DNA from: Topomyia yanbarensis
Taxonomy: Eukaryota; Arthropoda; Insecta; Diptera; Culicidae
Reading direction: 5' to 3'
Length of the DNA stretch: 64,000 bases
Assembly (NCBI RefSeq): GCF_030247195.1
Contig: NC_080671.1
Location: forward strand, 410,279,335-410,343,334
In this document: positions 1 to 64,000 of the stretch, piece by piece
How positions within the stretch are numbered: the stretch's first letter is position 1
How the letters are laid out: every line of letters starts with the position of its first letter
Notes under the pieces: generated by a model
The model's database searches: none
What the model was told of the DNA's origin: nothing
The model's input: the letters and a program-made list of their open reading frames with translations, nothing else
Program-made: the position numbers and the translations under genes

Positions 1-520
1 GTTCTGTATTCTCTGTTATCTGGGTTCTTTTTCTTGTTCTCGGTTCTCTATTCTCTGTTATATGTTCGCTGTTGTTTGTTCTCTATAATGTGTTCTCTGT
101 TCTCAGTTTCCAGTTCTCTGTTTTATATTTATATTTCTGTTCTCTGTTTTATATTTTCTAGTCTCTGTTCTCTTTTTTTAATCATTTCGTTTATTTGATA
201 GGCACGAATGCGTTAGCTTGGCGGTGCCAAATTCTTTTTTTTTACATTTTGGGTATTTTGAAACTAGGATAGTCTCTGTTCTCTGTTCGCTATTCTATGT
301 TTTATGTTTTCTGTTCTGTTCCCAGTTCTCTCTTTTCTTTTTTTTTTGGTCTCTGTTCACTTTTGTCTGTCCTTTGTTCTCTGTTCACTGTGTTCTGTTC
401 TCTGTTTTCTGTTCTGTACTCCCAGTTATCTGTTCTCTTTTCCTTGTTCCCGGTTCTCTGTTCTCTCCTCCTTGTTCTCAGTTCTCAATTTTCTGTTCTC
501 TTTTATCTGTCTCTATGCCT
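1..520. repeat. Degenerate TTCTCTG-type pyrimidine microsatellite
   Basis: The stretch is dominated by variants of GTTCTCTGTTCTCTG mixed with TTTTCTGTTC and CCAGTTCTC on this strand. No unit is exact for long, which suggests an old slippage array. The cysteine/phenylalanine/serine/leucine-rich open frames here are a by-product of the stop-poor repeat and are not genes. The array is cut by the window edge, and a short non-repetitive stretch lies near 180-250. Confidence 0.85.
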
Positions 521-3264
521 ATGCGTGAATTAGTAATAAATAACATTCTAATTTATTTTATTTCGTTTCCAATGTCCGATGAATCAAAATGATTTTCGGT
601 TTCAGTGTTGTCCATTATGTCCCTGGTGCCGAATTCTGATGAGAAACGTTTAGTATTACTAATAGCGTAGGATCAACAAAGAACCTAAGCTCTGTTACAA
701 ATGGGCTTGATTAGTGAAACAAAGTCGTGTTGGAATTAAATTACCTCAGATTTGGGGGTTGGTTTCACTGTCACTTTCTCACTAGATTCAGCATTCCGAA
801 AAGGAACCCAACATATTTTTCTGCGCCAGCGGGTGTCTACCCAGGATCGGCACGAAGCAACATCACATCATGGTTGTTTGTTCGGTTTGGCACATGTTGC
901 CTCCTTCCTTACTCCTGCGATTCCAAGCGCACCGAAAAACGTGTGTCATATCTCTTCAAACGCCATATTTTTTGTGCTTCGGCGGTGGGTTTTTTTACCC
1001 GAACCCTCTGGCGAGGATGATGTTTCGCTGTGTTGCTCTTTTCCCACTCTCGCCACACATGGATGGTAACAAACAATTTTTCGTTCTCTAAACAGCGAAT
1101 CGCACTTTTTATGACACATACTTGCTATTTTCAACAGCAACGCTTTCATCGCACGCTTCGTAGTTTATGAAACATTGGTGAAATTGTTACCATTCAGAGA
1201 CCAGCGTCCTGTGTACTGATTCTATCACTTTCCCTCTCTCAGTCTCGCACACACGCTCACTCTTAGCAACCTGCCAGCTTACACCCCACCAAGCAACTTG
1301 CCAAACTTTATATGACCACTTGCGGATCGTGCGAAGTTTTTCGATACATTTTGCAATCGTTGTTGTGGCGATGGGTGGGGCGAAATAAAACGAAGCCTTC
1401 AACTAATATAATTTAACGTCCATTTTATTATCGCTTGATACCCGGTGGATGTACACTATATAGACTGGATTGGTTTTTCAAACTCGTTTTATGAATAGTA
1501 ACGGGGTTACAGAGATTATTATTTAAGTATTTTTAGTGGAACTGGACCCATAGTTAATTAAGGATATCTCTATTAGAATGGGACTCCAATTAATAGTGAT
1601 TTAATAAATTTCCTAAATCGACTGGATGGCAACAGTCTTCATGAATTTCATCCAACGAATACGAACCGCCGTACCAATGAAAAAATTCGAAAAGTTCCCG
1701 TCCTTATTTTCATTTCGTTCAGGATAGGTAATATTCTCATCAGATTCCAATTAGTCCGACGATGTAAAAGAATCGAGCCAATATCTGAACTACCAATCAA
1801 CTTCCCTGGTTCAATGCAGGTCAAGATCAATTATATCCTTCTTCCAAGAAGTGAATGCTTCCAATGTAAATCTCATAGATAACAGGATTAATTAAATTGC
1901 TGTCTTATTCGAACTCGCAACGAGATTGACCGATGAACCTCGAGGCCGGGAGTTCTACCAGTAGCGAAGCTACACATTGGAACGTGATTTATCCGGAAGT
2001 GAGGAAGTGAGACGTCATCCCCTGTCCAACCCTTCGTGATTGAGAGTTTATTTCCACCACTTGACTAGCAGCTGAGCCCAAGAGGGAAACGCACCAGATA
2101 CGAAGTGTATTTCTTTTCTCCCGGCATACGACCAGATTTTGCGAGAATACTACAGAAGGATTGCTGGAAGACACGCAAATAGCTTCATCAGCTCGTGGCC
2201 TTCGTGGAAGCACCTGTTGTTATGGCGGGAAGCGAGAAAAGGTGATTTTCCGAACGTGATGGATTTATTTTTATGTTCTCATCTACACTTAGAGGCCGGA
2301 TACGGAATAGACTTGGTTGGTGGGGGTCTGCGAGACCGACGAAATGAGAAAACTCTGCGCCTGGGTATTAATTTTCTTGCCGTGCGAAAGGTGCTGACTA
2401 AGGCGGCTAGTCGTTGAACCGAGGCGGAGAAGAACACCGAAAGACTGGATAATTAGCTTCATTTACTTGGTATTGCAGAAATTGCTTCCGGTGATGCTGC
2501 TGCGAACGATAAGACAAGGAAGCAATTCAGATAAGCATCTGTAACGAACATTCGGTGCGGTTTGGGGCAGAAACAATAATGATGGTGTTTTTTTTAATCT
2601 CAGTGAAAATGAGCACTGCCCTTGTTGAGAAAAGTTGATGCATATTTGGTAATATTAAGCTTCTTTCGAAATTTCTCAATTTGATGGGAAATTTGTTTAG
2701 CAAGTTTCCATTTTGCGAACTACAACCTAGATTGTGTTGTGTTAAAGGTCTGCTACAGTATTCTACACACTGAGGAAACGATGGATTGATTCAGGGTTAT
2801 GTTGAAATGTTTGATCCAATCGCATAAACCGTTATAGAATCGTTTCAGTCACTCAACAATTGTAATGTAACTGATATCATTGTTAATTTAAATTCGTTAA
2901 AGATACTATTGTATATATCAAATTAATGTCTACTTTCGATTAACGTGTTTTTTCACCGACCGCAGTTTGAACGTGTGGAATTAAATTGATAATATGGATT
3001 AATAAATTGATATTCAGTTATGTTTCTTATAATGTTATCTCTTTATTTAACTGTAATCTCAAAGTCTAGTTTGTAATTTGTTTGTAAATAATCGAAAAGT
3101 TTAATTTCGGACGAAATTTATATTTGTTTAAATCTGTTCTGTTTGGTCCCAAGCATTTCAAGAAAAAAATTTACTGCAAATCTGGTTTGTCATACCAGGA
3201 GATGACAAAATAATAATAAAGCTCGTTAAATATATAAAATTTACGATCTGAAACGAATTGAAAA
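521..3264. other. Intergenic or intronic DNA, no gene seen
   Basis: No reading frame here is longer than about 100 codons and none resembles a known family. Composition moves from mixed (700-2500) to AT-rich (2600-3250). I see no tRNA, no clear promoter and no obvious inverted repeats. It may be host intronic DNA or very old transposon remains. Confidence 0.5.
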
Positions 3265-3267
3265 TTA

Positions 3268-3352
3268 TAGGCCGTTCACCCAAAAATTCGGACATAAAAT
3301 TGTTTCACGGGCGAATGACGATCAGGCTAAAACCTAAATAAATAAATAATAA
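3268..3352 (+). mobile_element. 5'-truncated I-like retrotransposon 3' tail
   Basis: The motif GGGCGAATGAC at 3309-3319 is followed by an AGGCTAAAACC-like stretch and an AATAAATAAATAATAAA tail. The same order (GGGCGAATGAC, AGGTTAAAGCC, AATAAACAATAATAATAAT) ends the large I-clade element at 48390-48439. This is therefore the 3' end of a related, heavily 5'-truncated copy on the plus strand. The truncation point and target-site duplication are not clear. Confidence 0.6.
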
Positions 3353-3439
3353 ACCAACAAATTCCTAGTTCTTCATCGTTTCATAACGTTTGTGGCGGCT
3401 GTGGAAAGCAGTGTGATAAAAGTCTATTGTCTTTCTCCG

Positions 3440-3610
3440 GACAAAACCAGCCTAGAGCCATATGACATTCGGTGGGTTGAAGTATCTGAGACAAGAATCG
3501 ACCCACTCGGGTTCTGCTCCCATGTCGTAAGGGCCTGATTGTGTCGCAAATCGTGGGATTCAAAGGATGGTCATGTGCCTAACACCCATTTCGGGGTTTG
3601 GTATAGGCGA
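3440..3610. repeat. Retroelement-like fragment shared with 53.2 kb
   Basis: The 18-nt string CTGCTCCCATGTCGTAAG at 3514-3531 recurs exactly at 53200-53217, where it continues into AGGCGACTAACA. Strings of this type (CGTAAGAGGCGACTAA) are familiar to me from insect LINE 5' regions, but I cannot assign a family from the sequence alone. Confidence 0.4.
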
Positions 3611-3660
3611 TTATAAGCCAATGTGTTTGGTCTTCTAGTTGCTGTAAAACAAGACATGTG

Positions 3661-3790
3661 CAGTCAGGTCCGATGAGAGGGGGGGGGGGGGGGGGTCAGC
3701 CGAGGCAATTGCCCCAGAGCCCGGGCCATTTTAGGCGGCCCGGGTCATATTAGGAGGCCCGGGTAATATTAGGGGGCCCGCATTTTTACC
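3661..3790. repeat. 17-G run and 19-bp GC-rich triplication
   Basis: A run of 17 G (3679-3695) is followed by three 19-bp units starting at 3733, 3752 and 3771, each built as AGG(C/A/G)GGCCCGGGTMATATT, with the last unit decayed. Blocks of GGGGG plus GGGCCC next to a GGCAATTGCCC motif resemble subterminal regions of hAT-type elements. The opposite end was not found. Confidence 0.55.
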
Positions 3791-4069
3791 CTGAAGATGG
3801 TCGAAAACTTGCGGTATTCATTGAAGAGCAATAAAAATAGTAATTGTAATTTCTTTGTGATCATTCGACTTATTAAATTGCTATATGTTGGAAGCAGAAA
3901 AAAATTGAAATGCATTTTAATTAATAACATGAGAACTTGAACTCGTATTGTGCATACCTTGATTTATTTGATATTTAACTTTTGTTGTAACAATTGTTTG
4001 AATTGACGGAATATTCAACTCTTTAATTATATATAATAGTAATAATCAACAAAACATTCAGAAGCCAAT

Positions 4070-4436
4070 TCAAATTATTTTCGAAGAAAGCAATACAACG
4101 CCAAACAGGAATACGAACAACGGAAGAACGTATCCGCCTTCTTCTGTGTTCGATTCTTTGCTGACGGTACCGGTTGTTGATTTGGAGATACTGGGCGCGA
4201 TTTTTATTGTGTGAATATTTGTTCCTGTCAAACCCGTAAATATTGGTTTTGAGGCCGTTTGAGGTATGGCATAAGATAACGGTGAGCTGTTTACGGTTAT
4301 AGTACGCGGGCTTTTCTTAGCTGCTTCTGCACAATGTTTTTCGTCTGTCGTTGTCGTTTTGCAGAGTTTGCGCATAGGAATTTGTCCTGGGTGCATAATC
4401 AGTGCTGGCTGATGAAGCGTCCCTTTATCGGTTGAT
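4070..4436 (-). CDS. Candidate terminal exon of a host surface protein, GPI-anchor-like C-terminus
   Basis: The open frame on the minus strand runs from about 4436 to the stop at 4070-4072 (about 121 codons). It opens just after a plausible 3' splice site (TTTAATGCAG at 4446-4437); a stop lies in frame immediately upstream, so it looks like an exon, not a complete gene. The protein is Thr/Ser/Pro/Lys-rich with a possible N-glycosylation site (NSS). It ends in a small/acidic stretch (NTEEGG) followed by about 18 mostly hydrophobic residues (VLPLFVFLFGVVLLSSKII) and the stop, as expected of a GPI-anchor signal or of a type I membrane tail with almost no cytoplasmic part. An AATAAA polyadenylation signal lies about 105 nt downstream (complement of 3963-3968). 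I do not recognise the family, and upstream exons are not identifiable here. It could be a chance ORF; the splice site, tail and polyadenylation signal together argue against that. Confidence 0.45.
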
Positions 4437-4440
4437 CTGC

Positions 4441-5265
4441 ATTAAATGGTTACGTATGAAGGAGTTGTTAAGTCTGTAGCAAAGTTGTAGAACCAGCTTT
4501 TACCAACAACTATGCATAAAATCTTTATCTTCAATATCTTCGACATTATTGCTGGTTGTTTGTGGATGATCCCTTTAAAGTCAATTCATTAATATAACTT
4601 TTCAAATATAATCTTGACAAGTTCGGTATGCTTCGTAAAAAGGTTTGAATTATCAAAATGAACAAGTTTCTATAATACAAGAATGTATTTTCAAAGTAAT
4701 TTGGCAATTTTTGAAAAATGTTTCAAATGATGATTGATTGTTAACGTGGATACGGCTGAGTTTACGCTAATAGTGCGTTCAAACCACCCATCTAAAAAAG
4801 CAAGGTTTGCAATTTGCTGCAATGTTTCATATATTTTACGAAGTTATTTCAATCGTCAAAATACACAAAATTTTATTACGCATATTTTTGATTACCTCGA
4901 GTATTTTCGAAGATATTGAACATTTTTTGAAAAAAAACAGGTTTTTGACGTAGGACGATATGGGGGTTCATTTTGCAAATCCTACAAAAATGGAATGTAA
5001 CGAAAAGTTGTTCAATTTTAAACGCATTTAATTCAGCTGTCTCACGATAAATTTTCAAATTTTTTGCGCATATCGCCCCGAACTACTTCTAAGAATGGAT
5101 TCCAGTAGATGAACCCAAAGATTTTTGATATCATGGCATTAAAAATTTAAATAATATACAACCTAGTCAAAATATCGCGCATTTACACACAAAAGATAGT
5201 GCTTCCCAAGTCCGGCGCGATAGATGTATGTACCTAGCGCGCTACGCTTCTATGAATGACGTTAT
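4441..5265. other. AT-rich DNA, no gene seen
   Basis: Only short frames occur, none recognisable. If the exon at 4070-4436 is real, this would be its upstream intron. Runs such as GAAGATATTGAACATTTTTTGAAAA look like old repeat debris. Confidence 0.4.
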
Positions 5266-5272
5266 CATCGGC

Positions 5273-5310
5273 TATTTAAAAAAAGGATTTGACCGGACAA
5301 GCTCAGTTGT
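5273..5310 (+). promoter_or_regulatory. TATA plus TCAGTT initiator promoter-like site
   Basis: TATTTAAAA at 5273 is followed 32 nt later by the adenine of TCAGTTGTTG (5303-5312). TCAGT is the arthropod initiator consensus, and the spacing is right for a pol II core promoter. The same TCAGTTGTTG string follows a TATA-like box at 60211. No ORF of note follows within 300 nt, so it may belong to a retroelement remnant (LTR-type promoter) or to a noncoding transcript. Confidence 0.4.
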
Positions 5311-5439
5311 TGAAGTTGAAGTTCACTTCAAGCGGAGCAGATCACTGCGCTGTGTGTTTTCACAGCCAGTTTAGCTGAGTTAGAAGCCCGTTACACTTGC
5401 TGTGGAGGTACGCTACCCAGTGCCGTCCAACACGCGACT

Positions 5440-5690
5440 GAGCTTGGTCGTTCAAACACTATGCTTTCTTTTGTGGTGTGCTCGTTTCCAGCACACTTTT
5501 TATGTACAATCTCGAACACAATTATTCGTGCACGAAATTTCTTGTACATTCGAGCTCCATTTGCAAACACGGTTAACATAGTGTCGGGGTACTAGTTGTC
5601 TCTTTCGCTCTACACATCATCATCAGAGTTGACTCATTTTGCTTTGTGCGCTTGAGTTCAATGTTTGATGCGAATGTGTAGGTAGGTATA
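5440..5690. repeat. Interspersed repeat related to 50.4 kb
   Basis: The TCTCTTTCGCTC...CATCATCATCAGAGTTGACTCATTTTG stretch near 5600-5645 is closely matched by TCTCTTTCTCCC...CATCATCACTAGCATTGACTCATTTTG near 50415-50460. Flanking parts share GTTC..TGTTTGATGCGA-like text. The two are divergent copies of one unnamed family. Confidence 0.5.
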
Positions 5691-5705
5691 TCTAATTTGT
5701 TAGCA

Positions 5706-5900
5706 GGGTTACCATATTCATAGATTTTTCTGCAATGTCACAGATTTTTTTTTCACAATTTTTGATCACAGATTCTTTTTCGCAGATGGCAGATTTTTGG
5801 CATTTTGATGAAAATTTCACAGATTTTTGGATATATTGCGATTTTTCACAGATTTTTCGGACATTTATCACCGATTTTCACAGATTTTTTTCCTAGTTCA
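5706..5900. repeat. CACAGATTTTT short tandem-like repeat
   Basis: CAGATTTTT occurs about eight times in roughly 190 bp, separated by 10-25 nt of T/A-rich sequence. The block begins after GGGTTACCATATTCATAGATTTTTCTG, which looks like a transposon end. The array is probably internal to an old non-autonomous element. Confidence 0.55.
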
Positions 5901-7027
5901 GTTATCACAGAAGGAAAAAATAATTTTGACCGAAGCACAGATTTAAATGTAGCATCCTTGTTGTTAGCGGTTGCATGCGTAACCTGCATGACAGGAATCT
6001 GTGCTTTCGTTGAGCAAATACTAAGCAACAAATTTACGCGGATCGATGGAAAGCACAACGAAAGTTTAATATTTACATTCGATCAATTCATTGGTTAATT
6101 TCCTCTCAGCCAACCCTATTTTGATTCTTCTAATAGGTACATACTACAAAGCCTATTTATAATGATTACACTGCCACTCGAAAAACCGTTGCAAAAACGC
6201 ATCTAAGTCCATTTATAAAATTGTTTTCTATTCATGTATATGTTTTGGTATATGATTAGGACCACTGCATTCGCTACATTTGTATGCGTACTTTAGGAAA
6301 TTTACAATAATGGCAAAATATAACTAGAAAGCTTGGTCTATACATGAAATATGATTACATTGTTTAAAATTTGATGTTTTCTTCATCGATCCGGAATTTT
6401 TACCACACACAATCAAAAAGTTTTTACAATTTTTCAAAACTGATCTTGTGCTATAAAGATTTAGTTCCAGATATTAGTTCGGTCATGGTTTTCTGTCCCC
6501 TTTCCTCAGATCTGTTCAAATAAAATTAATCGGATTCGATCACCTACTACAAAGGAAATGACCTGATAACCAAGCAGGTTTAGCTCAATATGTATCATCC
6601 GATTTTGATTGGTTGTGCTTAAACTATACGTAAGAAATATATTTGATTTATTATTACTCTAAATGTACCAAGAAAATACATATTTTACATTATGTAGCAT
6701 AGCCCTACGTCTACAGTTTCGTGCAACCCCATAGGGCTGCCCCTTGTAGTTTTTCAAATCATCTACAACTCTACTGGAGACAACGAGATGCAAGTAAATT
6801 CTGTTGAGTTTTATAGTGTTGATGTAGCATTTCTAATTGCAACTAGAGCTGGTTGCCAGTTTTTGCCGTTCAAAAGTTATTACTTATACTTTTTTTTGCT
6901 GATTTTCCAAGAATTACCTAATAACTTCCAGGTCGCAAGAAATAGATCAATGATTTCTTCTAGAAAGATATGTATCTTGATAAGGCGAAAAACTTTCTGG
7001 AACATGTTGAAGCATTATCTACGATAT
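5901..7027. other. AT-rich DNA, no gene seen
   Basis: No recognisable coding sequence, RNA gene or strong repeat was found. The small antiparallel frames around 5805-6098 overlap one another and carry no family motif. Confidence 0.4.
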
Positions 7028-7031
7028 TTAA

Positions 7032-7528
7032 CCCATTCATGCCCATGTTGTTTGTGGACAACATTGTTTTCAAACAGTCATAACTTTTGATTGAGGCAAG
7101 ATTTGTTCACAAAAACAAGTAAGGATAATAAACGTAACTATTGCCTTTCATTTGGGTGCTAACAGTTACAAGGATCAGCTCTAGAACTGAAGTTATTGCA
7201 ATTAGTCTGATTGGATTTCATTGGAGCAGTGCTGCCAGGGACAGTTTACGTTGACGACGAAAAATGATTTTTTCACATATCTTCGTCATTGCTCAATATT
7301 ATTGAAAACTGATAAAACTTATTAATTTAGAGTGCCTTTGGCTACATTTTCCATACATATTCTAGGAGAATTGTAAAGAGCATTGGAAGGTAAAAATGGA
7401 GCAGCTACTAGCACTGCAAGGGAAGCACCTACCGTTGTGAAAAATGGCTTTTCGTGTTTCCCATCGTTTTCAAAGAAAAATAGTTTTGAAATCCTACGTG
7501 CACTAGATAAAAGTTGGGCATGAAAGGG
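7032..7528. mobile_element. piggyBac-like MITE with TTAA flanks
   Basis: TTAA at 7028-7031 and TTAA at 7529-7532 bracket 497 bp. The ends are inverted repeats: CCCATTCATGCCCA on the left and, in reverse complement, CCCTTTCATGCCCA on the right (13 of 14 match). A TTAA target duplication with termini starting CCC is diagnostic of the piggyBac superfamily. No transposase frame is present, so it is non-autonomous. Confidence 0.8.
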
Positions 7529-7532
7529 TTAA

Positions 7533-9030
7533 GAAGTTATGTTGAAAAAGAAGTTTTTAAGAGGTCATTCACAAACAACGATCAATAACTTCGAGTGCAC
7601 TATAAATAGAGATTGTGGGCCTTTGGTAAAGATCAGGCATTACAATTATCGCATATGTATAAATGCGTCCGAACAATTTGCTACTGCGACAATAAAAACT
7701 CACATTTTCACACGAAAAGTTATTGGAACTCACACAACTTCTCCAGATAAATGCAACGTGTAATTTCTCCGGATTAATAAAACCGAATGATTTTCTCACG
7801 GTATCCTTTTTGCGCTCGCTGCCTTGCTGTCGCTACTCCAAGACACAAAAAACAAGCCTTTCGCATTTCTTTGCCGCTTTTCTTTGAAATTAAGTGTAAT
7901 TCCAAGAAATCCAGTGTGATCGGAATTCGTTTCAATAAGTGAGTAATCCATTTATAATCTCATATTGCAAGGAATAATCCTCGAAAATACAAAAGGAATT
8001 CCACGAAGATCCGTCAGAAAATATCTAAAATCGTGACCGACCATCTTAGATTCCGACGAAACTTTACAGGTTTAACCGGCATGGAAGAATAAAAATTTTC
8101 CGCAGTCAATAAGATTATTTTGACTCAAGCACAATTTTTAAAAAGGGCGTAGACGTTTCTACGTGTATTAATTTCAATTTTTTTGTTCAATTACACTATT
8201 TTATACAGTAAAACTATCTGAGAACGAGTTACAGGGAATGAATACTTCTGCACGAACAAAATATACACTGAAAAAAATGTTTCATTTTTCACAAAAATAT
8301 AAATTTATGTTAAAAATTCAAATTACAGTAAATACCATTTTTTCTAATTTTTTGTATTTTGTCAACAAAAGCCTGAACCGAAATATTTTGAATGTGAGTT
8401 CGTGATGGAGAAATTATCAGCAAAAAAGTTTTTCTGACAATAACTTTACACATGTTTTTAAATTTCATACTAATTGAAATACGAAACTGTAATTTTATAA
8501 CAGAATATAATTCTAAGTATCATTTTAAATCAAAATGCGATAGAACTATTACATTTCAGAAAATTTTTGTTATGAGCATTCTGATTTAGAATGGCGTTTA
8601 GAATCATATTCAAAAATAAAATTCTGCTTTTGACTGCAAGTAGTATGAATTACAAAAACCTGTTTTAATCCACCTAGCGGTGCAATTGTGCTTTTCTAAA
8701 TCATAAACACGAGAATTTTTTAGTTGCTTATATTTATTAAAAGCTTTCGAATGTATACATTTCAATTTTATTATATATGACTTGACAACTCAAGAAATCA
8801 TTATTCGAGTTCTAAAATTTTGCAAAAGAAAAAACAGCCACGGTAATATTGAATTGATAAAAGGAGCAAAATCGGCAAAGTTCCGATTTCCATAAAAAAA
8901 TTTTTTTTGAGATGACATGAAATCTCGACGTTTCATGCATTTTAAAGATATTTGGCATAAAAAATTCGATATCTGAAATTTCATAGGGGCCTTTGAAAAA
9001 AAAATGAGTTCCGGCTTATTTGGGAATTTT
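7533..9030. other. AT-rich DNA with repeat debris, no gene seen
   Basis: It contains a lone element end near 8265-8300 (TATACACTGAAAAAAATG, like the ends of the MITE at 13512-13705). At 8661-8705 a stretch AATCCACCTAGCGGTGCAAT is repeated with one change at 32521-32540. Otherwise nothing recognisable. Confidence 0.45.
8661..8705. repeat. Interspersed repeat end shared with 32.5 kb
   Basis: AATCCACCTAGCGGTGCAAT here and AATCCACCTAGTGGTGCAAT near 32521 differ by one base and continue into TGTGC(T/C)TTTCT. Both are preceded by ACCTGTTT(T/C). The pair marks a mosquito interspersed repeat whose complete form is not seen here. Confidence 0.55.
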
Positions 9031-9039
9031 TCATGCGGA

Positions 9040-9420
9040 AATTTCGGTGAACCGGAAGTCGCCATCTAGAAATTGAAAATGACATCAAACATCGACATTT
9101 GTCTCCTACTTGTCAAAAGCATTCCGAAAATACTCATATCGATTGAGTTGTAGAGAATCTCGCTAAGCCGGATTTCAAAATGGCGTCAAAAATTAATTTT
9201 TCATGTACAACCTTGCGCGGAAGATGCAGATTTATTTCTTTATTTATTTCTGGCACCCACTCGATAAGACCATTTCGAAAATACCCATATTGATTCAACT
9301 GTAGAGAATTTGTTTAAGCCGGAAGTCGCCATCTTGGATTTGAAAATGGCGTCAAAAATCAATTTCTGGCACCTACTCGTTAAGACTATTCCGAAAATAC
9401 CCATATTGTTGAGGTGAGGG
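9040..9420. repeat. Degenerate relatives of the 116-bp minisatellite unit
   Basis: The key phrases of the 12-13 kb minisatellite (ACCGGAAGTCGCCATCT, GGATTTGAAAATGGCGTC, TCCGAAAATACCCATATTG, GTAGAGAAT) recur here at about 9051, 9164 and 9315, spaced about 110-150 bp. The units are more diverged and in the same orientation as those at 12.0-13.2 kb, so the unit predates its amplification there. Confidence 0.65.
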
Positions 9421-9565
9421 GCATAGGGAGTTATCCAGACCCGTCTCTTCCATTTTTCCGAAAATCTTTTGCAATTAAAAGGACTTAGAATATTTTGTAA
9501 AATCCATATTAATTACGATATCCGTACAAAAAAAAACTTCCAAAAATATTCTAAGTCGTTTGCTG

Positions 9566-9692
9566 AGAGTTTTTTTACGCGGATTTTCGAATTAGCGCGG
9601 TTTTTTAACGCGCATTTTCCAATCCGTGTTGACGTTGATTTAACGCGGTTTTTTACGCAGTGCGTATCCCCCGCGTAAAAAAAACCTGGGTG
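9566..9692. mobile_element. TA-flanked MITE of the TTTTTACGCGG family, degraded left end
   Basis: The right end reads (reverse complement) CACCCAGGTTTTTTTTACGC followed by GGGGGATACGCAC, with TA outside at 9693-9694. It matches the intact 133-bp MITE at 60793-60925. The left end (GAGAGTTTTTTTACGCGGAT) is recognisable but decayed. The interior is rich in ACGCGGTTTTTTAACGCG. Confidence 0.6.
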
Positions 9693-10429
9693 TAGAATAT
9701 ATAAAACATACATTAGTATGATGCTATATAACTGGTAATAGTTGCAGATCGCGAGATCAAGAAAATTGAACCATTTCTGCGCATCTGCAAATCTAATGCT
9801 AAATCAGAATATTTAGTGCAAATTTCTTCATTATCTTCGTTCGAACATTTTATGGATATTTTTCTACTCATTTCGATTTAGCGGATTCTATACCTTTTAG
9901 ACGTGTAGTTTAAAACACCTGGATTTTCCAACACCGTCAAGGATTCCTGTTAGATCATAAATACTTTGAACTCTAGAATATTCATTGTTGTAACGAGAGC
10001 AAATTGTAACTTGTAAATAAATAATAAAAATCAAATTCAACATCAATGATTCGCTTTTCTTGTGACAAAGAACAGGTTTCTAAGGATTTTTATGTTCCTA
10101 TTCTCTTAGATTTCGAATTGATTTCATTAAGAAATTAAAAAAAGTAAGTTTCTATCGACTCTCTTTAGTCATCAGAATTAAAAGATTTCTCCACAAACAT
10201 ATAATTACGGCGTAAAAGCCAACTGTCATAGTTCACTTTGAATGGAAATTCCGAACAAACGGTCACTCGTCAATCACAGGAGTTGGTAGTAAACAAAAGA
10301 GAAAACTTTCCTCTTGTATTTAGTGCGGTGAACGGTGTTCGGCCAGTAACGGTTTTTCCTTTAAAGTGAATTTTGACATTTGGCTTTTGCGCCGTAATCA
10401 TATGTTTGTCGAGATTTATACAATAATTT

Positions 10430-10478
10430 TTAAGCCCCTCCCGAAACAAATCCTGGCGACGGGCTTGCTGCGTTTGAT
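10430..10478 (-). repeat. Transposon terminus family copy
   Basis: In reverse complement the text reads AGCCCGTCGCCAGGATTTG, TTTCGGGAGGGGCTTAAAA. A related end occurs at 25812-25850 (GGCTCGTAGCCAGAAATTTG, TTCCAGAGGGGCC), and a block with a GGGGAGGGGCT core lies at 36230-36275. These look like one terminus family of an unidentified DNA element. Confidence 0.4.
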
Positions 10479-10540
10479 GAATCGGAATCACAAGAAAGCG
10501 GGATTATTACAGTTGAGATAATCTTAGACAGGGATGCCAA

Positions 10541-10576
10541 CCCGATCAGAAACACATAACAGAAATATTTCAGAAC
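10541..10576 (+). repeat. Solo end of the GATCAGAA MITE family
   Basis: Starting CCCGATCAGAAACACATAAC, the text follows the reverse-complemented right end of the complete MITE at 35571-35731 for about 31 bp with one mismatch. The rest of the element is missing. Confidence 0.6.
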
Positions 10577-11316
10577 TTTTTGTTTTGCTGCTGTACTCGG
10601 ACTGCTCGGTGAGAGTGTGGCGTAGTAAAGTTTGTTCTCTCGCTTTGTGCATTTTTCTCTGCATAGTCAAAGGGAGAGGCCCGCACACGAAAGCGTTGAT
10701 GCCGGTCGTTGCGTAAACGAACCGCATTCATTGTCGTCGTTTGTGATTAAAAATATTGAATAGATTATACATATTAGAAAGTGTAAAATAAGAAAAGAGA
10801 AGCTGTACCGCTCGCGTCTGGGGGCTGTACTGGGGGCAGTATTTTTATGTCATGTTATTGCTTTGCTTACAGACTGCCAGTTTCTCTGATGATCCGTCCG
10901 TTAATCCGGCGACGAACCGGTGCCGATAATCGCGTTGTTCAGTTTTCAACAAGTTTTTCATTTGCATTTGTAGCGTCGCGTATTTTGGGAAAAATCGGGT
11001 GATTCGACGTTCAAAAGCCCCTTCGCGTACAATTATAAGCAATATCTGCCCACCACGAAGTAGATGACTGTTCACGGTTGTGCGCGTCGGGTACTTGTCT
11101 GACCTTCAATCGTAGTGCAAATGGTGAAAAACCAGGGACTGAAATCTAGAGACACTTGGGGTTTTTGATGTCTCATGTGGAAATTCCTGCTAGTTTCTAA
11201 GATTACCGAGACCTGGAACCACTTACTTCGGTTTTGTAACGGCACCCGTCAAGGGACACTCTCAGGCTTTTACGAGGAAGCTTAGGAGAGAAAACTAATT
11301 TTCCTTTTTCGGAAAT

Positions 11317-11610
11317 TTATAGGCACATTAGAAGATGTTCCCACAATGGGATGATCAGACTCCCACTCTTTAGTGTACAAGGAAACGTAGAAATTAGTCG
11401 TTGTCGGTGGCGTAGCGCTCTTTTGCATTTCTTATCGGAGCGTTCCTTAAAAGAATGTTTCATTTTGTCCCCACATAATTTATATGCGGGATATGTCGAG
11501 AGATCATGCGGAGTGTCTACACAGTAGGAAAACTTTTCGTGGTTCTCTCCGCATTTTCCACAACGTGCCTTGTTTCTACAATAAGTCGCTGCAGGCCCAA
11601 TTGGTTGCAA
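11317..11610 (-). pseudogene. Retrotransposon ORF1 zinc-knuckle fragment
   Basis: The minus-strand frame encodes a cysteine/histidine-rich stretch beginning ATYCRNKARCGKCGENH, then KFSYC and PAYKLCGDKMKHSFKERSDK. This resembles the paired CCHC zinc knuckles at the C-terminus of insect non-LTR retrotransposon ORF1 proteins, which bind element RNA or DNA. The spacing of the first knuckle (C-x2-C-x3-H-x5-C) deviates from the usual C-x2-C-x4-H-x4-C, so it is probably decayed. No N-terminal domain is present and no endonuclease follows. It lies inside copy A and is absent from the colinear copy B, so either B lost it or A gained it. Confidence 0.55.
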
Positions 11611-11859
11611 CGACGGCAGTTCTTGCCTCGCGGCACAAAAAGGCGAACCGGTAGACTAGCCCCGTCCAAAAGATCAAAGTTTGGAAGAGCAGATTCGGCA
11701 AAAGGTTCGAAATGAGGCTGATGGAAAATAAGTTGTTTTCTTATACACTGAAACCTCCATTTACGAACTCTTTTTTCACGTAATATTCGATTTACGTAAC
11801 TTTTTTTACGAACTAAATTCCAAATAATGAACTCTTTTTGGAAAGTTACTAATATATGT

Positions 11860-12010
11860 TGGATATTTTCGGAATGAGGTTGACGAGTGCATGACGGAAA
11901 TCGATGTCTTGAGCCATTTTGGAATCCAAGATGGCGACTTCCGGTTTAGATAAGTTCTCTATAATCTCAACAATATGGGTATTTTCGGAATGGGGTTGAC
12001 GAGTGCATGA
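11860..12010 (-). repeat. Minisatellite unit in inverted orientation
   Basis: Here the minisatellite phrases appear in reverse complement (CCAAGATGGCGACTTCCGG near 11927, CAATATGGGTATTTTCGGAA near 11970 and TTCGGAATGAGGTTGACGAG near 11869). From about 12030 on, the units run in the opposite orientation, so an inversion junction lies around 12010-12030 inside the element. Confidence 0.7.
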
Positions 12011-12029
12011 CAGAAATAGGACCCTTATT

Positions 12030-13170
12030 GTTCGTTATCAAGAATATTGCTCAACCGGAAATCGTCATTTTGGATTTCGAAAAGGTTCCAATTGTTCATT
12101 TTTAGCATCTACTTGTCAAGTCTGTTCCAAAAATACCCATATTGTTAGGGTTATCGAGAATATTGCTCAACCGGAAGTCGCCATCTTGGATTTTGAAAAG
12201 GTTCCAATTGTCCATTTTCAGCATCTACTTGTCAAGCCCGTTCCAAAAATACCTATATTGTTATATTGTTCCATCTTGGATTTCAAAACGGTTCCAATTG
12301 TCCATTTTCAGTATCTACTTGTCAAGCCCGTTCCAAAAATACTCATATTGTTAGAGTTATCGAGAATATTGCTCAACCGGAAGTCGCCATCTTGGATTTC
12401 AAAACGGTTCCAATTGTCCATTTTCAGTATCTACTTGTCAAGCCCGTACCAAAAATACCTTTATTGTTAGGGTTATCCAGAATATTGCTCAACCGGAAGT
12501 CGCCATCTTGGATTTTGAAAAGGTTCCAATTGTTCATTTTCAGCATCTACTTGTCAAGCCCGTACAAAAAATACCCATATTGTTAGGGTTATCGAGAATA
12601 TTGCTCAACCGGAAGTCGCCATCTTGGATTTAGAAAAGGTTCCAATTGTCAAAATATTCAGCATCTACTTGTCAAGCCCGTCCCAAAAATACCCATATTG
12701 TTAGGGTTATAGAGAATATTGCTCAACCGGAAGTCGCCATCTTGGATTTCGAAAAGGTTCCAATTGTTCATTTTCACCATCTACTTGTCAAGCCTGTTCC
12801 AAAAATACCCATATTGTTAGGGTTATCGAGAATATTGCTCAACCGGAAGTCGCCATCTTGGATTTTGAAAAGGTTCCAATTGTTCATTTTCAGCATCTAC
12901 TTGTCAAGCCCGTACAAAAAATACCCATATTGTTAGGGTTTTCGAGAATATTGCTCAACCGGAAGTCGCCATCTTGGATTTCGAAAAGGTTCCAATTGTC
13001 AAAATTTTCAGCATCTACTTGTCAAGCCCGTCCCAAAAATACCCATATTGTTAGGGTTATAGAGAATATTGCTCAACCGCAAGTCGCCATCTTGGATTTC
13101 GAAAAGGTTCCAATTGTTCATTTTCAGCATATACTGGACAAGCCCGTTCCAAAAATACCCATTATTGTTA
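12030..13170 (+). repeat. 116-118-bp minisatellite with higher-order structure
   Basis: The start phrase CAACCGGAAGTCGCCATCTT recurs at 12168, 12374, 12490, 12606, 12724, 12840, 12956 and, with one change, 13074. Spacings are 206 (one full plus one truncated unit), 116, 116, 118, 116, 116 and 118 bp. Units fall into subtypes, and three consecutive subtypes (12490, 12606, 12724) are repeated in the same order at 12840, 12956 and 13074, giving a 350-bp higher-order repeat. The array is stop-poor and produces spurious open frames. Confidence 0.92.
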
Positions 13171-13511
13171 ACCAAACCGGTTTGGTTCGTAAATGGAGGT
13201 TTCAGTGTACTCCTTGATTTTCCCTGAACGCAATTGCTTGCGAACCGGAATTTTCACCAGCCGAAGCAAAGAGTTCTTAAAGGAGTGAACCCCTTATTTC
13301 GCAATTAAGGCTCCTGACTACACCATCAATCTCTACTTCCCGGGTGGGTACATAAATCTCGCATATATCGATGATGTTAAATGTTATCTTTGTCCTCATT
13401 CAATTTTATCATGAATATATACCAAATTCATTACAGATACTTCTTGCATGTATCAGGCAACTAGCACTTGGGAAATTGGATTCTGAGATGATTATGACTT
13501 TAAAAAAAATA

Positions 13512-13705
13512 CACTGAAACTCAAAATTCAGTTTGGGCAAGGAAAAGTATTTTTCAAATAACTTTTTTTCCTTGAAAGTTCCCAAATTGAATTTTTGACG
13601 GTAGCTAGGGAACATAGTTACCTATCTTGGAACAAAATTTTATTCAAATCATGGATGTTTTTTTTGAAAATCGACCTTAAATTTGAAAATTGATTTGTTT
13701 CAGTG
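13512..13705. mobile_element. 194-bp hairpin MITE, copy A
   Basis: The left end CACTGAAAC after TA (13510-13511) and the right end GTTTCAGTG (13697-13705) are inverted repeats. The left half can also fold on itself (AATTCAGTTTGGG...CCCAAATTGAATT). The copy-B equivalent starts near 40529 and ends near 48533, and is the site into which the I-clade element inserted. Confidence 0.55.
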
Positions 13706-13880
13706 CAGGAGTCGATAAAGAATTTTTTAATATTTTTATTCAAAAATTGTCTTTCAAAAGACAGTTCAGATCATTTTTGGAAAAACAAAGTGGCTTTTTG
13801 TGACAAAGTTTTGATGTACAGAAAGTTTCATCAAAATCTGAGAGGTTGCTGCCAACTCTGAATACGATTTAGCGCGAAAT

Positions 13881-16680
13881 TCGTCTATAACATCTCTAGA
13901 AAAATCAATATTCCATTTTGCCGTACCATAAAGCTACTTTCTCCAGGTCTTCCACGAGCCTATCATATTGCACCAATTCACAAGTAGCTCAAATTGCAAA
14001 AAGTGTTGAAGGACATTCTGAACAATCCACCCATCTCTCGCATCATTGTGCCGGATTTGATTTACGACACTGCTAGAAATCATCTCCTATCAAGATTTAA
14101 TGTAGAATAAATAATCACTGATTAATCTTCGTCACCCGCCAACAAACGCCCGCAACGATCATTCGTTCCCGAATTCATCTCACTCGCGCCCGAGATCAGC
14201 CACACACTGATTATTTTTTAATTAATTAACTTGGCACGGAGCTGACTGCTGACGGAAGGGAAATTTATCATCCAGATATAATCGCGAATTCACTCATCCC
14301 CTAGGCTCTAATCACTTTGCGCGCTTTCCCATTCGGGAAGCAAGTATGGCCGGGCCGCCGCCGCCGCCGCGTACATCAGGAATCTTAACAATCAATTAGA
14401 TCAGTCAGCGCGATGGCGCTGCAGCTCCTTGGGGGCGGGGTGAGTGAGGCGGCAAGCAGACTTCAGCATGAATTATTCACGCTGATGACGAGGAATGCCC
14501 CGGTAGGAATAAATACCATAAATTCTGCCGGTTTTATGGTGGCATTTATCATTATTATCATCAGCATCGGCGAAAGTCGGCGAACGGTATAATGCAGCAA
14601 ACAGCAGCCCAATGCCTGTATGTAGGCGCCTAGCAGCTACGGGGTTGGTGCGGGTTCACGAAAGCAGGATGAAATGGTTGTTAGGGCTACGTGGCGTCCT
14701 TGGATGATGATTTTTTTCAGCAGTTGGATTTCATATTAAAAGTACGAATATATGATTTAGGAGCTCTGCTGGTTGCTCGTTTGCAGTTATTTTTTATGGT
14801 TTCGAGAGCGATTTCAATTATCTCTCTTTACTTGAGCGATGAATAGGGGTGCCGATTATGAGGCAAATGCACATAAAAATTATCTCCTCAAGCGCTTGAG
14901 TTCAGTGTTATCCGCATTCTTGTGTTCGGTATTCGGTGATATTACTTTAACCGAAATTTCCTCCGCACAATAAAAATATTCTTCAATGGTTACCTGAATG
15001 TAACTGAGGGTGAGGATTCTTAACTCCCCTTAAGCAAATTTGTATCCAGTGTTACTGACAAGTTAGTCTTCGAAACACGTCGCTGTGGCTATTTTCCACC
15101 TGTTTACAACCAGCACAGCACCGGATCTAAGTAATATGTATAACGCTAATTTATTTCCATGTTCGCAGAATACCGCAGAAGCTCTGCAGCGCCAACACGG
15201 CAGGGCTGCTGCTGAACCACTCGAACGTAATCGAGTGGTCCTCTCTGGCCTTTTGTTAGCTAGATAGGAACCCACTTCAACACCTCGACTGATATCCCGG
15301 CAGCAAGCGACGATGGGTAAGATAATATTTCACAGTCAATTTCAATAACGTCCAAAATTGTCTGTATCAGTAATTTGACAGCAAATTATGTGCCTTCTCA
15401 TGTTCGGTTTAGAAAAAGAAAAACGTGGACCACCCGCGCCATCAGCAGTTTTGTGTGCGGCGACGGAAAGCCGGCGAAACGTTCGGAGGAAGGCAATCAA
15501 GAAAACAACATCGTGAACTGGACTGACAGTAAGTGGCTACGGGAAATTATGAGCTCGATTCAATTAGTGGAACAGAGATCCGTTACTTCGATGGAAAATG
15601 TGATTTTTTTTCGCTTGGACGGAATTTAGATAACAAAGTCTTTGTAAAGAAAGCGATTCGATTGATTGCCTTTCCATGTGAAATTTAAAAACAACTAAAG
15701 TCCGGATCTCAATCGAACATTCACCTGTAACATTACGTCCTGTGGTTGCATTCATCATTCCGCTAGAGTTACCTGAAACCGACACAAAAGGAGAAAAAAA
15801 ACATGTGGTTAGTGTATCATTGTTTGTGCAAGGGTTACCGGCAAAACAAATGGTATCTCGATCCCAGATATATCACTTTGTATCGGAGGCAGAAGCCCGC
15901 ACCCGCCTACACTTAAATTAATAGGCTTCGGTTGTGTGGCCCCCAAAACCATACCGAACAACCGCAATAGTTTTCGGAGATTTGCTGCCCAATTCCACCC
16001 CATCCCCTCAAAAAAGGCCATATTTTTAAAGATTAATTGAGTTATCTTTATTGGTAATATGACCTATTTCCTCAAGCAATCCATTTCAGGATTTCTCCCC
16101 TCTACTAGGGATCTGGCCTTCCGGGGCGCCACATATACCCATTTGTCTTGGCGTGGCCGGCAGCAGAAGCAGCAGCAGCGTGCAGGAAGCAACTGTAATA
16201 TTTAGTGGCGCGATGGAGATACAGAGCAACAATACCACGAACGCGTATCGAAATGGTTTTTGGTTACTCGAATGAAGGCGGGGCGTGGGTGGACTCGGAA
16301 CTGTGGTAACCGGAACAGAATTGCACTTCTTTGGATTAGCTCTAGAAAGCTTGCTGGTTAGCTTGCGTGTGTATGTGGGTGTATGTTTGAACGAGCTTGA
16401 AAACAATTTCGATTTCCCTCGCCATCCAGTTGGTACCGGAACCACTCGCGTTGCAAAACAATCAAAGTAATATTGGTACAGCTTGATCAGATACGGAAAA
16501 AGTGTACTGCTTTCGCTTTGTCTGAAGCTGTTATACACGGAAGAGGATGGTGCTGCCGGAAGGTACATGTTGTTTTTCTCTATTATAAATTTAGTTGAGA
16601 TAATTTGTTGGCGAATTCGGGAACTAATGTAATGAACATGTTTTTAGAATTAGTTATTGTTAAGATCTTCTCAATAGAGC
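13881..16680. other. Mostly single-copy DNA, possible host regulatory or intronic sequence
   Basis: This stretch has no recognisable transposon ends and a less AT-biased composition. Around 14210-14600 it holds TTAATTAATTAA, CAATTAGA, GCCGCCGCCGCCGCCG and CATTTATCATTATTATCATC motifs, of the type seen in insect developmental enhancers and introns. The longest frame (minus, 16086-16568, 160 codons) shows no family motif and I do not call it a gene. A near-palindrome (CCACTCGAACGTAATCGAGTGG) lies near 15220. Confidence 0.35.
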
Positions 16681-16808
16681 AACTACTAAGATTTCCTAAA
16701 GTTAACCACAATGCGTCAGAAAATGACTAGTTTGGATAAAGACTAATTTATATCCAAACTAGTAATTTTCTAACATAATGTGGTAGATTGTAGCAAGCCT
16801 TAGTAGTT
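16681..16808. repeat. 128-bp imperfect hairpin
   Basis: Left arm 16681-16737 and right arm 16751-16808 are inverted repeats with a 13-nt loop. The innermost 14 bp (ACTAGTTTGGATA and neighbours) and outermost 10 bp (AACTACTAAG) pair almost perfectly, with small bulges between. It could be a fold-back MITE or, if transcribed, a small-RNA hairpin. No flanking target duplication is evident. Confidence 0.6.
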
Positions 16809-17880
16809 AAAAGAAATATGAATTCGTCTATCACCTCGCTCCGTACCCCATTCACTACTTAACGGAGTTTGGACTACCTAGCAACCAGTGCCGTGATGAT
16901 ATGATGTACACAGTGCAATCTAGTGGCGAAAATGAGAGTAAGTGGAAAAAATAGTTGAAAAATCCCTTACAAACTTCAAGCGCGTTTGTTCGGTAGGCAA
17001 ACTTGTCCAATTTGGTTCAAATTTAAAACAAACACACCTGATGGAGGATTGAGTGATTGGGTTTCCAAACATTCAATTCAGTCTTATATAGGTCTGGTTT
17101 ATTTCGCCGAAGTGAATATGATTTTAACAGTGGTAAAATAATATGAAGAATGGTTCGACATTTAGCGACATTTAGCGAATATCAATATTAAGGCTCGATG
17201 AAACAGGGATCTAAGATGATAAAATATTGAATCAATTTCCAAGGTTACCAGAACAAGTTGTGTTGATAATGAAGCAAAAATAATGACAAAATTCGAATTT
17301 GGGAAATTTTATTTTAGTGAGTGGTCCAACTGGAATTGTAGAGCTGGATTCTCGGACGGGCTCGCTGTCGAAATCGTTTACTACAATTACGGACGAGCCG
17401 GGAAATGTCAGCGCGCCGTTTCTCTGATTATGATGCTAAGTCGCAGAGAACATATATATAAGCTAGAACAAACTTTCCCGAAAAACCTGTGTAAACATTT
17501 AAATGAAAATTCGTTGAAAATCACCCTCGAATTCAGGTTTGCGCAAGCCACCATTGTATTCAAGTTTGCACACAAGCCCCATTTTGCGATTGCTGGCCGA
17601 TCGAAGCGCCGGCCAGTGGCAAGTTGCTACTAGCTGTTTTCCTTTCAAAGCTGCAGTTTTATTTCTTACACAAGTTGAAAGCTTTACTTGTATGTCAGTT
17701 CTCATTGGCTGAGTGTACGGTGCAGATGTGTGGAGCTGGAGATATCATGATCGCGCGGGAACGAGCGTTTATATTTTTGCGCCTGAGATCGCATTCATAA
17801 ATTTATACACCTTTGCTTCTACCGTTTTTCGATGTATCAGTGGGTGCTAGGCAAAATACATAGGTCAAAATTATCATAAA

Positions 17881-18320
17881 GTGAGTGTGAACAGCTGTTT
17901 ACGTATAAACATCGCCATGTTAGTCAAAATTATTTGCATTTTAAATTTTTTTATCGATCCAGAATGTTTTATCACCATTTGTTTCAATTTGAATAAAATT
18001 TCAGCTGGTGCTCATCGAACGCACTTGAATATTTATGGTGAGGCTACTCCGAGTAAAAGAACATATCGTAAGTGGTTTAAACGTTGTGGAAGTGGTGATT
18101 TTGATGTCGAGGGGAAGCATGGTGGTGAAAGAGAAAATATATTGAAATACGACGACTTGGAATAACTACTTGTAGAAGATTCGTGCCAAACGTTAGAAGA
18201 ACTAGCTTAATCATTGTGAGTGACTCAGCAAGTTATTTTGACACATCTTAAGGCTATGAGCATGATCAAGAAACAAGGAAATTGGGTTCCGTGCGATTTG
18301 AAACCGTGAGATATCGATCT
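17881..18320 (+). pseudogene. mariner transposase N-terminal fragment
   Basis: The plus-strand frame covers the DNA-binding region of a mariner transposase: AHRTHLNIYGEATPSKRTY, then KWFKRCGSGDFDVEGKHGG. After a stop codon at about 18163 it continues as LVEDSCQTLEELA, VTQQVILTHLKAMSMIKKQG and NWVPCDLKP. These phrases match the helix-turn-helix half of the mariner family (cut-and-paste enzymes acting at TA sites), including the conserved WVPHEL-type segment, here WVPCDL. At least four nonsense codons are present. The catalytic DD34D domain is missing: sequence recognisable as mariner ends near 18320, a little before R1-type retrotransposon sequence begins. The upstream part of the frame (17881-17990) is only weakly similar, and no terminal inverted repeat was found. 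An inactive relic. Confidence 0.8.
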
Positions 18321-18399
18321 CATATAGGAAGGTTATACAATCACTTTGAAAACCGTCGCACAAATCCCGGCCCGGGTTTTTGGAGTTTAACATGGGCGT

Positions 18400-20400
18400 A
18401 GTTGGAGGTGTTCAAAATCTCCACCCATTTAAACCTCTCTTAGATCACTCTCATTACATGCCCCTCAGACCACCACCCCATCCATCCCTCGTACCCCCTC
18501 CTACTCAACCACATCATCTTTATACCAATACTATATCACAAATAATATCAAATTAAGCTGGGGGAATGGTTGGTTCGTGGGTTTTTCACCCTCCTTACAC
18601 ACCCACCCCCGCATGCCATAAGTTAGCAGGAAGACAATATTGAACTAATGCTGATTAGGCTAACTCAGTATGGTATTTTATTTTGTCTCAAGTGTGTCAG
18701 CTTCGACACGAAGCTCATCAGGTTCGTGGCTGGCGAGCCATTGCTTTTTTTTATCGAGGGGGAAGGTATCTCCCTCAAATCTGGGACAAACGAGGATCAC
18801 ATGTTCCGGTGTTTCCTCGACGTTTATGCACTCCGTACAAAAGGGTGACAGAGCGTGTCCGAACCGATTTAGGTACTTACTTTTTAAAACAACCATGACC
18901 AGACAGGAACTGCGTCAGATAGAAGGTCACTACACCGTGCCTGCTATTTACCCAGGTCGAGAGAACCGCTATGAGTTTTAGAGTCCACCTTCCTTTTTCC
19001 GACGAGTCCTAATCATGCTGCCATTTGGCCATCGAGTCAGCTCTCATTGTTTTCCGTATTCCCATGGTTCCCCTCCGCTTACAGCATTCTTTATCTTCCA
19101 CTATGACGATGCCGATAGGGATCATTCCAGCGATAACGCAGACTGCCTCTGATGAGATAATCTTGTACGCGCTCGCGACCCGCATGGCCATGAGCCTGAA
19201 CGTACTACTCAGCTTTACTCGATTCCGCTGTGTCTCCAGCGCTGCAATCCAGACCGGGCCTCCGTACCTCAGTATCGACAATGATACGCTAGCCAGAAGA
19301 CGCCTTTTGCTGCTGCATGGTCCGGCGTTTTTCGGCATGATTCTGGCTAAAGCGTTTATAGCTTTGGCCGCCTTCTCGCAAGCATAGACGACGTGGATGT
19401 TGAAGTTTAGTTAGTCATCTATCATTACGCCCAGCTATTTCAGCGCCCGCTTCGAGACTATGACATGCTCTCTGACAGTGATTTCTGCTCGCTGCAGTAC
19501 TCTGCAGTTGGTGACCAATAGCGTCTCCATTTTGTGATGGGCTATCTGCAACTTCACTCCTTGCATTCAGTTTACAATCCTGTCGATCGCCCCTCTCGCC
19601 AACGTTTTCAGCTCTTCCGGCGTCTCTTCCAGTACCGATATTACAATGTAACCCGACGATCTCTACGCCCCTAGGCAGCTTATGTGTCAGCACGCCGTTA
19701 TACATCCCGTTCCAAAGCCCAGGATAGAGCGTTGCGGGACTCCCACCGTAATTCTAATCGTTTTTTGTTCCCCGTTTGTCTCATAGATCAGGACCCGATT
19801 CTGAAAATAATTCCTTAGAATTCTACACAGCTAGCTAGGAACACTCATTTTATGCAGTGATTCAGCGATGGCCAGCTTGCGCTATTGAGCGCATTTTTGA
19901 CGTCTATCGTTATCACGGCACAGTATCGATTTTCTCTTCTTTTCTTTTTCCGCGCCATATCGGCTCTCTCGATCACTGTCCGAATGGCGTCTACGTAGAC
20001 TTGCCCTTCCGAAATCCGAAATGATTTTTCGACAAAACTGTTATCGCTTTTAGTAAATATTGTCAATCCTCTCCAAGAGTTTCCCGAGCGCATCCAGCAG
20101 CATATTGGTCTATACGATGATGGATCCTCGGGGGGTTTACCTGGTTTAGGCAGTGGCACTAGCTTCTGTATCTTCCAGGGAAGTGGATCTCGTCTAGAAG
20201 CTTTTGAAACACTTTTCTGAACATATCCGGGAGTGTCTGGATTGCCGCTCTTAATGCGATGTTGGGGGTTCCATCTGGTCCGGGCGCTTTCTTCACTCTT
20301 AAGCCCTTTGCCAAGGCGATGAGCTCCTCATTGGAGACTTGTATCACTTCGGGATTGTCCCGCTCTACCTCGCCATACAGTGTAATCGGCCATATCATTA
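18400..20400 (-). pseudogene. R1-type non-LTR retrotransposon ORF2 relic
   Basis: Minus-strand remnants in order from 20398 downwards: a pre-RT/RT stretch with KKAPGPDGTPNIALRAAI; LPKPGKPPEDPSSYRPIC (about 20159-20100); a motif A-like VITIDVKNALNSASWPSL (about 19920-19865); a motif B-like GVPQRSILG (about 19760-19730); a post-RT stretch with SLSILRYGGPVW (19338-19009); and a C-terminal CCHC-like FCTECINVEETPEHVILVCP (near 18830-18780). In an active copy this protein nicks the target and reverse-transcribes its own RNA. Here several frameshifts and stops occur, the endonuclease is missing (5' truncation near 20400), and the catalytic Y/FADD motif cannot be found where expected (about 19655-19640). 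The fragment lies immediately downstream of the mariner relic. Family assignment rests on the APGPDG, SYRPIC and C-terminal CCHC phrases. Confidence 0.75.
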
Positions 20401-20639
20401 GGAAAAAAAAATTATAAGCCTCGGTCAGGATTCAAGAGGGTGGATGTTGTTGGCTCGAATCAAAACTCGTCGAATGTAAGCAAAGTTCATTCTGTGGTAT
20501 TTAACTGGCGCCCAGGTGGTGAAAACGTTGGTGTTCAACGGGGAAATGGAGCGTTGCCAGAAAATTCTTATATCCCAGATAGTTTTAGAAAATTTCCTGT
20601 AAGCATCTCGCCCTCTTCAGTGGCACCCGAATAGAAATA

Positions 20640-22748
20640 AATCTGAGAGTGTATAAGTCAAATTATACACTTTTCATTCCCGTTATAATTGTCATAAATT
20701 ATATAATTCGTTTACTATACAACGATTCAAAAATATAGAAGTATCTTACATAACAGTTTGTAGATTATACGAGGTAAAGTAACGATTATCGGAATGGAAA
20801 ATGTAAGATATTTTATAATTTAAATTTATCATTCGTTACTTATGTAGTATGTAATTATTATTCATTTTATAAGTATTGTATAATACGACGACTTCAAAAC
20901 CAGAACAGAAAAATTATCAACAACTATTAATGGATGATATATGTTATGGTTACGTTTACCGTTGTGACTGACGAATAATCGTTTATAATTAGCAGTACAA
21001 TTCCCCATTTATTTTAGATCACCTCATCAGAATATTTTGTTATTAAGGGTATACCATCAATGTATTAGTAATGTTCTTCTGAAACTCATAATACATATTT
21101 TATAATGGTTAATATACAAATATAATGTTTGCTACTGTAACTGCACATAAATTTTTTATACTATTACAACGTGTCTTCTTGTTTAATTATATAACTGAAG
21201 AATCAAAGTTAAACAATAATTTTTTATAACATGAACTATAATTTTTTATAATATAAACTAGCAAAAAATGTAAGAGACCGATTTGATATAATTGGCTTAA
21301 AGAAAACATAAGACACTATAATATTTTTATGATATTTGCCTGGGAATATAAAAGGTGTTAAAAGGACATTGTGTAAGAAATCTAAAGCTGATATAATGCT
21401 TAAAACCTGCATTTCGAGCAGGTATGTAAATCAATAAACGATTTACCAAACACGAATATTTTGTGTCAGGAATCTTTGGTTGTAGAGACCTTTTGCTATA
21501 CAGCAACACGTAAACTGATATTTTGGTGTTTGAAGTGAAATTTTGTTTTAAAGGCGTTGTTTGAAAAAGGCATCCTAACGTAGAACCAACATTTTCGAAT
21601 AATTTAGGCCAATTTGAAAATGGACGGAATATAAATGATATTCGACGTTATGGCGATGTTCGCTGACATCATATCGGTTTATTTTGTTTAAAAACTCTGG
21701 ACGATCTTGGATCAATATGCGGAAAAAATGTGTTTGGCTACATCGCAGCAATAGCTCAATTGGATAAAGCCGCAGTACCGTAGTGTCATCTTCGCTTCTT
21801 CTCTAGCAGGCGATATTCAATCAAATTAAACGCATCCTCTAAATTGATAGAATTGAAAAAAAATTGATTGAACAAGAACCAGTTCTGGTATGATTCAGCT
21901 ACGGTTTTAAAGATAAATATGAAGCTTGATTAATATAATTTGAGCGTGTATAAAAACCTGCTTTATCGACACAGAATTCGTCAATGTCGATAAAACATGT
22001 TTATATTATAGATCTGTCTCAATTATGTATCTTGAATTGCATTACAGAAGATCTAAACGTGCTTCAAATGAAGCAATAAAAAGAAAGGTAGCGTATACTA
22101 GTTTTTATTTTTGAAATAATAAAACAACACGCAAGGTGTTTGTTTCCATTCCAGTTTTGCTTGAACTTCCTATATAAAATACTACGCTGCTTAATATGCC
22201 CTACGGAATTTGAACAACTTTCAATAATAATGCTTGGAAACCTGGGATAAAAACTAATCGATGTTTTCTCTACGTCAGATGGCTTTATTTTTAGGTTGAC
22301 TACCAAAGTTCGCTTCAGTTTGACCTTTTTAAAACAGAAATCAATTCTGAAGCTGCTCTAACATAAACCTCCGCTCATCCACCAACATTTTGAAGCTGCA
22401 TACACGAATTGGTTCGTCTATGCAAAGCTTGCCATCACCACGGCTTACATATACTCGGCTAGCTCGTTAGAGTGTAAACATTTGACGAGCGCGCGTCATA
22501 GAAATCGTCGCCGAAAACAATTACATGAAATTCATACATTGTTTGCTGCTAACGAATGATAGACACCTGATAAATCACAAAGAAGCTATGCCGATGTCCA
22601 AAACCTTTGCTGTGAACAGAAAATTACGGTGGGATATGTTTTCTATGGCATGCAGCCGCATTCCTGATTTACGCTAATAATCACATAGATGCACTGATTA
22701 TCCACTGTGTCTAGTGTAATTATGGCTTAATTTGCGTAAAGAATCCAT
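20640..22748. other. Very AT-rich DNA, no gene seen
   Basis: From 20640 to 21350 the text is dominated by TATAATT/TTATAAAT-like words and is probably old repeat. A tRNA A-box-like string TAGCTCAATTGG at 21752-21763 has no B box downstream, so it is not called. No coding signal. Confidence 0.4.
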
Positions 22749-22751
22749 TGC

Positions 22752-23049
22752 GGGATCATCCATAAATGATGTAGCATTATATGGGGGAGGGGGGAGTTTT
22801 GTATTTTGTGATGATGTGTAATGACAGGGGGGGGGTAGGGGGTCATGTCATGCTACGTAGCTTTTTTAAAAAGGAATAACTAACATCGTTTTTCATTTTT
22901 TGTAAATTTTGCAGGTCAAGGGGGGGGGATTACCGTCAAGCTACGTAATTACCAGGGGGGTACTTCGATGTTTGTGACGAAATGCTACGATGGGGGAGGG
23001 GGGTGTTATGAATCACTCAAAAAATGCTACGTCATTTATGGATCGTCCC
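22752..23049. mobile_element. 298-bp inverted-repeat MITE with poly-G tracts
   Basis: The left end GGGATCATCCATAAATGATG and the right end, in reverse complement GGGACGATCCATAAATGACG, both continue TAGCATT. TGC flanks both sides (22749-22751 and 23050-23052), a likely 3-bp target duplication. The interior has several runs of 5-9 G. Elements with ATCCATAAAT ends followed by poly-G are widespread in insects; the superfamily is not certain. Confidence 0.65.
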
Positions 23050-23301
23050 TGCACATTATTTTTTCCACCATAAGAGCTCAAATATTGTCAATTAACAACT
23101 TTCGAGAAATCCGTTTGTTTATCTCAACGATTTTTCTGACGTTACCGAAAACTGTCAATTCGCGGAGTACCAAGCCTCGTTTCTGTGAGGCGTGGCCATC
23201 ACTGCCATGTCTCACTTATCGCATCGTCCGGACATTATTGTCCAGGTCCTGCTCGTGCGAAAATCGAGCAACGAATGACGCAAACGAACACGCGGTACCT
23301 C

Positions 23302-23335
23302 TATAAATAGCCTCCCGTATCTGATTGAGTTGCTT
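23302..23335 (+). promoter_or_regulatory. TATAAATAG promoter-like box
   Basis: TATAAATAG at 23302-23310 lies in a locally GC-richer stretch, with a loose initiator-like TTGAGTTG about 24-30 nt downstream. A 74-codon ORF begins about 200 nt further on. The initiator does not match TCAGT, so confidence is low. Confidence 0.25.
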
Positions 23336-23513
23336 TGGGTCTCCCTATTGGCGGCTCTGCCCGGGATAGATTGTCTGATGTATGGGAGTTTTCACGTTTT
23401 CCGAGATCTATTCATTTTTGCTTGTTTTTCAATAGTGTGCTATTGAAATTAAAAAAAAAAACAGTATAGCAATAAAACATGAATTCTTAGAAGACCAAAA
23501 CTTTTGCACTATT

Positions 23514-23738
23514 TTGGCAAAAACTACTTTGTTTCATAAGAAACGAGTCTACGAAGAACAGGTGGTCACTGAGGACGAGCGTCAAACATCGGTTTTCATC
23601 ATCTACCTGCCCAACCCGTTGCAGGAATATCTAGATTCACTTGACTTTTCTTTTGAACGAATCGATTTCGCTTGTAGATCTTTAGTTCTGTATTTCAGAA
23701 AGTTTATGGATGACATAAACATCGATTGGACTGAATAA
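23514..23738 (+). CDS. Small unrecognised ORF, possibly chance
   Basis: 74 codons from ATG at 23514; the frame is also open a little upstream. The product is charged and aromatic, with the phrase VFIIYLPNPLQEYLDSLDF and no signal peptide or known motif. It lies about 200 nt downstream of a TATAAATAG box (23302), and nothing resembling a transposon surrounds it directly. Amino-acid composition is more protein-like than most chance frames in this AT-rich window, but there is no family evidence. It could be a fragment of a longer gene or of an old element. Confidence 0.2.
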   Translation: MAKTTLFHKKRVYEEQVVTEDERQTSVFIIYLPNPLQEYLDSLDFSFERIDFACRSLVLYFRKFMDDINIDWTE

Positions 23739-23994
23739 ATCACTCAAATTTGCATTATGACCCTCTATGAGTATGTTCCGCATCCATAAACGACCGGAAG
23801 ATAACTGGGTACGCTAGTAGATTTTGAGACCTTCGCTCCAGGAAACTCTTGGTATAACAGGCACATGAGTAAATAAGGCCATACCTATCTGGCTACTTGA
23901 TAAAGAATTGTTGTTAGTTACGTAATCATTAAGTTTGGTGAACTGCTTCGTCAAAGCATCACAGAATTGTAATAAGAATGTGAAGCGAACTGAT

Positions 23995-24094
23995 TTTTAG
24001 GAACTAAATCCCAAATAACATTGTTTTTACGAACCAATTAAATTTTTACGAATAAATTTCAATTTGATTCGTAAATAGAGGTTCCAGTGTACTT
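23995..24094. repeat. Solo terminus of the CACTG(A/G)AACCTC element family
   Basis: The right end reads, in reverse complement, CACTGGAACCTCTATTTACG followed by AA, matching the 23-bp inverted repeat of the 11746-13207 element at most positions. It is followed by TA. Subterminal TTACGAA repeats are also shared. The left end is missing. Confidence 0.6.
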
Positions 24095-24419
24095 GATTGC
24101 TAAATGAAAAATAACGTGCTGGTGTCTGGTAACCAAACACTGAAGACTACAATGCGCTGAACAAACAATTGTTATGCTAGAAGACAGACTAGTAGAAATA
24201 ATGTTTAGAGGAAATATTGTTGAACAGATGGCTGTCATCTTCGAAACACGCTCTCCATTCGCCAGTTGTACTGAATCGAGAAAGGTGTGCATACTGCGAG
24301 TGTACAGGGAGACTGGGAAGTATCTGCTTAATGACGAACATACTGATAATCTCCAATCGGTCCTAGTTCGGAGAAACACGCAAATTTTTAGATATTCATT
24401 TAGTAAACTTTAAATGCAT

Positions 24420-26378
24420 ACATTAATAAGTAAACTTGAAATTGGAAAAAAATATTTTAAGATTTCCTAAACTCAAAAGTGAAATAACAAGGATTTAAAC
24501 TAAAACGTATGTACTTCGTATTTATATGATTTACACCCATGCGATCACCGGTAAGTTAAAGTGTATCGCTTGTTTCTCAACCATGCCTACCACCTTACCA
24601 AATACCATGGTGTTTGGCTTCCAAAGAAAAAAATATATTCGATAAGCATAATAGCGAATTGATTTCAACAAGATTTATGTCCACCGAACAAAAGCATCCA
24701 AAGATTATTTTGGCAATGTTTCAACCTCAACCAAAGTCAACATTCTTCAGTTCTCGAGCGGAAAGTGCTCTTACATTTCCTCTTGACCCCTTCTGACCCA
24801 CCTTCGGCCGAACATCTCTGTAGTTTATTGTTTGCTGTCTTGTTTTCCCCCTTTTTTTTCGTGACATGGTCTGTTTTGGATTGTGTTACTACAGCACATC
24901 GCCTGTGGCCATCAGGAAACGTACTTTATTGCCGGCGGAAGGATGTAACCATGTTTGAGCAACATCGGCTTACGGCCAGGACGTGGCTAATGCCTATCGA
25001 AAACATTGTGATCCCCACGGATTTAGCTATCACTTGATTGGATCCTAATCCAAGGTTCTCCAAAAATTACTGTCACGACAGTTCACCAATTGAAGTGCCC
25101 CGGGATCGTTCAGGCATGTGACAAAATTCAATGATCTGTTGCGGGTGAAATCGATTTGCGCTCGCATAGCTGAACACAGGCAACAATATGTAGGCTGTCG
25201 GAGCGCTTCCTCGGTATAACACACGCCGAACCGGAGCGAAGCAGCAATCACGAAATTGTGCTGCGGGGGGCAGTGTGTATGAACATACATACCAAGAAGG
25301 AAGCGAGATTCCGATACGCCTGACCACTGCCGGTCGTCAACCTTGCGATAAACAACGGGGACGGGAAAAAGTAATCAATAATGTTCGCCCCCCACACACA
25401 CAAAATTCCGTCTGTCACCGTTGAAGCATCGATGTCCCTGTCATCGTTGAAGGCTAAGTCTCTGCAGCAGTCTATTAGCACAATATTAGCCCACTTCAGG
25501 CTGGAATGTATCGGTGATATCACCCGGAAAAGAAAAATCATTCTCCATTCTGTTGGACCGAGTGGTTGAAAAATCTAACACACTTAGCAAAAATCCTGTA
25601 AATTTATTCGTACAGCAAGAGTGATGTAGTTTTAAATTATAAACAACGTTAACTTGAAGATTGTATTATTTTAGAATGACATCAGTCATCAGCAACATAA
25701 TTATTTGTTTGTGTGTACATATGAGTACATAAAAATATCAATGTTTCATCAACTTAGTTTGAGGTGCAGAGCCCCGATGAAATAATAAGTTTCATCAAGA
25801 TGTAATAACAGGCTCGTAGCCAGAAATTTGTTCCAGAGGGGCCTAAAAAATTATTGCATAAATGTATTGATTCTGATGACATGAGATAGCCACTGTAAAC
25901 TGAATTTAATTTTAAAAAGTATTAGTGAAACTAACTTCAAAACTTCCGTTAGAAAATAAAAATCTTGAAAATATGTTTTCTGCTACAAGCAAGGCAATAG
26001 TATGTACATCGACGATTGATCCGTTTACTTGTTACACTTCACTCTATTTACAACAACGGGCATGTAAGAGTTTAAAGTATGTATAGTGGTGCTATCACAT
26101 GCAAGAAATTCTAGGGGCACAAGATGTAGAATATGCTAAAATGTTAATGAAAATGTTCGACTGAAGGGAATGTCGAAATTTGCTCAAAATCTTCTGATCT
26201 GGGAGTCGATTTGCAGATGCGGAGAAACGGTATAACGGTATTTTTTTGTGACACCTTCTCATTATTACCAACTCTGTGGAACAATGCGAATTTGATGCTG
26301 TCTCAAACTTACTCGTCACTCCAGTGTTCTAGCTCCAGCCAGGAAGCATTTAGAGCGTTCAGTAGGATCGTAGCACTA
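24420..26378. other. Unassigned DNA, no gene seen
   Basis: No convincing gene. Around 24760-25570 composition is less AT-rich, with short frames on both strands but no family motif. One transposon-like terminus lies at 25812-25850 (GGCTCGTAGCCAGAAATTTG, then TTCCAGAGGGGCC). Confidence 0.4.
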
Positions 26379-26836
26379 GTTACGTACAGTACCGTCTTTA
26401 CGCATGGGTACACTGGGCCAGGTCCAGGGGCCCCGGACATTTAGGGTCCCCAACTTGGGATGAATATGGAATCACTCTGAAGACTACATTCCAAAAAATA
26501 GTAGCACTCAATTGTTATAACTCTTTAGCGTGTGGGTAGCAATGCATCAGTTGCTGGGATTCACACATTGCATTTTATCCCATGTGACGTTTAAAGAGCA
26601 TCACACAAATAAGCGGAGTGATATTAGCGATAGGAAACGAGGCACTGCATGACCAGGGTGGTATTGGGCCCATTCAAACGTCAATCTAACATTTCGATTC
26701 AAGTTTCAATTCATTCAGAGCAAAAACAATGAAATATTTTCTACCACACATATAGAAAGATCGACAGGCACCAAGCACGAGCGGCAACCAACAAGGTAGC
26801 TAAATTGGCACAAGGAAGCTGTACAGAAAATGGTAG

Positions 26837-26905
26837 AAGAAGATGTCGAAATTCGGTACATAATCCTTGTTTGGCAAGCGATCCGCAGATGCGGCAAATT
26901 TTCAT
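26837..26905. repeat. GGCAAGCGATCCGCAGATGC family repeat
   Basis: GTCGAAATTCGGT...TTGGCAAGCGATCCGCAGATGCGGCAAATT here matches GTCTGGCAAGCAATCTGCAGTTGCGGCAAACT at 39085-39116. More distant copies lie near 26165-26225 and 53605-53635. It is an unnamed interspersed repeat. Confidence 0.5.
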
Positions 26906-28565
26906 TTCTTCATCACATCAGGGAAAAATCTATATGAAAACCCCTAATGATGACTCCTGGACTTCTTGAGGTCTCACGATACTTTCGCGGCCAGATTAGG
27001 CATTTGTACGACACACCGCCTTATCAAAAATATTTTAGGCCGTCAGAATCAGAATCGCTGGCTCAAATGGAATTATGCCTCACGGCAGCGTGCATTCTAT
27101 GTGCTTCCTATTTCGACTGTTTTACATAACTGGTATTGAAATGAATTTTTTTTAACTTAAATTTTTATTCATTTATGTTTGGGTTTACATTTTGTATTGA
27201 AATAATATACAAGTCTAAGTGATATAGCATTTGCTTTTGGTCACTGATGAGCTTCGTTGGTAGATGGTTGCATTTCTGTTTCTGGCTGATTATGAATGAA
27301 CTTCTAGATTGTAACTTTGCCCTGTTAAACGATCATTGGAATACATATTTTTACCTACAAAACTGCTTGAAGCAACCGCCGTGGAGGATTTCAAATTGCC
27401 AGTAGTGCAGAACATCACTAGTGATTAAATTATCCCGTTCACGGTGACCGGCATAAGCAGTCCGTTAAAAAAATTCAAGAAGGAAATATTCATCAGACAT
27501 CGGTTAACCGGAGGAAGACGACATTTACTTGTCTAGTACATGCCCGTCAAGATTGACCTAAACACTTTTCAGTTTGATTTTTTATATATGTAATAATGTG
27601 AGTGATTGTACGTAGTGTACGTTAAAATGGCGGTTAAGTCTAATGAATTATTAGTTTAAGAATAGTTTACCGTTAGAGATAGCTTTGGCCATGACATCTC
27701 TTAATATGATTCTGAATAATCCCGGTAATGTTCCTGCTTTTATTTTAATATCCATTTCAAACTTTTTCCTGAAATTCTACTGGCATTGCATTGCAAAATG
27801 GATGAGCGGAAATCAATATGTGGTGAAATAATAGATTCAGCAATAAATTTTTAGAACTAATCGTTAAATCATTTTGAAACGACTTAAAATATCATATTTT
27901 TCTGGTAAACGCGTTTAGTTTTCATAACACTTTATATCATTTATTATTATTTTTGTAAGTGGAAATAGGACAAACGGAAGAAATGGCACATTCAGCCAAT
28001 ATTAAATTTTTGGCACACGGTGGGTGTATTAAATATTTATTATTATTTTACATTTTCGAATGTATCATGTATTACACATTATATTATTTTATTAATGATT
28101 ACACTTGGAAGGAAGGGTGCACCAGGGCATCCTACGAACTATGTCACGGCACGGTAAGTTTGAATGCGAGTAAAGGCCCTATAACCTAGGCTTATTAGCC
28201 AGGACAGGGTTAAATATCTCTGTCCCATCCCAGGAAAGGACCGAAGGAGTGACATTAACCCTTTTAGCCAACTCACTCCCAACGATTTATCAAGCCCCCA
28301 TTAAATTGAAACGGTTGGTACGGTTGTCCACGTTTCTTCCTTATTCAAGATTCAAAATAATTCGTTGATTAAATTCTTTATTAAATGAATAATTTGATTG
28401 CCGTATAATTTTGAATCATCTTCATTTTGTACGCTGCACAGTTGACCTGGCTGCTTTAATGCTTGTGTCACATATTATACGTGCCACAAACATTAATATT
28501 AACAAGAAAAATTGTAGTCGAACGCCTGCAATTTTTCAGGATCCCTACATGTATTGGCTGTGTAT

Positions 28566-28590
28566 GTGTAGACTAGACTAGACTAGACTG
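28566..28590. repeat. GACTA microsatellite
   Basis: About four tandem copies of GACTA (TAGACTAGACTAGACTAGAC). Confidence 0.9.
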
Positions 28591-29201
28591 GCTGATTATG
28601 AATGACCTCCTAATAGTTGTGGTAGTGAATTATTGAAATTAATTGTATTGCTCATATTAACAGATTCGAGTAATTTTAATGTTTCGCTGTGTTTATTTGT
28701 TTGCGTAACGATGAAGGTATTGAACATTTATACTTTCGAAAGGTGAAAAGGCTAATTATTGTTTTTTTCCTTCGGTCTCTTTCTGCACTGAGTTCGATAC
28801 CAGAGACGCGACTCTACCATCAAAACCACACACTTGCCACTTAACAACCGGCGCCGTCTTTGAGAACCAATTCGTTGAATATGAAAATATTAATATTACT
28901 TATAATGTACTTGTTTGCTATCTGTTCACTATAAAAGAAAGCACAAAATTTCTGTCAGAATATATAACAAAAATCTACCTCGCCAACAATTTGTGTATGA
29001 AGAGACAAATTGAATTATATTGGCATATTGCTAAATATTTTCCCCTAGATTGTCATAGTGTAAGGACAATTATTGAATGAATCGTCGACATTGTAGTGTT
29101 GACGTTTAACCCGCCTTACTCCATCATTCCTCATTATTGACTGAGGCACTCTTCAGCCTCAAACAACGTCTTACAACTATGAAAGTCAGATTATATCATA
29201 T

Positions 29202-29330
29202 AGGGAGGGAATAGCGCAACTGGTAAGTCCATTACACTGTACGTAGCTCATCTGAGTTCGAACTCTCAAAACCGCATATAGTCGGTTTTTCGACGGTGCC
29301 TGGACATTTACAATGCCATATATAGTAATG
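29202..29330 (+). mobile_element. tRNA-derived SINE fragment
   Basis: An A box (TAGCGCAACTGG, 29212-29223) and a B box (AGTTCGAACTC, 29255-29265) lie at pol III-like spacing in a tRNA-like head starting GGGAGGGAA. The acceptor arms do not pair as in a functional tRNA, and the sequence runs on into non-tRNA text, so a tRNA-derived SINE is the better reading. It sits inside the hAT-type element. Confidence 0.6.
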
Positions 29331-29539
29331 GAAATCTAAATTTTTTTCTCCATATATTTTGATTCCTACAGTATTTTTAATGCTTTAACAAGATTATTTG
29401 GCATAGATGGCTCCCTGTTGGGGATAATTTTTTTATCATTCTACTCTACAGCAGTTTATACCTGCTCAATTATAGGGGCCCCTCAGCTCACTTGTACCCA
29501 GGTGCCCCGAGTGGTCTCAAGATGGCCCTGGTTACGTAG

Positions 29540-30790
29540 TAATTGTTCTATATATTAAGAATTGACTGTGAAGTCTGTCGAAGCAGAAGATTAGATTCCC
29601 CTACGGAATGTTGTATTTTCCCAGTTTATTCGAAAGTTTGTAAACAAACACTACTGATTTCTCAACAAAGCAAGAATAATTACTTTAGCTCTATTGACTA
29701 TGAAAATCTTTCAAACCCGTTGAGATTGCATAAGATTACGTAGATTAAGCAAATCATATATTTGTGCAAATGTAACTTATAGGTGTCCCAGTATATTCCA
29801 CATCAATATCATTTAATTCGAAATAAGTGGTCTTTTGGACAATGCAAAATATATATTGCACTTATTTAATCAACTAAAGGAAGCTGCAAAGAGTTTAATC
29901 TGCTGTAGGATACGACCCAGAAATTTTTGACTTATCGAAAGAAAATCACTTAACACTGGTTACTGATATCTTCTAATTTAGGTTAAATTTGTTAAATGTA
30001 TTATTGATGACACCACTAAAATAAATAGAAACTATAAATATGAATGAGTTTGATAATTTCAGCAGCACTTGCTTCCGACCCATGGAAGAGAACAAATCGC
30101 GTTTACTTCCCCTTTGCCGAAGATAGTTTCTGTTAGATTTCTCTGTTTTTAAATAACTGCAATTTGTCCGATTCTACCCTAGTAACATTTGTGGTTTTAT
30201 GATAGTTTTATAGCCACTCATAAAGCTTAGATTGCACGTGTTACTTGGGTAAGGACAGTTTTGTAAAACTTTTGTCATAGACAAATGGATCTGCTATGAT
30301 GATTTCAGTAACACTTTCTAAGTCAATTCTTCAAACAAATATATTAACACTGATCCGCTCAGGAGTTGGTTTGTTTTTTGAATAAAAATCTGCGTCTAAA
30401 TTTACCTGCGAAGAACAACTGTGCAAAATTTCAAAACGATTTGTCCAGTATATTTTGAGTTATTATGTACACCGCAAAACAAAGCTTTCGACGAAGTGCT
30501 TCCAAAGTTTCACTGTAACTAGCTCTTTTTTAAACATTTTGCCACACAAATTTGAGAAAATATAGTTCAATTGTGGCATTATTATGTGAAAGTTGAATGA
30601 ATATACCAACACTCTCTGTGTGACCACAACATTTTTTGAAAAAAAAAGGATGGCCTCCCGTCAGAATCACTAACTATAATTGCAGGCGAGACGGGCAATG
30701 TCACCCACTAAAACACTACTCAAGGCCAATTGCAGCAGGCCGTGATTATGAATGTGATATTCATTCTATGGTTCAGATATTTGCAGGTGT
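29540..30790. other. AT-rich DNA, no gene seen
   Basis: No coding signal, RNA gene or clear repeat structure was recognised. Confidence 0.4.
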
Positions 30791-30799
30791 AGGGACTTT

Positions 30800-32480
30800 G
30801 CGATCGTGTGTGTCATCGCGAAGCGCTTGAGCGTTTGTACGTTAACGTGTTAGATCGATCGCGTGTGCATTTGTATGTGGCGTGTGCTAACGTGTATGTA
30901 ACTTCGCGCGTATAAATTCTATTTTATAACCAAGTGTCTTTTCGCATATTCGAGTGTTCTTAGATGATCGCGCGCGGACCGTTAATCTGATATTTAATTT
31001 TCTTGAAGAATGCTTGATGCTTGACGAAAGTGCATATACATATCACTAGAGTTTCCTCGCTAACTGGAAGAACGACCACTTTGTTTTCAACAAATGGAGA
31101 TGGCTTTTGGTCACGGTTTTGGCAAATATTATTTTATTTTGTCTATCGCCTACATTTCCGAGGTCTTCATCTTCAGGGCAAAAATCATAGTCAAGTGGTT
31201 TTGTACATTGAGATTCCAACGTAACGCAACACGCTACTCTACAATAAAGGAACCCCGAGCACACCGCTAGCAGACTGAGCAATGACATTGTGGGTTCGCG
31301 TTTGAGATTGCGTTTGTAACTCCGTAAGTACTAAAATGGCCGCTTTATTACCGCGGTGTTATCAAGCATGCACGATCGCGGGCGTAGGTGTGCGTGGATA
31401 ATCGCGAAAGACTTAAGCGTTCGATGTTAACGTGTTTGTAGCGTGTGCACGTGAATGTGTCTTCGCGTGTACAAATTCGATCTTATTCACATATCCGAGT
31501 GTGTTTTTAAATGGTCACGCGGACCGTCATTCTGATATTTAGTTTAAGGTGTACGGTTCAGATTCTGACAGGACGTCAAATTACTAAAGTTCCCGGTCAT
31601 GTTACCATGAAACGAACGTGTTGTCCAGTGGATATGAGAGTTTCTTTTTCAATTGGTTCAATTGAAGGCGTGGGCCTAGACTGCTGGTATCGCGGAATGA
31701 GACTTCCTGAAGTGATCAATGATCGTAATGATCGTGCGAGCGCGGGAGTTTGTAGATTCACACTTGAGACCGCATTTGAAAAGTTACAAGTGCTGAGACG
31801 TTCACCTTATGACCGGCGTGTTGCCATGTTTGCGAGATGGCGGATGTAGGTTGCGTGGATGATCGCGAAGGGCTGAAGCATTTGTATGTTAACGAGTTTG
31901 TGACTTCGCGTATATAAATTCGATTTTATAACCGTGTGTCCATTCGCATATTCTGGTGTGTTTTTAGATGATTGCGCGGACTATGAATCTGATACATATT
32001 TTTCAGTGTACGGTTCAGATGACAGAAGAATGTGAGTTTTCCCCTACCACTATGGTTCCCGGTCATGTCACCAAAGAACGTGTAGTTTTGTGGATATCAT
32101 GTTTTTGAATGATCCATCTGAAGGCATTGGACCTATGCTACTAAGGCCGATGGTAAAAAATTCCGGACTTAACCGATCCATGATCGCGCGAACCTGGCCG
32201 TTTGTAGGTTCACCCCTGAGACCGCGTTTATGAATTTATAAGTGCTATAAGTGCTTTATAAGTGCTAATAAGTTTGCGAGATCGCGGGCGTAGATGAACG
32301 TGAAGGACTCAAGCGTTTGTTTGATGTGACCGATTCGTTATCGCGCGAACATGGGCTTTTGCAGGTTCTCGCTTGAGTCCACGTTTATAAGTTTATTAGT
32401 GCAATAACATTCGCTTAATCGCCGGGGTGTTTTAATGTTTGCGAGATCGCGGGCGTAGTTGTCCGTGGACGACTATAGCT
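30800..32480 (+). repeat. Degenerate satellite, about 450-bp period
   Basis: The phrase GATCGCGGGCGTAG (with variants) occurs at 30802, 31374, 31836, 32280 and 32445. It is followed in each fuller unit by the same series: TGCGTGGATGATCGCGAA, GTATGTTAACG, CTTCGCGTGTA, AAATTCGATTTTATAACC, CATTCGCATATTC, GTGTACGGTTCAGAT, TTCCCGGTCATGTTACCA and GATCAATGATCGTGCGAGCG. Spacings of 572, 462, 444 and 165 bp show insertions and deletions. Composition is unusually CpG-rich for this window. Confidence 0.85.
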
Positions 32481-32509
32481 TCATAGTTTTCGTACTGAAA
32501 AGGAAAAAT

Positions 32510-32560
32510 AAAACCTGTTTCAATCCACCTAGTGGTGCAATTGTGCCTTTCTGATCTATC
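32510..32560. repeat. Interspersed repeat end, second copy
   Basis: CCTGTTTCAATCCACCTAGT and GGTGCAATTGTGCCTTTCTG match the 8661-8705 copy with few changes. It lies directly at the end of the satellite block. Confidence 0.55.
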
Positions 32561-33091
32561 CAAATTATGATTCCATGACTGGTTATGTTTAAATGTCAGT
32601 AAAATTGTTATTATGGTGAACATCTATATACGCACAAGCTCTCGATTGCCATGAACCTACGAAGCTACGTGTCGGCGCTGAGACACTGGCAACAAAAAAG
32701 TAGAATATTTATTTAGCTTAATCAACGTTAGTTAAATTTTGTCTATTGTGTAAAACAGGTTTTTTAATCCGCACATCTCAAAAAAATTTACATGTCATTA
32801 TTCAAAGCTGCGTCCTGACTGCCATTGGACGCTCTCGGCTCAAGACGTGCGTCTCAGGTAGAAACCTTTTCATGGCATTATTCACGTTCCCAGAATGCAT
32901 CGCGGTGCACTGTACATGTGGACAGTAGGGTGGGTAAAAGATTGGATTCTTGCTCCGAGTAACTTTTTGGGTACGATTTGAGTTCTAGAACAACTTTGCC
33001 AATTCTGGGCTCGATAAGTGAAACTATATTTTTGCGCCCACTGCGCAGTGGGCAGTTAACAGTTATGTGTCCAACAACAAAAACACCTTTA

Positions 33092-33763
33092 ACAGGCCAA
33101 CGAGGGAACCCGGGTACCCACAAATTGAAATGCTCATAACTATGGCTTCCGTTAACCGATTTGGATACTTTTAGATGTTTTGGATTCAGGAACTCGTCCA
33201 CTTTTTGATTCTGTACAATAGAACCGGAACAATGGATCCGGTTTTTGGTAATCCGGATTTTCCGGAGTAATGTTCCAGTACTAGGATATGATTTGTAAAT
33301 TTTAATAATGTCCTAGCAATATGAGTATCAAAACTCATCAAATTGTCTCGGAAGTCTGTTATTTATTGTTACGGGACCCTATGGCAATTTGAAAAATGAA
33401 ATTGGAATGGAATGGCCACTCACGGCCCCACGGGAACCTGCTCCGGAATGTCCGTTCCGGGGTCAAATCACCAAATGGTTCCAAAACTACGAGATACAGC
33501 CTACTGATGCAATTCCAATAATTTTGATACCCATATTGCTAGTATTCCATTGAAGTTCGCAAATAGTACCCCAGCACTGGAACCTGCTTCCAGAAACCCA
33601 GATTCCCGGGAACCGAATGAAGTAACCCGATTCATTTTTACCAAGTCCAAAAGTGGATAAGTTCCTGAATTCAAAACGGTCAAAAGTATCGAAATCGGTT
33701 GGATGTTACCTTAGTTATGGGCATTTTAGTTTTGTGGGTACCCGGGTACCCACGTCGGCCTGT
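33092..33763. mobile_element. 672-bp fold-back element, TA flanked
   Basis: The termini ACAGGCCAACGAGGGAACCC and (reverse complement) ACAGGCCGACGTGGGTACCC continue GGGTACCCACAAA. TA lies outside on both sides (33090-33091 and 33764-33765). Similarity between the arms goes on for about 200 bp (for example TTCAGGAACT(C/T)(G/A)TCCACTTTT), so nearly the whole element is a long imperfect palindrome. A further related fragment (GGTACCCGGGTACTGCGTCG) lies near 33930. No coding capacity. Confidence 0.75.
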
Positions 33764-33969
33764 TACGTAGTAAAAAAATTCAGGAGCCCCTCCTCACTCC
33801 CACCCTTACTATATCAACAATATTATTAGCCCAAAAGCTTGACTTAGTGAAGTTCTAAGATGTCACAAAGTTTCAATTTCCAGCTATGGATAAAACATAG
33901 GAATTTTATTAATTGAAACTTAAAAAGGTACCCGGGTACTGCGTCGGACACACAACGGTTAATAGATGT

Positions 33970-35568
33970 AGTTTTCATTTGAGACTAGATTCGAGCAAAT
34001 CGAGTCAGGCATTTCGGAGAAGCAGATGTGGATTCACTCCGGTTCCGCCGAAAGTGTTCAAACCATGCTTTCCCCTGAAGATGAAGGACTATCTCATCGA
34101 AACGTTGCACTATGGGTAGGCATGTGACATATACACTATAATTAATGAAATCCTTCGGTATCTTGGAAGAATATTTGACTTAACTGGATAATATGGATGC
34201 TTGAAAATGAAAATTTTTAAAAAGAGGTATTCCACGTGCATTTTATAAACCCTATCTCTATTGAGTTTTGAATGAAACATGTATTCAAATATGTCATTTG
34301 AAAACCTAAGAATACCTATTTTGTGATGATACTATTGGAGATGCTTATTCATTGTATTGTTATGAGTTTTTTTGAAAAATAAACAGGTCTAAGTCCAAAA
34401 ATATTCACAGTTTCCCAAAGAAGTTGTACTGAAAATCCAAGACTTCTAATTTCAAGAATGATCAATACTCGTGTCTAGGATCACTTTCATTGGCCTCTTG
34501 CTTATCCAAGAACTTAAATACTTATTTTGATAGATTGAATCATTTTTTTTCATGGTACTGGTTTGTATCGAGCTCATTAATCATATGAATTCTTTGATAT
34601 CATCTAATTTTTCATTTAATGAACTGAACTGATTAATTTACATAAAAAATGATTTATTTTTTATTTCATTTTATGAATTTGATTTTTTTGCTTCATGAAG
34701 TTTTTAATATTATTTGTTTATTGATTTTATATAATTAATTCTGTTAATTCGAGCTGTTATTGGTACAGGAATTGAAACTCCCACCTTGAGTTTGGTGCCT
34801 ACTTTGCATGAATTCTGCAAACTGATGAAATATTCAACAGTGATATATTTAAGGAATATCTCATCTTACTGTTAGGTGTATTAAGTTGGTTTTATTATAT
34901 AATTCGATCATTTGACTCGGTTCTATGTTTTAATTAAACGTAAACTTGGGTCTTTTATATACTCCGGCGCCTTTATGTTCGCAATCATCTAATTTCTTCC
35001 TTGCTACTTGCACTTACAGATTAAGAGTGTGCACTGCCTCAATGATGGTGCTGGCTGTTAATTTTGAGGTACTGAGTGCAGTTTTTGCCGTTTTCAATAT
35101 TACCCGAACAGGTGCCATGAATACAGCAATTATTTGGGGTTCAGGTGATGGTTTTGGAAATTGTAGATGTGCAACTAATTCTCTGTGTAATGGTATTATC
35201 GCACTATATTTTGTACTGCAGGGTCAGGTTGGAGGGAATGGGTAGACCCACCCAGAGTCTCACCACAAAAACAATATTTGAAATGCCGGGAAGTAGTTAC
35301 TATGCGTCTTCAGCAATGGATTCATTTTTTTCAAATATCACATCTTTTAATGGTGTCAAATCTTGTAGTCGAACATTGATTTTCTCATCGTGCATATATG
35401 TGAGGATCTAGATTATAGCGTTGTCACACACAACTACATGTATGAAGTTATTATGTAAAATTATGTAAAAATTGTTTCCAATGAATCAATTTCCGTTCAA
35501 TAAATTGACCCAGCCGAAATAATCTATTTTGCATATTAACTTAAACACGTGCCTGTATGTGACCACGC
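33970..35568. other. AT-rich DNA, no gene seen
   Basis: Weak open frames near 34946-35411 have no recognisable domain on either strand. No terminal repeats were identified. Confidence 0.35.
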
Positions 35569-35570
35569 TA

Positions 35571-35731
35571 CCCGATCAGAACGAAATAACAAGATTATGA
35601 CAGAACGCAATTTCTCTAACATATTGTGTTATAAATTAGGTCTCGTTATTACTTAAAATAACAGAAATTGATAACAAGTATCAATGCGAGATATAGTTTT
35701 GAAATATTTCTGTTATGTGTTTCTGATCAGG
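35571..35731. mobile_element. 161-bp GATCAGAA MITE, TA flanked
   Basis: The left end CCCGATCAGAACGAAATAAC and right end (reverse complement) CCTGATCAGAAACACATAAC are inverted repeats (17 of the first 21 bp). TA lies outside at 35569-35570 and 35732-35733. A truncated relative is at 10541-10576. No coding capacity. Confidence 0.75.
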
Positions 35732-35734
35732 TAT

Positions 35735-38400
35735 AATCAGGGTTCTCATATATAGTACGCACACATGTATATCAGCGCTGAATGCCTGAGAGGGTAAAAC
35801 TCGATAAAGGCGACTTTCGTAAGTCTAACCTCTCTCCATTTTCATCTTCAGCAGATGTTTTATATCACGATTGCTCAGTCTTATGCAAAAAGCGCGGGAG
35901 GTGATAGTAACCGCGTTTGGCAGGAGCACAACTTCTTGCTTCTGCGACTCACTCATCTCTACAGATCACCACGGCCACGGTTTAAATAACAATTTTTATT
36001 GTTCTCCAGACAAGACACACAGTATAAAAGTAGCTGTCTTTGTCGTTCGCTTAGAACAGGTTCGGACAAAATCAGAAGCACAATGAATACCGCGACCGTT
36101 GTCTTTAGTGGTTCGAAATAGCAATCTACTTCCAACTTTTTCTTATTGAATTTCTCAAATAAAACCAGATACAAATTGATAAAGAGGATCCGAAAACCAT
36201 GTTTTGTCTTAAATTTATTTTTAAAATATTCGGGGAGGGGCTTTAGCCCCCCAGCCATCCATCTGATTGCGTGCCTGTGAAAAAGTTATGGCTTGGGGCA
36301 GTTTTTAACAAAACGGAACGAACAATAGCCAGATAATGCTAGAAAATGGCATTCCAATAAAACGGTTTAGGCTAATCCCCTCAAAGTAACGGAAAATTTC
36401 ACCTACTTAATAGCCAACTTGAAATGGACTAACCGACAGCCAAAACCTACCAAGTCGAAGAAATGCAAATTTTTCAGTATATTTATGAAGCTGTGAAGCA
36501 TAAATCGCGAACTCTGAAAAAAGGAAGCAATTTTCTTGGCCATACTTCTTGTTGGTACTACAGCTCATACCGAACGTGAGCCTTGAACCGGAAGCCATGG
36601 CAGTAAACGAAGTCTAGCCTGTAGAGGTGAGGAGAAAAAATACCCTGGCACTGTCATCAAGCGGCTGCCTTCGTCATTATCATTATTATTATCACCACCA
36701 TCAACGGTCTCGTAACTACCGCAAGCAAAAGGCAACATTCCTTCCATTTTCCAGCTTGTCTACCGACGCCGCCGTCCACGCCGTCCACCGTCGCACGTAA
36801 CTGATGCTAACGGCAAAACTAGTGATTTCGGTAGCCTAGATAGCCTAGCTAAACGGTCCCAGAGAATATTCCCTGTCGTCAGCTAGCACCCTTAGCCCCC
36901 CTCCGTTCCAAACACACCCCACCGTTACGTCATAGCAAATTTTCGGGACGGGCACCCATCATCAATGTCATTAACATTCCTTGCGAGGCGCAGCTCAGCC
37001 TACTCGAGGGTCCTTGTTGGTGAAGTTGTTTCCGTGTTCCCTTGGGATAAAGGACAGCCCTGAGAAAGGTGTGAGCCTCACACGGACGGCCTGTCGCTAA
37101 ATGGGGGGGCAAAAGTGTGAACGTGTAACTAGGAATTAATGGGCAACTTATCAACATTGCCATATCGCTAGGTTGGACCGGAGCGGAAGCGGAAATTGGA
37201 CCAAGAATGGAATGCATTATTATTAGTGTTTGTCCCCTGAAGGGAACGCTATCACTTCATCAGGGATTTAGTGGCGTTTGCTGGCGGGTAAATGGATGAC
37301 AGAAGAGAATGTGAAAGAGGAACCCGGTTTGATTCATTTCCATTGTTGACCTCTTTTGGGGTTAATTTCGTTATGGTTCAAGCATGTGGTGCGTGGAATT
37401 TCAGTGCACTGGGAGTAAATTGCATGTGTTTTTAGTTTGCAACTTTGTATTGTTGATTTGGTTGAAAAACCGTAAAAAATCGTTTGTTTCGATCAGTTGA
37501 CCAAGGAAATTATTTGCGGATTACCCGGTATAATTGAAACGTGATCAAGCGACCATTTTAGAAATATTTTTCCATATAAAAATTTAATCAACATTTCAGC
37601 ATTTTCCTAAAACAACCTAGTCTAGTTCCCCAGTCCGGTAGCCGAGCGATGATGAATGCAATTAATTTTTATTGTTTCATTGTCGGATTACCACTCTCCT
37701 AACCAAGCTATTCAAGAGCAAAACCAACGGACGGTCGAATGAATGAGCACAACACAATTTCTATCATTTCGTGCGGCCCACTCAACAACTCAAACAAAAC
37801 CGCACACATTCTTCTGCAGTTGCAAAGCGGACGGCAACCTCCATCGATAATAGCCGGGGAGCATGAGTATGTTGTTCGATTGGCACGTTCGGATGCTGGC
37901 TGTTAACCAAATCGATTCCAGTCCAGTGGGAGGGGCTCATAAATGAAATTGATTTTTTTTCGTTCTGTGGTGAGCACCATAAGCGAAAAACGAGTGCACG
38001 TGACCATGGACACACACACGTGTGTCCTTCGCTTTTGATGCCCTGTGATGGGGGGACCGCTCAAAATAAGCGATTGTATTTGGACAAGTTTGTTGATCAT
38101 CTCTAAATGGGGAGAAAATTGAATCCGTTGGCAAAAAAGGGGCTGTGTAATTTGATGAAAATCCAAACGAGGCCAGCTTTTTTCGGGACGGACACGCCCG
38201 CACAGAAGGGGGTCCCCCTCGCAATCTTACCGGCTCAGACAAACTGGAAATGAAAAGGTAATAAATGCTGATGTGATAAACAGTACGAAATTGGATTGCC
38301 TACTGCAAGAGTAGATCTAAGCAAGAAGATAACTGTTTGCACTTGATGGTTGACGTAGCTGGGCTTTTGCTGTGAGCAAACGATCTAATTCATGGAAATA
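35735..38400. other. Mostly single-copy DNA, no gene called
   Basis: Apart from a transposon-like block (GGGGAGGGGCTTTAGCCCCC at 36232-36251) this region lacks repeats. At 36570-37300 and 37640-38240 it resembles host intronic sequence, with ATTATCATTATTATCACC and GCCGCCGTCCACGCCG motifs. The small minus-strand frames overlap each other and show no domain. Confidence 0.35.
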
Positions 38401-38559
38401 AATTGTGAGTTTAGGCAGTAAAGGTGTGTTGAACATATTCCTAAGTTTGCTAAATGTCTTCGGCTTGACCGTACAGATAGACGTTAAGTCAAAAAATATT
38501 ACCAGAATTAAGAACTTCTGTACTCACGGGAAATCATCAGTAACCATGTGCTTCTTTTT

Positions 38560-38870
38560 GGACTTAACGTTTGCTCCAGTTCCATCTAGCTTTTGTTTCA
38601 GCTCTGGTTGTAGCGCTATCTCGATTTTCGTCCTTTGCTCTTACTCTAGCGCTTGCTTTGAATGGAGCTCTTGCTCCAGCGCTATCTCTAGCTTTCTAAC
38701 TTTTTCGTTTTCGTTCATATTTTTGATTTATTACCAGCTTTTGTTTAAGTTATAGCTCTAGCTAAATATTAAACTCCACTCTAGTCCTAGTTCTAGCTCA
38801 AGAACCAGTACTTGCTCTTGATCCACCTCTAGCTCTAGTTGTCGCACTGGTTCTAGCAGGAATTTGGTGA
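38560..38870. repeat. Degenerate GCTCTAGCT-type microsatellite
   Basis: Words such as TAGCTCTAG, GCTCCAG, TCTAGCTC and AGTTCTAGC recur throughout about 300 bp, an old expansion of a TAGCTC-like hexamer. Confidence 0.75.
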
Positions 38871-39119
38871 GTTATATTAACATAAAAAATTTAACCAACC
38901 AAACTTTAGAAAATTCAGCTCCCATATTGCATGAATTCTAAATGATCCCATCGCAAACGCACTAAACGACTCGGGGAAGTGAACGCCACAGTTTCGAGAG
39001 AGCCTGATATTTAAGGTCAGAGATATTTTTAATATCGTTGAAAAGTACAAACAAACAATAATTCGAAATTGGTCAGGATTTTTTTGGTCTGGCAAGCAAT
39101 CTGCAGTTGCGGCAAACTA

Positions 39120-39995
39120 GGTCAGATTTATGGCTATCTTGATCATTGTTAGCGTAATCTCGTCAATGCCGGGCGTATCGTAGAGTTCCATCTTTGTCGG
39201 GCTGCGTTCAGGGAACTAATGGCCTCTTCCACTACGTATAGCCACTTCATAACCAGTTTGCAACAAGAAATGAATTGAATTTTTGTTGCAAACTGGTTAT
39301 GAAGTATTTGCGGCAACCAAATTTGCTACTCGGGACCTCTCTTTTTACCTGCGACCATGTACTTTGTCTTGGCTAAGTTAATGACTAAGCCTATCCTCGC
39401 TGTCTTCCTCTTAAAAAGCCTCTTCCATTGCTCTACGATCGACTCCATTTACATCAATGTCGTCCACAAAATAAAGAAGCATGTGCTACCTTGTGATGAT
39501 AGTTCCGTTCCTTTGTACTTCCAGTTCTCCTGATAGCTCCATCAAGAGCAATATTGAACGGCAACTTTGAAAGTGCATCGCCTTCCTTCAGTCCATCTAA
39601 GGTCACTAATGAGGTTGAGATCTCATCTGCAATCCAAATACTTGATTTTGAACCGTCGTTGATCGGAGCTCACGAAAACCAGCCTACTATTCGCCGACGA
39701 AGGACTCCTCAAGCGGGCTCAGTTTGCTAAACAGGATGCGCGACAGTATTTTGTACGCCAATTGTCGGAGAGATATCCCCCTGTAATTAGCGCTTTCAGT
39801 CTGTGCCCTTCCTTGTAGATGGGGCAAATGAGCAATCTCTTCCCACCACAAAGTAGGAGACTGTTCACGGTTGTTCGCGTCGGGTACACGATTTGTCTGA
39901 CCTTCAATCGCAGTGCAAATGCATTGTGTAAAACCTGGGGGAAAATGTAAGGACTGAAATGTGGGGACACTTGGGGTTTTTGATATCCCATGTGG
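39120..39995 (-). pseudogene. RTE-type reverse transcriptase relic
   Basis: Read on the minus strand from 39990 down in shifting frames, the text gives LLICPIYKEGHR, ANYRG(I)S and a YKILSRILF-like stretch, LSPLEESFVGE, then VTLDGLKEGDALSKLPFNIA (RT motif B region), a degraded FADD position (LFCGRH near 39490-39470) and LVINLAKTKYMVAGKK. The order and wording match the RT domain of RTE-like or related non-LTR elements, which copy their RNA at a nicked target. At least three frameshifts and stops occur, part of the palm including motif A is missing, and the catalytic aspartates are lost. It leads directly into copy B of the duplicated segment and ends near a perfect 23-bp hairpin. Confidence 0.7.
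39244..39305. repeat. Perfect 23-bp inverted repeat, 16-nt loop
   Basis: 39244-39266 (ACTTCATAACCAGTTTGCAA plus CAA) is the exact reverse complement of 39283-39305. The loop is GAAATGAATTGAATTT. It sits at the 3' edge of the RTE relic and looks like a local inverted duplication. Confidence 0.95.
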
Positions 39996-40955
39996 AAATT
40001 CCTGCTAGTTTCTAAGATTCCGGAGATCAGGAACCACTTACTTCGGATTTGTTACAGCACCCTTCAAGGGACACTCTCAGGCCTTTACGAGGAAGCTTAG
40101 GAAAGAAAACTGATGTTTCTCTTTCGAAAATTTATAGGCACATTAGAAGATGTTCTCAAGATCAAAGTTTGGAAGAGCAGATTCGGCGAACAGTTCGAAA
40201 TGAGGCTGATGGAAAATAAGTTGTTTTCATATACTCCTTGATTTTTCCTATACGCAATTGCTTGCGAACCAGAATTTTCACTGGCCGAAGCAAAGGGTTC
40301 TTGAAGGAGCGAACCCCATATTTCACAATTAAGGCACTTGTTAGAGACTACACCATCAATCTTTACTTTTCGGGCGGGTACATAGACAAGATCTTTGCCC
40401 TCATTCAAGTTTGTCATGAATATATACCAAATTCGTTACTGATAGTTTTTACATGTATCAGGCAACTTTGGGAAATTGGATTCTGAGATGATTATGACTT
40501 TTATTGGTATAGTTTACGATGAAAATACACTGAAAAAAAATTCAGTTTGGACAAGGAAAAGTTTTTTTTCAAATAACTTTTTTTCATTGAAAGTGCCCAA
40601 GTTGAATTTTTGACGGTAGGGTAGGGAATATAAATACCTATCCAGTTAGGTTCACTCACTCGGAGCCGATAGTTGTTCTCAACACAAGCTCCGCGTTTAA
40701 AAACCCAAACTTTCGCCCGGTCCACGCCACCCATATGGTTTCCGAAGCTCGGGCTCAGCCTCCCGGTTAGTATAGGGGAAGATGGGGTAAAACGCACCCC
40801 CTAAGGAAATATGATTATAACTAAGCTATAAAACATCAATTGGGAGAATTTAATTAATGATATCATTTAGCCAACATTTTCCAATGTAATCAAAATCATA
40901 ACGCTTTGCAAAATATTCAAAAACATGAAAATAATGTGTTTTAGTTTTAAGGGAT

Positions 40956-41030
40956 TTGCGTCAAGCCGGCGCTAATCTATTCCGACAATGTGTTAGTGTC
41001 GGTTTCTGATGAGGCGAAGCCGAAACGCAA
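40956..41030 (+). ncRNA. Hammerhead ribozyme, copy 1
   Basis: Stem III: TTGCGT (40956-40961) pairs with ACGCAA (41025-41030), 6 bp. Cleavage triplet GTC, predicted cut between 40962 and 40963. Stem I: AAGCCGGCGCTAA (40963-40975) pairs with TTAGTGTCGGTTT (40993-41005), 13 continuous pairs of which three are G-U, closed by a 17-nt loop. Core strand CTGATGA at 41006-41012. Stem II: GGC/GCC with a GAA loop (41013-41021). Core GAA at 41022-41024. Stem III is the open helix, so this is a type III topology. All invariant catalytic-core bases are present. Confidence 0.88.
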
Positions 41031-41299
41031 CATAGTATGAAATAAGGATTTGTGCCCTCCTGTACAAAGACTGGTTTTTACCAACAAATTTTCACCCTAG
41101 TGAGAAATTTTGGTTTTTACCAAATTTTCCTCCTTAGGTTGAAATATAGCATAGTGCTTTCGCATAGGCCTGCTAAGCCAAGACAAGTTTCGGTTTCACT
41201 TGTGTCTCATCGGCATAAACAGAACTTCTGCTCGAACGGGACATCACGTTTGATCAGTCGTTTGATTGAAACACATAGTGTGTTTTAGTTTTAAGGGAT

Positions 41300-41374
41300 T
41301 TGTGTCAAGCCGGCGCTAATCTATTCCGACAATGTGTTAGTGTCGGTTTCTGATGAGGCGAAGCCGAAACGCAA
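41300..41374 (+). ncRNA. Hammerhead ribozyme, copy 2
   Basis: Identical to copy 1 except for one C-to-T change in stem III (TTGTGT at 41300-41305 opposite ACGCAA at 41369-41374). The change turns a C-G pair into a U-G wobble, so the fold is kept. Predicted cut between 41306 and 41307; CTGATGA at 41350-41356; GAA at 41366-41368. It lies exactly 344 nt downstream of copy 1. Confidence 0.88.
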
Positions 41375-42366
41375 CATAGTATGAAAATAATTCAATTCTT
41401 CGAAATCATTAAAAATCACCTTTTGAAAAATAAGCGGGGCAAAACGCACCTGTGTGGGGGCAAAATGCACCACAACAACGGGGTATAATGCTCGGCGAAC
41501 AAGCAAGTAGTTTTGTTTTCTGACGAGATTTCACAAAAGTGTGCCATTAAATAACCTTAGGTTATGCAATTGGTAGGTTTTCAGAACGATTTTTCTGTTT
41601 TCTATTACAAACCAGCAAAATCAGAAAAGAGGGCATTTTGCCCCCGATGGAGCAGAGATATAAATTTAGCAAAAAGTGAATTATTTAGTAGATTTTTCAT
41701 ATGTAGTACGACAAAATAATGAACAACGTTATAAATAGCACTGGAATGCTCTAATATAATAGTAAAACAGTATTTATAAGAGCGGAAAATCCTTGTTGCA
41801 TGAGCCACAATAATTATATGAGAAGAGCACGTTATTGTTTTTTGTTTATTTCTCGAGCTGCTTTGATGTACGGTTATCAAACTTTTATAGTGTATGTTTA
41901 TTATGGCGGACTTACGACTGGTGTTACCGTTTTTTAGAAATTTTCAGTTGTTTTCTATGTAAGCAAAGGGTGCATTTTGCCCCGGGGGTGCGTTTTACCC
42001 CATCTTTCCCTACCATCTGGTTTCCGTCCGGTCCGTTACGCGAGTGCGAAGTGCCGTGTAAGTGCGAAGGCTACTCGAATTTTAAGCCGAAAATTCAAAA
42101 TCGATTTTCCCACCGATACTAGGAGCACAGACTCCGAAGGAGTTGAGCGATAGCGCGTCTCCATCAAATCAAAAAGTGCAAATCGTGGTCAACCGTCCGC
42201 CTCCACCACGAGCATTTGTTTGAACAATTGCACGTGCGCGCGAATTCAAACCGAAATAGTGTAATCGGCTCCATAGGTGCCGGCGGTAGTGTAGTTCAGT
42301 GTAGAGGGTGCATTTTGAAAGAGCCAACTTTCGCCCACCGCCCACAACCCATAAACAACCCACCTA

Positions 42367-43239
42367 ATGGGGGAACCTCCCCCTCTTCCCACCCCGGGGA
42401 GCAGCGGCCCATCTTTGAGTCGGACTTTGCCAGGGTACTTAAACTCTGGCGATATAATTGACAAGCAGACTCTGCTACTGTGCGCAAAATCATTGGATGG
42501 TGATTTCGATGCCCGACTGAAGACTAACCCGTTCACGATTTTGAAATTGGTACAACGTGTCTTAGGATGCGATCCGACAAAGGTGGTTTCGGCCACAAAA
42601 GAAGGTAGAGGGACCCGCTATGTCTTAAGGACGACATCGAAAAAGGCATATAACGCTCTGATGAGTTTGAACGAGCTGATCGACGGGCAAAAAGTTGAGG
42701 TGGTTTCTCACCCCACTCTCAACATTACTCATGGTGTCGTTTACGATATCGATACTAAAGACATGAGCAACGAAGAACTTCTTGACGAGCTGAAAGGTCA
42801 AGGAGTTACAGCAGTGCGTAGGATCACCAAGCTGCACGAAGGAGTAGTGAGCAATACTCCTCTGGTGGTGATATCTTTTAGTGGCTCAACCCTCCCCGAC
42901 TACATTTACCTCGGATTAGTACGCACTAGCATCCGGCCCTACTACCCATCCCCCATGCTATGCTACCGCTGTGGCAAATTTGGGCATGGCACTAGGGTGT
43001 GCCCCAAGGAAACTTGCTTGAATTGCAGCCTGAACCACCCATCAGCCAAAGATAACCCATGTACCCAAGACTCGAAGTGTATAAACTGCAGCGGAGAGCA
43101 CTTAGCAAGAGCAAAAGAGTGCCCCAAATACATGGAAGAGGTAGCCATCATTAAAGCGAAAGTTTCCCTAAACCTTTCCTTCCCCGAAGCAAGAGCTCTA
43201 ATAACACAAAAGCGCAAAGGACCAAGTTACGCCGAATAA
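42367..43239 (+). pseudogene. I-element ORF1 (gag-like, CCHC zinc knuckles)
   Basis: The frame opens with ATG at 42367 and runs 290 codons to a TAA at 43237-43239. ORF1 proteins of I-clade elements bind element RNA and form the ribonucleoprotein that moves it. The middle region (about residues 60-190) is the usual gag-like domain, ending NTPLVVISFSGSTLPDYIYL. Three zinc knuckles follow at about 200-260: CYRCGKFGHGTRVC (C-x2-C-x4-H-x4-C), CLNCSLNHPSAKDNPC and CINCSGEHLARAKEC. The TAA is almost certainly a nonsense mutation (CAA to TAA would restore the phrase), because the same frame stays open for another 115 codons, and a frameshift follows near 43560. Proline-rich N-terminal residues (GEPPPLPTPGSSGPSL) suggest the true start could be further downstream or upstream. 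Confidence 0.85.
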
Positions 43240-43734
43240 ACCCAGGAAGGCACGGAATCGAAAAACAACGAGAAAGATTCCACTATCGCTAGACTGAAGG
43301 CGGAGCTCATTAGGCTAAAGGGCGAAAAGAGCAATTCGCCAAAAGATGACCGGGACGATGAGATATTAAACCTAAAAAACCACCTAGCGGAGGCTGTTCG
43401 CCAGCTTAGAATTGCCAAGCAACAACTCACCGAGGAAACGAAGGAAACTAGCAGAGCTAACACTTCACCGAAAGTAGAGCAGGGAAACGTCAACAAACTA
43501 AACCCAACCACCACGATATCGACCGAATGTAACGTAGTAGCCGCGAAACAACAGCGAGACCCCCGACTTCGTGACGAACGATAGCAGCAAAGAAATCGTA
43601 GCCGAGCAGGCGATGGGGATAAAGCCCTATCGGAAACAAAACAGAGCCAGCACCACCGAAACAACAACAGACACCAAAACGACGCAAAGCTCCTTGCCCC
43701 AAGTGTCTTTCGTAAGGTCCGACTAGCCTTACAA
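43240..43734 (+). pseudogene. ORF1 C-terminal extension after the nonsense codon
   Basis: In frame with ORF1 beyond its TAA, the text encodes a charged, probably coiled-coil stretch: STIARLKAELIRLKGEK, DDEILNLKNHLAEAVRQLRI and AKQQLTEETKETSRA, with leucines at heptad-like spacing. It stops at 43582-43584. A one-base shift around 43560 gives a better continuation (ETPDFVTNDSSKEIVAEQA, then GIKPYRKQNRA, ending SFVRSD) to a stop near 43725. ORF1 of the active ancestor was therefore about 450 residues, with a C-terminal coiled coil that could serve in multimerisation. This is inference. Confidence 0.6.
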
Positions 43735-43799
43735 CGATCATAGCAACTGGGGATGCCAATAAAAAACAACGAATTGAACAGCAACATAAAACAAAGCCC

Positions 43800-44740
43800 G
43801 CCTGTTTCGACCCTCACCGGGGAAGTTCCGGATACGTCCGACGAACCCCCGGCGGCTGTCGACACAGGACCATTGGAGCACCAACAGGGAAGTACCTTTA
43901 ACATCCCCATTAGCATTCGAGTTACGCATTCACTATCCATCTCAGGCCAACCAGACAGAAATCCAGAAAATCCACCAACACAGCAATCCCAAACGACGGG
44001 AACCACGACCGCCTCCAGCGCCCCGCATCTTGCCGGGCCCCAGAGTAGGCGATCTCCCCGCTTGATCTCAAAATGACACCAGTATCAGGAAAACTAAGCG
44101 AACAGCTCCACTGCAACGAGAACCGGTTCAGGTCTCCCGATACCGAGTACGACGAGACCTCAGCCCGGTTCCCGGTTGCTCTTGGCATCCGGTACGTTTT
44201 AGACCATTCAGGAATCCAGTAGTCACCAATCGTGAAGCCCACTTCCCCGTGCCGGCCCTGACCGGGAACGTTCCGCCTTGCAGCGATGCTCCCCCGGCGG
44301 CTGCTGGTGCGGGAGGCCCGGGCACATCCCAGGTAAGTTCATATCACCATTCCAACCGACAAGAACAATTCTGCGCCACAAACTCTTTTTCAAGGAATGA
44401 TCGAACTGCCGACGTTTGGCTGATCACACGCTTCAGAAAACGATACCAAAACCTACCCGCAACGCAACGCACAAAAACCACCGACACAACGCCTGCGGAC
44501 ACCTTGCTCTACCTCCCGTGGTCATTGGAAGGGACGTACGCCAAACCACCCATCAACAACTGCAACAAAAATTACCCCCTCAACACAAACAAAGCGCACG
44601 AAACCGATAGCTTCCTATAAAGGGAGAAAGCCTCTTCCCCTGCACTAGCCCTGTCTGCGGACGTACCGGCCCTCATCGACGAGCCTTCGGCGGCTGCTGA
44701 TGCAGGGGGCACGGATCACCACCGGGTAAGTCTAACAACA
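43800..44740 (+). repeat. Triplicated segment between ORF1 and ORF2
   Basis: A GC-rich motif occurs three times: near 43810 (CTCACCGGGGAAGTTCCGGA ... CCCCCGGCGGCTGTCGACAC), 44258 (CTGACCGGGAACGTTCCGCC ... CCCCCGGCGGCTGCTGGTGC) and 44650 (CTGTCTGCGGACGTACCGGC ... CTTCGGCGGCTGCTGATGC). The last two are followed by CAGGTAAGTTC and CGGGTAAGTCT. Translated, they read LTGEVPDTSDEPPAAVDTG, LTGNVPPCSDAPPAAAGAG and LSADVPALIDEPSAAADAG. Spacing is about 450 and 390 bp. The purpose is unknown; it could be repeated regulatory sequence or an amplified coding linker. Confidence 0.75.
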
Positions 44741-46089
44741 CCCTACTCCCACCAAGATCAGTCGTACGGCTCCGAATCATTTCCAGGTAGCCCACCGCGC
44801 AGTCTCAACAGCGTCTCGATGACCAACAGAACCGGCTCAGAATATTCCACGCTAGCCGTCCAGTGGAACATCAATGGCCTAAGGAACAACCTAGGGGACC
44901 TACAGAACATAATCGCCGGCACCGAACCACTTTGCCTCGCCATTCATGAAACCCACTTGTACACCGGCGAATACGAATGGGAGACGGCCAGAAGAGACAA
45001 CAACCACCAAACCATCGGATTGGGAATTAAGGTTACACTCCTGTCGGTGCACCTCCTCCTCAACACGGAACTAATAGCTGTCGCCAGGAGGATATCAACC
45101 CCTATCCGCTGCTCCATTGTATCCATCTACCTACCACAAGGGGTTACCAACATACGAAGCCAACTAACCAGCCTGATCAACCAGGTCCCCGCCCCATTCA
45201 TCGTCATGGGGGACCTCAACGCACACCATACGGCCTGGGGCTCGGACAAGTGCTGCCACCGAGGTAACGAGATCGTCAAACTCATCGAGGAAATCGACGC
45301 TGTGATACTAAACGACGGCAGTACCACGTTCATCCGTGGCAACGCCTCCTCCGCCCTCGACGTCACCTTCGCCTCCAGTTCCATCGCTGGGATATGCGGC
45401 TAGTCCACGTCCAACGATACCGCCGGGAGTGACCACTTCCTCATCGTGCTACGCATAAATCGCCTCCAACTTAAAACCACCCGACGAAGACGTTGGCTAT
45501 ACGAAAACGCCAACTGGGATGCCTACGACGCTGCCATACAGTCCCACATTGATCGAGACCGTACGTACTCACTGGTCGAACTCTGAGAAACTATCGTCAA
45601 CGCAGCAGAAGAAACCATCCCCCGAACAAGCGGGGTACCACCACACCGTGCCGTGCACTGGTGGAATCCGGAAGTGGCCGCTGCCGTCAAAGCTCGCCAG
45701 AAAGCTCTCCGCACCTTACAAAAAACACCGCCCAATCACCTCCTTCGGGATCAAAGAGCGGACAACTTTAGAACGCTCCGAAACGCTGCGAGGAAAACAA
45801 TCCAAGCGGTTAAAGAAACCAGCTGGAGGAACTTCGTGGACGGTATCCACATGGACTCCTCAACCACGGAGCTGTGGAGACGGGTCAACGCGCTCAATGG
45901 CAAACGTCGACAAAATGGCTACTCTTTAGTGGTCAACAACACCACCATTACTGATCCCGAGGAAATCGCGAACAAGATAGGCTGCCACTTCGAATCGTTA
46001 TCCGCCGACAAAGCCCTGCCAGCCGCATTCGCTCAGAAAAAAGTAGACTCGAAGCCTCCTCTACGACCTTCACGCCAGACTCCGCAGCC

Positions 46090-46989
46090 ACCTACAACAG
46101 ACCCTTTACCGGAGCTGAACTTGCCGTCGCTCTCACTAACGCACGAGGAAAGCCCGGCGGCCCTGATAGGATTGGTTACCCGATGCTTAGGCATCTTCCG
46201 CCCAGAGGCAAAAGAGCCCTCCTAGACTCTTTTAACACTATCTGGGAACGCGGGTCCTTCCCAGAGGAATGGAAACAGGCCCACGTAGTCCCCATTTCTA
46301 AAAAATGCCAGGGTACCCGTGCCCCGAGCGACTTCAGGCCAATCAGCCTGCTGTCATGCACCGCTAAGACACTGGAGAGGATGGTCAACCGGAGACTGAC
46401 CACGTGGCTGGAAGCCGAGAATCTACTCGACCCACGCCAATTCGCTTTCCGGAAGGGATTCGGCACCGGAGCCCACCTGGGCTCGCTCGGCGAGGTATTA
46501 GACAGAGCAAGATCCGAAAGCATCCACGCCGATATTGCCATACTCGACATAGCAAAAGCTTACAACACAGTCTGGCGCGAAGGCGTCCTTCAACAACTCC
46601 AACGATGGGGCATACAGGGGAACCTAGGCGTCTTCATCCAAAACTTCCTAACCAACCGCCGCTTTCGGGTATGCTTAGGCGGCACACTCTCCGACGAATC
46701 CCGCGAGGCCAACGGAGTGCCACAAGGTTCGATACTAGCCGTGACCCTCTTCGTAGTGAGGATGAATTCGCTCTTCACCGTTCTACCCGGGGGCGTCTAT
46801 GTCTTCGTGTACGCGGACGACATCATATTGGTGGCCCTCGGGAAGACGATCCCGCGCACAAGAATATCTCTGCAGGCCGCCGTCAACGCAGTCGGCCGAT
46901 GGGCACTCGCCACTGGATTCAACATCGCCGCCACTAAGTGCGCCATAACACACTGCTGCAGCACATATCACCCAGCCAACGCTCGTTAA
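46090..46989 (+). other. Reverse transcriptase domain of I-element ORF2
   Basis: The longest intact stretch of ORF2, in the frame used from about 46040 to the TAA at 46987. It shows all RT core motifs: ISLLSCTAKTLERMVNRRL (fingers), AILDIAKAYNTVWREGVL (motif A; the first Asp is present, the Asp usual at the later position is Asn), NGVPQGSILAVTLFV (motif B, usually followed by SVTLF) and VFVYADDIILV (motif C, catalytic YADD at about 46810-46821). The domain could still fold, but lies out of frame with the rest. Confidence 0.85.
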
Positions 46990-47574
46990 ATCCGCCTCAA
47001 CGGTACAGTAATTCCGTTCCGAAAGGAACCGGTCGTCCTCGGGATCACCCTCGACCGGAAATTGACAATGATACCACACTTCCGGCAACTGAAAAAAGAC
47101 AGCCAGCGCTGAACGTCGGACGATCTCTTATCCACAGCAGAATCTTCTACGGGATCGAGATGACTTGCCGGAACCTAGACGGACTCTCCGACATCCTCGG
47201 GCCCTTATACCACGGAGCGGTGCGGCTAGCCTCCGGTCTACTACCGAGTACCCCGGCCGAAGCTGCCTGTGTAGAGGCAGGAGTACTACCCAGCCGCTGG
47301 GAAACAGCCAGGGTGGCCTTCAGAAGAGCACTAAGTTTCCTGGAGAAAACTTCGGGCGACGAGTGCCCCCTTCTCACCACCGCCTCCAACCTGCACCAGG
47401 AGTTCACCAGCAACGACCTCTCACCCATCGCTCGTCTACACCGGGTGAGACCACGGGCCTGGTACGACCCCGGACCCAACACCGACGACAGCCTTGCTCG
47501 CACTATAAAAGTTGGCGACCACCCAGCAGCATACTAGTTAAATATAGACAGCTAATTAACCGAAGATATTCACA

Positions 47575-47935
47575 TCACACTAAAATCTTTACCGACGGTT
47601 CCAAAGCGAACGACGGTGTAGGAACGGGGATCAGCGGCTTGGGGAACGGGCTCTCCTTCCGGCTACCTCCCTCCTGCTCAGTTTTCTCGGCGGAAGCGGC
47701 CGCCATTGCAGTGGGAATGATCAAAAGACCCACCGATCCACCGACGGTCATCTTTACAGACTCGCTCTCGGTCCTGAGGGACGTCGCTAGAGGGACCTCC
47801 AAACATCGCTTTGTTCAGGCCATCGAGACACTTCGAGACCCACTGGTCACCATCTGCTGGGTTCCGAATCACAGCGGCATCAAGGGTAACACAGATGCCG
47901 ACCGATTAGCCCTCATCGGCAGACGGGCCCGGTCC
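47575..47935 (+). other. RNase H domain of I-element ORF2
   Basis: KIFTDGSKANDGVGTGI gives the first catalytic Asp, VFSAEAAAIAVG the Glu, VIFTDSLSVLRD the second Asp, and NHSGIKGNTDADRLA the histidine and last Asp of a type I RNase H. The acidic D-E-D-D set is complete. Presence of this domain separates I-like elements from Jockey and most R1 elements. Confidence 0.85.
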
Positions 47936-48389
47936 CAGGGAATTCAACACCGGCTTGCAGAACGTATTCACCAACCACTGGCGGAGTTCTCGAAATCACA
48001 CCCAAAAAATCAAAGGCTCAGCCGACACCTGGACCGACGGAGATAGCCAGAGGGAACAAAAAATACTCTCCCGACTCCGCGTGGAGCACACACGAGTAAC
48101 CCACGCACACACCGTGTCCAGCGAGCCCGTCCCAGAATGTGCCTCCTGCAACACCCGGCTCACCGTCGAACACCTGCTGTGCAACTGCCGATAACTTGAG
48201 GACCTACGGCGTCAGTACGGCCTGACTGGTCCGATACGGGACACCCTATCCAACGACCCGGTTCGGGAGGAGGCACTCCTCCTCTTCCTAAAGGACGCCG
48301 GCCTTTACGACAGCATTTAAACAATAAAATGGATAACGCAAACAAAATGAAATGTAACATTTATTAATTGTAATTCCGCTTTATTTCAT

Positions 48390-48439
48390 GGGCGAATGAC
48401 CTATAGGTTAAAGCCCCAATAAACAATAATAATAATAAT
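48390..48439 (+). terminator. I-element 3' end and TAA-repeat tail
   Basis: GGGCGAATGACCTATAGG, then AAAGCCCCAATAAAC and (AAT)n. The last 15 nt are TAA-type repeats, as in Drosophila I-type elements, where they serve in target-primed reverse transcription. The target duplication TACCTATC follows at 48440. Confidence 0.75.
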
Positions 48440-48794
48440 TACCTATCTTGCAACAAAATTTCATCCAAATCAAAGATAGTTTTCTTTGTAAATCGATTTA
48501 AAATTTTTAAAGTCGATTTTTTTTCAGTGTGTTTTCAAAAATTTGACTAATTTTGTGAATTTCTCTCCTATAACATTTTTTTGTAGGATTTGTCATTTCT
48601 AGATTATAGCCATTTGAAAAAAAAAAATTGGTGACACAAGTTTGACGCTTTTGAAAAGACAGTCTAGATCATTTTTGAAAAAAAACAAAGTATGCAAAGT
48701 GGCTTTTTGTGACAAAGTCTTCATGTACAGAAAATTTCAATCTTAGAGGGTGCTACCAACTACGATTTAGCGCGAAATTCGTTTATTCTATACT

Positions 48795-50260
48795 TTTGTA
48801 TAACTTTAACCAGATACTCCAAAATGAAAAATAACGTGATAGATATTTATCCCTTTCAAGTGCATAGTTTTTTTCTATTTTTTCCGTGGACGAAAAGAAG
48901 AAAGTATTCCTTCATTTATGTGAACAGGTTTGGTACAAGGTATGTGTATAACCAATACAGTTGTAACCAAATATTTAAAGAAGCAAAATAATTAATAAAC
49001 ATTAAGTTTTGGAGCCTGTGTTATGTACAGGCTACGGATTTTACGTTTGTGATAATACCTTTTTCGTTTCGGTAACTCGTCACAGTATACGAATAAACTC
49101 TCCCTAGTATCAAACAGTTTCCGTAGTTCTACTTTTGAATGCCTCAAGAATATAGTCACTGAGCTTAATAATATGGGAGATAATCAATATTGAAGCAAAA
49201 ATATTCGTATATCCGTTGAATGAATAATAAAATGCATCATTCTTTCGTTCATGAGCTGGGCAATATTTTCTTCTTGAACAATTGAACCATGCGTGTATGT
49301 AAGAACTAATCTAAGTTACTGTGCGTTATTCATACCGATTGAGGTAACATTAACAATAGAGACTGATTTTAGTGTGCTAAGCCTATTTTAGTCGTGTGCA
49401 ATTTATCGGTTTTACGTCAAGTAATTAACGCAAGCTAAGTTTCCGCATGCCAAGCACTTGTGTTGCTTCTTTTATTTGAGAAAAGATTTCTTCAATTATT
49501 TACAGTAGAATAAAATGTTGATCGAGTTAATTCTGTTCCAGAGTAATTCTACATCAAAAAAGTTCAAACATTTACGCTCTTACTACTTGAGGCAATCACC
49601 ACCATAAAATTATTTCCATGGAGTAATACTTCAACGTGATAATTTATGCCTAACGTTCATTATGCCAATCGTCATTGTGCCTAACATATTTATGCCTAAT
49701 AGCGTACACCCGTATTTCCCATATAACACATCAATCGCTTTGAGGCCCGTGTTGCAATGGTCCACTTCCGCCCGATGGACAAAATTCCAATATCACAAAA
49801 ATCCCTGCTACCCTAATGTACAGGGGTCGTGCCATATCAGCCAATATATTGTAATTGAACTTTTTCCAATACGCGCAATTGGACTGCATTTCAAACTCGG
49901 ATAACACTAATAGTTTAGTATTTTCTACTAATGAAGTTGGATTAATGGAATGCCTTCAACAAAGTTGCAATCAACGACTTCAACGAATCTTACTTTCAGC
50001 GACAATCTAATCTAAAATGTTGAAAAAATCACATGCACCTCAGACTCACCCGATTTGGTTCAAATTTAGTTCAATTTGGTTAACTAATAACCGGATCAGG
50101 GTTGCCAGAATAACCTTTTTAATATTCGTTTTTTCAAGTCGTATTCTACGATTTACATTCTATTGGCTACAATGCACAAACAAAAATTGATAAGCTAAAA
50201 TCCTCATTTTCAAATTGTTGACCAAGGATCAGTCTTCCCACATAAGCATCGAACACCATG
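48795..50260. other. AT-rich DNA, no gene seen
   Basis: No coding sequence recognised. At 49640-49700 short TTATGCCTAACG-like words repeat (see the separate entry). Confidence 0.4.
49644..49705. repeat. ATGCCTAA short repeats
   Basis: TTATGCCTAACGTTC, ATTATGCCAATCGTC, ATTGTGCCTAACAT and ATTTATGCCTAATAG follow one another with a period of about 15 bp. Such runs are known to me from ends of mosquito MITEs; the partner end is not evident. Confidence 0.6.
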
Positions 50261-50269
50261 TTCGCTCTA

Positions 50270-50640
50270 GTTCTGTGCTCATCCTACACTCTCATTTCGT
50301 GTGCAAACTCGAACGCGCTAATGCGTACCAAAAAACGAGCACATGTTCGTCTGCACAACCGAACCACATGTACGTACGCGGTGTTCGTACACACAGGTTC
50401 TTGATAGTAGTTTTCTCTTTCTCCCACTCATCATCACTAGCATTGACTCATTTTGTTTTGTGTGTGCCTTTCTTATGTACGAACACGGTGTACGTACACG
50501 GTGTTTAAACCTAAGTTTGCACATCGTTCGCTTGGGTTCGGTGTTCGATGCGAGCCTGTACACAAAGGCAAAGCATGTTTGAGATTGAACGCGTGCACGA
50601 AATTTTGTACTCGGGTGCAAACTTATCGATGTTCATGGGA
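50270..50640. repeat. Interspersed repeat with ACACGGTGTACGT units
   Basis: A divergent relative of 5440-5690 (shared TTGACTCATTTTG and surroundings). It includes the direct repeat ACACGGTGTACGTACACGGTGT near 50487 and another GCGGTGTTCGTACAC near 50381. Overlapping small frames on both strands are not credible genes. Confidence 0.5.
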
Positions 50641-50644
50641 AGAC

Positions 50645-52255
50645 TGCAGAGGATTGGAGGCTGTAGATTGTATTAGGAATAAGGTATCGAGTTCTAGCTC
50701 ATCGAATCATACAAATTCGATATCGAACTAACTTTGCTGGTTCAGGCTGCAAGTAAAAGAAACTTACAATTAACTAGAGGACAAGTTATCGAGCATCATC
50801 AGGTGAACTAACTTTAACGAGAAATAAAAGTTCCCCTACAATCTGTCAGTCAACAGCATTCGAACCATTCTAGATCAAAGCTAATAAAATGTGATTTATC
50901 AAAAAGGCACACAGAATCGAGACTAACGATTGGCCGACGACCGACAACCACCAGCTCGGATGCTGCGAGCGATGATGGCCGGCGGGGAAAAGCTCACTCC
51001 TTTTTTTGTGCTTTTATTTTACGGTTTTACGATTCCATCAGCAAGCGATCGTTTCTGGTTGAAAGCACCAATCCGCGAGCATTTTTTTTTCTCTGCGAAG
51101 CTCCGACGAAAAAGCAGCTCCAGCTCATGAATAAAATAGTACTGAATCAATGTTTTCATGAAAGAATTTAAATGAAATCTTGCTTCTCACTTCGGGGTTG
51201 GCAGGCAAGCAGACATGCAAAGCTGGATACAAGGTTGCAACAGCGAGCAGAAATGTAAATTTGTTTTGATGCTGGTCCTTCCCATCCCTTGGAGCAATCG
51301 GGACCTGGCTGGCAGACAGGCGCAACATTAAGCGATCCTAAGATATGGAACAGCAGATGTCAGTTGGAATGTGATGTGGAGTAGCCGAGGGTGCAAAAGG
51401 GGAAAAGTACAAATTTTCGTTTTGCATTTCATGCTGCGAATTTCGACGAAAAATGTATGTGTGTGTTCATGATGGTTTGGATGAAAAGAAGGTGCCGAAA
51501 GGAGTGTTCTAAAAGTGATTGCTGGTGAAAAATTATACATTCGGCTGTTAGGTATACTATCAGAAAATTCAAGGAACATCGTGAAATTGATACCGACTAG
51601 ACGTATGTTCGGGCGAGAAGCACGAGGAATTCAGTTTGCGGCGCATCGTTCTGCGAAAGAAGAATTTCTCATCCGACTTTTAGTTGTAGAAAGAAATTTC
51701 TGTAAGCTAACTGCTAGCAGTGAAGGCGTTTCTTATCGAAGTAAGATAATATCTCAAAAAGACACCGAACCGCTCCTCGCAAACTCAATGAGCATCCTCG
51801 AGAGCGTAATTGAGTTATAAACGACGCATTGCTGAAGATGGTAATTTAGTGATTCACGAAGCACAAAAACCATCTCACTTTTAGATTAATAGGATGACGA
51901 ACCGAACAAACGGAAAGCAACGACTTCAAAGGAAAATAAGTTCCACAACTTGAGTTTCAATTAGATGCTGAATTTCAACCGGAAAGGAAACCGCAAACGA
52001 GGCGTCATTTTCTGATTAACCGAGTTCTATATTTGGAAGACTCCTTGAAGTGAAGCTTTGTTAAACCCGTAAGCGAGTGTAAACCGAATAAACCATATTT
52101 CTTATTTTACATTTTAGTTTACTTTCTTCGCTATGAGCAAAGTACAGTCTTGGCACTCCATTCCGATACGGAGCTTGGCTTTCTGTATTGACGACATTCG
52201 TAGTTAATTTGTCGCATTAGGGATAATTAGGGTCATGTTCACATAACACCTCACC
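50645..52255. other. Mostly single-copy DNA, no gene called
   Basis: A less AT-rich stretch near 50930-51330 could be host intronic DNA. A frame at 51515-51820 (101 codons) has no known domain. No terminal repeats identified. Confidence 0.35.
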
Positions 52256-52259
52256 TATC

Positions 52260-52357
52260 AGGGCCGATTTCTTCACCCTCGCTTAACTTTTAAACCAGGT
52301 TCACCAGTTCGTTTAAACCTGGATTAAGCGCTAAGTGAGGGCGATAAAATCGGCTCT
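52260..52357. mobile_element. 98-bp hairpin MITE, copy 1
   Basis: It begins AGGGCCGATTTCTTCACCCT and its right end is a decayed reverse complement of that. The same 98-bp element recurs at 63237-63334. The centre carries TTTAAACCAGG/CCTGGNTTAA-type inverted text. No target duplication is evident. Confidence 0.8.
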
Positions 52358-53108
52358 TAGTATGCAAAATGGAAACCAAGTGCAGTTTTATCCCGTTTAT
52401 TCAGAATGACGTTTTCTTTACTTCTAAAATTCTTGTATTTTTCCACCGGAGCATCACTTCAACTACTCACAGTGAAAGAGACCTTCCAGAAGCCAAAAAA
52501 AAAGTCATGAAGTGATTAGATCGATAGCAGTCTTAAGCTAAGCCTACCAATTTCGTACCGATGAAAAATGATGTTTGATCTATTCTACGGTTGGGTAATT
52601 TCACGTTTCACCGATCGGACCTATCAACGGTATAAAGAGAAATGCGTGCCTGTTAGGATCCCTTTTCGGGACGAGAATTCACAATCTAAAGGAAGGATAA
52701 AAAGGGAAAGCTATTTACTCCAATCAACCGCACGCTTCACCGGCATCGTTAATTCGGACGTTATACCGTAGCTACGCTGATGAAAGAAAAAAAACGTTGC
52801 TCGAACCTTTTTAATTTGCCTTAAATTTCTCTTGGAAGGAGGAAAAAACTCGTACCAAGAACAGTCCCTCTCGAGGGAAACGATTGAAACCTTTCCTATT
52901 TTACCTGATGCGGCCGCGGTGCCCCCCCTCCCCATTCGCTTGCTGGGAAGAAATCGTACACTAACGGCAGACGGTTCAATAAAGCTGAAATAGAATTTCA
53001 GCTCATCAGCACCGTGGATTTGAGTCAATTTACGTCTGTGACTCAATTTGGAAGATTGCTTGTCTGTCGGATTCCATTTAGGATGGAGAACAGATGGAGT
53101 TTTTATAA

Positions 53109-53300
53109 GCTCACACGGTAACCTCAAGTCAAGCCGTGTGGTGTCCGGCGGGCTGAAATCTTTTTGCACTATTTCAACCAAGAATAGAACCTCTGGGAAC
53201 TGCTCCCATGTCGTAAGAGGCGACTAACAATATGCTAGGAGTTCCTAGGCCGAGGTTTTGTTCCGTACCGAAGACTTAATCTGGGCGGACCGTAAGGTTT
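53109..53300. repeat. Retroelement-like fragment with two shared strings
   Basis: A 22-nt string starting GCTCACACGGTAACCTCAAG at 53109-53130 recurs exactly at 55061-55082. CTGCTCCCATGTCGTAAG (53200-53217) recurs at 3514-3531. The stretch therefore consists of dispersed repeat sequence, probably a LINE 5' region. Confidence 0.45.
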
Positions 53301-54048
53301 TCCATATTACCCTCTTTCCAGTCTGTATTTAGTGAATCACTGACATATACCTTTTCTGATTCGCCTTTCTTGATTGTGTACCAACGTTTTAAGTTTCTTC
53401 TGGCGGTTGTATATTAGCCGTAAATGACGAAATCTAATTCTACACTAAGTAACAGAATATATTAATATACCGGCACTTCCACGCCAAGGTTTAACTTCCA
53501 AAGCTTTGGCTTAAAAACCGTTTTTAAAAAATGGAAACTTTCATGCAGGAAATTTATTGAATTGGCCTAAGATGGAGCTGTCGAATTTCACAAAAAGCTT
53601 TTTATGTTGCAAGTGATCTGTAGTTGTGTTAAATTAGGTATTTTTCTATTATATTTGGAACCGTCTACCGACAAATCTACATTTACGAATACCTCCAAAA
53701 GTGACTTCTTGAGGTCTCATGAAGGCCTGACACTAGCTTTATGATACTTTTGCTTTTCTAAACAGTAATAAAAATCTCAACATTCAAGAACTTCACTTTG
53801 TCAGAAAATGTAGGGCCATCGGAAGTTAAAACTTCGTAAAATCGCACTCCTGGTCCTTTTTTCAGTGCAGTACTCTACGTCACTCGTTCAAATTTGCACC
53901 GCTCTTATGGTAGTCGGTATTTGCTAGTATTACTGTTCTCCCATCCATTCTGGTAGTCAAACGGTGGGATAGCAAAATTCTTACAAGTTTCCTATCTCAT
54001 GCCTCCACGCGATTCTAAGTCTATTGATGACATTTGGTCCTTAGACCG

Positions 54049-54086
54049 CAGAATGAGAGGGTGCGAACAGAATGAGAGGGTGCGAA
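54049..54086. repeat. Exact 19-bp tandem duplication
   Basis: CAGAATGAGAGGGTGCGAA occurs twice back to back (54049-54067 and 54068-54086). Confidence 0.95.
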
Positions 54087-55037
54087 CAGATCTAGTCGAG
54101 AAAACATTGCCGTAAAAATGAATAGTTGATCGGAAATTAGCCCCAATACGACTAATCTGACTAGTATCTATGAACACGGCTCAATACGTATTGAAAATTC
54201 GCCGCGTCTGTTTTTATGAACCTAATTTAAAGCTCCGTTATTTCTAACAAGCCCGTGCATCAGATTAACAATCCTTTATATTTCCCTTCAGTGTTCGGTA
54301 TTATCGCTCGTATACTTGTATTCCACAAACAATCCGATATGGAAAATAAGAAATACTTTCCTTGATTTATAACATCTCGCGCTATTTTTGCCAGTATAAT
54401 ATGCTGTCACTTGGTAGTTTTCAAGCCAATAAATATATCGTAGAGAAGAAGTAGCGAGTTCTGTCCAAATACTGTTGCAATAAATAGTGATCCGGCCCAT
54501 TACGCAGATAAGATTAGCTTTTCCAGGCAATACTCCCACGATCGGCTGTGTGGAGTTCAAATTGTTTTTGTTTAGGGAACATAGTATACTCTCGGTAGCC
54601 GGCTGCCCAGAGTTTAAAAATAACCAAAAACTAAACAAGATCATCTCTTTTTCGAGTGATCGTGCACTCGAAGACTAACTAAACAACTACCTAATAAAAT
54701 ATGCTTTACAGGTCGCATCGTTTGCTTGGAGCGAATCCTAGACCTGATACCCTTCCAAACCACCAACTCCGCGACACCTATGGAAGAGTCTGATGAATCG
54801 TCGTCCTTCCGTTAAGTAGGTGGAGCATCAACACTTCCTGTCTACCTTATCCTTTATCCTTCCCCGTGAACGATGGAGATGGGGGCGGCCGGCAATGATG
54901 GCTATCATGCTGTTGAGGTTTTAATATGGGTCGGATTGGTATGAATTCCTACTTACCACTTCCTAAGCAACTCTTATTAGATAATCAGCAGTCAAACATG
55001 ATGAAGTCAGTGTGCAATCCGCCAAAATCATCGTCAC

Positions 55038-55063
55038 AACGCAACGCAACGCAACGCAACGCT
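55038..55063. repeat. AACGC microsatellite
   Basis: About five tandem AACGC units, ending directly at the 22-nt string shared with 53109-53130. Confidence 0.9.
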
Positions 55064-56302
55064 CACACGGTAACCTCAAGTCCCTTCTATAGTATATCTT
55101 CACTCTGATGTCAGCACTAGCTTCTGCAATTACGGACTCGCATGGTGTTATCGGAGCCCGAGGATTGCCCTCCATCCGATATGCACTAATTGGCTCAAAC
55201 ATTACATCGGTTGTTTGAAACAGTTATTGCAATTGATCAAATACTTTTTTAAGCAAATTCCTCCTCACTGACCAAACAAATCAGGAAATTGAACTATGTA
55301 TATCGTGGTAGCTAAATTTGCGAAATATTTTCTGAATTCAATGTAATTTATGATGCACAGAAATTGTAAGTCAAAGTTCCTGTGTTAGTGTCCTGATCGG
55401 TTTCCTCCATGTACATTTGTTATTTAATTTGCAGTTATTATTTATGTAGGGTGACCATACGTCCTGGTTTCCCAGGACATGTCCTGGTTTTACATTGACT
55501 GTCCTGGTGTCCTGGGAAGTCGAGGAAAATGCTTGATTTGTCCTGGTTTTTCTCCTGTAAGCCTAATATATTTCTATTTATTCAGTCTTCGCTTTTCACT
55601 ATGCTCCAGATCGCAGTTACGACCAACCGTAACCATAACTGCAACTTATACTCATCCTCTATCGGAATGCGACAAACAAAACTTAATAAGTCGAATCTCC
55701 CAATTGTACCTTCCGATGTTTTTTTTAATCTCTCAAGAGTGCCTTGTCAATATCGATGAAACAATGTTTACCAGCGCTTCTTCTCGGCTTAAATCGCCTT
55801 TCAATCCGGGACCCAAAGAATTCTCTTTGGTACCTCTGAAAAGACACATCGGCGTTTGGGTACTTCTGCTTCTACTTGAGTCCTCTTGCTAGTGGCTTTT
55901 TTCGTGTTACTGGAAATTCGTATCATAAAAAGAAAAATATCAACTATCGTGGAAAATTTCATTGAGCGCTCATTCGAGCTGGGGTTCATGGAATTACTAG
56001 GGGGTCGATACCAGTACCTAATCAGTCGCTCTGCTTGTTAACAGTGCAGTGAATGAAACGAACGTTTCTACCTACAGTCTGCTGTCTATATGAACCGTGC
56101 CAGTACTATAAACAAGCAAAGCAATCGAATAATAAAATTCATCCCAAGACAGTTTGAACAATAAAGCAACGTTACTTCCATCGGTGCGATATCGATCATT
56201 CATTTCAAGATGTTTGAAACTCAACAGCAAATTTGCAAATGCAGTTTAGACTAACGGAAGTCGTCGTCATACACCACACTCGTTACTGTTAACGTTTAAA
56301 AT

Positions 56303-56644
56303 TTGGCCATAACGGAAAGTTACGCTATGGAAGACAACATACAATATGTCGTTGAGCATGATAATGGTAGGACCAAGATACCCGTTTGTATTGACAATGA
56401 TAAGATTGATATGCGTCTGCACGATCTACACCTGGGTACTATTAATAAATTTATTGCAACCATCATGTCGGAATACGTAAGATGGAATCCTTTAAGGTTG
56501 AAACCTGGAGAAATTTTTTCTAGATATTTCCAACGGTGTCTGTTTCGTGAGAATGCGAGTGTCGGAACCTATTCCTTCATATCTGAACTTTCAATTCAAA
56601 GCAAAACGCGTGAACAAATGTCAAATCACGCTGTGCACGCATGA
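56303..56644 (+). CDS. Unrecognised ORF inside the hAT element, 113 codons
   Basis: ATG at 56303, with a second ATG at 56327 (MEDNIQYVVEHDNGRTKIPV) that is an equally likely start. The product has a well-mixed composition with IDMRLHDLHLGTINKFIATI, YVRWNPLRLKPGEIFSRYFQ and CLFRENASVGTYSF, unlike the chance frames nearby. I cannot place it in any family and see no hAT transposase features (no BED finger, no C-terminal dimerisation motif). A frame change near its end leads into the next ORF, suggesting that both are parts of one gene. Candidates: the N-terminal part of a captured host gene, or a gag-like ORF of a retroelement that inserted into the hAT. AT-rich sequence with AATAAA follows the pair near 57106. 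Confidence 0.4.
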   Translation: MAITESYAMEDNIQYVVEHDNGRTKIPVCIDNDKIDMRLHDLHLGTINKFIATIMSEYVRWNPLRLKPGEIFSRYFQRCLFRENASVGTYSFISELSIQSKTREQMSNHAVHA

Positions 56645-56967
56645 AGGACAGACCCCTGCGTGCCCTACGTTGTTACACAAGAAGACACACTACGAGAAAC
56701 CATGCACACAAACCTCTAACGAAGCAATATCAACTGCAAGCATCACACAGCCCTTTATTAACATCAACTAAACCAGAAAGCACCGGAGTTGCAGCTCAGG
56801 CACCAACGAATATTGGAACAAGAGAACCTACGCACAGCGTGTCCGATCATTGTGACACGCCTACTAATTTCCAATCAACTGATAGCACCACCGATAATAA
56901 AGTCAATAACAATTCAAACCAGGTAATCGTGAAAAGCCATACAACATTAACAGCGAGTATAGCATGA
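56641..56967 (+). CDS. Unrecognised ORF following on, Thr/Ser/Asn-rich
   Basis: 108 codons from ATG at 56641, overlapping the preceding stop by four bases. The product is basic at first and then Thr/Asn/Ser-rich and low-complexity (STKPESTGVAAQAPTNIGTR). In an alternative frame (56547-56771) a Cys/His-bearing stretch NKCQITLCTHEGQTPACP, then LHKKTHYEKPC, reads through the junction and resembles a decayed zinc-binding segment, so the ancestral frame probably switched here. No function assigned. Confidence 0.3.
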   Translation: MKDRPLRALRCYTRRHTTRNHAHKPLTKQYQLQASHSPLLTSTKPESTGVAAQAPTNIGTREPTHSVSDHCDTPTNFQSTDSTTDNKVNNNSNQVIVKSHTTLTASIA

Positions 56968-57105
56968 ACGAAAACGATAAACCGAGAGAAAGCGGACTAA
57001 GTGATCCACAAGCAACAAGAGGCAATGAAATAAATAGATCTTCAACAAAAAATAAGATCTTTATGCAAAGTAACAAATCGCGTACACAATATCCGATGGA
57101 TATAC

Positions 57106-57111
57106 AATAAA
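57106..57111 (+). terminator. AATAAA polyadenylation signal after the ORF pair
   Basis: AATAAA occurs in CAATAAAATTCG, about 140 nt after the second ORF ends, followed by a T-rich stretch. It is consistent with the ORF pair being a transcription unit of its own within the hAT element. Confidence 0.3.
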
Positions 57112-58308
57112 ATTCGATATATTTATTTTTATTTACACATTGATAATATTAAAAGATCCACGGCTCAGGTAATGCATTGAGGCGTATCAAATAGCTGAAA
57201 TAGCTAATGGACTATTAACATGCCGTCACGCTTGGACGCTGAATAGCGACTAACCGCCGAGTCTAGCATCCTACATAATAGGGAGTATGGAATGTCGCGC
57301 TCAAACCAGTGCTGCGAAATTTCAAAATCAGTTTCTGCTTGTATTTATCGAAACCAAAATTCAGATTCAGCGCCTCCCTCATTCATTAACTTTCTAACTG
57401 ACTGAAACTTCACGCAGAATGGAATGCTTGAGTGCAGAGGAAATATAAATTCCAAAGCATTTATTTGTTTTTATGTGGACAGTTTGAAGGCAGAAGCTGA
57501 ATTGCATAATCTATATCTGGTGCACTTTTGCTCAATAATACCTCTCATAGGTAGAACGGAAACAAAATTCAGTTTGCTTCTGAAACCGAACATGTCCGAA
57601 CCTGAATACGGTGTGTCGGGAGAACGAATGACGAGGAAAACGAACCGAACATTTCATTCATCGCGACGGGCATGAATTGAATTTTGTTTTCTTTTAAGTT
57701 CAAGCAGGGATGTCAATTTTTTCAAGCTCTGGCTCAAATTGATATTATTTACACCAAGCTATCCACCAGTTTTCATATAACAATCGATTAAACGGAGAAA
57801 TTTTTGGTAACAACGGTAGGTTTTGCAGCTCTCAAATCGAGAGATAATGGTTGTCATTGTCGTGTTTTTAGTACTGAAAACTCCTCGTCGGTCCTGCACG
57901 GACCATCTCAGCATGAAACGTTTGCTGATTGTGGTGTAGCAAGAACTGCCTTTGTTGTCTTGGTGATCGAATTCCGACGAAAGACTTTCTGGCAGAGCTC
58001 TTCCTCCCAGACTCCCAGAACTTTTTTACTGACGAAGCTCTGCCTACCAGACCCCAGAACTTTTAACCTGCCGAAAACATGCGGAAAAGGCAATGTCGAT
58101 TGAGAGGTAGCGGGGGAAGCAGTACCCTTTCGAGTGTCCTGGTTTTTTACTTGTCTCATATGGTCACCCTATATTTATGTAGCCAAACTATATTTAGTTT
58201 TCTATCAAAGTCTAGTTCGACCATTCCAAGACATCGTTTCGTTCTTCGCATTATGCATTCAAAAAATCCAGAAAAAATATCTTCTGTTTAACGTTCTTCA
58301 TGGTCACA

Positions 58309-58392
58309 ACGAACTGAAATTTCTTGCCATGCAGGAAGGTTCTTAGATTAATATCTAAGAACCTTCCTGCATGGCAAGAAATTTCAGTTCGT
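58309..58392. repeat. 84-bp palindrome, 40-bp perfect arms
   Basis: 58309-58348 is the exact reverse complement of 58353-58392, with a 4-nt centre (TAAT). The arm begins ACGAACTGAAATTTCTTGCC. It lies just outside the right end of the hAT element. The perfect match indicates a very recent local inverted duplication, or an assembly or cloning artefact. Confidence 0.97.
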
Positions 58393-60120
58393 GGGGGGTT
58401 TTGTAGAAAGCTAGATAGTCCGATCGAAATGAACTTACGAAAGACTATTATCACAGACAAACAGACGTAACACGAGATGAATTTTCATCGCCCACAGAAA
58501 AAAACGGTCGATTTAAATTATGAAAAATGCGCCATCTCACCGAGTGTGGCGCTAGTGAAGCGATTTTGACACATAGCCATAATGCGTCACTTCGCACCAC
58601 CCGAAAATCAAGATGAAGGGAAAGAAAGGTGGGAACATTCGTCACTTTTAAGTGTATTACTTTTATACATGTAAAATTAAACATAACGTCCGCGACCCTG
58701 GAAATAAGCATAAAGAGCCGAATGGGAAAAGGTCGAGCTTCACCTCGGATATTCTGATTCGAACACTTGGGGACAGATAAAAATCTCTAGTCTTCCGATA
58801 AAAATAATTGTATCGTCATTTGTTTGTTTTTCTTCATATCCTTTTGTTTAATCGGTTTTTTCGAAGAAAAATGACAACTGTACTTATACATAGAAAAAAT
58901 GGGTACCGCTATTTTCATTTTATGCAAACTATCGACACTGAATCCCTCTAAATAACAACTTGCCATCTCTATCGATTCCAATCGAACACGAGACCTGTCA
59001 ATGGCCCTCGTTCAAGAAGGATTCGAAGTGATTTTTAGGATTTGGTGCTTCTGACAGGTCTCTTGCTCGATTGGAATGGCACTGACAGATAAACAAACGA
59101 TACAGATGGCGAGTCTTTCTCTAAAGGCGTTTAGCATCTTTAATGCAAACCAAAACTAACAAAATAATCCGCAAACGTAAAATGTATTCCTGTCCATGTG
59201 TCCACGGCATGAATTGTTAAAAATCATTGCATACCGGTCGGTGACGGTAAAAAAGCGACGAAAAAGAGTAAACAGAGACAAGAATCAGCCAAAGAAGGAC
59301 TAGAATTGATTACTTCGCACGAAAAGAAAAATAATGTTGGTGTTGCTTAATTTTCCGTAACAATAAATGGTTATGTTGAGTTTTAAAAATGCAGTCGTTA
59401 TTCTACATTCTTTAAATCTGCCAATTACAATCATTATCCCATGGCGAATTGAAGTACATAACATAGCCGATTTTTCTATTTCGCTCTTCAAATTTAACAA
59501 CTGCCACAATGCTTATCTTTCATTTATCATCTTGCATTTGACAAGTGGTGTGGGCATTGTTGCCAGGATTTCGGATGAAAAAAATTTATTTGCTATGGTT
59601 GCCAGAAACCCATTTTGTGCAATGTGTTCAACAGATGTCGCTAGTATACCGTGGGCGATGATTTTTTTAGAATTTTCTTCAAGCTGTTACGTCTGTTTGT
59701 CTGTGCTATTATGTTGCTTAGAACGTTGGATTAAAATGATTAGGTTTCAAATTTAATTATCCACATTCATCCAATCCCGGAATTATGAAATTTGATTGGG
59801 ATCTGAACGCAGAGACGAGACCAAAGATCTGAAACGTACGCTGATTTTTGACATTAAAAATGTCTTACTCCACTATCTGGGGCTAGGTGTCATTCTAAAA
59901 TCTAAACTATCTCCCATGTAACGAAACTATGTAAGGTTTGCACGCTTATAACTCCGATATTACTAGATGGATTTTAATCATTCATACACCAACCGATTCA
60001 GAAACACCTAACTTAAATATTGGTAATAATTTAATATCTCCCCAATAAAAGCAGACTTTTGGAAATTGGTAAAATTAAAAAGTTCACGAAAAACGGGAAA
60101 ATTACCATTCGTGAGGCAGA
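58393..60120. other. Unassigned DNA, no gene called
   Basis: It includes a fold-back structure at 58950-59125 (separate entry). A frame at 59367-59756 (129 codons, plus) is hydrophobic-rich with no family motif and is not called. Confidence 0.35.
58955..59125. repeat. Imperfect fold-back element
   Basis: ATTCCAATCGAACACGAGAC (CTGTCA) at about 58975-59000 is matched in reverse complement by ATTCCAATCGAGCAAGAGAC (CTGTCA) at about 59053-59078. Outer blocks GCCATCTCTATCG and CGATACAGATGGC also pair. The whole is about 170 bp. Confidence 0.6.
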
Positions 60121-60179
60121 TTTCTCAGACACAGCCGTCAAAAGAGGGCAGCTTAGTGACTCAATGAAAGACGAAAAGT

Positions 60180-60470
60180 CATAAATAGAAGCGACGCATG
60201 TCCGTTTAAATCAGTTGTTGCTCTTGTCTCATACGAACAACATCGTCTCCGGGCGATGCAATAAGCGCTATCGATTTTCGGCAACGTTGGCATTTACACA
60301 CACTCGCACCTATGTGACTAAACCATATACGGTTAGTTTATAAATAGAGGTGACGCGTACCCGTTTGAATCAGTTTTTGTTCTTATGTCGAACGGGTAAG
60401 ATCATGGCTGCAGCGTGTGGGCACTACAATAAGCGGTAGACGCTATGCATTTTCGGCAGCGGTGGCCGTG
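60180..60470 (+). promoter_or_regulatory. Tandemly duplicated TATA/Inr promoter
   Basis: Two copies with a 159-bp period: ATAAATAG at 60181 with TCAGTTGTTG at 60211, and TATAAATAG at 60339 with TCAGTTTTTG at 60370. In both the TATA-like box and the initiator adenine are 33 nt apart. The following text is also repeated (CAATAAGCG, GATTTTCGGCAACG/CATTTTCGGCAGCG). The initiator TCAGTT is canonical for arthropods. Only a short frame (60470-60655, 61 codons) follows, so the transcript may be noncoding or the unit may be retroelement-derived. Confidence 0.5.
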
Positions 60471-60792
60471 TGCGGATTTTTCGGGTACCAGCACGGTGTC
60501 ACAGAATGATTTGCAAAGTGGGTGGGTGGGGTGGTTTGGATTTAATTCAATACGGTGTGTGCTGCTTAAGAGTGTTGCGTTTGAATAAAATATATTTATT
60601 TTTATGCATGCGTGTGCGTTGTAACTTGTTAATCCATGTTTACGGCGCATTGTAGCTGCCTAGGGTAAAGAGCCTATTGGTTTTCATATGTTTCATATTT
60701 TGGTTATATGTTTTTTATCAGTAAGGCATCTGACAACGTGCTTCTGTAGTTATTGCACTGTTCAGCAGCGTAGTATTTTATATAGGGGAGTA

Positions 60793-60925
60793 CACTCAGG
60801 TTTTATTACGCGGTATTTTTTACGCGAATTTTGAAATTTCCGCGGTTTTCATTTACGCGTTTTTTTGAAATTTAGGCGGTTTTCATTTGCACGGCCTGTA
60901 TCCCCTGCGTAAAAAAACCTGAGTG
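60793..60925. mobile_element. 133-bp TA-flanked MITE of the TTTTTACGCGG family
   Basis: The ends CACTCAGGTTTTATTACGC and (reverse complement) CACTCAGGTTTTTTTACGC match at 18 of 19 positions; TA is outside on both sides (60791-60792 and 60926-60927). The interior is T-rich with ACGCG words. A degraded relative is at 9566-9692. Too small to code. Confidence 0.85.
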
Positions 60926-60929
60926 TAAT

Positions 60930-63230
60930 TGCATCGGAAACAATCACATTCCCAGCAGAACTTTTTGTTTTCTAATTTCAAACACTTTTGTTTCGTACTG
61001 TACACAACGGAAAATTTTAAAACAGAACTTACCGTCCCAGCAGCAGTTTAGGCGGGTATTCTTTTTCGATTCAAATTCAAGCCATGTCTTAATCGTTACT
61101 GGACTTAAAATTGTTTTCCCAGTTTATCCAGTCAGAGTATCTGTCCTGCCCTATGCAGTTAAAACACAGTTCTAATTGCGTTTTAAAGTATACAACAAAT
61201 AGAACGGTTAGGTATACTAATTTAAATTTTAAAATATATCTGTTTGAAATTATGCAACAAACCGCTGTACTGAAGATATAATTATGTCAGTCCTATTACC
61301 ACATAAAACACCTATATAACATAAAACGCTGCAGAATTGGTTTAATAATACAATGTTTACACTACAGAGTTATAACACGTTTTAATAATTAGCAACAAGA
61401 GAAAATGTCACCAAGATAGCATAAAACCCGTTTTAACTGGTAGTGCGAACGTTGCATAACAATGTAATTTATCAAATAATTTCATTTTTTTCACCACTAA
61501 TCGATCAAGAAATACTTAACCTTAAGATTGTTTACTTAAGTTCATTAATACATTATTGAAAATTTAAATGGAAAATGAAATTTCATATTTCATGAAGAAT
61601 CTGTATATTTCCGTTGCTGGGCGTGGGCTTCCTCGTCACGGTTCTAAATATGGAACTTTTCTTTTAAATATATTTTCTGGACAGACCAGCCTATTTTTAC
61701 TAGATGGATCAGCCAAATAATGCCAATCACCTAGTGAGATACTTGATTAATTAATAGATTACCGTTAAAAGACCTTCAATAAATTATGTTTTAATGGGGA
61801 GGGTATATAGCAAATTGTAACATAAAAAACAGGCGAGTGAGCAAGAACTTGAGTCGATATGTATGATAGATAAAATACATTTGCACGCTCTTGAAAAAAG
61901 CTACATTTTTAATGTCACCGTGGTCGTGTCCTGTACACAACCCTTTAATTTTTTTTTTCAAATTTGAATCTTGGAATAAAGAGGATGTATTCTATACTGC
62001 CATTCTACGCATAGCTGTATATAGAAAATCATATAGAACATGGGACAAATATGCTTATAACGGCAGTATACAAATCGATGCATTAAAATAAAAGGCAAGT
62101 GCGTTTCGAATTCATCTCATCAGTAAATGTCACTGTATTCGCACATTGTGAGCATGAGCATGAGCATGATGACCGTACAATTCGAAGTTGCTACTCCGTG
62201 ATGGACCAGAACAAGCGAAATTGCACAGAGAATCAAGAAAGGGGTCTGGGAGTAGCTATCCATTCTGAATGTGCACGTTTCGAGAGTTATATACTTTGAA
62301 ATGCCAATAACGGCGCAGGCCACGTCCTTACAGTCATCGGAATGTTTGTATAACAAACGTTGTTATGCATTTCCACGTTTGCCATGGGAGGGAGTTTTTG
62401 TTAGTAGGATGGGGTAAAGAGTTACACAAATCTGGATTCACCTTAATAGGTGATACGATTTATGCCACTCTCGGAAGTCTTATCATGTGTTTATTGCTCT
62501 GGGTAGCCAGCTGCCGTGAATTTATGATTGATTTATCGTTTGTTGAATTAATTTGGAAGTTATCGATTTGTAAAAAAGCAACTTCTGCTCCGGACTGCCG
62601 ATAGTCGGGAGTGTTGCTCATGTTTAATTGAATTAAATGGTATGTGAACTATTTTATTATTTCTTTTTTTACGGCGATACACGACATTTCAGAAAAAAAC
62701 AGTACAATATAATGAAAATCAATTACCTTTAGAGTCTCGAGACATTTGTCAAAATAGATATGCTAATTCCTATGTAATTGAAGATTTCGTAATACGTTTA
62801 TTATTTGTTGTGTATTAAATTTGGTATTTATATAGCAAAAAGAATGACAATTTTACATGGGTTTCTCTCTCCGCGAACAATTGAATAAGGTGCCGATTGT
62901 TATGTTATCATTATTCGAGCGCGTTGTTAAGCTAATTGAAACGCATTTTATACGGTATAAAAAAAGCACTGTCGAAATAACTGAAACGACTAGCTTTGCA
63001 TATCTAATATACAATCTAAGACGCTAATTTTTACGCTAATTACTAGAACAAGGTTGGAGACAATGGAAACGAAAAGGAACTAACCTGTCACCTTTTACGT
63101 TAATAATCAAGCTATAATATTTTTATACTCATGAAGAAATATGATTAACACGAAAATCAATGAAATGTAGTGCATGTACTATTTCAAAGCATATGACAGT
63201 ATTTAATAAAATGCGAACAATTAATTTAAT
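60930..63230. other. AT-rich DNA, no gene seen
   Basis: No recognisable coding sequence. A (GAGCAT)3 microsatellite lies near 62151-62168. Many TTAATAA/TTTAATT words. Confidence 0.4.
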
Positions 63231-63236
63231 TGTTTT

Positions 63237-63334
63237 AGGGCCGATTTCTTCACCCTCGCTTAACTTTTAAACCAGGTTCACCAGTACGTTTAAACCTGGC
63301 TTAAGCGATAAGCGAGGGTGAAGAAATCGGCCCT
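63237..63334. mobile_element. 98-bp hairpin MITE, copy 2
   Basis: Arms 63237-63262 and 63309-63334 are exact inverted repeats of 26 bp (starting AGGGCCGATTTCTTCACCCT). It is the better preserved of the two copies; the other is at 52260-52357 with an identical length. Confidence 0.85.
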
Positions 63335-63339
63335 TAATG

Positions 63340-64000
63340 GCCTGAAAGTAATCCAATGAATATGGCAATAAAACAAGTTCTCCGTTTTGATATGACTGAA
63401 TGAATGATATGAATTCTCAATCCACATACTTAAATCAACAGTCATCATTTCACTCAGACAAGACCATTCGTATTTCCCACGCATATTAAATGCCCAGTGG
63501 ATTGGATTCCTAGTTGGTCAAATAAACACTAAACAAACAATGAAATTAGTTTACTCAGTCTAAACAAATGTCAACTCGATTAGCATCAACCGGCGGATAC
63601 GTGTTCCCTTACAATCAAATCAAATAACACTTCTGAATATAATAAAACGAAGTCTATTTAATATTTGCAATAAAATAAGATCGAACAAATTAGTTGTATA
63701 ACCAAGGTAGTTCATTTTCAAAGCACTGTTGATGAATCATTTTATAAAATAGTTGATAAGGGAGGCGGACGAAAAGAGCTGGCCACCGCCAATGCCACCG
63801 TATTCGCACATTGCAATGTATGGAAAAAGTAAAAAAAAACATGATAATGTAAGCTTACCCTTTTCAAAGGGTTCTAGAGTGCCATAGACCAAACCTTCTT
63901 ACCTTTGTTGTGCATAGTTTTTACGGTGAAAAAGTGCCTGTTCGTGCATTTTGGCTTGCACCTTTCTTTCTTATACGTAGTTGAAATTGGTGTAAAAAAT
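63340..64000. other. AT-rich DNA, no gene seen
   Basis: Nothing recognisable up to the window edge. Confidence 0.4.

Follow-up and report, generated by a model that had tools for sequence, protein, structure and literature searches.

The insertion and its hammerhead motifs

The window, which is the whole 64,000-nucleotide stretch of DNA that was analyzed, contains a 445-bp insertion hosted by the mosquito Topomyia yanbarensis. An exact flanking repeat sets its borders at 40936-41380 (Table 1); the initial annotation had given 40935..41380, which holds at the right border and is off by at most 1 base at the left. The insertion corresponds to 1.3 copies of a 344-nt unit and carries two type III hammerhead motifs, which lie in 112-nt direct repeats (40931-41042 and 41275-41386) that are 344 nt apart and 98% identical. 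None of the open reading frames of at least 150 aa, the size range covered, overlaps the insertion, which on this basis does not code for a reverse transcriptase (RT) and a GIY-YIG endonuclease. A LINE with endonuclease, RT, and RNase H domains adjoins the insertion.

Table 1. Positions of the features at the insertion, numbered along the window.
Feature	Position	Strand	Details and basis
Host element of the insertion	40773..42012	.	1.24 kb; 29-bp terminal inverted repeats, 97% complementary
Left target site duplication	40925..40935	.	11 bp, ATGAAAATAAT; exact repeat flanking the insertion
Retrozyme insertion	40936..41380	+	445 nt, 1.29 units; duplication borders, alignment to unit
First type III hammerhead motif	40956..41030	+	type III scan; pair counts over copies
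First motif, stem III	40956-40961 / 41025-41030	+	6 bp
First motif, predicted cleavage	40962/40963	+	type III scan
First motif, stem I	40963-40975 / 40993-41005	+	13 bp
First motif, CTGATGA	41006-41012	+	
First motif, stem II	41013-41015 / 41019-41021	+	3 bp, GAA loop
First motif, GAA	41022-41024	+	
344-nt unit	40963..41306	+	between both predicted cleavage sites; putative linear, then circular RNA
Site A	41028..41054	+	unit 66-92, peak 76-80 (~78), ..CGCAACATAGTAT; 52/96 outer RNA-3' ends
Site B	41148..41168	+	unit 186-206, peak 192-194 (~193), ..AATATAGCATAGT; 39/96 outer RNA-3' ends
Stretch complementary to ribozyme core	41187..41212	+	unit 225-250; circular folding of the window unit and of the consensus
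Second type III hammerhead motif	41300..41374	+	type III scan; predicted cleavage 41306/41307
Right target site duplication	41381..41391	.	11 bp, ATGAAAATAAT; exact repeat

We scanned the window for the type III order of elements (stem III, UH, stem I hairpin, CUGANGA, stem II hairpin, GAA, stem III); this analysis identified exactly two sites, both on the + strand, with no match on the - strand and none in 150 simulated windows of matched dinucleotide composition. A more permissive scan returned one further, chance-like site, which shares the second core. The two sites are the direct repeats with hammerhead cores that the initial annotation had described 344 nt apart, and its stem lengths of 6, 13, and 3 bp for stems III, I, and II were recovered. 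The single C/T difference between copies also behaves as claimed, since U-G replaces C-G in stem III of the second motif and the pairing is kept as a wobble. By the scan and the pair counts over copies, neither motif lacks a core residue, and each has its three stems arranged as in type III; with core and stems intact, ribozyme self-cleavage is predicted from the sequence.

Rfam at gathering thresholds gave no match in the window. Rfam Hammerhead_3 (RF00008) scored 18.7 bits per copy against a cut-off of 48.5, with the stems placed otherwise by the model. For an isolated 83-nt piece with the second-copy sequence, the minimum-energy fold differs from the hammerhead fold and lies 2.9 kcal/mol below it. 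Stem II is just 3 bp long, and no loop-loop contact was identified. The ribozyme core is well kept among copies, but 20 of the 58 loci were picked by exact core match. Compensatory covariation was not found, as two-sided base-pair changes (3 cells) were fewer than in slid controls (7-13).

The 344-nt unit has a G+C content of 0.41, and its circular fold reached -107.1, compared with -75.9 ± 4.9 for 100 dinucleotide shuffles. In the predicted circle, unit positions 225-250 pair with unit positions 44-65 (probabilities of 0.93 and 1.00 for two sampled pairs), and this pairing would be expected to block the hammerhead.

Genome-wide copies and insertion borders

A search of the T. yanbarensis genome for other copies of the unit returned 6,750 ribozyme-core matches, compared with none for the reversed control; a lack of further copies, one of the refuting results named by the initial annotation, did not occur. 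In agreement with the retrozyme reading of that annotation, thousands of copies of the unit are scattered through the genome, as tandem repeats and partial multimers that show target duplications, and one arm at locus L022 holds 10.75 units. Among the first 100 exact ribozyme matches, 14 same-strand neighbors were 342-344 nt apart; "- then +" neighbors numbered 19, and "+ then -" neighbors numbered 0. The exact 25-nt core had no match in viral contigs. Across 38 loci, unit divergence was 0.0205 and 0.0192 within a locus, opposite arms included, and 0.0358 between loci. At the same loci, 17 cases of rare locus variants were shared by every unit of both arms and 188 were confined to one of two arms, the latter as expected from mutations after insertion or from errors in copying.

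Across 59 insertions, 91 of the 96 outer RNA-3' ends fell within site A or site B, which are ~115 nt apart in the unit and whose windows were drawn after the data were seen. The end counts exclude a 29-nt piece (L056, 86%) and a 102-nt minus-strand piece (L065, 76%), each >1 kb from its array. The insertion in the window has its RNA-3' end at site A, and its opposite end belongs with the scattered 5' ends. An exact flanking repeat of at least 9 bp was present in 40 of the 59 insertions (24 of 11 bp, 9 of 12 bp) and absent in 19; random flank pairings, examined in slightly shorter windows, gave 4-6 bp repeats in 344 of 400 cases.

Of the 40 insertions with such a repeat, 33 were two-armed, and all 33 were head-to-head with one A end and one B end; once the mirrored copies L013 and L061 were removed, this one-A-one-B rule held in 31 of 31. 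Other end combinations were seen in two-armed insertions with no repeat of at least 9 bp, namely L036, which has two B ends, and L011, L027b, L040, and L047, each of which has one end off A and B. The mirrored copies were also removed for the target motif, joint, and 5'-end analyses; they were kept for the duplication and A/B end counts, the core pair counts, and the covariation analysis.

GTT directly follows the duplication at 25 of 76 half-sites, compared with 45 of 2,128 background positions, and the target sites resemble a symmetric motif, AAAC-N11-GTTT. Two-armed copies have short inverted termini (ACTATG..CATAGT), and one-ended copies exist. Inner length ranges from 136 to 2,857 bp in the insertions with a repeat of at least 9 bp. 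The arm-arm joints (n = 36) lie at many different places: 21 overlap by at least 1 nt, 1 is flush, 12 have gaps of up to 25 nt, and 2 have larger gaps. Of 102 arms, 87 read across the predicted cleavage site, showing that the template was continuous there, although an uncleaved linear multimer would give the same result. Arm 5' ends lay within 2 nt of the cleavage site in 6 of 98 cases (1.4 expected), a modest peak that is equaled by a second one near 182-187 and that only hints at cleaved linear templates.

A Penelope-like element of the same genome

A Penelope-like element at locus L066 has RVT_1 and GIY-YIG domains. Copies of this element have two alternative 3' ends ~35 nt apart (22/39 and 17/39). 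Both of the head-to-head pairs with readable flanks combine the two end types and are flanked by an exact 11-bp repeat; in the first pair, 1-2 border bases could be part of the element, which would give a duplication of 9-11 bp. These two pairs are the Penelope insertions in which the signature was seen at both ends. Two earlier interpretations of these ends were rejected. CATAGT upstream of the 3' end had been considered as a second start site, but L029 shows the second end ~35 nt downstream. The 17 ends in shared sequence had been read as "tandem read-through" and are now taken as tail ends, of which 2 were followed beyond the shared sequence, plus L029 by reading.

Downstream of the Penelope no-tail ends, the target motif is weakly enriched (21 distinct flanks). 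Similarity of sites A and B to the Penelope 3' ends was not above background, so recognition would have to rely on RNA structure or on a different Penelope family. On C3, we also observed a third "- then +" pair of Penelope neighbors, 8.8 kb apart, and one "+ then -" pair, 6.0 kb apart.

Mobilization of the retrozyme

The DNA of the retrozyme copies displays two start sites, with one of each per two-armed insertion, an 11-bp duplication, and head-to-head arms, and the same signature recurs in two insertions of the Penelope-like element. At their insertion borders, the retrozyme and a Penelope element have a common fingerprint within one genome. Penelope elements were proposed as mobilizers of metazoan retrozymes, as strong candidates on indirect grounds, in PMC7229834. 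The initial annotation had the unit copied by the reverse transcriptase of other elements, and the two-end, 11-bp, head-to-head signature narrows this to a Penelope-like element. We consider it likely that this type III retrozyme is mobilized in trans by Penelope machinery; being non-autonomous, it would be a passenger of the Penelope-like element.

In such a mechanism, the ribozyme would cut multimeric RNA into 344-nt units, which would then be closed to circles, and pairing with unit 225-250 is predicted to shut off the ribozyme core there. The Penelope-like protein, with its reverse transcriptase and GIY-YIG endonuclease, may bind the retrozyme RNA in trans and make cuts in the two DNA strands, offset by 11 nt, at AAAC-N11-GTTT-like sites. 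cDNA synthesis would start from both DNA 3' ends, at RNA site A from one and at site B from the other. Each cDNA would run round or along the RNA over lengths ranging from below one unit to above ten. Head-to-head joining of the two cDNAs would follow, often at short overlaps.

We infer that a single RNA serves both DNA strands. More tentatively, and as a possibility in which our confidence is limited, this RNA could be a small circle in which the two RT entry sites surround a predicted multi-branch loop. A dimer of the Penelope protein would occupy both sites, and the two cDNAs would be copied from one circle, starting at A for one DNA strand and at B for the other. If true, the same rule would account for Penelope elements in which just one of two inverted repeats has a tail, and the thousands of mosquito insertions would document how Penelope elements integrate. 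Published accounts of Penelope elements agree with mobilization by such machinery. The PAc element of the lizard Anolis, as described in PMC11167929, cuts and extends both strands, has two internal start sites, and is predicted to act as a dimer; no start-site difference between the DNA strands was seen for it. The one-of-each rule is therefore not yet a known Penelope property, and the one-A-one-B pattern newly limits the ways in which Penelope enzymes may integrate. For Penelope in Adineta vaga, head-to-head repeats with a tail on one and 8-10-bp duplications are described (PMC3846280).

Mobilization by Penelope machinery is compatible with a template of uncleaved linear multimeric RNA, in which case the ribozyme would be idle in transposition and no circles would form. 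The 87 of 102 arms that cross the cleavage site agree with such a template, as does the report that unprocessed RNA is the main substrate of PAc and that its ribozyme mutants inserted normally (PMC11167929). Against it stand the well-kept core, albeit among loci partly chosen by exact core match (20/58), the hint given by the 5'-end peak at the cleavage site, which is matched near 182-187, and the circles documented for other retrozymes (PMC7229834); we regard it as unlikely but deserving of serious weight. The head-to-head arms could also arise, within Penelope-type mobilization, through self-priming on antisense RNA, which has been published for the head-to-head rotifer (A. vaga) copies (PMC3846280). 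Here, however, both outer ends are start-site ends, they are of different kinds, and the symmetric target motif flanks both; moreover, purified PAc extends both DNA strands (PMC11167929), and self-priming seems distinctly improbable.

LINEs are present in the genome, one of them beside the insertion, and a LINE with an APE-type endonuclease might mobilize the retrozyme, with the inverted arms produced by ordinary twin priming. Inverted LINE 5' ends with target duplications are known, but the second strand in LINE twin priming begins at scattered internal sites. In the retrozyme, the two arms end at two different fixed RNA positions, the duplication is narrowly 11 bp, and the target motif is symmetric; with the matching signature in two Penelope insertions of the same genome, a LINE origin appears improbable. 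The short inverted termini and nearly fixed duplication length of two-armed copies would suit a DNA transposon with short inverted ends and a fixed target duplication, yet this is scarcely credible given the varying inner length, the joints at many places, the one-ended copies, and arms that are multimers of the 344-nt unit. A viroid-like infectious RNA, replicating from RNA to RNA in the mosquito and leaving DNA copies via Penelope RT, would share the compact, highly paired + strand and a predicted blocked ribozyme as in viroids and plant retrozymes (PMC7229834); it is nevertheless very improbable, as thousands of DNA copies and a ribozyme on one polarity only are the retrozyme pattern (PMC11721086). 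Tandem arrays such as that in L022 might recall an ordinary satellite with a chance hammerhead-like motif, a reading that retains practically no probability: it is refuted by the insertion borders, which show dispersed insertions with duplications and fixed ends, and the motif occurred in 0 of 150 simulated windows.

Relation to known retrozymes and hammerheads

The element resembles the metazoan non-LTR retrozymes of Cervera and de la Pena 2020 (PMC7229834), in which hammerheads lie in tandem repeats of 150-450 bp, G+C is below 50%, no coding capacity was seen, target duplications exceed 4 bp, and the predicted circle is strongly self-paired. Those retrozymes carry type I hammerheads, whereas the motif here is type III, which makes it unusual for an insect retrozyme; the remark in the initial annotation that type I prevails in animals agrees with that source. 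A blocked ribozyme, predicted here, is reported there for the circles of plants and viroids, but in most animal circles the ribozyme is free to fold, with exceptions named. Insertion borders and a double-start signature are not among the features described in the parts of that paper drawn on here.

Plant LTR retrozymes, in the descriptions of PMC7229834 and PMC7761336, likewise have a type III hammerhead and a complementary stretch that blocks the ribozyme in the circle. They differ in unit length (about 600-800 nt vs 344 nt), G+C (>0.55 vs 0.41), duplication length (about 4 bp vs mostly 11 bp), and mobilizer signature (Gypsy-like vs Penelope-like). An abundant animal retrozyme with a type III ribozyme and a predicted plant- or viroid-like blocked core bears on ribozyme origins.

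Atypical type III hammerheads have been described in dipteran and termite genomes and in HDV-like RNAs (PMC7936874); they share the type III topology, a long stem I, and the occurrence in insects, including dipterans. Their GCCR/YGGC pseudoknot and 6-bp stem II contrast with the 3-bp stem II and GAA loop found here. The termite genomic motifs are reported there as isolated, and those from dipterans are presented as examples, further ones being announced as in preparation.

Penelope-like elements share with the retrozyme two internal RT start sites, the use of both strands, head-to-head inverted copies, and duplications of about 8-11 bp, and a hammerhead is present in PAc RNA (PMC11167929, PMC3846280). 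As described, they differ in being protein-coding and in having start sites 30-40 nt apart, compared with about 115 nt in the retrozyme. The hammerhead type differs as well: in contrast to the type III motif of the retrozyme, the local Penelope copies contain a minimal type-I-like motif, read by eye at about 2105-2150 of L066.

Hammerhead motifs and their setting in the window

A scan for the type III hammerhead order identified one site in each of two direct repeats of 112 nt, in agreement with the initial annotation, which had placed a hammerhead in both of two direct repeats spaced 344 nt apart and had given stem lengths of 6, 13 and 3 bp. These lengths hold for stem III (TTGCGT/ACGCAA), stem I and stem II (GGC-GAA-GCC), respectively. 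The scan found no site on the other strand of the window and none in 150 simulated windows; against Rfam, the motif scores below the cut-off (18.7 vs 48.5 bits). The borders of the retrozyme insertion are fixed by an exact repeat on either side, and the insertion is one of seven one-ended insertions with a flanking repeat of at least 9 bp. The inverted-repeat element around it adjoins a LINE and probably sits within the LINE's 5' part, splitting its 5' region. A GGGGCAAAACGCACC-type motif is repeated inside the inverted-repeat element.

Features of the window, with positions on the forward strand
Feature	Position	Description	Remark
Retrozyme insertion	40936-41380	Exact flanking repeat ATGAAAATAAT	One-ended
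Inverted-repeat element	40773-42012	1.24 kb, 29-bp inverted ends TAGGGGAAGATGGGGTAAAACGCACCCCC	Encloses retrozyme insertion
LINE	42014-48440	Exo_endo_phos_2, RVT_1 and RNase_H domains in separate frames	Ends in TAA repeats
Weak tRNA-like match	41140-41210	16.7 bits vs cut-off 29, E 1.3	Over site B; probably chance, though possibly an internal Pol III promoter
Tandem repeat array	12034-13170	116-bp repeat	About 8-10 copies

Copies in the Topomyia yanbarensis genome and their ends

Topomyia yanbarensis, the host, belongs to the mosquito tribe Sabethini. Further genomic copies, for which the initial annotation had proposed a search, are abundant: a 30-nt core gave 6,750 matches with up to 3 mismatches, and a reversed control gave 0. 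A similarity search in which 40 of 339 candidates were scored gave at least 89 matches, and these were merged by hand into 38 loci, namely the window and 37 fetched loci; 20 further loci were the first 20 clusters of exact core matches listed on contig C1. The resulting 58 loci hold 59 insertions, and at most 57 of these are independent because two pairs of loci (L012/L013 and L060/L061) carry the same insertions in mirror image, with shared flanks, at different places, and so are duplicated segments or assembly duplicates.

The arms, which are multimers of up to 10.75 units, lie head-to-head in two-armed insertions (in the segments kept). Among 100 listed exact core matches, neighbours less than 2 kb apart were “- then +” in 19 cases and “+ then -” in 0, and 14 same-strand neighbours were spaced at 342-344 nt. 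The outer RNA-3' ends (n=96) fell at site A (unit 66-92) in 52 cases, at site B (unit 186-206) in 39 and elsewhere in 5; the outer 5' ends (n=22) were scattered.

An exact flanking repeat of at least 9 bp was present in 40 of the 59 insertions (11 bp in 24, 12 bp in 9, 10 bp in 3, 13 bp in 2, and 14 and 15 bp in 1 each), although such matches may overrun by 1-2 bases through chance or bases in common with the element. Randomly paired flanks, compared in slightly shorter windows, gave at least 9 bp in 11 of 400 cases and 11 bp in 2 of 400. Two-armed insertions account for 33 of the 40, one-ended insertions for 7, and all 33 have one A end and one B end (31/31 without mirrored copies). By alignment alone, 32 two-armed insertions were A+B, one was B+B (L036), and four had an end elsewhere (L011, L027b, L040 and L047); all five exceptions are without a flanking repeat of at least 9 bp. 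L011 and L022, about 1 Mb apart, have different flanks and a common odd inner joint, in which a minus arm to unit 169 is followed by plus 77-115 and then plus from 187; L011 has no duplication.

The target DNA immediately bordering the duplication tends to carry AAAC at one border and GTTT at the opposite one (31 sites); of 76 half-sites, 25 have GTT right after the duplication, vs 45 of 2,128 background positions. Such a symmetric motif with its 11-bp interval would be the expected trace of an endonuclease acting as two copies, one on each strand.

Based on the first 38 loci, the mean difference between units was 0.0205 within an arm, 0.0192 between opposite arms and 0.0358 between loci. Among rare variants (limited to one or two loci, mirrored loci included in the count), 17 locus-variant cases were shared by all units of both arms and 4 by part of the units in each arm, and 188 were confined to one of two arms. 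The arms of an insertion thus derive from a single RNA or from nearly identical RNAs; later changes or copying errors overlie the common origin.

In the literature, type III hammerheads of dipteran genomes appear as motifs (PMC7936874), hammerheads are noted in interspersed repeats of Aedes (PMC3088659), and insect elements bearing type III motifs are mentioned in a 2020 review with reference to work still in preparation (PMC7761336). Among the matches listed in open-licence literature, we found neither a mosquito family of type III retrozymes nor the A/B end rule.

Predicted RNA fold and form of the template

The circular fold of the window unit was predicted at -107.1 kcal/mol (z -6.4), vs -75.9 +/- 4.9 for dinucleotide shuffles (n=100), and its opposite strand gave z -2.5. 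The consensus unit reached z -6.4 and, on the other strand, z -4.6. Paired columns changed at a lower rate (1.65%) than unpaired columns (3.00%), and pairing was kept in 293 of 470 one-sided changes vs 165.5 expected, counts that are inflated by common ancestry. Two-sided base-pair changes occupied 3 cells, below the slid controls (7-13). The ribozyme is predicted to be switched off in the circular form because its core pairs with unit 225-250 (predicted probabilities of 0.93 and 1.00 for two sampled pairs). According to PMC7229834, a blocked core is described for plant and viroid circles and not for most animal retrozymes; in this respect the predicted fold would resemble the former and differ from the latter. 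Sites A and B lie just inside the first and third hairpins, respectively, of one predicted multi-branch loop, although these hairpins have predicted probabilities of only 0.16-0.27.

The predicted cleavage site was crossed by 87 of 102 arms, so the template RNA was continuous at that point; a circle and an uncleaved multimer both fit. Arm 5' ends were mildly enriched at this site (6/98 within 2 nt vs 1.4 expected), and a second peak of 5' ends was as high.

Penelope-like elements as candidate mobilisers

In a GIY-YIG search of the genome (150 of 439 candidates scored, at least 5 matches), the longest open frame was that of locus L066, a Penelope-like element whose 456-aa frame contains both RVT_1 and GIY-YIG. 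The search for similar proteins gave 329; most of the 120 listed are unnamed. Among the named ones, a protein of the mosquito Malaya genurostris ranks best, at 73% identity, and the others belong to further mosquitoes, Teleopsis and Chrysoperla.

We read 39 Penelope 3' ends from the 40 best DNA matches to the L066 3' part (40 of 2,982 candidates scored), leaving out L066 itself: 22 end at CTTTGAAACATTA or close to it, and the other 17 continue through about 35 nt of common sequence, which is the “tail” of Penelope papers. Among the best 40 matches, two “- then +” pairs, with starts 4.5 and 5.2 kb apart, were read into their flanks, and each combines one tail end with one no-tail end between exact 11-bp repeats. 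The repeat of the first pair is TCCTTAAACCT, its outermost bases possibly being element sequence; that of the second is GTGAAATCGAA, with two extra bases ahead of the right repeat. A third pair in the “- then +” order is 8.8 kb apart. On contig C3 (221921971-221937107), three Penelope 3' ends lie in the order +, -, + within 15 kb; the two + ends have identical flanks, and the only “+ then -” pair seen among the best 40 matches (6.0 kb apart) is located here.

The insertion signature of the retrozyme is also borne by a type of autonomous element that shares its genome. As reported in PMC11167929, the purified protein of PAc, a Penelope element of the lizard Anolis, cleaves and extends each of the two DNA strands, and it initiates at two internal sites on the RNA; this agrees with the two-start, both-strand signature described here, but the PAc start sites do not differ between DNA strands. 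Head-to-head Penelope copies of Adineta vaga, with one-sided tails and duplications of 8-10 bp, agree with the local Penelope signature; the authors favour self-priming on antisense RNA as the origin of those copies (PMC3846280). Neither site A nor site B showed primary-sequence likeness to the ends of the Penelope copies, so the partner of the retrozyme may be either the L066 family or a relative.

Just past the frame, Penelope copies carry CTGAAGA-GATTAC..GTAATC-GAAA-TACCGGTA-TC (L066 about 2095-2160; L029 about 945-1005, - strand), which, read by eye, may be a minimal type-I-like hammerhead; an Rfam search of L066 did not list it. At L029 (about 868-3545), a retrozyme lies inside a 5'-truncated Penelope copy that has the tail end.
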